Source of the DNA: Xiphydria camelus
Taxonomy: Eukaryota > Arthropoda > Insecta > Hymenoptera > Xiphydriidae
Length of the DNA stretch: 64,000 nucleotides
Direction: 5' to 3'
NCBI GenBank assembly: GCA_963678675.1
Contig: OY783191.1
Location: 20,649,111-20,713,110, forward strand
The position numbers and the translations under genes were made by a program. Below the pieces are notes generated by a model. The model did no database searches, was not told the origin of the DNA, and saw only the letters and a program-made list of their open reading frames with translations. This document shows positions 1 through 64,000 of this stretch, in pieces. Positions within the stretch are counted from its first letter, which is position 1. The number at the start of each line of letters is the position of its first letter.

Positions 1-967
1 CGAGGGAGACATTTTGAAGAAAAATGTTTCCAACAAAACATTTAGGATTTTTCCCTGGCCATCCAACGGTGACCTTGAATCTGACCATGAACTCGACCTT
101 GAAGGTCATTCCAAGGTCAAGGTCGCTTTTTTAAATGGGAACCCCTATTTTTTATGGCGGATTTGGAAGGAGCGGAAAATTTTACGTCCGAATATGACCT
201 TTGACCTTGACCTTGACCTTGGATTCAAGGTAAAGGTCAACGATCAAATAGGAAAGTTTTAGGTTTTTTCCCTGGCCATCTAATGGTAACCATGAATCTG
301 ACCTTGACCTCGACCTTGAAGTTCATTCCAAGTTCAAGGTATCTTTTTTAAATGGCAACCTACATTTTTTATGGTGTTAGCAACCGGCCACTTAAGGCAA
401 GGTGACATGAGCACAAAATTTTAGATAAATCGGTGGATATTCCAAAATTTTGCCACTATCTTGGATCCGTCATCTTGTATTGAAGTATTTTCAAAATCTA
501 TCTTCAGAATCGTAATCAGCAACCCAAAAAAACCCCCGTACCAAATTTCAGATAAATCGGTGGATAAAAAATGTAGGTTGCCATTTAAAAAAGATACCTT
601 GAACTTGGAATGAACTTCAAGGTCGAGGTCAAGGTCAGATTCATGGTTACCATTAGATGGCCAGGGAAAAAACCTAAAACTTTCCTATTTGATCGTTGAC
701 CTTTACCTTGAATCCAAGGTCAAGGTCAAAGGTCATATTCGGACGTATAATTTTCCGCTCCTTCCAAATCCGCCATAAAAAATAGGGGTTCCCATTTAAA
801 AAAGCGACGACCTTGGAATGACCTTCAAGGTCGAGTTCATGGTCAGATTCAAGGTCACCATTGGATGCCCAGGGAAAAATCCTAAATGTTTTGTTTGAAA
901 CATTTTTCTTCAAAATGTCTCCCTCGAAAGTTATTCGACCGTTTCCATACATTTGGCTCACCCTGTA
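1..967. mobile_element. Foldback element with GGTCA-rich arms, cut by the window start
   Basis: Bases 1-372 and about 564-926 are imperfect reverse complements, so the DNA can fold into a long hairpin with a spacer of about 190 bp. The arms are rich in the short repeat CCTTGA/TCAAGG. The right end continues to CACCCTGTA at 959-967, the end type shared by several other foldbacks in this window, which suggests a mariner/Tc1-like origin (inference). The matching left end lies before base 1. Open frames in the arms mirror each other and are not coding. Confidence 0.8.
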
Positions 968-1449
968 TGTATATAACATATATATATCAAAGAGAAAGCT
1001 ACTACCAACCGCAGGGACGCGCGATAATCAAATAAAGTTAAATTGCCAAATTCCAACAGAGTTGATTTTCTTCATGTATTGATGTTGATGTCACTCCAAA
1101 TCCAAAAATGGATGAGAATGATTTACATACTGCGACGCTCACCCTTGATGCTCTATGCAACGCCGGTTATCGTGCCTTCAGCACGTCTCTTACTAATAGA
1201 ACCTGACCTTAAGGTAGTATGGTCACTCTCCAAAGTGATCGTTGAGTGTCCGTGAAAAAAATATTTAAAAATTCATCAAAAAACTATGATTTATAATTGA
1301 AAATTCTCTTTGTGAATTGTAAAATGTATGACCATAAGAGTTAGCCGATTATTTTGATTATTTTCCACTTATTATTCAAATAATGTGCCTCCTTTGACTA
1401 GCGTTTTTTTTATGTGTGGCAACGCTGTAAACTTCGAAATATTTTCCTC
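968..1449. other. AT-rich sequence, no clear gene
   Basis: Mostly AT-rich. One stretch, about 1069-1200, reads as a protein-like open frame on the plus strand (ending NAGYRAFSTSLTNRT then stop) that could be a remnant exon, but no family was recognised. Confidence 0.4.
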
Positions 1450-1975
1450 TTAAGGTTTCTCGAGCGTTATACTAAAAATAGTGAGAAATGCTTGAAAATA
1501 ATTGCATTTGGTAGATTGAAGTAAAAAAAAATTCAGTTAAATTTTCAAGTCTTTTAAGAAGCTCGTTGCCAAGATTTTTGAATAACGAAATAACATGTGT
1601 TCTTATGGGTTATAACCAAAAAACAGCGATATTTCTGAGAAAAATAGTGAAAAAATTCTGAAATTTTTTGAACAGCAAGTTTAATGAACTAAAATCATCT
1701 ATACCAATTTTCACGTTCATTAAGAAGCCTGTTCTTTTTTTTATTAATTGTTCTTTATAAATTTATCCTTTGATAAGTCAATCAACGTTGCATGACGTAC
1801 AGATGCATGACCAGATGTTTTGGGCTCCATTTTTGAACTCACAGATACACACATACTACTGTACGTCAAACATTGTCGCCACATCGCACAAAGAACATAC
1901 TTTAAAGTGTTACTGTACTTCAGTGGACTAACTTTTAACAGGGAAAAAGCCCCTGTACCGCTCGAGAAACCTTAA
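1450..1975. mobile_element. TTAA-flanked non-autonomous element (piggyBac type)
   Basis: TTAA at 1450-1453 is followed by GGTTTCTCGAGCG, and the reverse complement of that 13-mer precedes TTAA at 1972-1975. TTAA duplication with short inverted ends is the signature of the piggyBac superfamily (Kolobok also uses TTAA). The interior is AT-rich and has no transposase, so this is a deletion derivative or MITE. Confidence 0.8.
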
Positions 1976-2488
1976 TAACATGAGCGCCATAACCTAAACA
2001 TACTCTCACCATGGCCAGTCAGCCACGATATAAGGGAAAAGAAAGGAAAAAAAAGACTGAGTGGCGTGAAAATGTCATTGTAGCGAATAAAAAACGTAAA
2101 ATTTCACCTGAAACGTCAAATGAAACCACTCTACTGACGCGACGTTGCCGCATCTACTCGACACGCCATTTCCGAACACCGAGGAGCAGACATTATTTAT
2201 AACTAAAGTATCAAACGGTCAACAATTTTCATCGATGGTTGTAAATTTTTGTCCCCCCCCCTCCCCCCGTTTTTTGGTATTTTTAAATATTTTAATCTTG
2301 GATTTTACATAAAAACCCCCAAAAATGTAATTTGCCAATAAGACTCTGGGTTATTTCCTAATTGGTAATTAATTTGTATCAAACATACTAAACGATCAAT
2401 CTACCACAAATTGCACCAGGTTTCTATTGATATTAACTTGCATAAAAAAATTATTTCATATTTTAATCTTGGAAATCGATTCGTGACT
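1976..2488. other. Inter-element sequence with a short lysine-rich frame
   Basis: A 63-codon plus-strand frame at 2011-2202 starts in a good context (CACCATGG) and is rich in Lys and Arg, like the N-terminus of a nuclear protein, but it ends quickly and no family was recognised. The rest is AT-rich with a C-tract at about 2253-2268. Confidence 0.35.
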
Positions 2489-3365
2489 TTAACACGTTCC
2501 GTGCCGGACCGATTTTTGAAGACTTTCCGTTCAGACCGCTGTGCACGTGGGGCGTATACGACCCACGCTTTTACGATTAAATAAACTCGTTTTTGACGTG
2601 TGTATAGACATATTAAAGTTTGTTGCATCTGCTGGTATCGATAATTTAGAATGAGGCGAGAGCGTAGAAGTTGTGAGAGAGCGTGTTTGATAGCGAGCGC
2701 GAGTATCTTGAGAAGAGAGAGAGTGAGCGAGAACGCGCGAGGCACTTCGCGTATGCACTTCCTTGGCTACACTTAGTCTGCGTAGAACCAACTGCGATCT
2801 CACGAGGCACTTCTGCGGCAACGATGCACTGGAAAACTGGAAGAAAGCGGCGAGGGAGCAATGAAAGCCGCGAGAACACTTTAAGAATATTTCATGCAGA
2901 AGTGAGGTATACACGACTCTGCGAAAGACTTTCGATAGACTGAATTGATGGACTAGCGACTGATCTAGGCGCTCCGTCCGAGAGCGTACCAACAAAAAAG
3001 TAAACAAGGCTCGGACAGAGTACCGAGAGACTCTTTCTAACTTCGCTTCTAAATCTGGAATATTCTTGCTCGAACAACGTGTCTTACAATTTTTCAATAG
3101 TACAAAGCCATAATTAACACGAAAAGGATATACATTTTAATATGCATTAGACAACAAAGCAATAAGTTAAATGTTTTATTGTTATTATGAATAACAATAA
3201 AAAATTGATTTTTTATTAACGCGGTATACATGATGTAAGGTGCCTATATTTGACTCTATAATACATTTTTTTTTAATTCTTCGTTTTTCAATGAGAATTC
3301 CAAGTGGCCTGAACGGAAAGTTCAGCGTGGGGCATATATGCCCCACGTGGCACGGAACGTGTTAA
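2489..3365. mobile_element. TTAA-flanked non-autonomous element with subterminal palindromes
   Basis: TTAA at 2489-2492 is followed by CACGTTCCGTGCC and the mirror of that 13-mer precedes TTAA at 3362-3365. Just inside each end lies a palindrome-like block containing CACGTGGGGC and a TTTCCGTTCAG motif, reminiscent of transposase-binding subterminal repeats of piggyBac elements. The interior has long minus-strand open frames, but their composition (Ser/Arg/Leu) and the lack of any recognisable domain suggest chance frames. Confidence 0.82.
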
Positions 3366-3579
3366 ACGACACACTCAATAGTTATTTTCGTTATGAGGGC
3401 GCGAACGCCTGAATGACGATTTCTATTTTTTGTCAGTAAGTGTCAAATACGAGGTTGATAGGGTTCGGGGCGGGTGGTTGGCGGTGGGGTTGACGGGGGG
3501 TTGGGGCGGAGCCCCCCCCCCCATATTACAAAAAAGTATTTTTTAAAGTAAATAGAAATAAATAAACAAACAAAGAACT
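3366..3579 (+). repeat. Repeat R, left flank (copy 1)
   Basis: This stretch, including a G/C homopolymer run near 3512-3522, is the reverse complement of about 49543-49760. The matching right flank of copy 1 is 7488-7690 and corresponds to 49083-49260. Both copies hold the same TTAA element at the same place, so R is an older repeat already carrying that insertion. No coding sequence was recognised. Confidence 0.7.
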
Positions 3580-3713
3580 TTAACACATTCACTGCCGCTC
3601 TAATTTAGATACATTTTGCCCCATGCCAACTTCAAGTTAATAATTCTAACATTAACAAAATATATAAAAATCGTAAAAATTCCGAACTACGTGCACGTTT
3701 ACGTTAAAGTACC

Positions 3714-3956
3714 TGTTCGGTCGCCGCGCGATAAAATTAATCGGATCTCCTCGGGGTCGTAAATCCCGAGGACACTATGTGTGACGCGACTATTAGAATG
3801 TTAACCGAACGACCGAAAGGTAGAGATTCAAACCGATCGGCTAGTTCAAATAATTATACACTGCACTCACTAATTAATGATCGTATATTATATTAACAAG
3901 ATACAGCGGAGCGCGCGATTGTTTAGAATGATTTGAATTGAATGCGCTACATTGGC
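3714..3956 (+). repeat. LTR-like fragment (same family as 44408-46309)
   Basis: It starts TGTTCGG and shares a block (GGGTCGTAAATCCC followed by GACACT and GTGACGC-like sequence, then CTGCACTCACTA) with the start of the LTR-like element at 44408. It ends where the poly-T of the minus-strand non-LTR copy begins. The 3' part of the LTR is absent here. Confidence 0.5.
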
Positions 3957-4191
3957 TTTTTTTTTTTTTTTGAAGAACGGGCGAGGAGGGGAATCTTCGA
4001 CAAGACACCCAAGATGTTAGTAGGGTAGTGTCGGATTTCTACCGACTAAACCTCTCCTCGTGGTTACCAACCTCGGGGGTTATAAACCAAGTAGAAGAAG
4101 AAGAAGGGGGGGGGGGGTAAGACGATAAAGCAAAAGGCCCTGCAGCTAGCAGGGGCCGTTGGCGCGGATGGCGCGAGTACAAAGTTAGGCG

Positions 4192-7139
4192 TTAATTAAT
4201 AAGTATGCAGGGTCTGCGGACTTTGTCCGTGGGTCTGCTGGCGTAATTGCTGAGCGCTTTGATAGAGGGGTTGTCGTGGGTCTTGACGGAGTTGCGAAGG
4301 TTGCCTGCGTATTTTATTGCGGCTGTGTCGAGTGACGGGAGACCGGTTTCTTGGAGCAGCTGTTTGTTCCTAATGAACCATGGGGAGTTTAGGGAACCTC
4401 TGAGGAGTCTCATGTAGGTACCCTGGAGTCTGGCTAGCTTCCTAGGGTCGGCCGAGCCCCAGACGGGAATGGCATAAGAGCAAATGCTCCTAATCTACGC
4501 GTTGAAGGCCCTGACCTTGGAGACCTGAGATATTTTCCTATTATTGAAAAATGGTTTCAGAGAGACGTAAGCGCCGTTGGCTTTGCCACGCACGGATGAG
4601 ATCTGCTTACCCCAGTTTAATTTCCTGTCAAAAATTACCCCTAAATATTTGACAGAGTTACTCCAGGGAATGAGATGATTGTTAACTGAAAGGGGATCTG
4701 GAGGGATATTGCGGCGAGAAGAAAATTGCCTCCGACTTGGCTTCGTTGAGGGAGAAGCCCCACATATGATACCAATCGAGGAGAGAGGGTAAGAATCTAT
4801 TGACAACTGAGGAGCAAAACTTCTTGGTTTTGGAGGAATATAACAGTGCGACGTCATCCGCGTATTGTGCGGTTATGATTTTGTCGTGGGTGGGGATGTC
4901 GTGACAGAAAAGATTGAATAGAGCGGGCGAGAGTTTAGAACCTTACGGAACTCCCGCCGTGATGGGTTGCGCAGCGGAGAAGCTATTCCCCGAGCGAACT
5001 TTGAAGGATCTGTTTGTGAGAAAGGACCGAATCAGATCGATTAGGTAGTGAGGGAGCTTCAGCTCATTTAATTTGAAGATTAAACCGTCGTGCCAGACTC
5101 TGTCGAAGGCTTGCTTGGCGTCGAGCAGGAGCATAGAGGTGTGACGGCTCTTGTTGAGGTTGTCCGCGAGGAGTTCAGCTACACGGAGGAGTTGATGTCA
5201 AGTACCGTGCCGAGGACGGAAGCCATGCTGGAAATTCGGGAGGATGTTGGAAGCGGAGCAAAATCTGTTCAGGCGGGTTAGTATAATACTTTCCGCAACT
5301 TTACTTAGGGCGGGGAGCAGACTAATTGGCCTGTAGCTGGGGCCCCTTTCTCTAACTCACTCGCAAAGTTGCGTATACGCATCTTAGCCAATAGACCAAT
5401 CAGGATCAAGTATTCCGTTGTGGTGGGGGTCCTGATTGGTCCTGGAGCCCTTTAGCCCTGGAGGCTTGGTTGAGAGGCTTGCCCTGTTTTGGGAGACAGA
5501 TAATTGTAGCTGCCTTCCAAGCAGGGGGGAAGTATTGTAACCGCAACATAGCGTTGATGATGTTGCAGATCGCGACGATGAGGATGTGTGGGAGAATTTT
5601 GAGGACCCCATTGGAGATTGAGTCGTATCCTGGAGCTTTGTTTTTCTTTAAGGATTGAATGGTTATAGCGATTTCGCTAGGGGAGGTGTGAGGGAAGGAG
5701 GTCATCGAGACTGATATTTTGGACGGCTTCTGTTACCATGGTGTGAAAAAAGGCGAATTTGTCGCGAATAGGAAACGGGGAACATTGTTCCTTGAGGGAT
5801 TCTGCGAAGATATTTGCCTTGTCGCTGTCTAGCGCGTAAGCGATACCGTCTTTCAGGAGAGGAGGGGAATAAGGCTATCTGTTCCTGAGGGACTTGATAA
5901 CTTTCCAGCAACTTATGGGGCTTGACTCGGCTATGTGGATATATATTTATTGAAATTTTCGTTTCGAAAAGACTGGAGGGCGGCCCTAAGGTCGCGTTTT
6001 ATAGAGTTTAGATGGGGGCAGAGGGCGGTGTTGCCTGTGCATTGCAGGTGCCTGCGAATTCTTCTCTTTTTGGCTATAAGAGCTCTAATTTCCGGTGGGA
6101 GACGGGTGTCGAGCGCGCGGAGGGAAATAGGGCTGCTTGCTAGGTCCATTTTGGGTTTGATTTCATGGGTAAGCGAGTCAACGGCGGAGTCAATGTCCTG
6201 AGGGGTCCGAATGATTGGACATTTGTAGGACTTGGTATCGAGATGAAAGCGGAGTGCCATCCAGTTTATTTTTGTCTTAGTCAGGGTTTCGGAGGCGAGG
6301 TTACCTAGGATTTCGAGAAGGACTGGGTTGTGGTCGGAATTTAGTGCTGGGATAGTCCAAGGGTCTTTGATAAAAGTTAAGTTCTTGGAAATGAAAATGT
6401 CTAGAATATCGGGGTTGTTAGAACCTGGGAAGTGTGTGTAATCCGAAGGTGCGTCGACGGAGAAATTATGCGCACTGAGGAGATTGAATAAGGTCTTGCC
6501 TTTCGAGTTTTTAGCGCGGCAACCCCAAGAGTCATGTTTGGCATTGAAGTCCCCTGCCAGGATCGTAGAAGTATTTTGGTCAAGAAGGGCCGGTATTTCG
6601 GATAGGTTATTAGCGTCCGGGGGGGAGTAACAAGCTATGATTTTCAGTTGATTGTTATTGTGGATGACCTCAATGCCGCAAGTCTCCAGAGAGGGAGTAG
6701 GGGTACTAATGGCCTTGTGTCGGATGGAGTTTCGTACGATTGTGGCTACTGCCCCATGCTTGGAGTTAGGGCGGTCACGTCTGTAGACGGAGAAATTGGG
6801 GATAAAGATCTTGTGAAGAGGTTGTAGGTGCGTTTCCATAATACAGGCCACATCAATGGAGGATTCATCGAGGAGCTGTGTTAAGAGGAGAGTTCTGTGG
6901 TTATTGGCTGCTAGAATACCGTTGGCATTCCAGTTAAGGATGGTGAGGTGATCTTTATTGGAGTTGGACGTTAGGTTGTTGGGAGTGCCCAGGTGAATTT
7001 GGTGGCGAAGTCTCAAAAAAGCTCTAAAAGAGTCTGGTTTTGGAACGGGACGGCGGGGGCCGGGGGTTGTGGAGCGGGTTGGAGCGGGTTGGAGCGGGGC
7101 ATGGGGGGAGGAGGGGCCCCAAGCGACCTGTGCGAACAA
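4192..7139 (-). pseudogene. Non-LTR ORF2 (endonuclease + reverse transcriptase), copy A, broken
   Basis: ORF2 would nick target DNA and reverse-transcribe the element RNA. The endonuclease part (5931-7139, 402 codons) shows LNWNANG near residue 69, METHL near 101, AGDFNAKH near 195 and SDHNPV near 268, the order typical of APE-like endonucleases. A frameshift near 5930 ends that frame; the linker continues in another frame, then KKNKAPGYDSI marks the RT start. The RT is split by a small MITE (about 5346-5456). Downstream LLLDAKQAFDRVWHDG and a YADDVALLYSS catalytic box are readable at about 5134 and 4865, and the C-terminus ends RRPCILIN at 4192. With several frameshifts and an insertion it is not functional. 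Confidence 0.88.
5346..5456. mobile_element. Small MITE inside RT of copy A
   Basis: Copy C has an uninterrupted RT here, so about 110 bp were inserted. The insert contains CGTATACGCATCTTAGC and GACCAATCAGGA blocks that recur at 15317-15505 and 32065-32195, usually flanked by CTCGCAAAG and a GAGAAAG/CTTTCTC end. No coding capacity. Confidence 0.65.
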
Positions 7140-7487
7140 GCGGGTGAGTGGAGGAGAAGGGGGTGCGGATTGGGGCGAGGGGGAGTTGCCACCCGGGCGG
7201 CTGCGCGAGAGCGTAGACGGGGCGGAGGACTGAGGCGTGGCGGGCGATGCACGCGTGGGGGTCGCGGTTACTGGCGGAGCTCTAGGGCAACCACGGTGGG
7301 TGGCAAGGTGCGGGCCGCCTCAATTGGCGCAGGTTGGGGATTTGTTCGACTTGTCTTGTTCAAGTGCCAGCCTACACATACACATGTAACCGCAGTACCC
7401 AGTTCAAGTCTAAATGTAATGCGACAGCGGCACCCGCGGAACTCATCCGCTGATGCTTATAAGCGATAGCGGCAGTGAATGGGTTAA

Positions 7488-7776
7488 GTTAGGTTAGGTT
7501 CTGGCTTTGCGTCAGCTGCGTAGAGTTGTGTTGCGAATGCGTGGCGTTGGACGGTTGGACACACTAACTGCTAACTTCAAGTAATAATCGCAGTGATATC
7601 ATCTCGAGAGGGAGAGTGTGCCACTTTTATTTCACGCACTGTGAGGTTATTTCACGCACTGCGCAGGTTATTTCACGCACTGCGCAACCTTTCACACATT
7701 GGTGCGTAAAACGTCATTTCACATGCCTCGAGGACGCCCGTAAAACCAAGTATTTGGCACTGAGTGACAAAAATAC
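7488..7776 (+). repeat. Repeat R, right flank (copy 1)
   Basis: The first 200 bp are the reverse complement of 49083-49260. The stretch begins with two TTAGG-like units and contains three spaced copies of TTATTTCACGCACTG at about 7625-7685, against two in the other copy. The end is the insertion site of the Sola-like element. No gene was recognised. Confidence 0.6.
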
Positions 7777-7780
7777 ATAT

Positions 7781-10601
7781 GAGGCGCTCAGAGCTAAAGT
7801 GGATCAAGTCCAAAAATATAAAAAAATGAGTTAGTCCCGGATTATTACTCGTTATTAGTGTATCTTTTCAGAGCCATAGTGAACTAAGTCCCTACTACTG
7901 CTGTTCTCTAATAGATGGCATTAGTTGTGTTTAGCCCAGAAAAACTGTCATGTTTTTTCCGTGCTTAAGTGGATCAAGTCCAATATCGTAGCACGTTGTT
8001 TTTGTTTGTGTATTTGTGCACGTGATTTGGTTATTAAGCGTTCTAATAATGGATTTAGATAAATCTGTGGACTTTCCTGATTCATCAGCAGACTACGTGC
8101 CTTCGCAGAATGGATCATCTACTTCAGAAACTGAAGGTAAAGCATGATAAAAATAACAAATTAATACAACATAACCTTTTCTAAATGGATTTCTTTTAAT
8201 TGGTGACTTGTTTTTATTGTTATCTTTTCTGAATTGATTTGGTAGTTTAAGCTGTTTCCACGTTGTTCACACTTAATTCTGAAATTTGTGATTTTGGACA
8301 TGAAAACCTATCGATAAAACTTTATTGTACTTTTTTTTTCATTATAGATAACTCCGATGCAAGCCAGGTGGAAGAAGCCGAGGAAGAAGCTGTAGCTTCT
8401 ACGTCATTTGCTCAACCAAGTAGGCTTGTTGAAGAAGATGAGCAGGCAAATAAAAAAAGGGGTAGAAAACGAAAGAAAAATGAAGATACCTGGAAAAAAA
8501 GGAAAAGACAAAATTTAAGAAACAGTGGACTTGCTTACCATTCAACAAAGGGTAAGGAAATTGCCAAAAAGTGTTTCACAAATGCACCTTGTAATTGTAA
8601 GAAGAAATGTGACCAAAAATTCACTATGGAGGAACGCAAGCGCATATTCGAATCGTTCTGGAAGTTGGGAGATTTCAGCAAGCAAAATGTGTATATTAGG
8701 AGTTCAGTCATGAGTCACACAGTGGATCGTAAACGAATACGAGATGGAAATGGTAATGAAAAGAATGTTTCGTATTCCTACACCTTAAGGGACGGTGCCA
8801 ATTCTCAAACGGTGTGCAAAAATTATTTTCTTGGAACCCTTCAGCTAAGCCATGGTAGGGTTTACAGGTGTATATCAAAGACTGAAATTAATGCTGTGAT
8901 TGATTCGCGTGGGAGAAATGTGCCATCTAATAAACTCGACGATTCAGATATAGTCGCCCATATCAAATCATTTCCAGCGTATCAGAGCCATTACAGCAGG
9001 AAAAAAAATCCTGAAAGGAAGTATCTCCACCCTGATTTAAATATCAGAAAAATGTATGACTTGTATGTTGAGAAATGTCACAGTGAAGGAAAGCAACCTT
9101 TGAAACAAAAATTTTACTATCATGTTTTTTCTACCAAGTTCAATTTACATTTTAAAGTTCCTGCAAAAGATACATGTAGTCGATGTGACGAACTTCAACT
9201 GAAGATACTAGCTGAAACAAATAACTTGGAACGGCGCGGAACATTTGAATTAGAAAAAAAACTGCACTTGGCCAAAGCTTCGCAGGCTAGACAATCTCTG
9301 AAAAATGACAAAGCTGCTGCATCTGAAGAATGTTACGTTGCAACATTCGACCTACAGAAGGCTCTTCCATATCCAAAACTAACGACATCTCTGGCATACT
9401 ATAAACGGAATATGTATGTGTATAATTTTGGAATCCATTCTTTTAACAGTGACAATGGGTTTATGCATTTATGGGACGAGACAGAAGGAGGAAGAGGATC
9501 CCAAGAAGTAGCATGTATGCTTGCCAAACATCTTCGACAAGAGGCTTCAAACCACACACATGTTATTCTCTACTCGGACTCATGTACTGGCCAAAATCGA
9601 AATATCAAAGTCGCCGCTACATTGATGAACTTGGTCTTGGATAATCAGTTGAGCATTAAAACAGTTGATCATAAATTTCTGGTTTCTGGTCACTCATTCC
9701 TGCCTAACGATCAAGATTTTGGAATAATAGAATCAGCGTCACGAAAATGCATTCAACTCTTCACCCCTGAAGACTGGATTCATGTGGTCAAGAAAGCGAA
9801 GACTAAGAAGCCTTTTGTAGTTGTCAGAGTAGCAACACCTGAAATTTTATCCACCAAAAAGCTTGAAGACATGATAGTCAACAGAAAAAAAACTGATGAA
9901 GGCTATCCTGTCAAATGGTTGGAAATGAGGTGGATAAGGTTCGAGCGGGAGAAACCTTGGACATTGCAATTTAAGACTACCTTGAATGAAGATGTTGCCT
10001 TTTCGACAATAAGTATGTCCACCAAAAAGTCCAAATTTGTTGATAATCAAGAGCCGCTGTACAAAACACCAAGAGTTGTTACTGACGCAAAGAAAAAAGA
10101 TATGCTTTCACTTTTACCATTTCTTCCCCCAAACACACACGCCCATTTCAAAAAGCTACGTACAGAAACTACCACTAGGTCACAAACATCTCTGAATGGA
10201 GAAAATGCAGAGTCAGATAACGACGAACCTATCTTTGATATTATTTAGAACATAATTCCTAACTTTTTATTCATTTTTCTAATACATTTGTTGTAAAACT
10301 AATAAAAAGTTTCAGTTATCTCTGTTTCGTTTTTATTTGATTGACCTTATGTGAAAAATGATTCAGGGCCAAAGTGGATCAAGTCCAGTTAATTACGCTT
10401 TATAATTCAATTGCAACCTTAATTATTATTTTTTAATTCTCATATTATCACCAATATTTAAGTTACTTTTCATATTGAAACAATAGCAAGAGAATTAACA
10501 TCTAAATCACTTTAATATTCAACCGGTGTTAATTAACTTTAACCTCTATTTTCTCAAAACTATAATATATGGACTTGATCCACTTCAGCTCTGAGCGCCT
10601 C
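7781..10601 (+). mobile_element. Sola-like DNA transposon, apparently complete
   Basis: The element is flanked by a 4-bp duplication ATAT (7777-7780 and 10602-10605) and has 32-bp inverted ends starting GAGGCGCTCAGAGCT with one mismatch. The motif AAGTGGATCAAGTCCA, or a close variant, recurs near 7797, 7970, 10372 and 10571 (reverse), so each end carries two copies that may be transposase-binding sites. It contains one spliced gene (8049-10248). Four-bp duplications are known for the Sola superfamily; that assignment is an inference from the duplication and the protein type. Confidence 0.85.
8049..10248 (+). CDS. Sola-like DDE transposase, two exons, 662 codons
   Basis: Exon 1 is 8049-8136 (ATGGATTTAGAT...), donor GTAAAG, intron ending TTTCATTATAG, exon 2 8348-10248. 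The splice keeps the frame and gives 662 residues. The N-terminus is acidic then strongly basic (KKRGRKRKK near residue 67, a likely nuclear signal), followed by a Cys cluster (CFTNAPCNCKKKC). The middle has CSRCDEL, then ATFDLQKALPYPKL (Asp 364), ILYSDSCTGQNRN (Asp 440) and FLPNDQDFGIIE (Asp 484/486, Glu 491), which look like the acidic residues of an RNase H-fold transposase. These motifs define a widespread insect family often left unnamed or given a DUF. A poly-A signal AATAAA lies near 10299. No stop or frameshift was seen. Confidence 0.82.
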
Positions 10602-10605
10602 ATAT

Positions 10606-11071
10606 GTTGGACGCCAGGCATTTGGAAACGCCACTCCATACGGTACGCGATGCGCAATACGGAAAATCTCAGACCCTATTAGGAAAGAAACACGACGGAA
10701 ATCCTAGTTAGCTCAGATGGGAAACGGAAGAATAGAGGGCGGGCTTTTTGGATTTTAACTCGAATACAGGAAGCACACACGAAATCATAAAATCATAGAT
10801 AGGCTTTATTAAAGTGAAGCCAATCGCATAACGCTCGATATAGGCGCTACAGAAATAGCGAGACAGATACGCGAACGGTACGGAGATCAATATGCAATTA
10901 ATAATCTATCCGAGCTGCTCGGACGCGAGCTGAGCATACGCCATAATATTTGGCAGATCAATACGGAATTCAATATGGTAGCAGTAACACAAAACAATCC
11001 TTAAAATTGAAATAAGCAAATATAATAACGGTACGGTACGGAACGAAACGCAAACGCGAATAGATTCGGCA
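10606..11071. other. Unassigned repeat-like sequence
   Basis: This sequence continues the host site of the Sola-like element. It is rich in TACGG and CGATA words and in short CAATACGGAAT-like repeats, and resumes after the TTAA element at 11649. No coding region recognised. Confidence 0.4.
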
Positions 11072-11075
11072 TTAA

Positions 11076-11644
11076 GGTATTACTTCCCTGAATGCACTTT
11101 TCCTACCATCTTTTTCAAACTTTTTCAGTGTATTATTTAAATTTTTATCTACAAAACAAGTCCATTCGGAACAAAATCGACCATCTAGATTGGAAGATAA
11201 TCGAATTTGAATATTGCTTATTCTGCAGCTTGTCTCCATATCTAACACGTACATAATGGGACACTGCGTTACATTTTCAATTTTTACGGTGAAACGACTT
11301 ACCATTTTTTTCAAAAATCGTGACAATATAAAGGAATATGTGTTAGCTAATATTTTTAAAAAAGTGGAAATTTTTTACCATCGGGAAACGGAGATAGGGC
11401 TATCAGAAAAATTGTGAATTTTCACTGTATGGACTACTGACGCCCCAAGCAACCGTGCCATATCTCTGCGCGCCAACCTACACTTACGTACGAGTCTATC
11501 CATTCGCGGAATACATGTGTGCGTAGACGCCCAAGATGTACAGGCATGGGCAAAAAGCTCGCTTGGTGGTATAGGGGGAACTCAATGGTCGATACATTCC
11601 CGAACGCGTAAATTTTTGCGTCCGATTACTAGGGAAGTAATACC
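11076..11644. mobile_element. TTAA-flanked non-autonomous element
   Basis: TTAA 11072-11075 is followed by GGTATTACTTCCCT; its reverse complement precedes TTAA 11645-11648. The interior is 569 bp without a transposase, so this is a piggyBac-type MITE. A long minus-strand open frame crossing the right boundary (11496-12119) spans two different sequences and is probably chance. Confidence 0.8.
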
Positions 11645-11648
11645 TTAA

Positions 11649-12404
11649 ACGGAGAGCGATACGAAATAAAATCCGGGGCCAGAAGGATCTAGAAATGCTC
11701 TGATGATGCGAGAACCCTAGAGAGAACCAAACCCTCACTCTCTCTCTAATCATATGGTACATAGCACAGAAAATACGATACTTAACGATAAAATGGGCGA
11801 AAGAAAATAGTAGAATCACATTTCCAGCACGGTAGTAATCGTTCACCTTCGATAAAAATACGGCGTCAATCGCCCTCGGAGTGCGATACTTTTCGGAACG
11901 ATATGCAAAGAAAAGGAGAGAAAGGATTAGTGGTCGATAAGACTCATAGCCGTCGCATGCTTTCGATCCACTAGATCCACGATACGGGTGCGAAGCACCG
12001 CTCAAGCAATTTGCGGGACGGAAGGACTTTAATCGTATATGCGCCTTATGGCCAGTACAAATGTGAGAACAACGATACAAAACGATAAGGGACTTACTCA
12101 AAAAAACAGTGAGTGTCATGACACTTGGTGGAAGTGAAACTTATTGGAAACGTAATCGGTAGGGGATATGAGCGTGGAAAAACTTTAAAGAAATGATGAA
12201 AACAGGCGAGGAAATAAAATACCGAATTGAATATACATTGTCTCTCTCTCTTACTGGTATATAAAATATAAATTTATTCTTTGAATTATTTTGAAATATT
12301 TTAATTAAAACTATTGTTCTTCTTGTTCATTTTCTACTCTATCGCCAGTCGAGTCTACAGCAATAATAATTGGATTATGGTAACTGAAGTATGAGACAAA
12401 ATGT
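11649..12404. other. Unassigned sequence between TTAA elements
   Basis: It has the same CGATAC/TACGG-rich composition as 10606-11071, passing into AT-rich DNA after 12180, with a short CT microsatellite near 12241. No gene recognised. Confidence 0.4.
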
Positions 12405-12408
12405 TTAA

Positions 12409-13030
12409 GGGGGGCACCCAGTGTGGAAGGTCGAAAAACAACGCTTTTTTCATTCGTATTATTTTCAAAGATATTTTATTTTTTTCACATATCAATTATG
12501 GTGATCTGAAAGTACATGTATTAAACTACTCAAAAATATTTTTTTTAGATTAAAAAAAAATGGTGGATTTGTAAGCATTCATACAGGACGTCTCGAAATG
12601 GCGGTGTCGAATTTGTACGAGTTCTACTGTCCTTTATAGAAAACCTGCAATATGTGGAAAAAAATTTTCTCGTTAATAACATTTATAATTCGTCGGTAAA
12701 CCAATAATATGTGGAAGAACATGGAAAGAAAATTAGATTGAGGTTTGATGTAAAAGTATGATTTTCTTGCTAAAATTTCGAGTTATAAACATTTATAAAC
12801 CATTTTTATAACAATTATTTCACAAACAAGTTGGTTTAACTACGATCTATAACTATTTTGTATAACTGGTTAAAATTTCAGGCAAAAATCTTAAATAGTT
12901 CTCGAGATATCATTCGCACAAATTTCGAAAACCATGTTTCGAGAAAAACACGTTCAACTGCGCGCAAAGTGGCAGTACAGCTCTGAAAAGCGTTACGCTT
13001 AGACGGCTGTAACTCGAAAACTAATACTGT
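12409..13030. repeat. Element with TTAA end, right limit unclear
   Basis: It begins after TTAA 12405-12408 with GGGGGGCACCCAGTGT and AAGGTCGAAAAA. The same end occurs in reverse at about 23098-23130 next to TTAA 23131-23134. The interior is AT-rich and has no transposase. The opposite end could not be placed before the foldback that starts near 13030. Confidence 0.45.
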
Positions 13031-14790
13031 AAAAAAGGCGGCATGTTCATTCAGTGCCAACAAAAATTGATACGTAGAATACTCTCCAAAAAAGATTTGA
13101 AATCAATTAAGATCGCCATGTTCAAGATTTATACAGGGTGTCCGTAAAGTATGGAAAGGGTTGAATATCTCGAAAAGTATGCTTCAGATCGGGAAACGAA
13201 AAAATATGTATCTGATATATTTTTAAAAACTATCAAATGACACCAAGATTGATCCCACACCCCAACCTCTGTGGGTGGGGGAGGGGGAAGCTTCAAAATC
13301 TTAAATAGGAACCCCCACTTTTGATTGCATATTCGCATTCTACATTAGAAACTACATAACTTTTATTTGAAACATTTTTTTCGATTCGTGGCAGATGGCG
13401 CTATAATCGACGAAATTCAAATTTTTCGGTTTTTGCAATTGAGTCGATTTATTCGATTCTGCAATACAATTGCGATAGAAATTTACATTTGCTGTAATTT
13501 TTGTTTTGCAAATTTGAATTTACAGTAAATCTTTTGTCGTTAGACATTTAAAAATCTGGTAAAAAAGTACTTTTAGCGTAACCCAGAAGCAACGACGTGG
13601 ACATAATAGTGAGAGGCGAGGGGACTCACCTGAATCAAGCACCCCGATGGTGAGAGGCGAGGGGACTCATCTGAATCAAGCACCCCGATGATGAGAGGCG
13701 AGAGGACTCACTTAAATCAAGCACCCCGAAGGGAACAGAAAACTATTATGTCCACGTCGTTGCTTCTGGGTTACGCCAAAAGTACTTTTTTACCAGATTT
13801 TTAAATGTCTAACGACAAAAGATTTACTGTAAATTCAAATTTACAAAACAAAAATTACAGCAAATGTAAATTTGTATCGCAATTGTATTGCAGAATCGAA
13901 TAAATCGACTCTCAATTGCAAAAACCGAAAAATTTGAATTTCGTCGATTATAGCGCCATCTGCCACGAATCGAAAAAAATGTTTCAAATAAAAGTTATGT
14001 AGTTTTTAATGTAGAATGCGAATATGCAATCAAAAGTAGGGGTTCCTATTTAAGATTTTGAAGCTTCCCCCTCCCCCACCCACAGGGGTTGGGGTGTGGG
14101 ATCAATCTTGGTGTCATTTGATAGTTTTTTAAAATATATCAGATACGTAGTTTTTCGTTTCCCGATCTGAAGCATACTTTTCGAGATATTCAACCGTTTC
14201 CATACTTTACGGACACCCTGTATATAAGAAGTGAAAGGCATCATTTGAAAGGAAAATTATTGTAACTCGTTACTAGAAAATTCGACTAAAAAAATGTATA
14301 AATAAATTTTCATAAAAAAGAACGCCGCGTTTAAGTTTTCATATTTTGTCCACTATACCGAATAATTTGCAGTGCTTGGACGGTGCTAGAGTGATTCATA
14401 AATTGCACTGCCGAAGTCAAATTCAAAGAAATTCAGAAGGCCCCCGCCTGATTGGTTTCTCGTGCGACGTTCGGTATACTGGTGGTATCATATAAGTGTA
14501 TGAATTTATTTAAAATCATAAGTGCATAAAAATCGAATGTAATTCTCTCTAAATTTTTTATTTTGAAGGAAAAAACGCGGCGTTCTTTTTTATGAAAATT
14601 TGTTTATAAATTTTTTTAGTCGAATTTTCTAGTAACGAGTTACAATAATTTTCCTTTCAAATGATGCCTTTTACTTTTTATATATAAATCTTGAACATGG
14701 CGATCTTAATTGATTTCAAATCTTTTTTGGAGAGTATTTTACGTATCAATTTTTGTTGGCACTGAATGAACATGCCGCCTTTTTTTTACA
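13030..14790. mobile_element. Outer foldback element (GGCGGCATG arms) holding another foldback
   Basis: Bases 13030-13131 (AAAGGCGGCATGTTCATTC... GCCATGTTCAAGATTTA) are mirrored at about 14688-14790, and the 14223-14700 stretch has its own inverted arms (AACGCCGCG / CGCGGCGTT). A second copy of this family spans 44030-48806. The nested palindrome 13132-14222 sits at a TA. No transposase recognised. Confidence 0.7.
13132..14222. mobile_element. Nearly perfect palindromic TACAGGGTG element
   Basis: It starts TACAGGGTGTCCGTAAAG and ends in the mirror, flanked by TA on both sides (13130-13131 and 14223-14224), as for mariner/Tc1-type elements. The two halves match over almost the whole 1.1 kb. 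The centre carries three tandem copies of a unit of about 41 bp (GAGAGGCGAGGGGACTCA...) at about 13610-13731. A partial copy lies at 33018-33317. Open frames in it are mirror images and not genes. Confidence 0.88.
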
Positions 14791-15316
14791 GAGAATCTGA
14801 TTTTGTGGGGGGATTTCATTACTTTTTGGAATTTATTCATGAGGAGAATACGTACCTACATGTAGGAGAATAGCTTTTTATTACCATCAAATTAAAATCT
14901 CACATTTTATACCGATACGAGCTAATTAATTATAACCACGTTACTTTTGATTTATAAATCAATTCTCGTGATATTTTGAAAGGGATTTATAAACTAGAGT
15001 GCCCCTATATTTTTTACTTTGCTTTAGTATTTTGGAGAAATAAAACATACCGCTTTCGAATTTACAGGCCATCGGATTTTTCTTATATTTTGGTCGTCTT
15101 CAGAAATCCATATAGACATTTTACCTTTAACTCTCTAACAATAAGTATACTCTACCAATAACCGTGACGAATTGTTTCATCACATGTAAAGATACTACTT
15201 ATGACAGTACATACATATATTGTTACATATTAACTCGAGACATTGGAATAGTTTTAAGAAATCCTTTTGCATACACCGCTGAAATTTTGCCCTTACTCGT
15301 AAATAAATTTCTCAAG
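14791..15316. repeat. Repeat shared with 49770-49930
   Basis: From about 14822 (GGAATTTATTCATGAGGAG, CCTACATGTAG) the sequence matches 49773-49920 in the same orientation. Downstream, 15222-15312 matches 16808-16915. No gene recognised. Confidence 0.55.
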
Positions 15317-15505
15317 TTACTCGCAAAGTTACGTATACGCATCTTAGCGAATAGACCAATCAGGATCAAGTATTCCGTTGTGGTGGGTGTCCTGATTGAT
15401 CTACTCGCTAAGATGCGTATACGTTTCCTGATACGGAATACTTGATCCTGATTGGTCTATTCGCTAAGATGCGTGCACGCAAAGATACGAGCGAGTTCGA
15501 GAAAG
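15317..15505. mobile_element. Palindromic MITE (CGTATACGCATCTTAGC family)
   Basis: The block CGTATACGCATCTTAGCGAA and its reverse alternate around a centre near 15410, with outer ends CTCGCAAAG and CTTTGCG-like. It is the same family as the insert in the RT of copy A and 32065-32195. Non-coding. Confidence 0.65.
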
Positions 15506-15519
15506 CCCTGATCTGCCGG

Positions 15520-16680
15520 TAGCTGTCAATTCGGGAGATCGAAGTATCTAACCTCGAAATCGTTAATTTGTAAATAATAATGAATAATCTGTAGAAGTCA
15601 TAAATAATTATTCGGGTTTCTTCGATAAATTTCCCCAAGTGTTTAAAAATCGGTGTCCATAACTGTGGCTTCAACTTCCAGTGATTAAGTAAGTAATTAC
15701 TGCAGAACGAGTAGGTTACAAGATTTTCATGAAGTTTTTGACGGTTTTCTTGCATGTCCCCTTTCATAAGGTGCAAACAAAGAGGATGTAACTCCTGTCC
15801 TATCCTGAAGAAAATGAGTCGATCGACATCAGACATTGTCGAACTTATCACCGAGCGCCTTTCACCCACGGTATTTTCATTGCAATATGCGCTTTTCTTC
15901 TTAACTTTCACTTCTTTCAAAGTATTTACCTCTTGTACGAATTGTTGATCGCAGGGGGCAGCGATCAATGATTGTGACTAATCGTAGACAAATTATTCCT
16001 GCGATGATGTTCCAGTTGCGAAGCATATACTAGCAAGTCAGCTTACAGCGTCCGATGTTTAGTATCAACTTACCTCTTTTGGAACACCCATCATCCGAGC
16101 ATAATCACGATTACGTTAGCGTTAATCGCAGAATAGACCGTGAGCTTGGGCACATTATCGCAGTAGTAGTTCGGCACACTTGTCTACGACGAGTCGCTAT
16201 TATTGATCGCTGCCTCCTACCACGAACAGTTCATAAAAGGTTATTAGCTTGGAAGAAGTAAAAGTTATTTAACGCTGGAATAGTTGAAACGAGAAGCGCG
16301 TATTGCAATTAATGTACCGTGGGTAATAGGCGCTCGGTGACAAGTCTGACATTCTCCAATGTCCATCGAGTCATCTTTTTATGGACAGGACACGAGCTAG
16401 ATCCGATTCAGTTGCACCTGCACGAGATGATATGTCAGAAAATCATGAGTCTTCATGAAAATCTTCTAACCTACTCGTTCTGCAGTAATACTTAATAATA
16501 TCACTGGAAGTTGAAGCAACAGTTATTGGCAAAAATTGGACACCGGTTTTTAAACACTTGGGAAATATCATCGAAGAAACCCGAATGATTATTTTTTACC
16601 ACTTCTACATATTAGAGTAATCATTATTAACAAATTAACGATTTCGATCTCCCGAATTGACAGCTACCGGGAGATCACAC
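15520..16680. mobile_element. Long foldback, about 1.15 kb
   Basis: The left arm (GCTGTCAATTCGGGAGATC at about 15524, through CTACTCGTTCTGCAGTAAT-type sequence) is mirrored at 16470-16676. Inner segments around 15790-15890 and 16290-16400 are also inverted copies of each other. A related single arm lies at 50100-50290. Arms differ by many small indels, so the element is old. No gene recognised. Confidence 0.65.
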
Positions 16681-17295
16681 TTTTGACACTTTTCGCTCAG
16701 CTCGTAAGACCGCAGCGCACTCTCCCGAAGCCAACTCTTAAAGCACCGAGCCAACCACTTCCAGCCAAATGTCAGGGAAATTCAAAATCAGGAGTTTGCC
16801 AGGATATTCAGTATATGTTGTTACATATATTAAATCGAGACGTTGGAATAGTGTTAAGAAATCCTTTTGCATGCACCGCGGACATTTCGCCCTTACTCGT
16901 ACATAAATTTCTTGCACAGCATCGATATTCACCTGCACCTGTATTCTTCTGGGACCTAAGATAATTATAAAAACCCCATATAATTCAGCCCTGACAACTA
17001 CAATCTTATCGAGCTGTACTTTATCGAGGAGATCTTTCGACGTAATGATTCCGAAACGTTTCTATGATGTTTTGCAACATTCACGAATTTATCGAGAAAT
17101 ATATATTTCTAACATATACGGTAGTGTTCACGAATATTGTAAAATATCGCAGAAATGTTACAGAAAAGTTACTTGCAAAAACGTGCTTTGTGGAGTGTAA
17201 ATGATGATATTTTGTAATTTCCACCGTTATACCAGAGGCGAAGAAGAGATGAAATAGAAATGAGGTACACGTACACTTCACATTTGACAGGTCGG
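16681..17295 (+). repeat. Members of the local degenerate repeat family
   Basis: 16808-16915 repeats 15222-15312, and 16917-17290 repeats about 20470-20830 (GCATCGATATT... GAAGAAGAGATGAAATAGAA). These shared blocks recur across 17-22 kb in both orientations. No intact frame recognised. Confidence 0.5.
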
Positions 17296-17297
17296 TA

Positions 17298-17766
17298 TAC
17301 AGGGTGTTCATTTTAAAACTTACCACCCACGTTATCTGCGTAAAGAGACATATTTCTGAAAATCGCCGAGACACGTCAACAAAATTATTGAGGGGGAACA
17401 TTTTTTATAAAAATTCGACGGCCCCCCCCCCCTCAACCACCTGACTCCGGGGGCGGTAACCCCAATATTCTTAAATGGAACAGGGGGTCGAGTGATACCT
17501 CATTTTAAAGGGCTTTTAATTGTGTACATTTTGACGTCCTACTTTTTAAATTTGACGTTAAAATGAGGTATCACTCGACCCCCTCTTCCATTTAAGAATA
17601 TTGGGGTTACCGCCCCCGGAGTCAGGTGGTTGAGGGGGGGGGGCGTCGAATTTTTATAAAAAATGTTCCCCCTCAATAATTTTGTTGACGTGTCTCGGCG
17701 ATTTTCAGAAATATGTCTCTTTACGCAGATAACGTGGGTGGTAAGTTTTAAAATGAACACCCTGTA
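17298..17766. mobile_element. Palindromic TACAGGGTG MITE, 469 bp
   Basis: It starts TACAGGGTGTTCATTTTA and ends with the mirror, flanked by TA at 17296-17297 and 17767-17768. The arms are almost identical, with poly-C/poly-G tracts facing each other and a short central region at about 17520-17560. Non-coding; the TA site and ends point to a mariner/Tc1-like origin. Confidence 0.88.
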
Positions 17767-18250
17767 TAAATTAGAACTTGTGATAGTATAATACAAAAGA
17801 GGAAATGTATCGATAAAGAAAAAATAATAATAAAGTAGTTACTCTATTATTGTAATCCAATAACATTGTATTACTTATTTTTCTGCCACGACTTTAATTG
17901 TTGATAGTGAAGAAAAATCAAATTTATTGGTTGATCCATCCACTATCAACAATCAAAGTCGTGGCAGAAAAATAAGGAATACGATGGAATTGGATTACAA
18001 TAATGGAGTAACTACTTTATTATTATTTTTTCTTCATCGATATATTTCCTTTTTCGTGTTATACTATCACAAGTTCCAATTTAAATACCGACCTGTCAAA
18101 CGTGAAGTGTTCATGTACCTCACTTCTATTTCATCTCTTCTTCGCCTCTGGTGTAACGACGGTCAATGTGGAACCGAATGTACTACTGGTTCTTCGAATA
18201 ACAAGTGCACTGAAAAAAATTTTCAGGGAATTGAGCAATAATTCTGGCTG
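17767..18250. repeat. Inverted arms of the GAAGAAGAGATG family
   Basis: 17767-17900 and 17950-18150 are inverted around a centre near 17925 (CCACGACTTTAATTG / CAATCAAAGTCGTGG). The same palindrome recurs at about 21230-21610. No coding sequence recognised. Confidence 0.55.
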
Positions 18251-18394
18251 AACCAACCAGAATTTCTAGCCACCGTGGCCACAGCCAGAAGTTTTCTTAA
18301 GACAGCCAGCCGAGTATGGCTAAGCTAATATGTTTAAAGTAACAATATCGTGATGTTTGTGTCAAGCTGCGCTGTACTGTTGAGCCAGTTATTT

Positions 18395-18586
18395 ATTCTG
18401 ATTGATTTAGACGTGCAGTATGCCTACGTAAGCTGTACCGTATCGCTAAATTGCACGGAAATTCTGGTTCATCTAGACAAGCAGTATAGCTGTGTCAGCT
18501 ATACCGTATTGCTAAATTGCGCGGGAATTTTGGTTCGTTTAGACAAGCAGTATAGCTGTGTCAGCTATACCGTATTGCTAAATTGA
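18395..18586 (+). repeat. Three tandem units of about 62 bp with hairpins
   Basis: Three units run from TTTAGACGTGCAGTATGCC to CGTATTGCTAAATTG. In the last two units GTATAGCTG and CAGCTATAC form a 9-bp stem with a 3-nt loop. A plus-strand open frame reads through but only because the unit lacks stops. Confidence 0.7.
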
Positions 18587-18686
18587 AAGTAGGATTTTGC
18601 AAAAAGAGGGCGCGCACGCCTATCCTGCCGCCTGCCAACCCGCCTACTGGGGTGTCGGTTTTTTTTCCAACCCTTCCGGGATTCGA

Positions 18687-18900
18687 TTTTTTTTTTTTTT
18701 TTTTTTATAGAAGGGGAAATGCATTTACGCACCATCCCCAGGTTTGGCTAGAAATCCGGAGGTGTGTCTAGAGCTCGGGTGATCCCGCGACGAGAAAGTG
18801 CAATGTCGCGGGGCCCACACCGGGATTTGAACCTGCGTTCCTTAGATGAGATGCTTCGAGACTGGGAATGCTCGCATTCTACCAATTGCGCCACCGACTC
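18687..18900 (-). mobile_element. tRNA-derived SINE
   Basis: On the minus strand the 5' end at 18900 has an A-box-like TGGCGCAATTGG (about 18882-18893) and a B-box-like GGTTCAAATCC (18822-18832), the internal promoters of RNA polymerase III. The element ends in a 20-bp A tract (T tract 18687-18706). The tRNA-like part does not close into a normal acceptor stem, so it is a SINE head rather than a tRNA gene. Clear target duplications were not found. Confidence 0.75.
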
Positions 18901-18959
18901 TTCAAGTGGTCTTAGCTAAAACAGGCCTTTATATAATGCAACACTGAGATATCTCGGCA

Positions 18960-19200
18960 AAAATATTTAAATAAATATTTAATTTGCTATCGGGGTACCG
19001 ACTCGACTTCTACCGGTATTTCGTATTCCTCGGGCACAGAACCGCACAGTTGCAGGGACCTTTTCGGCCGGGCTTGGTCGGTATTGGAGCCACTTCTACC
19101 GGTAAAAATTGCTCGAATACCGACTAAGCCCGGCCGAAGGGGTCCCTGCAACTGTGTGGAACTGCGCGAGGCATCCAGTATAGTCCACCCAGCCATACCG
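18960..19200. repeat. Palindromic repeat (GACTTCTACCGG)
   Basis: About 19035-19095 (CAGTTGCAGGGACC... CGGTATT) is mirrored at about 19105-19165. A related larger palindrome is at 25500-25765. Open frames on both strands are reflections of the palindrome. Confidence 0.6.
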
Positions 19201-19672
19201 TTCAGTCACACTACACATAAGTTTACAGTTGGTGTAAACATACGTTTTATAGTCCAGCTAACTATACCTATATACCTATATTACGTATAATCATACAGTT
19301 GGGGTAAGAATACGTCATCTACTTAGGATAACCTTTCTAGTATATTAAGTAATCAGATGCCATATTGCTGCATCAAACATATCTGTTAGCAATACTTGGA
19401 CTGCTAACACAGCAATGCTGTATCTCAAATACAACTAATAGAATTACTGTAATAAAAATATTTTTAGGGGGGAATGGCTAGAAAGTCTCAGCCAGAAATG
19501 TATTGCTGTTAAAACTAAAGATTTTTTTCAGTGTGGACGATCCCTCGTTCGAAAGAAACCCCCTCGGGTTCGCATTCGATTTGCAGTCCTTCTGGATAGA
19601 ATTGGATACCAGCACGTTTATTGCTGTAACAAATTATAAATAACACAATATATTCAGTATTTCACTATTTAA

Positions 19673-20185
19673 CCCTTAAATGCATATTGTTGCTTTTCGG
19701 CAACACACTGCCTACTATACCTTTCAAACTCACACTAGAGCAAATATCGACTAGCTGCATAGAGTGTCCGTTGGGCTACGTACTGCTTTATAACAGGCTA
19801 TAAGCATTTGTTGGTACATGGCGCTCATGTCACTGTATTGTTGACATTTCCCAGTCTGCAGACAACCGGCGAGCAACGGGATAAGAAAATGAAATGCAAG
19901 CTGCCTAACTGCAAAGGACTTACCTATACCAAGTGTGAGAAGTGCGATGTAGAATTATGTTTCAATAAACGTAATAATTGTGTCAAAAAATTTCACACGT
20001 AATGTAATGTCATACTATGTACTTAATGCATGATGTTGCCATTTGGCTACATACCCTTTTTTCGAAAAAAAAAACGGTTCAAAGTGAAATATAATTTTTA
20101 TTTTTATTTCTCCCTGTATTAGTTTTGTAAAATCTTGCAGTTTTTCATTTTTTTATTTTTAAACAAAAAATCATGCATTTAAGGG
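19673..20185 (+). mobile_element. TTAA-flanked deleted piggyBac element
   Basis: TTAA 19669-19672 is followed by CCCTTAAATGCAT and the mirror precedes TTAA 20186-20189. The element is 513 bp and keeps the 3' end of its transposase gene (19889-20002), so it is an internally deleted piggyBac rather than an unrelated MITE. Confidence 0.88.
19889..20002 (+). pseudogene. piggyBac transposase C-terminal cysteine-rich domain
   Basis: The short frame after MKCKLPNC shows C-x4-C-x9-C-x2-C-x5-C-x7-C-x4-H spacing (CKLPNC, KCEKC, LCFNKRNNC, KKFH) just before its stop. That matches the zinc-binding cysteine-rich domain at the end of piggyBac transposases, which binds the element ends. The rest of the transposase, including the catalytic acids, has been deleted. 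An upstream ATG at 19808 extends the frame but that part is not recognisable. Confidence 0.75.
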
Positions 20186-20189
20186 TTAA

Positions 20190-22190
20190 AATATACCCAA
20201 CTTACTCTACGTAGAAATTAAGAAACTATATTAATCTGAGTTAACTAATTCTATAGATAATAATGACAGAATTATTAAAAGTGATATATTTCCTCTTTCG
20301 TATTATACTATCACAAGTTCAAATTTATATACCGACCTGTTAAAAGTGAAGTGTACATGTACCTCACTTCTATTCCATCTCTTCTTCGCCTCTGGTGTAA
20401 CGACGGTCAATGAGGAATCACTGATATCGATTAGGGTTCGAGGGTTATTCCTCATTCTTTCTAGGACAGAGCATCGATATTTTGCTGCACCTGTATTCTT
20501 CTGGGACTTCCTAAAATAATTATAAAAACCCTATATAATTCAGCCCTGACAAGTACAATCTTATCGAGCTGTACCTTATCGAGGAGATCTTTCGACGTAA
20601 TGAGACCGAAACGTTTCTATGATGTTTCGCAACATTCGCGAATTTATCGAGAAATATATATTTCTAACATACGGTAGTGTTCACAAATATTGTAAAATAT
20701 TGCAGAAATGTTACAGAAAAGTTATGATATTTTGTCATTTCCATCGTTACACTAGAGGCAAAGAAGAGATGAAATAGAAGTGAGGTACATGTACACTTCA
20801 CGTTTGACAGGTTGGTATATAAATTGGAACTTGCGATAGTATAACACGAAAGATGAAATATATCATTTTTAATAATTCTGTCATTAGAATTGGTTAACTC
20901 AGATTAATATAGTTTCTTAATTTCTACGTTGAGTAAGTTCGGTATATTTTAAATAGTGAAACTGCAAATGATTATGTTATTTACAATTTGTTACAGATCG
21001 TATGCGAACCCGAGGGGATTTCTTTCGAACAAGGGATCATCCACTTGTTGTTTCAAGAACCAGTTGCATTAGTTCATTCGGCGAGCTGGATCTGCTGTCT
21101 CGAGTGCATGGACGTGTGCCACTTTAAATGGATATTTTGTAATTTCCATCGTTACATCAGAGGCGAAGAAGAGATGAAATAGAAGTGAGGTACATGTACA
21201 CTTCACGTTTGATAGGTTGGTATATGAATTGGAACTTCTGATAGTATAATACGAAAGAGGAAATATATCGATAAAGAAAAAATAATAATGAAGTAGTTAC
21301 TACATTATTTTAATCCAATTCTATTGTATCCTTTATTTTTCTGCCACGACTTTGATTGTTGATAGTAGATGGATTAACCAATAAATTTGATTTTTCTTCA
21401 CTATCAACGATCAAAGTCGTGGCAGAAAAGTAAGGGATACAATGGAATTAGATTACAATAATGTAGTAACTACTTTATTATTATTTTTCCTTTATCAATA
21501 TATTTCCTCTTTCGTATTATACTATCAGAAGTTCCAATTTATATACCAACCTATCAAACGTGAAGTGTACATGTACCTCACTTCTATTTCATCTCTTCTT
21601 CGCCTCTGATGTAACGATTGAAATTACAAAATATCCATTTAAAGTGGCACACGTCCATGCACTCGAGACAGCAGATCCAGTTCGCCAAATGAACTAATGC
21701 AACTGGTTCTTGGAACAACAAGTGGATGATCCTTCGTTCGAAAGAAACCCCCTCGGGTTCGCATACGATCTGTAACAAATTGTAAATAACAATCATATGG
21801 GGTTTTTATCATTATTTTAGGAAGTCCCAGAAGAAAACAGGTGCAGTAAAATATCGATGCTGTGCTAGAAAGAATAAGAAATAACCCTCGAACCCCCTAA
21901 TCGGTATCAGTGATTCCTCATTGACTGTCGTTACAACGGAGACGAAGAACAGATGAAATAGAAGTGAGGTACATGTACACTTCAGGTTTGACAGGTCGGT
22001 GTGTAAATTGGAACTTGAAATAGTACGAAAGAGGAAATATATCGATAGAGAAAAAATAATGATAAAGTAATTACTTGATTGTTGTGATCCAATTCCATTG
22101 CATCTCCTATTTTTCTCCCACGGCTTTGACTGTGACAGAGAAGAAAAGCCATCAATTCGTCTCGTGCTCGCATGACGCTGAAACAAAAAA
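20190..22190. repeat. Cluster of inverted copies of one degenerate family
   Basis: Blocks such as GAAGAAGAGATGAAATAG, GAGGTACATGTACACTTCA, and GAACTTGTGATAGTATAA recur at about 20290-20410, 20750-20870, 21150-21290, 21470-21610 and 21930-22060 in alternating orientation. A palindrome centres at about 21385. The stretch 20990-21120 is mirrored at 21625-21780. No intact frame recognised; this may be remnants of a larger foldback. Confidence 0.55.
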
Positions 22191-23513
22191 TAGAATTATC
22201 ACAAAGATAATTGTCCTTCCATCGAAAGTGAGGTTAAAGCTGTCAGATGGCAATTAAACTTATCTGATAGTAATTCTTCTGAGATACTGCCGTCTCCTTT
22301 CCTGCTCTTTATGCACAGGCAACCAGAGAAACACAGCACTGCATCCGTTCACTATCTCGATTATCGAAAAAAAAAACAAACGATTATTAAACTATACGGA
22401 GCGTCTGTCACATTCACCACTATTGAGATTCATAACTCCGATTACACTGAATTTTCACATTTTATTAACAAGCGCGTCCGAGTATCGAAATAAACGCGAG
22501 GTTAATCGTTTCGCGAATGGAAATATTTTATTAACTTTGAACATACCCAAACATTTAAGGAATATATTCTCTCACACACTCTCACATACATTTGATGGCG
22601 TATGCGTGTGGCCGTATCTGTGTACATATTTCCGATCATGGCCGACTATCGCCGAAGATAGGCGGAATTTTTGTGAGATTTTGACATATATATATCGCCC
22701 GAGAAATCGGATTCTCGACTTTTAGGCGCAAGAGGCGTGGCTTCGCGTTGCTAAGGAAAAATCTCTGTTAAGATGTAACTTATAACATTTATTCTGGTCC
22801 CTATTAATAGAGAATAGTCCATTTATATGGCGTAACTAAGCATAGTTTTGGTTATAACCGTATATTTATTGAGAAAATTCGATGTAAAAATTGAGGGGTG
22901 CAGGGGGCAGACATTTGTGGTGTAAAGAGACACGGGTGCTCGCGATATCAGCGCTGTCGTGTCTGAGCGCGAAACTACTTGAACGAACATGCCGCGAGAC
23001 ACTGCCGTGTCTCTTGATGATATGAATATCGTTCTAAAACCTTTCTATGAATATTCTACATAGCATTGGGAAATTTTTAAAGCAATACACAAAAATCAAT
23101 TTTTTCGACCTTCTACACTGGGTGCCCCCCTTAACTTCGATATTATCAATGTTTCTCGCAAAAACTGCATCAATCATAGTGCCTCCTTTCGTAGTGGAAT
23201 CATTTCTCCCATTAAGGAGATTAAAAGAAAATTTGTCTTTTAACAATTCGAGCAGTGGCTAAGCTTCTGCTGACAGCCACTGTATTAAGGTTACCACTCA
23301 CTAGAGCGGCGCGTCGCGTCGCGGTGCGGCGATACCCGGCGTTTCTTACCTGAATGTCCATAAATTTTACGACATGCCCGGCGATTCTTACCTGAATGTC
23401 CGTAAATTTTACGTCACGGCTCGGTGACGCTCCACGATGGATGGTGGCATCGCCCACTTTTTCGGCGGCAACCGACAGATTCGGACTTGAATGTTCGTCA
23501 ATTTTATAAAATA
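22191..23513. other. Unassigned, with fragments of known repeats
   Basis: 22560-22730 (CACATACATTTGATGGCGTATGCGTGTGG...) is related to 50700-50950. 23098-23130 matches the start of 12409 next to TTAA. 23330-23420 has two short tandem units (CTTACCTGAATGTCC). No gene recognised. Confidence 0.4.
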
Positions 23514-23675
23514 CTAGCAGCCCGTCCCGGCTTCGCACGGGTAGATTGTGGATTGATTTTGGTCGTCATTTAATGAATTTTTGGCAGATATCTGTACTCA
23601 TAGGTAGGGAGCCATGCTATGCTAAAAAAACACATGTATTTAATTTAAATTGGAAAGTATATTTCTTTTATTAAT

Positions 23676-24272
23676 TTATCTTAAGGCCAGCGGATAGACA
23701 ATGTTTTTTATTTTTTTATTTGGAGTAAAAACGTGTAAATTTGTCGGTATGCCAACTCTGGAGCAAGCCACATACACCCGGGGACACGGCAACTGTCGCT
23801 GGTGACTTTTTTAAACGTTATTTTTAAACGTACCAACCAATAATTAATAATCCTCATGCTTTCATTAACGAGAGTAGACGCCACCGTAGCTAATGAGCGC
23901 ATGAGAATTAATTATTCATTGGTTAGTACGTTTAAAAATAACGTTTAAAAAAAGTCACCAGCGACAGATGCCGTATCACCGGGTGTACAATTGGCCGTGT
24001 GAAAAACATGAATTTTCCAAACTTAAGCCAGCAATAGTCAACGATTGACCTTGTGCTTTGTTGATGGTAATAGCAAAAGCAAGACGCAAAGGGAACTGGA
24101 GCCGCTTGAATTCGAATGTTAAATCGTTGGAAATCATAGGTATGCGTGAATGAGGACGTCTTCGCCTTTGAATTTGCCAGTGATGATTGTTACCTCGATT
24201 AAATTTGGTTGGCACTAAGGGATTTTTCGTGTAACTGATTTGGAATATTATGTCAGATGTAAGAGATTCCAA
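23676..24272 (-). pseudogene. Helitron Pif1-type helicase C-terminus, split by a MITE
   Basis: The minus-strand frame shows RLQFPLRLAFAITINKAQGQ and CFSHGQLY, the last conserved motifs of Pif1-family helicases in Helitrons, which unwind DNA during rolling-circle transposition. The frame is interrupted at a TA by a 211-bp MITE (23775-23985); beyond it the frame continues as ACSRVGIPTNLH and stops at 23676. The Rep nuclease and helicase N-terminus are absent. Confidence 0.85.
23775..23985. mobile_element. Palindromic MITE, CACCCGG ends
   Basis: It starts CACCCGGGGACACGGC and ends in the mirror, flanked by TA (23773-23774, 23986-23987). Its arms carry GTCACCAGCGACAG and AAACGTACC blocks. A second copy is 30112-30323. 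It sits inside the Helitron helicase frame. Confidence 0.82.
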
Positions 24273-24652
24273 ATGAAGGTCATGGTCAAGGTCAAATACA
24301 ATATCACTATTGTACAGCCACTAAAAAATCCTAAATCCTACTATCAAAACGAATTTGTATAGGGCCCATAGCTTTCATGGTACGAAGCCGAACTGTACTT
24401 GACCTCAATTTGACCTCCGCTGACCATAAAGGTCACATGGAAATAATGGTCAAGGACATATTTGAACGTGAAATTTCCCGCTCTTTTCATTTCCGGTATA
24501 TAAAATAGAGGTTTGGATTTAAAAAATCAATTTTACCTAGAAGGTCATTGTCAATGTCAAATCCAATATGACCATTGGGTAGCCAGGGAAAAATCCTAAA
24601 AGTTTTATATTAAACGTTTTTCTCTAAAATGATTTCCCGCTGAGATAATCAG

Positions 24653-25040
24653 CTGTGTCTGGACTTTTTGAACACTCTGTATAAGATTTACTAACTCAGA
24701 AACCTTCGCGGGCATGCGTCCAACCATTCCCCAAAGTTTCATCGCAATCGGATGAACGGTTTAGAAAGGCATAATAATCATCCGTACCGGTACTTTTCGA
24801 ACACCCTGTATACGATTTACTAACTCAGAAACCTTCGCGGGCATGCGTCCAACCATTCCCCAAAGTTTCATCGCAATCGGATGAACGGTCTAGGAAGGCA
24901 TAATAATCATCCGTACCGCTACTTTTTGAACACCCTGTATACGATTTACTAACTCAGAAACCTTCGCGGGCATGCGTCCAACCATTCCTCAAAGTTTCAT
25001 CGCAATCGTATGAACGGTTTAGGAAGGCATAAGAGACATA
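24653..25040 (+). repeat. Minisatellite inside Helitron, about 125-bp unit, three copies
   Basis: Each unit holds ACTTTTTGAACACCCTGTAT, CCTTCGCGGGCATGCGTCC and GGATGAACGGTTTAGGAAGG. The same unit forms about six copies at 27265-28025. Confidence 0.85.
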
Positions 25041-25043
25041 CAT

Positions 25044-25090
<47 letters not shown>

Positions 25091-25110
25091 TTCATTTTTA
25101 TATATATAGA

Positions 25111-26135
25111 TATTATAATCAAACGGTATCTAGCAGTGCAACAAGATGTACGACGGCAGCAGTAGTTCTGATGAGGAAATTGCTTTTATGGTAGCATTGA
25201 TGTCAGAAAGAAATAGACAAAAGAGAATGTGGATCCATTCTATCAATAAAAAATGCGCCAGTCTTGGAGAACTCGCCCATCTGGTCGCGAGATTAACCAC
25301 GAGGATTTCGATCGCGATGATAGTGAGTGGTAAGAACCGATATTCCGAATTTCGTCTATTGTGCGACGGATAAAGACTTTAGCCTTTATGACCATCGCGT
25401 CGTTTGACGGAAAGGATTCGAAGGGAAGAATCCCCGTCCGCGACGCGACGCGACGCGCCGGACAAGTGAGCGGTAGTACATTTATTTGTACCGTATGTCC
25501 GTCTCTGTACTGGCCAGTTTGAAAGTTACCTTCGGATAGGCTTGGTCGGTAATCGAGACATTTATACCGTAATTATAATTATTTTCGTAATTTCCATTAT
25601 TCACAAATTCACAATTTCGAGGTTAGACGCCTCGATCTCCCGAATTGACATCAATTCTAACTGCCGACTCGACTTCTACCGTATTAAATGACTCGAGTAC
25701 TGATCAAGCCTATCCGAAGGTAACTTTCAAACTGGCCAGTACAGAGACGGACATACGGTATATATTTTATCCAGTCGGTATTTTGACGCGACGCAGCGCG
25801 ACGCGCCGTACTGGGCAAGAGTGAGCGGTAAGAACCCCGTCCCTTACGTGACGCGACGCGCCGGACAAGTGAGCGGTAGTACATTTATTTGTATGTATTT
25901 TATTCAGTTAATATTTTGACGCGACGGGACGCTCTAGTGAGCGGTAACCTTTAGTAGCCCACGGATAGCGGTATCGATTACAATAAGTATTGCGGGAGAT
26001 GGCTTATTTCGGCCCGTCCGGTAATTAACCTTTCCGGGAAAGGTGCGGAACTGCAGGCACATTTACAGCCCAGATTCGTCGAAATATACCGCCCGCATTA
26101 TGTCGAGATTGACCATAGATTAACGAGGTATATAT
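25111..26135. other. Palindromic repeat and short repeat fragments
   Basis: 25500-25560 (GTACTGGCCAGTTTGAAAG, GGATAGGCTTGGTCGG) is mirrored at 25700-25765, making a foldback of about 265 bp. ACGCGACGCGCC motifs recur at about 25441, 25790 and 25850. 25965-26100 is a repeat related to 57105-57230 and, inverted, 61190-61290. No gene recognised. Confidence 0.5.
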
Positions 26136-26139
26136 ATAT

Positions 26140-27010
26140 GTCTAAAGGTTACTTTGGGGACACGATATATTTTGGGTTAAATCGATGCAGAAAGGCATTA
26201 TATATATTATAAAAAATAATAATGATAAAATGTCAAGATATTTTGAATTTTGCGTAAAACAGCTAATATGAGGACATAGCATATATCCACGAATATGAGG
26301 ACATTATATTTTGTAAGGAATGGCGACTATGGGGACATTTTATATTAATAGAAAAAAGTATTTGAATCAATTGCGTTTGACGTTTTAAACAAGTAAACAC
26401 TACTAACTGCTTCTAATTTCCTCTAAAGTGTCTAAAACTAGAGACATTTAGAGTTACATATATAATGGTGACTTTGAGGACATCCGCTTGCTGAAATATA
26501 TAAAATAGAACTAATGGTTGCTTCGAGGACATAAACAGTTGTTTTCTAAGTATTAAATATTTAGCAGATACAAATCTCAATATTGTTACTTGAGCATGTA
26601 TAACGTATCCGTGTAATATGATTTTCCACTCCACAATATAACATCAATATAAGACGTCTTGTTATACAGATCCTACACGACAAAAAGAAATTTCGACGCC
26701 TCTCCTTCACGTTTTTTGAGGAATGAATATATCGCCATATATTCTCCAGAAGAATAATGACGCAAGTGCAAATTTTGAAATTTTTTAATTAAACCCCTCA
26801 ATAGACTTAAGTCATTTTTAAGACTATTGAGGGGTTTAATTAAAAAAAGGTGTGAGTGCCGTTGTACTCACGGAGGATGTGTAAACATCTTACAATTATC
26901 TGCGGTCCGAGTTTAATTGGGGAATATGACGTCGTAGTTCGACATAAAGAAGTTTAGTTTTTTCTATAATAAAATATTTATTATTATTATTATATTAGAT
27001 TCATAACTTA
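26140..27010. other. AT-rich sequence with dispersed GAGGACA motif and a small palindrome
   Basis: TACTTTGGGGACA or close variants occur at about 26147, 26265, 26297, 26328, 26469 and 26519; the motif returns at 32800-32990. 26783-26845 is a short perfect-looking hairpin (TTAATTAAACCCCTCAATAG and mirror). No gene recognised. Confidence 0.5.
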
Positions 27011-28158
27011 CTAGCAGCCCGTCCCGGCTTCGCACGGGTAGATTGTGGATTGATTTTGTCCGTCCACCATTGTTTAAATACATTTTTAATACAAAACTTT
27101 TAGTATTTCTCCCGGGCTACGCAATGGTCATATTGGATTTGACCTTGACCATGACCTTCAAGGTTATATCAAGGTCAAATTAATTTTTTTTCACGTTCAA
27201 ATGTGTCCTTGACCATTTTTTTCATGTTACCTTTATTGTCAGCGGAGATCAAATTTAGGTCAAGTATAGTTCGACTTTTTGAACACCCTGTATAAGATTT
27301 ACTAACTCAGAAACCTTCGCGGATATGCGTCCAACTGTTCCCCAAATTTTCATCCCAATCGGATGAACGGTTTAGGAAGGCATAATAATCATCCGTACCG
27401 GTACTTTTTGAACACCCTGTATAAGATTTACTAACTCAGAAACCTTCGCGGGCATGCGTCCAACCATTCCCCAAAGTTTCATCGCAATCGGATGAACGGT
27501 TTAGGAAGGCATAATAATCATCCGTACCGGTACTTTTTGAACACCCTGTATAAGATTTACTAACTCAAACCTTCGCGGATATGCGTCCAACTGTTCCCCA
27601 AATTTTCATCGCAATCGGATGAACGGTTTAGGAAGGCATAATAATCATCCGTACCGGTACTCTTTGAACACCCTGTATAAGATTGACTAACTCAGGAACC
27701 TTCGCGGGCATGCGTCCAACCATTCCCCAACTTTTCATGGCAATTGGATGAACGGTTTAGGAAGGCATAATAATCACCAGTACCGGTACTTTTTGAACAC
27801 CTTTTATAAGATTTACTAACTCAGAAACCTTCGCGGGCATGCGTCCAACCATTCCCCAAAGTTTAATCGCAATAGGATGAACGGTTTAGGAAGGCATAAT
27901 AATCATCCGTACCGGTACTTTTTGAACACCCTGTATAAGATTTACTAACTCAGAAACCTTCGCGGGCATGCGTCCAACCATTCCCCAAAGTTTCATCGCA
28001 ATCGGATGAACGGTTTAAGAAGGCATTTGATATTACCTTAAAGGTCACGGTCAAGGTCAAATCCAATACGACCACTGGGTAGCCAAGGGAAAATCCTTAA
28101 AGTTTTGTATTAAACATTTTTCTTTAAAATGTTTTCCCGTTGAGATAATCCAGCTTGC
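27011..28158 (-). mobile_element. Second Helitron copy, 5' part missing
   Basis: The minus-strand 3' end (hairpin then CTAG at 27011-27014) matches the copy at 23514. Inside are CTTGACC-rich sequence, about six minisatellite units (27265-28025) and a tail matching 24530-24650. The TCTATATATA start is not found, so the element is truncated near 28158. Confidence 0.75.
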
Positions 28159-28444
28159 GCGAATAGTATGCGCAGTAGCGCCACACACACACTGACGCAG
28201 TCACGTCTACATGACTTACGTCTGACGCTCAATTTCCCAGGAAGGTCGTACCGCAGAGCCATAGCATAGATGTTTACACATCAAAAATTTCAAAATTTGC
28301 ACTTGCGTCATTGTTCTTCTGGAGAAGCGATATATTATCTGGGATGTCACTTTACCGACCGCTAGCGGTTCAATAGCATACATACTAGCCGCACAGGCCG
28401 CAGATCCTCCGTGGCAGATTAGTGCAGTCAAAATAGCATATGAA

Positions 28445-29085
28445 ATACAAATTAATCCGGATAGGATGAAACCTATACCAATCCATAGGGAAAAATCCCC
28501 TGAAAAACATATCAAAAGTTCCCAAAAAACTTTGGTCGGGAAATATGTTTAATTAATGAAAAAGTAACAAGAATTGCGGTCGAGCGTCCTTTGTACGCTA
28601 ATATTTCTCGTTCAATGGGCTCAATTAAAAAAGTAGAACTACCTTTTTGTAGCGTGAAAAATTTACTATAAAAAACAAGCGGAAACCCCTAGCTGGAAAT
28701 GTTTCGTTTTAGTTTCATTGATGTTTAATCTTCTGAGCGTCTTAAACGCCGAACGCGCGCGATCAGCCGATTATTTGGCGTTTACGACGCTGCAGAAGAT
28801 TAAAACATTAATAAAACTGAAACGAAACACTTTGAGCTAGGGGTTTCCGCTTATTTTTTGTAGCAAATTTTCCTCGCTACAAAATGGTAGTTCTACTATT
28901 TCATTGAGCCCATTGAACGAGAAATATCAGCGTTCAAAGGACGCTCGACCGCAATTCTTGTTACTTTTTCATTAATTAAACATATTTCCCGGCCAAAGTT
29001 TTTGGGAACTTTTGATATGTTTTTCAGGGGATTTTTCCCTATGGATTGGTATAGGTTTCATCCTGTTCGGATTAATTTGCATTCC
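28445..29085. mobile_element. Foldback of about 640 bp
   Basis: ATTAATCCGGATAGGATGAA at about 28451 is mirrored at about 29072; the arms match through to a centre near 28765 (CGTTTAAGACG-like). They contain CTCGTTCAATGGGCTCAAT and GAAACCCCTAGCT. The mirrored minus-strand frame here is not a gene. Confidence 0.8.
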
Positions 29086-30109
29086 ATGGAATAAAATCGC
29101 CTATTTTTACTGCACTATACGTCCACTCGACGTGTGCCAAACACTCGCCAGAGCCGTCCTCTAAGTGCTTCGAAACCCGATATGTTTCAAACAGCGGGCA
29201 TTATACTCTATGTCGGCTGGTGCCAAGACTGTATATGTTTGGTCATCCATTCTTTTATTTAAAACAGTAAAAAAACCCAAAACACGTCTAGCAGAATCCA
29301 CCCGCCTAACGGAGGGTTAACCCTCGGTTAGTCGCCTATAGGTCCAGCGGACCTATTGTCATACTACCTACCTACCTATTGTGCATAAGAGAAATTTGAC
29401 GCGTCTAACGGAGGGTTAAATATGTTTTCGAAGGAAAATAAATTAAAAAAGTAAACATTTACACTCAAAAAGTTTAAAAAAAGCTAATTTTATTCCAAAA
29501 TTATCAAAGCAAAAATTATAACCTTCGTAGAAGGCATCTGTAAAAAAAACACCCGAATCAGCCTCAAATACTCATAACGCTCATAAAGTTTTCAAAACTA
29601 CAGCAAAGAGCTCGGTACCCATATACGTATGTCGAGTAAGGTAACTTTGGTACTCGAACTTTGTTTCCTCATAATGAACGAAAGAATGACGTTAGAAATA
29701 TTTTCTCAATTTCTGTAATTTCGTTCGGAGAAAGTTTGAAAGTAAAGGGCGTGCGAAAGACTCCGGGAAGACACTCAGATGCGTCGACGTCCCGTGGTGC
29801 GGTCCAGGGACGGACATATGCGCGTCTCGATGACTTAATTTATGATAGGACGACGCGCGTCTCGTTTATAGGCCTCCATACACGATACGGTTTACCGGAA
29901 GGCAGGCTTTTCGATATGCAAGCCGGAAGGCAAATCGTAGTGGTCATATTGGCCGGAAGGCTCGGCCTGAACTCTCGGCTTTCCGAAAAACTGCGGGCGC
30001 TTGAAAATTTACCACCGGCCATGCTTTTCGCCTGCATGTCGAAAAGTGTATGGGTGCCATAGAAATATAGGCTAAGAATTTGTGTGACGGAAAGCATAGC
30101 AGAAGTAGG
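29086..30109. other. Unassigned sequence with a TTAA micro-element
   Basis: 29321-29415 is a 95-bp insert between TTAA 29317-29320 and TTAA 29416-29419, starting CCCTCGGTTAG and ending CTAACGGAGGG. Another CTAACGGAGGG precedes the first TTAA. 29661-30062 has a long plus-strand frame over a partly self-complementary region (ACCGGAAGGCAGGC / GCCTGCATGTCG); it was not recognised and is probably chance. Confidence 0.45.
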
Positions 30110-30111
30110 TA

Positions 30112-30323
30112 CACCCGGGGACACGGAATCTGTCGCTGGTGACTTTTTTTTAATGTCATTTTTAAACGTACTAAACTAATGAACAATTAATTCTCATGCC
30201 CTCATTAGCTACGGTGGCGTCTACTCTCGTTAATGAAAGTATGAGGATTATTAGTCATTAGTTAGTACGTTTAAAAATAAAATTTAAAACAGTCACCAAC
30301 GACAGATTTCGTGTCCCCGGGTG
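30112..30323. mobile_element. Palindromic MITE, CACCCGG ends (copy 2)
   Basis: Same family as 23775-23985: starts CACCCGGGGACACGG, ends in the mirror, flanked by TA at 30110-30111 and 30324-30325. Confidence 0.82.
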
Positions 30324-30325
30324 TA

Positions 30326-30894
30326 CCTAGGCAGATATTGCCTAATTTCGATAATCATCAAGTTCCAGTTGTAATTCGTTGATTAAGTGCATATGCAAAT
30401 ACACTTGTCGATTCATTAACCACTGTTTTACCCATTTCGAACATTTGCGCTTTATCTTTTTCTTTTTTTCAGACAACAAAGCAACTGCTAGTCCTATTAA
30501 CATAACCCTGTTAACTCTCCGTTAGTTGGTAATTGTTGAAAAACTATTCCATGATTTCGTTAATTAAATTTAGCCGAGTCAAATATAATGCTGCATGATT
30601 TTTCTTGGTACATAGAAGCATTATTTTCCTTGTTCCAAAGGAAAATTTACATTAGTTACAATGTCGCATCATATAATTTTTAAAACATAAGAGTGTTCAA
30701 GTGACGATAAGAGCCGGTATTATAAAGTCCGGTTAACCGGAGGTCGAACTTCAACCGGCGGTTAGACTGCAGTTTCCGAATACGCTAACCACCGCATAAA
30801 CATCGACACGTGCGGTTTCTTTCTCGCTCGAGAGAGAAGTCAGGGCCGCATTAGTCTCTCTCTCGCTCGGGGGAGAAGTCAGGGCCCGATTATA
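30326..30894. other. Unassigned AT-rich sequence
   Basis: It contains a TTAACTCTCCGTTAG end near 30509, related to the TTAA ends at 29317-29419, a short self-complementary CCGGTTAACCGG near 30740, and two imperfect copies of a CTCTCGCTCG(A/G)GAGAGAAG unit near 30822-30884. No gene recognised. Confidence 0.4.
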
Positions 30895-31530
30895 AGAGTA
30901 GGTAGTTGTTTCATTTTACAAAGTGTGTACAGCACCGCATTTTTGAATTTGAGAATAGTTTATCTTAAAAAATGAATGCACAACATGTAGAAAATATGTC
31001 ACCTAATTAGGATTATGATTAATATGAATACAATACCTAAATGGGATTATTAAAATAAAAAAGTGGAACTTTCTCGGAATAGATAATTAAGTTGATATTG
31101 CTCAGGAAGAGTAAAAAACATTTGGATGTACATGTATTTTTAAGTTTTATAGCCAGTATGCTTTCCTATTTTATATAACAGTTGGGAATAACAATAAGGA
31201 GTCGAGCATGTAATAGTTTCAGATAACATGTAACTGTATACAGGTTATAATATGTTTTTTTGTACTTTTTTACTTATGTAACAAAGCAGGTAACTTAATA
31301 AATATAATTGCCTTTAAATGTTTTTACTCCTCCTCAGCAATGTTAACTTAATTACCTATTCCGAGAAAGAGTTTCATTTTTTTATTTCAATAATCCCATT
31401 TAGGTATTTTATTCTTATTAATCATACTCCTAATTAGGTGACATATTTTCTACATGTTGTGCGTTCATTTTTAAGAAAAACTATTCGAAAATACGGTGCT
31501 GTACACACTTTGTAAAATGAAACTACTAAT
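30895..31530. mobile_element. Foldback of about 640 bp
   Basis: GTTTCATTTTACAAAGTGTG at about 30909 is mirrored near 31525; the arms (ACATGTAGAAAATATGTCACC, CCTAAATGGGATTATT) match with few changes to a loop near 31140-31320. Non-coding. Confidence 0.8.
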
Positions 31531-31789
31531 TTCCGTAATTTGCATATTTCCATATCTAGCAGTGCCGTATTCCTTACTGACAAACAGATGCAAACAAATT
31601 TTAGTCAGTTTTCGTAGAAATTTTGAAGTATGAACACGATGTCGGGAAGGAAAAGTAGAAATCGTCCGACTTACAAATTATAAATTACAATTACTTATCA
31701 TTACACTAATCAATGTAGGAATAACCGAATAGAACACTTGTGGAAAGACTTGGTCACTCATTTTCAGTTCGTTGATACGATACTGTAGA

Positions 31790-32195
31790 AGCACCGAGGG
31801 TCCGAACCCCTGCTGAGCTCCCTTTCTCGAGTCACTCGCAAGAGAAACGTACCAGGCCTTTGCGTATGAGTTGACATATGAATCGTGCGAGTGCGAGTGA
31901 GAACGCGGATTAATACTGGTGAAGCCATAAGAGTTTCTCTGTCGCACATTCTCCGTCCTTCTCGGACTTATCCAGTTGGAGTATGCGACAGAGAAACTCT
32001 TATGGGTTCACCAGTGTTAATCCGCGTTCTCACTCGCACTCGCACGATTCCTATGTCAACACATACGCAAAGACCTCGTATACGTTTCTTAGTGAGTAGG
32101 CCAATCAGGACCCCCACCACAACGGAATACTTGGTCCTGATTGGTCTATTGGCTAAGATGCGTATACGTAACTTTGCGAGTGACTCGAGAAAGGC
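31790..32195. mobile_element. Two adjoining palindromic MITEs
   Basis: 31840-31960 (GCGAGTGCGAGTGAGAACGC, AGAGTTTCTCTGTCGCA) is mirrored at 31982-32070. The sequence then runs into a CGTATACGCATCTTAGC-family block (32080-32195) with the CTCGAGAAAGGCC end. The open frames here are mirror copies. Confidence 0.65.
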
Positions 32196-32199
32196 CCCC

Positions 32200-33017
32200 T
32201 GCTCTTTTTCATGCTTTAATGAATTCGCACTAGCGGAAATATCCCCCGAGCTAGTGCGGGGGATGACTGTACTTATAACCGGGCAATGACTTCTCTCCCG
32301 AGCGAGAAAGAGAAAGAGGTTAAATTTTTTCGATGTCTAATACTTTAAAGGTGTCGCCGGAGAGTCAGCTAGCTGTTTAAGCTGTAACTGTATTGTAATT
32401 TTTAGAAGTGTACGTTATTTCCTCCTGGAGGAAATACATATGTATACTCACCACAGAGTTTTTCATTACAGTAAAAATGTTTAGAATCGTTGTTGTTTGA
32501 GATGCTGCTTAGTGATTTCTCAAAGAAATTTCTTCTCAACGTTAGTAGATAATTTTACAAGAATTTAAATAAAATTGATTTATTTAGAAATTATAAATTC
32601 TTGAATATATTGCAATATTATTACAATTTTGCAATAATATATTTGAGCGCAAGTATTGTAAGATTGCTGCAATGAAATTGCTATATTGTAAATTTTATAA
32701 AATTAAATTTATGCAAAGTCATTGCAATATTAAATACTTTCTGGATAGTTGCTTTCAATTAAAAACGTAATTAAAGTTGTCCTTCTTATAAATTGTTATT
32801 TCAAGGACAGTCCTCAAAGAAACCGATTAATGTATTGTTACTTTGGGGACTGTCCCCAAAGTAACACTAATTTTGGCTGTCCTCGAACTACACATAAGAC
32901 TTGCGTTGATGATTTCGGGGACTGTCCTCAAAGTACACAAATGTCCCCGAAGTAACCGATCAGTGCACGAAAATGTCCTCGAACTACACGTTACGCATAT
33001 ATATATGCCGGTGCCGG
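32200..33017. other. AT-rich sequence ending in GGGGACA motifs
   Basis: Mostly AT-rich. 32837-32865 is a perfect palindrome: GTTACTTTGGGGAC, one T, then its mirror. GTCCTCAAAG, GTCCCCGAAG and GTCCTCGAAC variants follow to about 32995. No gene recognised. Confidence 0.5.
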
Positions 33018-33322
33018 AGTGTCCGTAAAGTATGGAAACGGTTGAATATCTCGAAAAGTATGCTTCAGATCGGGAAACGAAAAAATACGTATCTGATATA
33101 TTTAAAAAAACTATCAAATGACACCAAGATTGATCCCAATCCCCAACGCCTGTGGGTGGGGGAGGGGGAAGCTTCAAAATCTTAAATAGGAACCCCCACT
33201 TTTGATTGCATATTCGCATTCTACATTAGAAACTACATAACTTTTATTTGAAACATTTTTTTTCGATTCGTGGCAGATGGCGCTATAATCGACGAAATTC
33301 AAATTTTTCGGTTTCTGGGTTA
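33018..33322 (+). mobile_element. Half of the TACAGGGTGTCCG palindrome
   Basis: It matches the left arm of 13132-14222 from GTGTCCGTAAAG for about 300 bp, but its first few terminal bases and its other arm are missing. It stops at the TA where the next foldback is inserted. Confidence 0.75.
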
Positions 33323-33324
33323 TA

Positions 33325-33900
33325 TACAGGGTGTTCGGAAAAAACACCGACACAGAAATAGGGGTGATAGGTTACGTCATTACAAGTATTTTGATATAAG
33401 GGACCTATACCCGCAAGCGCCCCCTTCTGGAGATATCAACTTTTCAAGTTTATAACGACCGAGGTTGATCAAAGTAGAATAATATTGAGTTTTTTGTCTA
33501 CCTGTACAATTGAAAAACAAATGAAAACTCCTTGTATCCGCATCATCTTCGAAAAGTACAAGGACTTGAGCCAAGCGGTTATCCTTTCCGCAAGCAGTTT
33601 GCGCAGTGGCACATCTATCCAGAATCGTTTCCGATGTTGCATGGACATGGGTGGCCGTAATTTTGAGCATTTGCTGTAGTACATTGTTTTTGTATCTCGT
33701 AAAATTAAATATTCGTTACCATCTTGATACGTTTCTTATTATTCTACTTTGATCAACCTCGGTCGTTATAAACTTGAAAAGTTGATATCTCCAGAAGGGG
33801 GGGCGCGCTTGCGGGTATATGTCCCTTATATCAAAATACTTGTAATGACGTAACCTATCACCCCTATTTCTGTGTCGGTGTTTTTTCCGAACACCCTGTA
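33325..33900. mobile_element. Foldback TACAGGGTGTTCGG element with transposase remnant
   Basis: It starts TACAGGGTGTTCGGAAAAAA and ends in the mirror, flanked by TA (33323-33324, 33901-33902). The arms of about 150 bp surround a 270-bp centre that encodes the end of a transposase (33485-33679). It is therefore a deletion derivative of a Tc1/mariner-type element. Confidence 0.85.
33485..33679 (+). pseudogene. Tc1/mariner-type transposase C-terminus (remnant)
   Basis: The frame ends SIQNRFRCCMDMGGRNFEHLL then stop. This resembles the conserved ending (CI..GG.HFEHLL) of an insect mariner/Tc1-like DDE family, and parallels the remnant at 34216-34460, which ends DGHHFEHLL. The catalytic part is missing. 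Confidence 0.6.
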
Positions 33901-33925
33901 TATATAACTATTATATAGCACCTTA

Positions 33926-34772
33926 CATATCTTCGAAACTATAAGGTTCACAGAAATATTTGCTGCAATGAAATTGTACAGTACGGAGGGGGCCATCCGA
34001 TAGCGATAATAGTTTTTTTTGCAGGTGTAGATACTTTGGACATTTGAAGGTCATCTTCATTTTTTTAAATGGATCGGTGTGTTTTTGTTTCTGTATCATG
34101 ATAGAGAAGCTTGAAACGAGTTCAACGATCTATCACATAAGGTCATTGAAGGTCATAGAAAGTACAGATAGGCGATAATACTTACGGTTTCTGTAGTAAA
34201 TAAAATTACTACGTTTTAGAGTAGGTGTTCGAAATGATGACCATCGGCATCAATGCAACATTGGATTTTTTTTACAATTGATTGACTTGCAAGTCTTACA
34301 GCGTCAGAACTTATTGATGTACAGGCTGCAATAATTCTTTGCTGCATGTCGTAAAGTGTAGTTGGTACTTCTTTGTACACTTTATCTTTCAATATTCCCC
34401 ATAGAAAGAAGTCTAAAGGTGTTAAGTCTGGGGAACGAGCTGGCCACGATATTGGACCGCCGCATCCAATCCAATGATTTATTTAATAATTTAGTAATTT
34501 TATTTACTACCGAAACCATAAGTATTATCGCCTATCTGTACTTTCTATGACCTTCAATGACCTTATGTGATAGATCGTTGAACTCGTTTCAAGCTCCTCT
34601 ATCATGATACAGAAACAAAAACATACCGATCCATTGAAAACAATTAAGGTGACCTTCAAATGTCCAAAGTACCTACACCTGCAAAAAAACTATTACCGCT
34701 ATCGTCCCCCTTCGTACTGTACAATTTCATTCTAGCAAATATTACTGTGAACCTTATAGTTTCGAAGATATC
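33926..34772. mobile_element. Foldback CATATCTTCG element with transposase remnant
   Basis: It starts CATATCTTCGAAACTATAAGG and ends in the mirror with first base changed, flanked by TA (33924-33925, 34773-34774). Arms of about 260 bp surround a centre encoding a transposase C-terminus on the minus strand. It is inserted in the left end of the pogo-like element. Confidence 0.82.
34216..34460 (-). pseudogene. Tc1/mariner-type transposase C-terminal third (remnant)
   Basis: The minus-strand translation reads SWPARSPDLTPLDFFLWG, then LKDKVYKEVPTTL and ends DADGHHFEHLL before the stop at 34216. The WPARSPDL(T/N)P..FFLWG block is a hallmark of the last catalytic region in Tc1/mariner-like transposases of insects. 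The N-terminal DNA-binding and first catalytic parts are missing. Confidence 0.78.
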
Positions 34773-34774
34773 TA

Positions 34775-35674
34775 ACAAGGAAACCGTCCGAGGCGGCCGC
34801 TTCCGATCTTGATGAAACTTCGTAAATTTAAAGTTTATCGAAAAATAAGAGACACGTATTTTTTTATAGCTGCCCAATTTTAGTTTAAAGGGGTCAAATA
34901 GACCCCTGAACTTTCACCCCCTTCGAGCTATCTCCGAAACGAAGCTAAATAGATGAAAACTTTAAATGTACGTTGTTTGGTTTTTTTAGTGTAATAAAAT
35001 CCCCTAAACAGATTTTGAATAAACGCATTATTTTTCAAAAAAAAAAAATTTATTTATCTGATTTTTCGAAATTTCGGTTTGGTCATATGGACAAAAATGT
35101 AGGAAATTTTATTACAAATTCAACCATGTATAACAAAATATATTTCCCTCCTACAGTTTTGCAAATTTTTAACTTTTATGTCTGAGCGGGCTACCAATGG
35201 TAGTGACGGGATATAGGTCGGGGGTTATTACTTCTATGTATTTTAAAGCCACTTTTCTTTTATTTATTAAAGTTCAACTTTTTATGGCTCATAATTATGA
35301 CAATAATGGTATTCCGTAAAAAAAGGTTTCATACAAAGTTGTTTCTTACACCAAACACACGTAATAACGGCAATATCGCCACATATGTGGCATCGTGGTT
35401 CCGAGTCCTGTGCATAATAAAATTCTACAGGATATTTAAATTCAGGAGGTCTCCTGAATACATATCCACTCTTGAACCACGAATATTTAATAAAATTAGT
35501 AAACCGTGGCGAAGAAAACTGATTATGAGTAAGGGATTGAAGTTTAAAAATATTATCTCTCGAATGTGCGTGTGTGAAGGTTAATGTCGTAATTGAAAAG
35601 AGTTACAATATCTGAAAACCTCCTTACAAAATTCTTCCACATTCGAAAGCCGTATACGTCTAGCGGAATATTAT
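34775..35674 (-). pseudogene. Inverted copy of the pogo-like transposase 3' end
   Basis: Read on the minus strand from 35674 it begins CCGCTAGACGTATACGG and follows the plus copy at 43051-43420: GFRMWKNFV, WFKSGYVFRRPPEF, CHICGDIAVITC and YHYCHNYEP before the stop near 35287, then the same 3' UTR. Small indels separate the copies. It either forms a long terminal repeat of the element or is a fold-back duplication made during transposition. Confidence 0.78.
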
Positions 35675-35806
35675 CAAAATAAAATGGACAAAAATTGTTC
35701 AGAAATCTTATTAATAAATCCAACCGTTAATTTATTTACATTATTTTTCGTTTGTGTGTAAGTAATTAATTATTCACTCACAGGTTAGATTTGATTGTCT
35801 GAATTT

Positions 35807-36031
35807 TTATAGTTTTTTGTTGGAATCATTTTTTTCTTTACTTTTCTTCTCCGCGTACTGTTTCCTCCAGTACTCCTCACATTCTTGCAGCTCTCGTTCT
35901 ACTTCGGCCATGAATGGTCCTGTTGTGCGGAATGTTAGATCCAGCGATTTCCCGGGAGACGGCAATGGTATGTGCCCACTTTTAAGATCTTCCACGATCT
36001 TCTCAAAAGTTGGTAACTCATTTGAAGCCAT
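35807..36031 (-). CDS. Small acidic/Lys-rich protein of 74 residues, unknown
   Basis: The frame starts ATGGCTTCAAATGAG and reads FEKIVEDLKSGHIPLPSPG, a hydrophobic-turn region, then a charged helix-like segment (AEVERELQECEEYWRKQYAEKKSKEK). The codon use and composition look protein-like, unlike the chance frames around it. It lies between the inverted 3' copy and the transposase promoter region, divergent from the transposase. It could be element cargo, a captured host exon, or a remnant; no family was recognised. An in-frame non-ATG extension upstream runs into the 180-bp repeat and seems unlikely. Confidence 0.45.
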   Translation of the reverse strand: MASNELPTFEKIVEDLKSGHIPLPSPGKSLDLTFRTTGPFMAEVERELQECEEYWRKQYAEKKSKEKNDSNKKL

Positions 36032-36090
36032 CACTGGAATGATGGACGCAGACAATGAAACTGAAGCTCTTTGCTTCTCGGCCCTGTATA

Positions 36091-36462
36091 TATACACCTC
36101 GAAAATGCCGTAAACAACATTCCTGGTATTTGTCAGGTTGCCTTATATGGCCCCGGTGATGAGAAAGAGGGAGTTTAGTTCTTTGGACAAGCTTTATTAT
36201 TAGTTGGCTCTGTGCCCATGCAAAAATGTTTTCGTACGCGCTCTCGAGTTTCGTACGCGGACTCCGAGAATATACACCTCGAACATATTGACGCTCTTGG
36301 AAATGCCGTAAACAACATTCCTGGTATTTGTCGGGTTGCCTTAAATGGCTCCGGTGATGAGAAAGAGGGAGTTTAGTTCTTTGGACAAGCTTTATTGTTA
36401 GTTGGCTGGTTAGTAGAAAATATTTTCGCACGAGCTCTCGAGTTTCGTACGCGGACTCCGAG
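36091..36462. repeat. Two tandem units (about 180 and 192 bp) upstream of pogo gene
   Basis: Both units run from TATACACCTCGAA through GCCGTAAACAACATTCCTGG to CGTACGCGGACTCCGAG. The second has a short extra stretch near its start. They lie between the divergent 35807-36031 frame and the pogo-like transposase, where a shared promoter could sit; CATTATATATAAGG near 36534 could be a TATA box (inference). Confidence 0.7.
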
Positions 36463-37613
36463 GATGATGGCCCCTTTTTGGGAAGTCGGACCTCCCACCC
36501 ACTCCAGTCTGTTTCGCTCTTGTGAGGCGACTTCATTATATATAAGGAAGCGAAAGAGAAAGCTTTTTAGTCTGAATATTCAGTTTCTATGGTGCACAGC
36601 AGTTCATATTATTATTATGGCAATTATAAATTCGATCAATGTGTTAACTTTATTGGTGGCCGTTTTCAATGTACCAAATGGAAGAGAAACTCCAATGAAT
36701 AGTGCAGAAGTGCAATTGAAAGATTTATTACAAAATATTATTATACGTAGCATGGAGGATTCATCATTTCGAGTCGAACATGAAAATAAATTAGAATTTG
36801 AAGAGATTCAATCGAGGATAGTGAAATGCACGCTGTTAATACTGACTGGCTGGAATCGGATGTCGAGTATGTTCCTGACGTAGAAACCTGTATACCTGCA
36901 GAACCATTTCCCTGTACACCCGATGAAGAAGCGGTTAGCTTTGAATATAAACAAAGTGCCGTAGATTACTGGAACAGTGGAAAGAAAAGACGTCGAACCG
37001 TAGCAGCAGTTCAACATCAGTTTAGAAAAGTCAAATCTGATAGACAATTACGAAAATGGGCTGCACAAGTAGGAGAGGGGGGTACTCAAAATGATAAATT
37101 AATACGCATAGCGCAATATACTTTTGATAAATTTGTAGAAGCTAGTAGATTGAAAATAATAGTACATGATGTAGACCTTAACCCTCTGACGCTAAACTCT
37201 TAGCAATCCCTGTCGCGTGAGCTGGAGAAAGGGAACAGCCAATCGCGCGCGGTCGCTTTATGTGTTAGTGACTGACGTCACGGAAATGGCCCCCCACTCT
37301 CATTCAGCCAGGCTCGTAATTAGGGGCCTGCTCACTCATACCGTGCTCACTCGCACTCACGGGATTTCGCGCGACGGCACGGCAATGAAATAGGGGCCCC
37401 ATACATGGTACGATTCGTTGCCTCGATCCGTCGTTTCAAACTGATTGAAACGACGAATCGATAGTGTATGTCAACATAGTTAATGATTTACTTACAATTA
37501 GTCGAAGACTACTTCATTGTCACTATTAAAAAAATGGCTTATTTAAATCACACCGCAGCACAGTGGGACCAAATCCCGAAAAGCTGGCCAAAATTCGAAA
37601 ACGTGTATAATCG

Positions 37614-38009
37614 AGGTGAAATTGAGTACTCGGGTGTTTTTGGGGTCGCTGATTACGAATCCAAAGTCAAAATATCGAAAAACAATATGGCGGATCCAAT
37701 ATGGTGGAAAGGTTCCTCAAAAATTGATCGAATCTGGGTGAAATTGAGTACTTGGGGGTTTTTGGGGTCGCTGATTACGAATCCAAAGTCAAAATATCTG
37801 GGTGAAATTGAGTACTTGGGGGTTTTTGGGGTCGCTGATTACGAATCCAAAGTCAAAATATCGAAAAACAATATGGCGGATCCAATATGGTGGAAAGGTT
37901 CCTCAAAAATTGATCGAATCTGGGTGAAATTGAGTACTTGGGGGTTTTTGGGGTCGCTGATTACGAATCCAGTCAACATTTTTAAAAACAATATGGCGGA
38001 TCCAATAGA
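37614..38009 (+). repeat. Subterminal tandem repeat of the Transib
   Basis: Four copies of GGGGTCGCTGATTACGAATCC begin at about 37644, 37767, 37829 and 37952. Long units (about 122 bp, including CAATATGGCGGATCCAATA) alternate with a shortened one. A plus-strand open frame through here is a repeat artefact. Confidence 0.8.
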
Positions 38010-38160
38010 TATAGTGTGTTTCAAAATGTTTGTGCTTAAAGGCAAACTAATGTTACACATCTTAAATTTGAAGTATAATATACAGGGTGGGATATAAAGT
38101 TCCGAATAGTAGTATTATTCTAAAACTACAAATTTTGGAAATTGGCTTTTCTGTATAGAG

Positions 38161-38196
38161 GAGAGTGGGACCGATTTCACAATTACTGGCCAAAAT
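38161..38196 (+). promoter_or_regulatory. Third RSS-like end motif inside the Transib
   Basis: GAGAGTGGGACCGAT is followed by GGCCAAAAT with the same 23-bp spacing as the real ends: heptamer-like GAGAGTG 38161-38167, spacer 38168-38190, CAAAAT from 38191. The heptamer has lost its leading CAC. It may be a decayed former left end, with 37559 added by a later event. Confidence 0.6.
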
Positions 38197-38476
38197 TTTG
38201 TAACTTTCAGAATCAAACGATAATATAGTCCCAATTAATAGAAAAATTCTTTTAAAAAATTGTGAACAACATGTAATAGGTTTAGGGGGTGCAAATATGG
38301 AGAAATTTAATTGAATTATAATAAAAGAGCATATATATGGTTAACATATAATGTAATTACTTTATTTATAAACTAATTTAAATAGAACATTTTCAAAATT
38401 AATCTTGTAAATTATTTCAAAAAAGTATCACATAACAAGTGGCGGTACAATGAACGAAAATCCCTCCCAAAAAATG

Positions 38477-41413
38477 TTAGAACTCGTCGTCATCGGAGGT
38501 TTCTGTTTCGGTTGCACTTTCTAAAGATGATGCTGCGGGGAAACTTTCTGTGGTAATGTCACAGTAAACGTCTGGCTCCAAAAGTAGTTCTAGTACAGCA
38601 GGATCCATGGGGCCACTTAGTTTTCCAGGTAATTTTCTTAAACTGCTTATGTATGGATCGGATGATACTAAGAGACAGTGAAGAAGGTCTTCATTTGTGG
38701 CTTCTCTGGATACTTTTCTAGTATGGCCTCTTCTATACGCTTTCAAGTCTTTATTCCTACATTCTTGAGCCTCTTCCGAAAATTGGCCTATAGGCAGGAC
38801 AGCACACTGTATAATGTCAGCACCATGCACCAGAATTTTGTGAACGCTGGCTGGCATATAATACCAGTCATATTCCCACACGTATATTCTGGCCGTATCT
38901 ATAGCATATGTTTTAAATTTGTCTACATGTATATTGTGCCCTGATGATAATGCTTGCAAAATTGTCCTTGCTCTTTTTAGCAACTCTAAGTTCAACCCGG
39001 TAATTTCCGATGACTTTTCTGCCGAATTGAAAAATCGTCGGGCAGTGTTGCCATCATTCGATGTACCGCTTCCCCCAGGTCTCACTTTGTCAATCAGAAG
39101 TCCCATTTCCTCCCGAAATCTTTTTTGGATGAGTTCTTTCTTTTTTTGTAGTAAAGACATATTTTCTCCGCGAGCTTGCCACTTTTTAAAATCTAGCCTA
39201 TAGGCAATGTGCAAAAAGCACTCTACAAACCGAATCCATGCATGGAGTGTAGAGAGCCCGAATTTAAAGGTTTCTGGATCAGCTGATTTCTTCAGAGCCT
39301 CGTCAATATCATTCATTTGCTTCGGAGATGCCTTACAAACGTAGCAGATTTGGGCAGAATGTGTCGAAGTGGCTGCGTTACAGATCTTTCCATCGACCAT
39401 TGTTAGAGACAGAATATGGGTGATAGAAAATTCTTTGTCTTCGATCTTTGTTTTGAACGGAATTAGGTTTTGAATTTGTTGTTCAACACGATGAATTTCT
39501 TCCTGAGACAATGCAGTTGTTTCCTTTTTAAATTGAAATTTAATGGGTCTGCAATAACGTACTGACGATGGCCGGGGATTTTGCCAAATGATTAATTTAG
39601 TGCCATCAATCTTATTAGCATATAGCTGTAAAGGCACAAGGGATGTCATAAAAATATCTGTGTCCGTGCTTCCGTCAGTCAATCTTTGTTTATATTCACT
39701 ATGTCCAGTGGACCCGTCACACCCCCACTTTGATATTAATGTAAGATTAGATGATATTTCTTCTACAGAAATCGTACGCAGAACTAAATCTTGTGTTAAA
39801 AGAATTCTTTGCAGAGTCAAATCAAGAAGAGCTTGCAAATTGACTTCAGCACTTAATTCAGAAACTATCACATCTTCTTTTGAAGGATAGCACAGCTCTT
39901 TTGCTTTTTCTATTTTCTTGTAGCTAGGATATATGTCTGCATTTTTTTCTTTATTCAATAAACGTATATTTGCGTATTGCCTCTTCGTTAGTTTTGTGTC
40001 CACAATCAACGACACGGCTTCATCAGGAGTGACTTTTATGGGGTCTACTTTAGAACCCATCCACGCCTTTCTAATCTTTGAAGCTGTAGTAGGAGAAGAT
40101 TCCACAACTTCTTGTACCAATTTCGCAGCGTCGTGCTTTCCTTCCGATCTTAATAGCGAACCCACTGCATAGGAAAGCTTTCCGGGGCTTGAAGCCATGA
40201 TTAGTTCCTTTGTTTTCCTTCGCTTGCTGCGTTCACTACTTCCTTGAAAATGAAGTGAAGGCCGACCGACCCCTGATGACGTAGCTGCACAGGGCGTGGA
40301 GGTTTGCTCAAAAAGTTCCGTGGTTTTGAATAGTAAAACGTCACCTTTAAAACGAAAGGATTAATTGTATAATTTTATCCTTATTAATTTAAGTAAATAT
40401 AGTGGAATCAATCTAAATTTCGTACAAAAAGTTGGGCTTCAGGGCATGAAAATTACACCAATCGATAGCTGGAGGTCCCAATATTGACATATCAAAATGT
40501 ATCATCTGCCAATTCCCGGGGAAATTTATAATTAATTAAAGACTATCGAAGTTTTGGCCCTAAGCCACTTTAATCATTCATTTCTCCTATATTATTAACT
40601 CGAAAAAAAAATGAAGCTACTAATTTGTAGCGGGGAAAATTTACTATAACATTGATGCGAGAACCTACATGACAAAATGCACGGTTAATTTATAATAATT
40701 TTTTGAAAGTCCCGGTGTACGAAAAAAAAATAAGCTACGCATGGCGCGTATTACGTGGTCACCATGGGAACAGCTGATTGCTTGGCGAAACATGCTCAGA
40801 AATTACATTCGTACACCGGGACTTTCAAAAAATTATTACAAATTAACTGTACATTTTGTTATGTAGGTTCTCTCATCAATTTTATAGTACATTTTCCCCG
40901 CTACAAATTAGTAGCTTCATTTTTTTGGATTGAGTAAATAATATAGGAGAAATGAATGATTAAAGTGGCTTAGGGCCAAAACTTCGATAGTTTTTAATTA
41001 GTTATAAATTTTCCCGGGAATTGACAGATGATACATTTTGATATGTTAATATTGAGACCTCCAGCTATCGATTGGTCTAATTTTCATGCCCTGAAGCCCA
41101 ACTTCTTGTACACCATATATCCAATGTCTAGATTGATTCCACTAATATATATAATAGAGAGAAAGGATTAATTGTATAATTTTATCCTTATTAATTTAAG
41201 TAAATACATACCTTCCAACCAAGCTTTGTTGTCTTTTAGAAACCGGTCTTTAGTACGATTACACCTGGTCCATTTTGAAACAAGTTGATTACAAAATCTG
41301 CTCAAATTCAGAATTATCTCTTGCCTATGTTCTTCAACAATTTCATCTCCGAAAGAATTTATTATCGTGTTCTCAAATTCTTTCGCTTTTTGTTTATAAG
41401 AAATACTAGACAT
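38477..41413 (-). CDS. Transib (RAG1-related) transposase, two exons, 689 codons
   Basis: Exon 1 is 41413-41212 (67 codons, ending KAWLE), donor GTATGT, acceptor TTTTAAAG, exon 2 40344-38477. The frame holds across the splice and to the stop, with no break seen. In the 689-residue product, Asp 277 (WGCDGSTGHSEYK), Asp 385 (LTMVDGKICN) and Glu 591 (IGQFSEEAQECRNK) fit the RAG1 triad. Cys 401/404 (CYVC) and His 569/574 (HKILVH) fit the RAG1 zinc site, and SNDGNTARRFF resembles the RAG1 NGNFAR region. A basic stretch SKRRKTK near residue 106 may be a nuclear signal. The protein would bind the CACAGTG ends and cut by hairpin formation, as known for the family. The intron holds a foldback. Activity is not proven. 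Confidence 0.9.
40354..41206. repeat. Foldback in the Transib intron with 46-bp direct repeats
   Basis: A 46-bp sequence (GAAAGGATTAATTG... AAGTAAATA) occurs at 40354-40399 and 41161-41206. Between them is a palindrome, 40402-41142, starting GTGGAATCAATCTAAA and ending in the mirror, with a centre near 40770. With one direct copy and no foldback the intron would be about 60 nt. The foldback itself is non-coding. Confidence 0.85.
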
Positions 41414-43884
41414 CAGTTGCCAAGCATTAAATAATTCGAGGCATGTATAAGAGACTCTTCCATCTGAAAGATGAAAACACCATACGATATGGACATGTTA
41501 AATTAGAGAGAGTGAGGGTTGATTTTTTAAAGATTATTTTGACGTTTTTTTATTACGAAAAAGTGAGTTACAGTGATTAGGTGTAGGTTTGTAGATACGC
41601 GTTAATAATTATACAGAAACAATGAGGTATTACAAAGTAAATCCAAATTTGAATAAAATCTGAAGTGACATGCTCAAGTAAAAAAATATCTACCACAAAA
41701 AGGGGCAAAAACGGGCAGAAAAGTATTGTCATTAGATACAACAAATCTTTAGCTACATTTTAGTTAAAAGAACAAAGCTGGAACACGCTGGAAATGTTAC
41801 TTTAACTCTAGTTGAAATTAAAATTTAACTTCTTCGAAACTAATTTTTCATGTTAACTTTAATGTGTGATTTCTACTCAATTAAATGGCTAAATTGCTTA
41901 TATTTATATATCAAAATGAAGTACTTACGCTGAATAATATCCTCCATATCGCACTTTATCATTCACTTTAACACAAAGTCTGTAAAAACTGTTTGAATCG
42001 GACACCATTCGGCTTACGATTTGACGCTAGAAGAACGCTTCGTACAACTTGTCACTTCAATTGCATGAAAGAGACTATTATTGAGGGTAAACCTGTACAT
42101 TACTGATTACATCGTTGCATTCGGATATTCAGCTACGCATTATGACTCATTCTGAAGGAATTTTAATGACTTTAAAATTTGCTATTTTGGCCGCCGAGTA
42201 ACGGATCGGTCCCACTGTGCGCAGGTAACTTTTAACGTTTCGTCGGTGCCTAGCGACCATACGGGTTGCGACGGCCCTGTCACTCTCTCCCCACTACACT
42301 AAGGTCTCACGCTTGACTCTGCCCCGCGCAGTGGTGGGGAATCGAGCTTTGCCGTCAGAGGGTTAAACGATGGGCTTTACAAGCAAAAGAAGTAGAGATT
42401 CTTCCAAACTTTAAAGCAAGTGAAAAATGGTTGAGGTCATTCAAGAGAGCATATCGAATTGTCTCTCGAAAGATCACAAAGTTTGTAACGAGAAAAAACG
42501 TTCAGGGTGAGGAAAGTTTGAAACTACGAAGCCAAGCCTTCGTAGAACAAGTGAAGCCACTCATTACACAATATGGACCAGAAAATGTATTTAACTCTGA
42601 TCACACACAGAGTGGATTTAATTTAGAAATACATTCTGGCCGAACTTTGGCTACATCGGGGCAAAAAAAAATTGAAGCTGTGGTACAATCAATATCTTCT
42701 ACAACCCATAGCTATACTATACAACCCACCATATCTGCTGATGGAAAACTACTGTCGCCTCTTTATGTGGTATTAAAAGAGGCTAGTGGGCAATTGGGAG
42801 AAAGAGTGCAACAAACCGTGTTTAGGCCGCCAAATGTATACTACATGGCTTCGAAATCTGGGAAATTTACAACCGATCTCATGAAAACATGGCTGCAAGA
42901 AGTTTACTTCCCTCACACTGGACCTACAAGCGTCTTACTGCTGGACTCTTGGAGTGGACAATGTGAGCGAAGTGTTCGAGAAGCTACACCAGAAGATAAG
43001 ACAATAATATTAATGACGATTCCAGAAGGCACCGCCGGACTAATTCAACCGCTAGACGTATACGGCTTTCGAATGTGGAAGAATTTTGTAAGGTTTTCAG
43101 ATATTGTAACTCTTTTCAATTACGACATTAATCTTCATTCGAGAGATAATATTTTAATACTTCAATCCCTTACTCATAATCAGTTTTCTTCGCCACGGTT
43201 TACTAACTTTATTAAATATTCGTGGTTCAAGAGTGGATATGTATTCAGGAGACCTCCTGAATTTAAACATCCTGTAGAATTTTGTTATGCACAGGACTCG
43301 GAACCACGATGCCACATATGTGGCGATATTGCCGTTATTACGTGTGCTTGGTGTAAGAAACAACTTTGTATGAAACATTTTTTTACGGAATACCATTATT
43401 GTCATAATTATGAGCCATAAACAGTTGAACTTTAATAAATAAAAGAAAAGTGGCATTAAAATACATAGAAGTAATAACCCCCGACCTATCCCGTCACTAC
43501 CATTGGTAGCCCGCTCAGATATAAAAGTTAAAAATTTGCAAAACTGTAGGAGGGGAATATATTTTGTCATACATGGTTGAATTTGTAATAAAATTTCCTA
43601 CATTTTTGTCCATATGACCAAACCGAAATTTCGAAAAATCAGATAAAAATTTTTTTTTGAATAATAATGCGTTTTTTCAAAATCTGTTTAGGGGATTTTA
43701 TTACATTAAAAAAACCAAACAAAACGTACATTGAAAGTTTTCATCTATCTAGTTTGGGGTCCATTTGACCCCTTTAAACTAAAAGTGGGCAGCTATAAAA
43801 AAATACGTGTCTTATTTTTCGATAAACTTTAAATTTACGAAGTTTCATCAAGATCAGAAGCGGCCGCCTCGGACGGTTTCCTTG

Positions 43885-44030
43885 TAAGGTGCTAATAGTT
43901 AATGCCCCACCCTGCATATTGCGGTGATACTGATTGCTAAGGATCGACAATCAGAATTCCGACCATCGTTTGTACCGGATATACTGGTGTGTTTAACCCT
44001 TTCAGTCACGATTTATGAAAACTTAAGGAA
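43885..44030. repeat. Short LTR-like tail and TTAA end
   Basis: 43920-43985 (GCGGTGATACTGATTGC, GAATTCCGACCATCG) is related to the end of the LTR-like element at 46250-46309 and to 56480-56535 and 58005-58050. TTAACCCTTTCAGTCACG at 43994 looks like another TTAA-type end with no partner found. Confidence 0.45.
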
Positions 44031-44844
44031 AATTTTTGTTTAATTTGTACTTCAGGCGACATCTAGTGGCTTAAATATATATCATTGCATTACAGTATAC
44101 GCCATTACCGAAAGCCGTTAAAAAGATTAAGAGCTAGTTAGCGCTGTAATGTAAAATCTCTGTAAAAAAAAGGCGGCATGTTCATTCAGTGCCAAAAAAT
44201 TGATACGTAAAATACTCTCCAAAAAAGATTAGAAATCAATTAAGATCGCCATGTTCAAGATTTATGTATAAAAAATATAAGGCATCATTTGAAAGGAAAA
44301 TTATTGTAAATCAAAAGTTACTAAAAAATTCGACAAAAAATTTATAAAAAAATGTTCATAAAAAAGAACGTCGCGTTTAAGTTTTCATATTTTTTCCACT
44401 ATATACTTGTTTGGGAGCCGTGCGATCGATGCTAGATCTCCGCAGGGTCGTAAATCCCGCAGACACTCGTTCGTGACACGGCTACTGACCAAACATACCG
44501 CAAGGCGGATTTTGAGGTTCCACGGTGATTGATTTCGAACGCGTGGTGAGAAGGAGTTAAACTGGGCGGTTAATTGAATGATTCGACACTGCACTCACTA
44601 TATTACTATTAATAGGTATATTCGAATTAAAGAGATGCAGGTGATGATTAACCGTGGTTTACAATTAACTGTTCCGAATGCACTGTATACGATACACTAC
44701 ACTAGTGTGCCTTGGTTGGCAAGTTAACTGATTTGTCACTTAAGTATAACGGATATACACTTAGGTGATTTGAATGATAAGTTGAAGGACTTACAACCAG
44801 TATGCGCTGGATAGACTGGCTGACTGAGGCACATTTGCACATTG

Positions 44845-44848
<4 letters not shown>

Positions 44849-44888
<40 letters not shown>

Positions 44889-45770
44889 AAGAACGGACGA
44901 GGAGGGGAATCTTCCGAAGACACCCAAGATGTTGGTAGGGTAGTGTCGGATTTTTACCGACTAAACCCCTCCTCGAGGTTACCAACCCATGGGGTTATAA
45001 ACCATGTAGAAGACGAGAGATGGCGGAGAGGGGATAATTAATAAGGGGCCCAACAACTAGATGGGGCCGAAGGCGCGAATGGCGCGGCAGCGAGGCTAGG
45101 GGGAACGGTTGAGGTTAAGTGACGAAATTAAAATGAATTATCTATTTAATAAGAATACAGGGCCTACGGACTTTGTCCTTGGTTCTGCTTGAAAAGTTGC
45201 TAAGTGCCTTGATAGAGGGGTTTTTATGGGACTTGACGGAGTTACGAAGGTTATTTGCGTACTTTAAAGCGGCTGTATCGAGGGAAGGAAGATTGGTTTC
45301 ACGGAGCATCTGGGTGTTCCTAATGAACCAAGGGAAATTTAGAGAACTTCTGAGGAGCCTCATGTAAGTACGGTGAAGTCTAGCTAGTGTCCTGGGCGAG
45401 GCCGATCCCCAAACGGGAATGGCATAAGAGCAAATGCTCCTAATTAGCGCGTTGAAGGCTCGGACCTTGGTAACCTGAGAAATATTTCTGTTATTGAAGA
45501 ATGGTTTAAGGGAGACGTACGCACCGATAGCTTTGCCGCGCACGGAAGAGATCTGCTTAGTCCAGTTTAATTTTCTGTCAAAAGTAACCCCTAAGTATTT
45601 GACAGAGTTACTCCACGGAATGCGGTGTTTGTTAACAGATAGGGGGTCCGGAGGGATATTACGGCGAGAGAAGAAGATTGCCTCTGACTTGGCTTCGTTG
45701 AGGGAGAAGCCCCACATATGATACCAGTCGAGGAGTACGGGAAGGCATTGAAGAAGATGCATTCGGTAGC
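44849..45770 (-). mobile_element. Non-LTR retrotransposon copy B (3' fragment)
   Basis: A 39-bp T tract (44849-44887) is the poly-A tail; next come the 3' UTR inverted repeat (44898-44907 with 44966-44975) and the C-terminal part of ORF2. The copy is truncated near 45770, typical of incomplete reverse transcription. Confidence 0.85.
45142..45770 (-). pseudogene. ORF2 reverse transcriptase C-terminus, copy B
   Basis: The frame aligns with the end of ORF2 in copies A and C: WYHMWGFSLNEAKSEAIFFS, YLGV(T/I)FDRKLNW, RAFNALIRSICSYAIPVWGS and the ending RRPCILIK. The catalytic YADD box lies upstream of the truncation and is missing. Confidence 0.88.
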
Positions 45771-46518
45771 AATTTATATACATTGTAGCTAATAGCTAGA
45801 GGGGCGTGTGGGGGGGAGGGGGGTATAGCGTGGGTAATGCGGTACGCTCTAATTGGTTTAATGATAGTGACGCTATAACTAGTGAGGATTGACGGATGCG
45901 CCCCGATTGGCTAGGAAGGTGATTAGCTCCCCCGGCAAGGAAGGTACAACCTCTTAGCGTTCCGAAAGGGGCGAGGAAGTTTCCGAAGAAGTGCAGGTGC
46001 ATTCTGTACTTGGAATTTCCCGTGACGTACTAAGTTCCGTTAGAGGAAATAGGCTGTTATATATAATTCAGGGATAATCCCTTTTCGGAATGCATCAAGG
46101 TTCGAGGATCCGGAAAGGCCCGGTAATTAACTGTACCTGGCTACGTGTACTTAGGTCGAAGGATACTGTTAAGACGGACTATTAGTGAAAGAATAGTTAT
46201 GGCTCGCGGAACATATCGCCCATCGAAATTGACCCGTGTTTGCGGTAATACTAATTACTAGGAAACGATATCAATGCTTCTGAATTCCGACCAACGTTTG
46301 TCGGAACATACTGGTATCATATAAGTGTATGAATTTATTTAAAATCATAAGTGCATATAAGCATCGAATATAATTTTCTATCTGTCTGAATTTTTTATTT
46401 TGAAGGAAAAAAACGCGCTTTTTTATGAAAATTTTTTAATAAATTTTTTGTCGAATTTTTTAGTAACTTGATTTACAATAATTTTCCTTTCAAATGATGC
46501 CTTTTATTTTTTATGTAT

Positions 46519-48564
46519 TGTAACGTTGCAAATCGTGCACGTTACAATGTGACGCAGTCCCTCACGTCGCACCGCCAGTCCCGCCATCCCCAGAGCATTA
46601 TTTAGAGCGTTAAGAATTAGTTTTGTTAGAACCGACAACCGTATCTAGATCTGTTAGACTAAAATAGAGCTACAAGGACGCTGGAGCTGGAGGACAAGGG
46701 GCTGCAACGAGCGCCAGATGCCATGCGGCAAGATGCCTACGACTTCCCTGCCAGGCGCAGGACTGGGACTTGCAGACGAGCAGCGTACCCGGCGAGGAAC
46801 GTAACCTGTGTAGACAGGCACCCCGTTTCTTCGGCACGGATGGACCACTTGGGAGTTAGCGTCGCATCGAGATTCTCCGCGTGATCCCACAGAGGAATGT
46901 TCCGGAGGAATCTTCGAAGGCTAACTCCGTATCGGAATCCTCCGCGTGATCCCGGCAGGGGAATGTTCCGGAGGGATTCATCAAGCAGTCATCCGTGAGG
47001 GGATAGTTCCGGAGCCACGAAGAAATCCAACGAGCTGCGCACACATCCGAACCAACAATGAAGGCGATATTGTCTTCGATTGGCGATCTACAGAGCGGGC
47101 GCGCAGCGGTAATAGCAGCGTACGCATGCAAATCAGCGGGGGAAATCGATCACTAATTAGATCGCGTAAAGGACTCCTAGAGTGGGGAAGGGCCTTCTCT
47201 CCGCCTAGCGAGCCGAAGCGATCCCTGGACTCTTCCTCTTTCGTGCGGACCAGCGGTGTGACCAGACGTCAACTGCCCAGCAGTCAACTGCGGAATTTTT
47301 CCGGTAAGCCGGTTCCTTATTAGCGACACGTGGCCGTGAATAGTAATTCTTTTCGTCCCTTTTCGTATCGTATTGCCCTTGAAAGGCCGTTTATCGTGTA
47401 TCGCGTGGAAGTGTAGCGGACCCGTGTGTTAGTATCGTAGTATCTTTATCTTTTTGTTTCGCGTATTAGTCGTCGATCGTGTGTGATCGCGTAGTGATAT
47501 CGTTTAAGCTATCGTATCTGGGGATGCTTGGGAAATTCGGTAGCATCCGGCAACCGAATTTCCTGAACTCGCTACCAATTTAGTAGAATATGTAACGCCG
47601 GTAGTGCGGTTACCGGCATAGGGGAATATCTAGTGCCGATAGTACGGTGATATCTTTGTGAGGCACTCCGTATGCTCGACTCTCGACTCTTTACTCTCTG
47701 CTATCTAGTATCGATCCGCGATTACCGTTAGTTCTAGTGATTCTCTTTGTTCCGAGCGCGTTGTCTTCGGGCGTATCTCCGCGATCAGTGTGAATTCGGT
47801 TATTATCTGCTGTCTTCGAGCGTATCTCCGCGATCGGTGCGAATTCGGTTATTATCTGCTGTCTTCGGGCATATCTCCGCGATCGGTGCGAATTCGGTTA
47901 TTATCTGCTGTCTTCGGGCGTATCTCCGCGATCGGTGCGAATTCGGTTATTATCTGCTGTCTTCGGGCGTATCTCCGCGATCGGTGCGAATCCGGTTATC
48001 TGCTGTCTTCAGGCGTATCTCCGCGATCGGTGCGAATTCGGTTATAATCTGCTGTCTTCGTGCGTATTTCCGCATCCGGAATCGAACTCGGTTACTATCT
48101 GCTGTCTTCGTGCGTATTTCTGCGTCCGGAATCGAACTCGGTTAGGTACTATCTGCTGTCTTCGTACGTATTTCCGTGTATTACCTTCGGTGTTAGCTTC
48201 GCGCGTATCTCTGGTATTATCTTCGCGTGCCATCTTCGTGTGTGATTATCGGATATCTGCGCTATCCGACTATATTATATCGCATAAGTTATTCTCTCAA
48301 TAAATCCTAAGTGTTATTTCTTTGATTAAGAGCCGCCTCAAATTCATTTCTTTGTCTCACGACCCCGCCCTTCTCCTTCGCCGATACGGGGCTGAGCTAG
48401 CGGAGTTCCGTTTCCGGTTCACGTGATCTGACTGTGGCCTATCGCGAATATCTTTGGTGTCTCGGGACACCTGGCGCCCAACATATCTTTATCTGCTGTC
48501 TTACCCGAGCTGGGCCAGTTAGAGAGCGTGCCGAAGTGTGCGACTACCCGGTAGCGTCGTTACA
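46519..48564 (+). mobile_element. Long solo-LTR-like insertion with GTAT duplication
   Basis: It starts TGTAACG and ends CGTTACA, flanked by GTAT (46515-46518, 48565-48568). At 2.05 kb it is long for an LTR. It contains tandem repeats (47755-48180), an AATAAA near 48299, and a primer-binding-site-like TGGCGCCCAAC at about 48470, 85-95 bp before its right end. No gag or pol was recognised, so it may be a solo LTR or a non-coding (TRIM/LARD-like) retroelement. Confidence 0.6.
47755..48180 (+). repeat. Tandem repeat of about 50 bp, around nine units
   Basis: Units of the form GCTGTCTTCGGGCGTATCTC plus CGATCGGTGCGAATTCGG are repeated about six times with few changes; the last units carry a variant (GGAATCGAACTCGG). 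Open frames through the array are repeat artefacts. Confidence 0.88.
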
Positions 48565-48806
48565 GTATAAATCTTGAACATGGCGATCTTAATTCATTCC
48601 TAATCTTTTTTGGAGAGTATTTTACGTATCAATTTTTTGGCACTGAATGAACATGCCGCCTTTTTTTCCCAGAGATTTTACATTACAGCTCATCAACTAA
48701 CTCTTTATCTTTTTAATGGCTTTCGGTAATGGCGTATACTGTAATACAATGATATATATTTAAGCCACTAGATGTCGCGTGAAGTACAAATTAATCCTCA
48801 GCGGCT

Positions 48807-49082
48807 GCACGGGGTAACTAGTTACCCCAGGCTCAGAAAAAGTGAAATTAGAGATTTAAAACCTTTGAAATTGATACAAGGAACGATATTTGCCGGTAGT
48901 AGACAAGTGTGAGATGTGATTCCATTACATAAGAAGCCGAAAAAACGCGTGGCGGCGCTTTGAGCGTTCGTTTTCTCGGCGTGGGGTAACTAGTTACCCC
49001 AGTGTGGCCGTAACCGTTGCTTGGCACAGATATTTTTTTTCAAATCGATTTGTTTGTGGTGTCAATAGACAAAATAAAGGTA
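48807..49082. other. Segment bounded by two 18-bp palindromes
   Basis: The perfect palindrome GGGGTAACTAGTTACCCC occurs at 48811-48828 and 48983-49000, in CACGGGG and GTGGGG contexts. Between them the sequence is unique here. They could be ends of a small element or paired protein-binding sites; no target duplication seen. Confidence 0.5.
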
Positions 49083-49762
49083 AGTTTTTGATATTGAAAG
49101 GTTGCGCAGTGCGTGAAATAATCTCACAGTGCGTGAAATAAAAGTGGCACACTCGAGATGATATCACTGCGATTATTACTTGAAGTTGGTAGTCAGTGTG
49201 TCCAACGCCACGCATTCGCAGCACAACTACGCAGCTGACGCAAAGCCAACCTAACCTAACTTAACCCATTCACTGCCGCTGTTGCTTATAAGCGTCAGCG
49301 GATGAGTTGCGCTGGTGCCGCTGTCGCTTATAAGCGTTCTATTCTATTTAGACTTGAACTGGGCACTGCGGTTACATGTGTATGTGTAGGCTGGTACTTG
49401 AATAAAGGTACTTTGACGTAAACGTGCACGTAGTTCGGAATTTTGACGATTTTTATATATTTTATTAATGTTATAGAATTATTAACTTGAAGTTGGCATG
49501 GGGCAAAATGTATCTAAATTAGAGCGGCAGTGAATGTGTTAAAGTTCTTTGTTTGTTTATTTATTTCCATTTACTTTAAAAAATACTTTTTTGTAATATG
49601 GGGGGGGGGGGGCTCCGCCCCCAACCGCCCCGAACCCTATCAACCTCGTATTTGACACTTAGTGACAAAAAATAGGATTCGTCATTCGGGCGTTCGCGCC
49701 GTTTTTAACTCGTGCGGCAAACTTCACACTCGTTAAAAACGGCGCTTCACGCCCTTATAATG
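49083..49762 (-). repeat. Repeat R (copy 2), with intact TTAA element
   Basis: Reverse complement of 3366-3579 and 7488-7690. It includes the G tract and an extra inverted segment near 49700-49745 (CGGCGCTTCACGCC / GGCGTTCGCGCCG-like). Non-coding. Confidence 0.7.
49265..49538. mobile_element. Intact TTAA-flanked MITE, 274 bp
   Basis: TTAA 49261-49264 is followed by CCCATTCACTGCCGCT; the right end AGCGGCAGTGAATGTG precedes TTAA 49539-49542. It is the uninterrupted counterpart of the element split at 3584-7483. Two GCTTATAAGCG repeats lie at about 49284 and 49327. Confidence 0.85.
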
Positions 49763-50487
49763 AAAATAACTATTTGGAATTTATTCATGAGGAGAATATG
49801 TACCTACATGTAGAAGAATAGTTTTTTATTACCACAAAATTAAAGTCTCACATTTTATACTGATACGAGTCAATTAATTATAACCACGTTACTTTTAATT
49901 TATTCTCGTGATATTTTGAAATGATTTTATAATTAATGTTTCGATAATATTTATATTTTCCCCAGAACAATTCGTTCGTGAAAGGATTTCCATAAATAAC
50001 TGCCGCATGTCCGCGGGCAAACCGATCAGTCATACCTATAGCCGATGCCTTGAAATTTGACTTCAGCAGTGTTTGCCGACGGTCGAGTCTGATCCCGATA
50101 GTTGTCAATTCGGGAGATCGAAGCGCCTAATCTCGAAATCGTGAATTTGTGAATAAATGGTGGGTAATTTGTAGAAGTGATAAAAAATAATAATTCTTCG
50201 ATGAAATTCCCCAAAAGTTTAAAAACCGGACTGTCAAAGACTTCATGAAAATCTGCTAACCTACTCGTTGTGTAGTAACATTTAAATTTTAAGTTCTAAA
50301 AATTACTTATCATTATTCACAAATTTACGATTCTGTAGCCAATTCCAACTATCCAAGACTCAACCGTCGGAAAACACTGCCGAAGTCAAATTTCAAGGTA
50401 TCGACACTTGCTCGAATTCTTCTGGGACATATGGTAAATAATCCGATAGTCGATAATATAGAGTTATGTCATTTCCTTCTTTTTTTT
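49763..50487. repeat. Repeat fragments shared with 14.8-16.7 kb
   Basis: 49773-49920 matches 14822-14970; 50100-50290 matches an arm of the 15520-16680 foldback (GTCAATTCGGGAGATCGAAG, CTACTCGTT). No gene recognised. Confidence 0.5.
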
Positions 50488-50625
50488 AATGGGTGCTTTC
50501 CATTTAACTGACACGAGTCGACACAAAATTAAACCATTGGTTCTTTCTGCTGGAGCCTGCCAATCAGTTGGTGGTTCTACTAGAAATGTATCGACTTGTG
50601 TCATAAATGGAAAGCACCCAATCAA
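50488..50625. mobile_element. Small hairpin MITE (GGGTGCTTTCCATTTA)
   Basis: ATGGGTGCTTTCCATTTA at 50489 and its mirror at about 50604-50621 enclose about 100 bp. No coding capacity and no certain target duplication. Confidence 0.6.
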
Positions 50626-50689
50626 GGAAAAAGAAAAAATATTTTTAATGTAATAATTAGGAAAGGAGATACAGGCATTTGAAGTAAAT

Positions 50690-51085
50690 ACATATATATT
50701 CTCTCGCATACATTTGATGGTGTATGCGTGTGGTCGCATTTGTGTACGCATTTCCGATCATCGCGCGCCGAACAGTCGACGATGAAAGCCGGAATATATC
50801 TCACACATTCAATGGCGCGTGTGTATGTTTGATCGCATCTATGTATACACATTTCCGACCATGGCCGATTATCGCCGAAGATTGCCGGAATTTTTGTGAC
50901 ATTTTGACATGTAGATATCGGCCGAGAAGTAAAATTCTCAACTGTTATACGAATCATACACGTACAAATTTATTTGCAAATATATTTGCAAATAAGTGAT
51001 ATTTGAGTATGTGTGGCATTATTTGGCGTTAAAACTTATTTGCAAATAACGCCACACACACTCAAATATCACTTATTTGCAAACA
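50690..51085. repeat. Two tandem units and a palindrome before copy C
   Basis: Two related units (CATACATTTGATGGTGTATG..., CACACATTCAATGGCGCGTG...) cover about 50700-50935, like 22560-22730. 50980-51083 is a palindrome (TTATTTGCAAATAA, GTGTGTGGCGTTATT-like) ending at the poly-T of copy C. Confidence 0.6.
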
Positions 51086-51348
51086 TTTTTTTTTTTTTTG
51101 AAGAACGGGCGAGGAGGGGAATCTTCGAAAAGACACCCAAGATGTTGTTAGGGTAGAGTGTCGGATTTTTACCGACTAAACCCCTCCTCGTGGTTACCAA
51201 CCCGGGGGTTATGAACCAAGTAGAAGATGAAGTATGGGGGTGGAAGACATAGAAACATAATAAAGGGGCCTTGCCGCTAGATGGGGCCGCAGGCCCGAAA
51301 GACACGTGTGCGAGTTTAGAGGGAACATTTTAGGTTAAGTGACGAAGA

Positions 51349-54075
51349 CTAATTGATAAGAATACAGGGACGGCGGTATTTATCCGTGGGTTTGCACGAG
51401 AAATTGTTAAGTGCTTTAATAGAGGGGATGTCGTGGGTCTTGACGGAATTACGAAGGTTACCAGCATATTTCAATGCGGCTGAATCGAGTGACGGGAGAC
51501 CGGTTTCGCGGAGCAGCTGGACGTTCCTAATGAACCAGGGGGAGTGTAGGGAGCCTCTAAGGAGTCTCATGTAAGTTCCGTAAAGTTTGGTAAGTTTACT
51601 ACGTTCGGCCGAACCCCAGACGGGAATGGCATACGAGCAAATGCTCCTAATCAATGCGTTGAAGGCCCTGACCTTGGTGACCTGAGAGATATTCCGGTTA
51701 TTGAAAAATGGTTTCAGGGAGACGAATGCCCCGTTGGCTTTGCCGCGCACGGAGGAAATCTGCTTGACCCAGTTTAATTTCCTGTCAAAAATTACCCCTA
51801 AATATTTGACAGAGTTACTCCAAGGGATTAGATGATTGTTTACTGAGAGACGATCTGGGGGGATATTACGGCGAGAGAAGAAGATAGCCTCTGACTTGGC
51901 TTCGTTGAGGGAGAAACCCCACATATGATACCAATCGAATAGTTCGGGTAAGAATTTGTTAACAACTGAGGAGCAGAATTTCTTGGTTTTCGAGGAATAT
52001 AACAAAGCGACGTCATCTGCGTATTGCGCAGTAATGATTTTGTCGTGGGTGGGGATGTCGTGACAGTATAGATTGAATAGGGTAGGCGAGAGTTTAGAAC
52101 CTTGCGGAACTCCAGCCGTGATAGGCTGCGGATCAGAGAAGCTTTTCCCCGAACGAACTCTAAAAGATCTGTCTGTGAGAAAGGACCGTATCAGACCGAT
52201 CAGGTAGTGAGGGAGTTTTAGCTCATTTAATTTGTAGATTAAACCATCGTGCCAGACTCTGTCGAAGGCTTGCTTGGCATCGAGCAGGAGCATAGAGGTG
52301 TGGCGAGACTTGTTTAGGTTGTCCGCGATGAGTTCAACAACGCGGAGGAGTTGGTGGCAGGTACTATGCCGGGGACGGAAACCACGCTGGAAGTCGGGGA
52401 GGATGCTGGCCTCGGAGCAGAATCTGTTAAGGCGGGTTAGTATGATACTTTCTGCAACTTTGCTGAGGGCAGGGAGCAGGCTAATTGGCCTGTAGCTGGA
52501 GGCTTCGTTGAGAGGCTTACCCTGTTTAGGAAGACAGATGATTGTTGCTGTCTTCCACGCGGGGAGGAAATATTGCAACCGCATCATAGCGTTGATGATG
52601 TTACAGATGGCGACGATAAGGATGTGCGGGAGAATTTTGAGGACCTTATTGGGGATGGAGTCATAACCTGGAGCTTTATTTTTCTTTAAGGATTGAATGG
52701 TTAACGCGATTTCGCAAGGAGAGGTGTGAGGGAAGGAGAAGTCATCGAGGCTGATATCTTGGACGGATGCCGTGATAGTGGAATGAAAAAAGGCGAATTT
52801 GTCGCGGATAGGAAACGGGGAACATTGTTCCCTAAGGGATTTAGCGAAGATATTAGCTTTGTCGCTGTCTACCGGGTAGGCGATTCCGTCTTTTAGGAGA
52901 GGAGGGGAATAAGGCTGTCTGTTCCTGAGGGACTTTATAACTATCCAGCAACTTCTGGGGTTTGCTTCGGCTATAGAAATATAATTATTGAATTTTTCGT
53001 TCCGAAAAGACTGGAGGGCGGCCCTAAAAGGTCGCGTTTTATAGAATTTAGATGGGGGCGGAGGGCGGGGTTGCGTGTGCGTTGCAGGTGTCTACGAATT
53101 CTTCTCTTTTTAGCTATAAGAGCCCTAATCTCGGGAGGAAGACGGGTGTCGACGGCGCGGAGAGAAATCGGGATGCTAGCTAGATCCATTTTGGATTTAA
53201 TTTCTTGGGTGAGCGAAACAACGGCGGAGTCAATGTCCTGAATGGTCCGTAAGATAGGACATTTGTAGGACGTGGTTTCAAGATGAAAGCGGAGTGCCAA
53301 CCAATTGATTTTTATCTTAGTCGGAGATTCGGAGGAGAGATTACCTGGGATTTCCAGAAGGACTGGGTTGTGGTCGGAATTAAGAGGTGGGACAGTCCAA
53401 GGGTCTTTGATTAAAGTTAAGTTCTTGGAGATGAAAATGTCTAGGATATCCGGATTTTTAGAACCTGAGAAGTGGGTGTAATCCGAAGGAGCGTCAAAGG
53501 AGAAATTATGAGCATTAAGGAGATTGAATAATGTCTTGCCTTTCGAGTTTTTAGCGCGGCAACCCCAGGAGTCATGCTTGGCATTGAAGTCCCCTGCCAG
53601 GATCGTAGGAGTATTTTGGTCAAGAAGGGCCGTGATTTCGGATAGGTTGTTAGCGTTCGGGGGGGGGGGGGGGGGGAGTAACAAGCTATGATTTTCAGGG
53701 GATTGTTATTATGGATGACCTCGATGCCGCAAGTCTCCAGAGAGGAGGTAGGGGTACTAATGGCCTTGTGGCGGATGGAGTTTCGTACGATAGTAGCTAC
53801 TCCTCCATGCTTGGAGTTAGGACGGTCACATCTATAGACGGAGAAATTGGGGATGTAGAGCTTTTGAAGAGGTTGTAGGTGCGTTTCCGTAATGCAGGCC
53901 ACATCAATGGAGGATTCGTCGAGGAGCTGCGTTAAGAGGAGAGTTCTATGTTTCTTGGCCGATAGAATACCGTTGGCGTTCCAGTTAAGAATGGTGAGGT
54001 GATCTTTACTGGAGTTGGACGTTAGGTTGTTGGGAGTGCCCAGGTGAATTTGGTGGCGAAGTCACGAAAAAGCTC
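51349..54075 (-). pseudogene. ORF2 endonuclease-reverse transcriptase, copy C, two frameshifts
   Basis: Endonuclease motifs LNWNANG, ITETHL, AGDFNAKH and SDHNPV are present. The frame is lost at an 18-G run (53659-53676; copy A has 7) and again near 53028 where AA is added. The RT is then open to the end: KKNKAPGYDSI, YRPISLLPA, LLLDAKQAFDRV, TAGVPQGSKLSP, YADDVALLY and the ending RRPCILIN. The RT domain itself looks sound, so the damage is late. Confidence 0.9.
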
Positions 54076-54262
54076 TACAAGGGGACCCTTCGAAAGTCGG
54101 AGCACCGATTGTAATGAATTTTTTTTTTATAAATAAAGGGAAGTCCCCTGAGTAACGCTCATACTTTACTTTTGTCCAATGCGCCTTTGTTTATTTAAAA
54201 AAAGAAATTGTTTTGATGCGTAATGTGTGTACTGTAATGTAATACTCGGTATCCAAGATAAC

Positions 54263-54332
54263 GGCGTGGCGCAGTCGGCTAAGGCATAGACTTACCACGC
54301 GGGCGTCCCGCGTTCGATTCCCGTGCATGCAC
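54263..54332 (+). ncRNA. tRNA-like Pol III sequence, left arm
   Basis: TGGCGCAGTCGGCTAAGGC resembles an A box with D-arm and GCGTTCGATTCCC resembles a B box with T-arm, at normal tRNA spacing. The T stem has mismatches and no 7-bp acceptor stem forms; GTGCATGCAC follows. It is more likely a tRNA-derived SINE head than a working tRNA. Confidence 0.6.
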
Positions 54333-55128
54333 TATCTTTTTTTTTTTGCAAATTTCGAACTTTTTCACTTTTTTTATTATTCAAACTATTGCTACTAATC
54401 TTTAGAAGTAAAATAAATCTAGGTAAGGCGAAAAAACAAAATTTAAACACGTTCAATTACAAAAAGCATTTTCATTTATTCGTAACAAGTGAAATTTTAA
54501 ATTTAATTGGTATACTTATCGCTAATTCCATCGGACGATTCCGATGGTGATTCTGGGGCCGACATCTTACATACTTTAGGATGATAAATATCATATAAAC
54601 ACTTAAAACACAAAATCTCTTTACACCAAGCACATTTCATAAACGTTACAAAACCGCAGTTACATTTTTGTTTCAAATTGTTTCAAACGTCACGAGTGAA
54701 TTACCACCAAATTTAATGAATGTTTTGTAGGAAAATGAATAATTTGCACTTACCCGGCATTGACGTCATTTAATGTGAAACATAGAAATTGTTACCAAAA
54801 TTTCACTAATTGCCTTCGAATTACACTTACCTGGTGTTGACGTCACGAGTGAATTACCACCAAATTTAATGAATGTTTCGTAGGAAAATGAGTAATTTGC
54901 ACTTACCCGGCATTGACGTCATTTAATGTGAAGCATAGAAATTGTCACCAAAACTTCACTAATTTGCCTTCGAATGATTAGTAACAATCGTTCAAAATAT
55001 AGTTTTAAATGCAAAAAATTTTTTATTCACGTTACCTAGATTTATTTTACTTCTAAAGATTAGTAGCAATAGTTTGAATAATAAAAAAAGTGAAAAAGTT
55101 CGAAATTGGCAAAAAAAAAAAGATAGTG

Positions 55129-55200
55129 CATGCACGGGAATCGAACGCGGGATGCCCGCGTGGTAAGTCTATGCCTTAGCCGACTGCGCCACGCCGTTAT
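55129..55200 (-). ncRNA. tRNA-like Pol III sequence, right arm
   Basis: Mirror copy of 54263-54332 with one or two changes, carrying the same A- and B-box-like blocks on the minus strand. Confidence 0.6.
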
Positions 55201-56617
55201 CTTGGATACCGAGTATTACATTACAGTACACACTTTACGCGTCAAAACAATTTCTTTTTTTTAAATAAACAAAGGCGCATTGGACAAAAGTAAAGTATGA
55301 GCGTTACTCAGGGGACTTCCCTTTATTTATAAAAAAAAATTCATTACAATCGGTGCTCCGACTTTCGAAGGGTCCCCTTGTAAGAGAGTCTGGTTTTAGT
55401 GCGGGACGGCTGGGGCCGGGGGATATTGAGCGAGTTGGCGCGGGGCAGGGAAGGAGGAGGGGCCACTGGACGGCTATTCTGTAATTCCGGGGAGAGTGAG
55501 CGTACCTGGGAAGTGACCGTTCCACGGGTGAGACCTTCCCTCGCCCAGCTCATGCCCGACCGTTGAAACGTGTACCTAAACAGCTATTCTCTAAGTGAGG
55601 AGCGGGCGATGTTCACTGAAAAAGCAAGGAGAGTGAAGGAATCACTATTCTGTAACTGCGGAAGCGCTCCCATCGCACGAAAACGGGTGAACTTACTTCT
55701 ACTGGTCAAGACCGTGAGAAGCAGCCTGCTCCCCGGGAGAACGGCGACTCTAGCCTACCTACTTCTGCGCCAGCGTACCGCAGTTTACAGTTTGTTAATT
55801 TGCGTGTTCCAACAAACGATACACAGTGGTCCGGCGATCTAAGCAAACGCGATCATGAGTATATTAATGAGTTACATAACTGATTTGTGCGATGTAAATT
55901 TATGTCTTAGTTATAAAGATATACTGTTAAAATAAAAGACCAAAAATTAACCATATATTTATTCTACTATGATAACGTAAATGGAACATAATAAAAAAAT
56001 ATATTAAACTGAAACATTCATTATTAAATGATATAAAATAATTCAAAAACATACTTATATATAAGAACTTTTTCCAGAGGTGGTAATAGGAAAAGTAGTT
56101 GGAAAAAATAATTTAACAAAAAGCACATTTCCCTAATGCTTACAATAAAAGTCAAAAGCAGCTTAATAATTAAAAAAGATATAGGTATTATACTGGTACC
56201 TAGTATTATTCCAAAATATGCATCCTTGAAAACGTACACTTATAAAACGTACCTGAAACCAAGCAAATTGTTTTAAATAGAGAAAATTGATTTCGTAACA
56301 ATAAGACTGCGAAACCGTAAAAATTCAATACATTAAAATAGGACAAGAATGGCATGTAAAATGTTATATAATAATCAAGGGCATGCTTCAAACTATAACT
56401 TAAACCAAAAAATGTACGTATCTGAACTTAGCATCATAGTAAGCAGTTATGAATATTATGGACTTTTGACCTATTTCAGAACCACTGTGCGATGGTCGGA
56501 ATTCTGATTAACGATCCTTAGTAATTAGTATCACTGCGATATACAGGGTGTAACAGAGTAAGTGTTACAACGTGAAACTGTAGATTCCTTATGAAAGAAG
56601 AAAAATCTTTCTCGCCA

Positions 56618-57560
56618 TCGATATATATGCAACACCTAGGAATAGTTGAAATAACCAGCTGTGGCATGTCCATAGCAGTACTTGAGGTACTTTGATCCAT
56701 ATTCTGGAGAAACACACGATCGCTCGTGCTGGAAACTCCTTTGACGCAGCTCAGCTACCGACAGAAGCCCGATATTTTTTCTTCAATAAAATATATATAA
56801 TTTGAAAGGTGACAGTACAAGCTATATTTTGATGCCAATATAGATATTAATTTATTTCAATTATTTGCAAGTGAATCATAGTTCAACGGTACCTCACCGT
56901 GGTGTATGAATACTTTTTACCCCACTGTATTTTTCGAGTGGGCAAGGACGTCGTTGCTCGTCCCTGGCCATAAAAGGAGTTATGTTGCATCGAATGACGG
57001 TTCGATTCTTTGTACCTGGATAAGCTAGGTATTAAGTTAATCCGACCGGCCATCTATTAGATTCGTCTTGTCTTCCCTTTACAAAGCTGATTTATTATTC
57101 TAAGTATAGCGGTATCTATTACAATAGGTATTGTGGGAAATGGCTTCTTCTGATGCAGTCGGTAATTACCCCTTCCCGAGCATGGTGCGGGACTGCGAGC
57201 GCACGTGCAGCCTAGATTCGCCGAAAAATACCCCGTTCCGTTTCGTAGATTCCGATCCGAGAGTAGCTATAGATTTGCGAGGTATTTCTGACTGTGATAC
57301 TATTAAACGGTTCGAAGCATTGTGTCGAATTCCGTTTATCGCAAGACGGAACAGCGACCGATAGCAGAGTTAAGAGAGAATAAACTAAATGCGCTTTGAA
57401 TTAGACAGGATGGTTAATACTTGACGGTAGGTTATAAATTAACAGTTTCTCCGCTCATTATTTCTCGTTAGAATAGCAGTCCTAAATTAGTATAGAATAT
57501 TCGAATTTACCGCTATAAAATAAAGTAACCCTTGAAGGTTATACGGGCTTTGGTGAACGA
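56618..57560. other. Middle of the large foldback, unassigned
   Basis: Unique-looking DNA except for 57105-57230, a repeat related to 25965-26100 and 61190-61290 (ATAGCGGTATC... GGTGCGGGACTGC). No gene recognised. Confidence 0.45.
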
Positions 57561-57566
57561 GTTATA

Positions 57567-58001
57567 TACAGGGTGTAACAGAGTAAGTGTTACAACGTGA
57601 AACTGTAGATTCCTTGTGAAAAAAGAAAAAGATTTTTCCTCTTACAAAAATGTTCTGCGTGCTTTCGTTTTTGATATACAGGATGTCAAAGTTTTGAAAA
57701 AAAAATCGTTTTTCTTTAAACCTCGAACTATTTTTATCAGATTTGAGTGTTGACCCCTAATAACAAGTAGTTCGTGGTTTAAATAAGGTAAAACGGGGTG
57801 AGTTGGCGAATGAAGTCGGCCCCTCGTTTCCATTTCTTTCCATAGAAACGAGGGGCCAACTCCATTCGCCAACTCACCCTGTTTTACCTTATATCGAAAA
57901 CGACAGCCTGCAGAACATTTTTGTAAGAGGAAAAATCTTTTTCTTCTTTCATAAGGAATCTACAGTTTCACGTTGTAACACTTACTCTGTTACACCCTGT
58001 A
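57567..58001. mobile_element. Foldback TACAGGGTGTAAC element, 435 bp
   Basis: It starts TACAGGGTGTAACAGAGTAAG and ends in the mirror, flanked by TA (57565-57566, 58002-58003). The loop has an inner palindrome (GGTAAAACGGGGTGAGTTGG and mirror, 57787-57890). The same left end, truncated after about 75 bp, is at 56542-56617. Confidence 0.82.
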
Positions 58002-59530
58002 TATCGCGGTGATACTAATTACTAAGGATCGTTAATCAGAATTCCGACCATCGCACAGTGGTTCTGAAATAGGTCAAAAGTCCATATTAATTCATAACTG
58101 TTTACTATGATGCTAAGTTCAGATACGTACATTTTTTGGTTTAAGTTATAGTTTGAAGCATGCTCTTGATTATTATATAACATTTTACATGCCATTCTTG
58201 TCCCATATTTTAATGTATTTAATTTTTACGGTGTCGCAGTCTTATTGTTACGAAATCAGTTTTCTCTATTTAAAACAATTTGCTTGATTTCAGGTACGTT
58301 TTATAAGTGTACGTTTTCAAGGATGCATATTTTGGAATAATACTAGGTACCAGTATAATACCTATATCTTTTTTAATTATTAAGCTGCTTTTGACTTTTA
58401 TTGTAAGTATTAGGGAAATGTGCTTTTTGTTAAATTATTTTTTCCAACTACTTTTCCTATTACCACCTCTGGAAAAAGTTCTTATATACAAGAGTATATC
58501 TTTTTATAACTAAGACACAAATTTACATCGCACAAATCAGTTATGTAAGTCATTAATATACTCATGACCGCGTTTGCTTAGATTGCCGGACTACTGTGTA
58601 TCGTTTGTTGGAACACGCAAATTAATCAACTGTAAACTGCGGCACACTGTCACAGAAGTAGATACATAGGTTAGAATCGCCGTCCCGACCAGACCGACCG
58701 AGCAGACCGATTCTCCCGGGAACTACGTTCACCCGATTTTCGTACTCCCGCAGTTAGAGAATAGCGACTAGGAGTCTCCTTACTTTTCCAGTGAACTCCG
58801 CCCACTTCTCACGGGAACAGGCTTTCACTCAGTTATAGAATAGCCGTCCTGGTGGCCTGCGCGAACGAGCGGGTGAGTGGAAGAGGAGGAGATGCGGTTT
58901 GGGGGGAGGGAGATTCGCTACCCGGGTGGCTGCGTGAGAGCGTGGTCGGAGCGGAGGCAGGAGGCGTGGGGGGCGATACTCGAGTGGAGGACGTATTTGC
59001 TAGTGGAGCTTTAGGGCAACCACGAAAGGTGGCACGGTGCGGACCGCCGCAATTGGCGCAGATTGGGGATTTGTTTGGTTTGTCTTTGGAACGACAGGTA
59101 GAAGTCTCGTGGTCTTTTGCACAGAAGGCGCAGACCCAGGCATGGCAGTAGTTTGCCGTGTGCCGGAATTTCATGCAGCGGCGGCACTGTGGAGTAATCT
59201 TTGATTTTCTTTTCGGTTCAATTTTTACACTGAGACCGGAGAGCGATTTGATGTCGTAGATGGATTTGGCAGAAGGGGATTTGGCGTCGAGGTAGACGCA
59301 GACCAGAGGCCATATTTTATCACCTTTTCTCACGCGATAAACGGACTTGATTGGCACGCCCTTGGATTCGAGTTCGGCGCGAATGTCGTCTTCGGAGAGG
59401 GACTTCAGAACGCCCCTGATTACCACAATCACGTCTTTGTCCTGGGGGATTTGGTTCGTGGTGTACTGGATTTTGTCCACATCCAGTTTGGAAGTCAGGA
59501 GCCGGAAATCGTTTACCGATAGAAGATATA

Positions 59531-60235
59531 CGAGGCTTGTCCAGAAAGTAAGTACCGTTTTAGAAATAAACACATACGCAATTTTTTTTTCGAACAAAAT
59601 TTATTTTTATAAGAAAGAGGACATCCTAAACTATTTTTCTACATAGTTTCCACCATTCTTTAGACATTTGTCGTAGCGAGAAACCAACTTTTCTATACCC
59701 TCTTCATAGAAAGATGCCGCCATTGACGAGAGCCATTGCCGAACACCGTCTTCAACGCCGTCATCGCTGTCAAAGCGTTTCACAATATCGTTCCGCATTT
59801 ATTGTGTCCCCTCTGGGCAGAAAATCAACAAGCAGAATGCCCTTTCTGTCCCAGAACACAGTGCCGCCCGCTGCGAGCCTCGTCATGAACATTGGTTCGC
59901 CCATCATTGAATTGCCGAACCCATTTTCTTACCATGCCATCACTGATAACGTTTTGTCCATAAACTTCTGTGAGTTGACGATGAATTTCAGCAAGCTTCA
60001 CATTTCTTGCATTCAAAAATCGTATTACAGATCGAACTTCACTGTCGGCGGGATCAGAAATTGTTTTAAACATTTTGAGTGAACACTAGCGAATGTAAAC
60101 ACAACAGAATTTTGCCGAGATTGCGTCAGCTGTTCGACAATGAACCAAGGAGACTAGAGCGCATGCGCGGAACATCGTCGCTAGCGCTGTGGCGGCGGTA
60201 GAACAAAACGGTATTTACTTTCTGGACAAGCCTCG
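59531..60235 (-). mobile_element. Deleted mariner element
   Basis: It starts CGAGGCTTGTCCAGAAAGTA and ends in the mirror with small changes, flanked by TA (59529-59530, 60236-60237). At 705 bp it is about half a full mariner (about 1.3 kb). It keeps both ends of the transposase gene. Confidence 0.92.
59640..60073 (-). pseudogene. Mariner transposase with two internal deletions
   Basis: From ATG at 60073 the frame shows a mariner HTH N-terminus (VIRFLNARNVKLAEIHRQL, VRKWVRQFNDGRTNVHDE). It is then fused, out of frame, to the block FWDRKGILLVDFLPRGDTIN that holds the second catalytic Asp, and after another gap to the C-terminal SRYDKCLKNGGNYVEK and stop at about 59640. The first and third catalytic Asp regions are deleted. 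Not functional. Confidence 0.88.
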
Positions 60236-60960
60236 TACTTTGATTTAGTCAGAAGTATTGGCAGCACGGCGGAAAGGGATATCCTTTTCAGCCAGGAATG
60301 TTTGGATAGTAGTCCATTTGGATTTCTGCTTGATGCAGATGGGCGGAAGGTTTGAGGAGCCATTTTCCTCGGACTCTGGCTCCGAGTCAGAGTCAGACTC
60401 CGTGGAACTGGCAGCCGGAGAGCTAGTTTTCCTGCGCTTACACGACTTTCGAGACTGGGTTTGCCAGGGATTCCCGTCGATCTCCATAGCGGGGGTGGAT
60501 TGCGTCGCGACAGACGACGAGGAGGAGCTTTGGTGGCTGGCGCTCAGCAGAGTCTTAGTTTTGGCGATCTGAGCGTCAGAATCGGCAAGAGCTTTGAGAA
60601 TACGAGTTCTATCCTCCTGGAGGCGGCTAAGGGACGCAATTAAGGAATCGGCGGTTGGCGAGGGTGAGCTTTCCGTAGGAGGAAGGGATTGCTCATTTGG
60701 AGCGGTGATAGCAGGGGTGAGCGAGTCTTGAGAAAGACTCATTTCGGCTGATGGGGAAGATGCGAACCGTTCTGGCGGATTTGAGTTGTAAAGCCCTGAG
60801 AAAGGCTAGATTGGGTGAACGGCGACTGCCGCCCGGCGGGGCAGCCGCTGTATACCTGATTGTAAGATGGATGGATGGCAGCAGCCGCGCCACGGTGATC
60901 CTGAACCTTTAGGGGCGGGAACCCCTGGGTGAAGAGGGTCGTGGTCACTAAGCGACCTTC

Positions 60961-61595
60961 CTAATCTTGAATCTGCACAGCGATTATCACGAGCGTCCGA
61001 ATGGGGCGAGAGCTCCGGTAAGACTGCTGATGGATAACCATTACACTTTTCAACGTTGCTCTTATAAATACTAAAACATAAACTTGCATCCGAGAATATT
61101 CGCCATGTAGCGGGCAACCGGATACTAGCACAGCGAATCTCGGTTCGTACCGTTTGATAACACCGCGATCTGAATACCTCACTAATCTAAGGGTTAATCT
61201 AGTTATCAAGCAAGCGATATATTTCGGCGAAAGCGGCAAATGCGCTTGCAGTCCCGCACCTTTCCCGGAAATTTTAATCGATACCCGCTATACGTGAAAT
61301 ACTACATCCGTCTTGTAAAGGAGAGAATGACGAATTCAATAGATGACCGATCGGGAAGACCAATCATACCGCCCGCCTTGCTGAAACCCGTCGACTCGAC
61401 TACTCTTTGACGTTTACCAACAAACTAGTCGACATGCCGATGGACAAAATCTAGTCGACAAACTCTAGTCGAAAGTGTCGATCGACTCTGTCGTCTGACA
61501 ATGTCGACTCAGTCAAGACGCGCCTTTAGGGTGTTCGCAGAGCGAAATCTGCCGCTAACTAGACTCGGGTCAGATCTCGCGGTGGACTTCGAGTG
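60961..61595. other. Unassigned, with repeat fragments
   Basis: 61190-61290 is the mirror of the 25965-26100 repeat. 61385-61515 has many CTAGTCGAC/GTCGAC words. No gene recognised. Confidence 0.4.
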
Positions 61596-61599
61596 ATAG

Positions 61600-61784
61600 G
61601 GCGTTTGTGCACACGACGTTTTTTGAACGCGCTGTCGACGCGCGTTGAACGCTCAACAAACGCAAGACAGTCGGCAAGATGTGATATATAACGTGCTAAT
61701 ACACGCTGATGATGCGCAGAGGACGCGCGTTTCAAAAACGCGCGTCGACAGCGCGTTTTAAAGACGTCGTGTGCAAAGGCCCAT
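61600..61784. mobile_element. Short palindromic MITE (GGGC.TTTG ends)
   Basis: GGGCGTTTGTGCACACGACG and, at the other end, CGTCGTGTGCAAAGGCCC enclose arms with ACGCGCTGTCGACGCGCG. Flanks CGAGTGAT and ATAGTGAT could be an 8-bp duplication with two changes, which would fit hAT-type (weak inference). Confidence 0.5.
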
Positions 61785-63005
61785 AGTGATGCAAGTGGTT
61801 GCAAATGTTCGAGAACTTTGTACCGGAGATACGTATACACCAAGACCAACGCTCGCAAACGTTAAATGCTTCCGACCATTCGTCGCTATTCCGTCGGTTT
61901 GACTATTTTCGGTTGGCATTGAGCAAAAATGTCCCATATTAAATAATGGCGCCTGTAAAACTTCAAGGGATAGTGGTGTTCGCGGACCGAATACTTCCGC
62001 TATTGAGACTCAGATCAGTCTGCCGCTAGCTGCTCGCCGTCGGGGTTAAATGGTCCTCGGCGACTCAGCGGCCAGCCAATCACAGGCCTGATGACCGGTG
62101 ACTCACCGTGCGATGCGTCTGCCCTTCTGTGTATCGTACCCCCTTCCACGGGAGCGTTAGATGTTTGACGCACAGCGTTAAACGCTCCGACTAGTCCAGT
62201 CAAATTTCCGTTTAAATCGAAAAATGAGACATAATGGCGAAAACTTGGGAAAAGGTGTGTTTTGATGTTAGTAATGGAGGGAACATATTAAAAGAAGAAT
62301 CCCCCCCCCCCCTCGGCAAAGTGTGTAAAAAAATTATTTATTGTTGAAAAAATCGGTTCTTCGCTAATATTTTGAAAACTACGTGACCTATTGAAAAATA
62401 GTTAAGACAAAAATCGTAGATAATAAAATTATCTACAAAAAAGCTATTACACTTTTTACCCTATCTTCAACGCCTAAGAAGCTAGGTCCTCCAGATGAGT
62501 TGAAATGTTCAAATATTCATAACAAATCCAAAAATGGAGATTTTTGCAATTTCTTTTTTCGTAACCCATTTACAAATTTTGATTTTCATTGTTGTTTACA
62601 CATGATTGGTTTTTAAAGTTTTAAATGCTTGAATTTACATAGAAATTTACAATTAAAACATTTTTTAATTATACCATCGTTTATTTCGGATTGTTTCTGA
62701 AGAAAAAGATAAATAGCAATTCAACGTATCTCACCTGGTTTGCAAGATATGATAAATTGAAAAGGAGGGGGATTTATGCGATGATCACCACTGATTACGC
62801 AAACTGTGCCAAACATATACAGTGTCGCACCGTTCTCACTCGCGTCGCCCTGACGTTCGTGTACGCGCCCTGCTGCAGTTGCTGCGAGTGTCAGTGAGAC
62901 TGAGGGTTGCTCTCGGCCTTCCGGACGTTGCAGGGGTTTCGTAGCATCCCGACCGTGAATACCTCGCCAACCTAGTAGCCCACAGGCAGTATGCATTATC
63001 TTATT
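61785..63005. other. Unassigned sequence
   Basis: No gene or clear element recognised. 61990-62200 is GC-rich and partly mirrors 61545-61580; 62220-62700 is AT-rich with a C tract near 62302; 62800-62990 is GC-richer without a supported frame. Confidence 0.4.
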
Positions 63006-63013
63006 TCCAATGC

Positions 63014-63202
63014 TTCGATAGCGCAACGGTCAAGTTGCCGGGCTGGGAGTCTCGAAGATTTTGTTCATGATTTTCGATGATAATAATTGTCGAAAAAACA
63101 TTTGAAACACTGAATGAAACAATGAAATTTGCTTTTCCATAACGCTTTTCCAAATGTTTTTTCGACAACTATCATCCAAAATTATGAACAAAATCTTCGA
63201 CA
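63014..63202. repeat. Half-tRNA-like sequence joined to a hairpin
   Basis: 63014-63050 (GATAGCGCAACGGTCAAG) resembles the 5' half of a tRNA with an A box. 63053-63100 (CGAAGATTTTGTTCATGATTT... CGAAAAAACATTTG) is mirrored at 63153-63202. Confidence 0.5.
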
Positions 63203-63625
63203 GCCAAAAATTCCTGACGAAATGTAAGAGTAAAAAAATGCAACGATGTTTCCAACTGTTCTTACAAATAATATTGGTTCACCTCAATAAGGAAGAAAAT
63301 AATGTAAAACTATGAAAAATATTGAAACTATTATTTTACTCGGTAATGTAAACCACTTTCTATAACAAGAAGTGGTTGCAATTAAATGAAAAAAAGGGTG
63401 TGCGTGGTCGCCACGCGCGGTAGAAGTGAAACTTCAACGTTATATTGAAGGAATGGGAAAGTCGTAGGGTAAACAGGTGATTAAAATCTATGCAGTTATG
63501 AGTTACAAACATCTTTATTCACTAACTTCCATATCTTCACTCAAATCTAAAACTGAAATGATCACAACTGTTCTTCTTTGAGTCAAAAATTGGACTGGTA
63601 TCTTTCCCAAAGGCTGCGTCCGCTA

Positions 63626-63684
63626 TACAGGGTGTTTCATAAGTATTGTGACAAACGTAAAGGGGTTGTAGAGGGCATTAAACT
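63626..63684 (+). mobile_element. Single TACAGGGTG element end
   Basis: TACAGGGTGTTTCATAAGTA after a TA resembles the ends of the palindromic elements above, but it runs into the microsatellite and no partner is in the window. Confidence 0.5.

Positions 63685-64000
<316 letters not shown>

Follow-up and report, generated by a model that had tools for sequence, protein, structure and literature searches.

A Transib transposon of Xiphydria camelus that probably lost its left tip and stayed mobile with the end of another family

RAG1, the enzyme that cuts antibody genes, arose from a Transib-related transposon, and the resemblance of Transib ends to recombination signal sequences (RSSs) has long been known. 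A complete-looking Transib within a 64,000-nucleotide stretch of Xiphydria camelus DNA (hereafter the window) was originally predicted to have ends very close to a 23-RSS, and this raises the question of what these ends are and where they come from. We propose that a cut-and-paste Transib very probably lost its left tip and remained mobile with the end of another family; this captured and since mobilised end, rather than the likeness to RSSs, is the new part. The features of the element are collected in Table 1.

Table 1. Features of the Transib element, in positions of the window
Feature	Position	Strand
Left target-site duplication, CGCAG	37554..37558	.
Whole element, apparently chimeric, 4661 bp	37559..42219	.
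Left tip: CACAGTGGGACC, then GGCCAAAAT at 37586-37594 (CAAAAT 37589-37594)	37559..37594	+
Left terminal segment, family-B origin	37559..38159	+
Subterminal tandem repeat, 186-bp period, within the B-type segment	37615..37971	+
Probable remnant of the former left tip: GAGAGTGGGACC...GGCCAAAAT, CAC lost, spacing kept	38161..38196	+
Transposase exon 3 with stop; D300, E365, D408, C424, C427, H592, H597, E618 (712-aa numbering)	38477..40344	-
Foldback insert in intron 2, separate repeat family	40400..41144	.
Transposase exon 2	41212..41463	-
Transposase exon 1, start codon (MEDIIQ)	41929..41947	-
Right tip: CACAGTGGGACC...GGCCAAAAT, the Transib core family's own right end	42184..42219	-
Right target-site duplication, CGCAG	42220..42224	.

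The original prediction had described a CGCAG duplication, CACAGTG at both tips and CAAAAT 23 bp inside each, all of which were recovered: the duplication flanks the element directly, the heptamers lie at 37559-37565 (+) and 42219-42213 (-), and exactly 23 bases precede CAAAAT at left and right, GGCCAAAAT standing at equal distance inside both tips. A third, decayed end of like design, absent from that prediction, was found inside the element at 38161. A chance inverted repeat as the origin of the outer ends was rejected by comparison with dinucleotide shuffles of the 6.7-kb region: 300 shuffles together produced two 12-bp inverted pairs flanked by an exact 5-bp duplication, while the real region alone holds two, namely the Transib element and the foldback insert. 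The foldback family occurs at at least 32 other genomic places (88-95% identity). A 46-bp direct duplication surrounds the insert here and in 6/7 other Transib copies; it was rejected as the insert's target duplication, an older duplication of intron sequence and a separate insertion reading better in our judgement.

The transposase gene was modelled with three exons and two introns with GT-AG borders, giving an open frame of 712 codons. The 689-codon spliced frame first reported is indeed open, but it counts from the second methionine (Met24). The longer form was retained because 6/6 aligned relatives extend upstream of Met24, and the shorter start was discarded as the full frame on these extensions and on the upstream exon at 41947-41929. 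The protein matches HzTransib (E 3e-136; 458 bits to 6pqn), which also tops the structural-fold match lists, and is predicted to have the RAG1-core fold; this bears out a RAG1-like Transib transposase. The transposase core is 47% identical to that of HzTransib (Helicoverpa zea) over 474 aligned residues, and both elements have terminal inverted repeats and a 5-bp target-site duplication (PMC1852546 for HzTransib). Unlike HzTransib, the window element measures 4661 bp instead of 3518 bp, has three exons and carries a left end of another family.

All residues of the DDE triad and of the CxxC and HxxxxH zinc motifs are present. The triad was placed through the HzTransib alignment with positions counted by hand, the HzTransib residues D126, D225 and E436 (PMC6941560) aligning with D300, D408 and E618 of the window protein. 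Among 30 aligned proteins, both zinc cysteines, both zinc histidines and E533 were invariant, while D215 was Asp in 29/30 and D323 was Asp in 24/30 and Asn in 6/30 (exon-3 numbering). The six Transib relatives with Asn in place of the second catalytic Asp (D708 of RAG1) nonetheless have long frames, and may be dead copies or something else. In the profile comparison with RAG1, E962 and the zinc histidines alone matched clearly and both Asp and the zinc cysteines weakly (5-12 bits), so that the predicted alignment at triad and zinc residues stood in full for the HzTransib triad and in part for RAG1. The RAG1 numbers of the zinc cysteines and histidines and of E662 are those we take to be standard. 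The Pfam RAG1 model scored the transposase at 15.9 bits, below the cut-off of 25. A GRP motif precedes three predicted helices, and the nonamer-binding domain of RAG1 has a GGRPR motif (PMC6941560); this likeness is a lead only, because the stretch aligns to RAG1 at just 3 bits.

Then, the ends were compared with an RSS. CACAGTG matches the RSS heptamer 7/7 at both ends. For the nonamer ACAAAAACC, the left end scored best at a spacer of 22 (6/9, tied with spacer 10) and the right end reached 5/9 at spacers 21 to 24 alike; at exactly 23 the scores were 4/9 left and 5/9 right, and at 12 they were 3/9 and 1/9. In random sequence over three registers, 4% attain 6/9 and 15% attain 5/9. The A-rich block is equally distant at both ends, which are therefore not an asymmetric 12/23 pair, and only the heptamer fully fits a 23-RSS composed of heptamer, 23-bp spacer and ACAAAAACC. 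Hence, the closeness to a 23-RSS held for the heptamer but not for the nonamer or for the equal spacing of the two ends. Transibs with symmetric 20-22 bp spacers as well as Transibs with 12/23-type ends have been published (PMC8355894); given this and the weak nonamer, the headline of the original prediction is what would be expected of a Transib. Taken against the vertebrate system, the element shares the full heptamer and the predicted RAG1-core fold, and differs from it in the nonamer, in its symmetric ends and in the Pfam RAG1 score below cut-off; among 7 further unspliced ORFs, each at least 80 aa long, Pfam gave no RAG2-like (Kelch or PHD) match.

To place the element among its relatives, 7 further loci were fetched and compared with the window copy (8 copies in all). 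The copies at C10, C14 and C28 are 99.5-99.7% identical to it in the left core part and 99.0-99.1% in the right core part; both tips are intact, and the flanks read CAACC/CAACC, GGACG/GGACA and CGCTG/CGCTG, respectively (two perfect, one 4/5). An insert lies close to the right end of the C28 copy. The expected further copies with the same ends and duplications of their own were thus found, and their near identity supports the recent activity that had been predicted. The remaining copies are older, truncated or damaged at the tips; identity is 96-98% wherever they align soundly, which L013 and L015 do not in parts. Only the window copy has an open frame among the 8 read, and a stop at codon 88 common to C10 and C14 suggests movement in trans. 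Scans of genome-contig and viral-contig collections gave no relative.

The pattern CACAGTGGGACC-15-GGCCAAAA, with at most 2 mismatches, was matched at 141 + 127 = 268 genomic places, and its backward control at 0 + 1. The commonest end, CACAGTGGGACGAAATCCCGAAAAGCTGGCCAAAA, is that of a high-copy Transib family, here called family B. Among the matches listed, 23 inward-facing pairs lie less than 10.5 kb apart, the chimera family's own copies excluded; 20 of them, of 1.8-9.8 kb, were fetched with their flanks unseen beforehand, one pair of 8 kb and two above 10 kb being left out. Their tips are flanked by 5-bp duplications that are perfect in 17 cases, 4/5 in one and 3/5 in two. With the four chimera copies added, perfect duplications amount to 20/24, with the consensus CGNCG, which is a Transib target site (PMC4735498). 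The target site of Drosophila hopper and transib2 is CCANTGG (PMC3276498), and the target site therefore differs among Transibs. The family B transposase is 37-54% identical to that of the window, depending on the segment, and its frame was broken in both copies read (L057, L058).

The left 600 bp of the window element belong to family B, a foreign origin of which the original prediction made no mention. Over the first 50 bases, 20 distinct B-type loci match at 92-98% identity (from 22 match rows, two being one locus and one being half of a chimera); for bases 450-602, 7 family B loci match at 81-89% over 133-143 bp. Similarity of the element core to family B is confined to coding patches, 95-249 bp long and 67-73% identical. 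The inner end at 38161 reads GAGAGTGGGACCGATTTCACAATTACTGGCCAAAAT, its heptamer spoiled (GAGAGTG) and its spacing kept. At the joint, five bases (AGGAG) separate the TATAG that closes the B sequence from the AGTGGG with which the old end, now lacking its CAC, begins again. A 301-bp query across this junction yielded 54 candidates, of which 40 places were scored: five loci span the fusion, 30 places match on the B side only, with 30/30 ending at query 96-100 (window 38155-38159), and three match on the Transib side only, two of them starting at the old tip. At C14:23368700, a fragment of about 175 bp (91% identity, no right end seen) carries the old left tip intact as CACAGTGGGACCGATTTCAC (CACAGTG) in an unrelated flank; the C17 locus, which also starts at the old tip, has a heptamer with one base lost. 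The fused element stands with intact tips at four places, each with its own flanking duplications, and the chimera has therefore moved as a unit. In those joint-spanning copies that have intact tips, moves since the fusion therefore used the B-type left tip and the core family's own right tip.

The last two scored places, 6.7 kb apart on C1, look like halves of a sixth chimera copy. At this locus (G000 C1:13118489-13128086), an older chimera was apparently split at the fusion point, with an insert of about 6.7 kb with inverted ends; judged by eye, the inner flanks of the half-copies are reverse complements of each other, and the pair seems to be one copy split by the insert.

How such an element could arise is best considered together with the other explanations. 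By analogy with its family, the RAG1-like transposase would read a CACAGTG-led tip together with an A-rich block about 22-23 bp inward of it, cut at the tips and insert with 5-bp duplications. The old tip may have been destroyed when a transposition next to a B element was nested or failed, or when transposase-cut DNA was joined, a cut at the old tip leading to the fusion; no nested or adjacent intermediate was found. The B end, which has the same two blocks at equal spacing, would then have been accepted as a substitute, a single transposase using both ends of the chimera. That this is instead an ordinary Transib, whose left 600 bp were always native and whose inner GAGAGTG is an extra transposase-binding repeat, is very improbable. 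The exactly kept spacing of the inner block, as a binding site might have, and the same joint at five loci would agree with it. Against it stand the identity of the left 600 bp to family B (81-98%, with cores alike only in patches), the loss of similarity at one breakpoint in the 30 B places, and the inner block forming the outer boundary at two loci with other flanks, once with an intact CACAGTG.

Ordinary recombination between two Transib copies, or a deletion between them, could also have produced a chimera with no transposase cut, an explanation that overlaps with the proposed one and that we consider somewhat unlikely. Chimeric Galileo elements have been explained in this manner, by ectopic recombination or conversion (PMC3573991), but here the partners share no more than a few bases at the breakpoint, and the old tip, the cutting site of such an enzyme, is only a few bases away. 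A captured end is equally compatible with copies that were moved only in trans by the transposase of another family, the window's own being dead or irrelevant. The codon 88 stop in two copies is in line with this, since copies that lack a complete frame were probably moved in trans, and B-type elements with transposase genes are abundant; B elements carry their own Transib transposase, and that kind of enzyme, not the window's, may use the B end. The frame of the window copy is fully open with the tested active-site residues present, and trans-only movement is regarded as rather unlikely. Capture of the B end by a Transib that had lost its own left tip remains the preferred reading.

The tip (12-15 bp) and, at fixed spacing, GGCCAAAAT are common to the three ends tied to the chimera family, and the sequence between differs, a pattern that would fit recognition through two separated blocks, as RSSs are recognised. 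The foreign end hints at short end signals that such enzymes can share. Whether RAG1-family transposases read a detachable two-block end module loosely, so that an element can adopt the tip of a family with a roughly half-identical transposase, is a more tentative proposal, to which we give somewhat less than an even chance. If true, the use of foreign ends in trans would be a normal Transib feature and a ready model for RSSs becoming cut by a RAG encoded elsewhere. Besides, an element that combines the ends of two families and has moved constitutes a natural experiment: it provides a minimal code (the tip plus GGCCAAAAT at fixed spacing) against which RAG1-type end recognition can be tested, and it suggests that elements of this kind may survive tip loss by exchanging an end. 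In a literature search that drew on sources in part, no published captured Transib end was found. The nearest case found is the Galileo chimeras (P superfamily, Drosophila mojavensis), in which ends from different subfamilies occur in one element; unlike the window chimera with its own 5-bp duplications, the 12 chimeric Galileo copies have no matching duplications (PMC3573991).

Other repeats surround the element in the window. An outward-facing CACAGTG pair at 56489/58054 sits inside a longer inverted repeat and was, in our reading, rejected as a Transib copy. The C-terminal part of a Tc5-like transposase (DDE_1, Transp_Tc5_C) adjoins the Transib at 42317-43420 (+), and the segment 43049-43885 has an inverted match (94-96%) at 34775-35666. 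A Jockey-like non-LTR retrotransposon is present twice, at 51086-54081 and 3958-7030, the copies being 84-88% alike and the nearest database relative of its reverse transcriptase 67% identical. For a reverse transcriptase in the window, the closest relative with a name, from Trichomalopsis sarcophagae, is 63% identical. Another repeat lies at 7643 (-) and 49125 (+), both window copies starting with CACAGTGCGTGAAATAAAAGTGGCACACTC.
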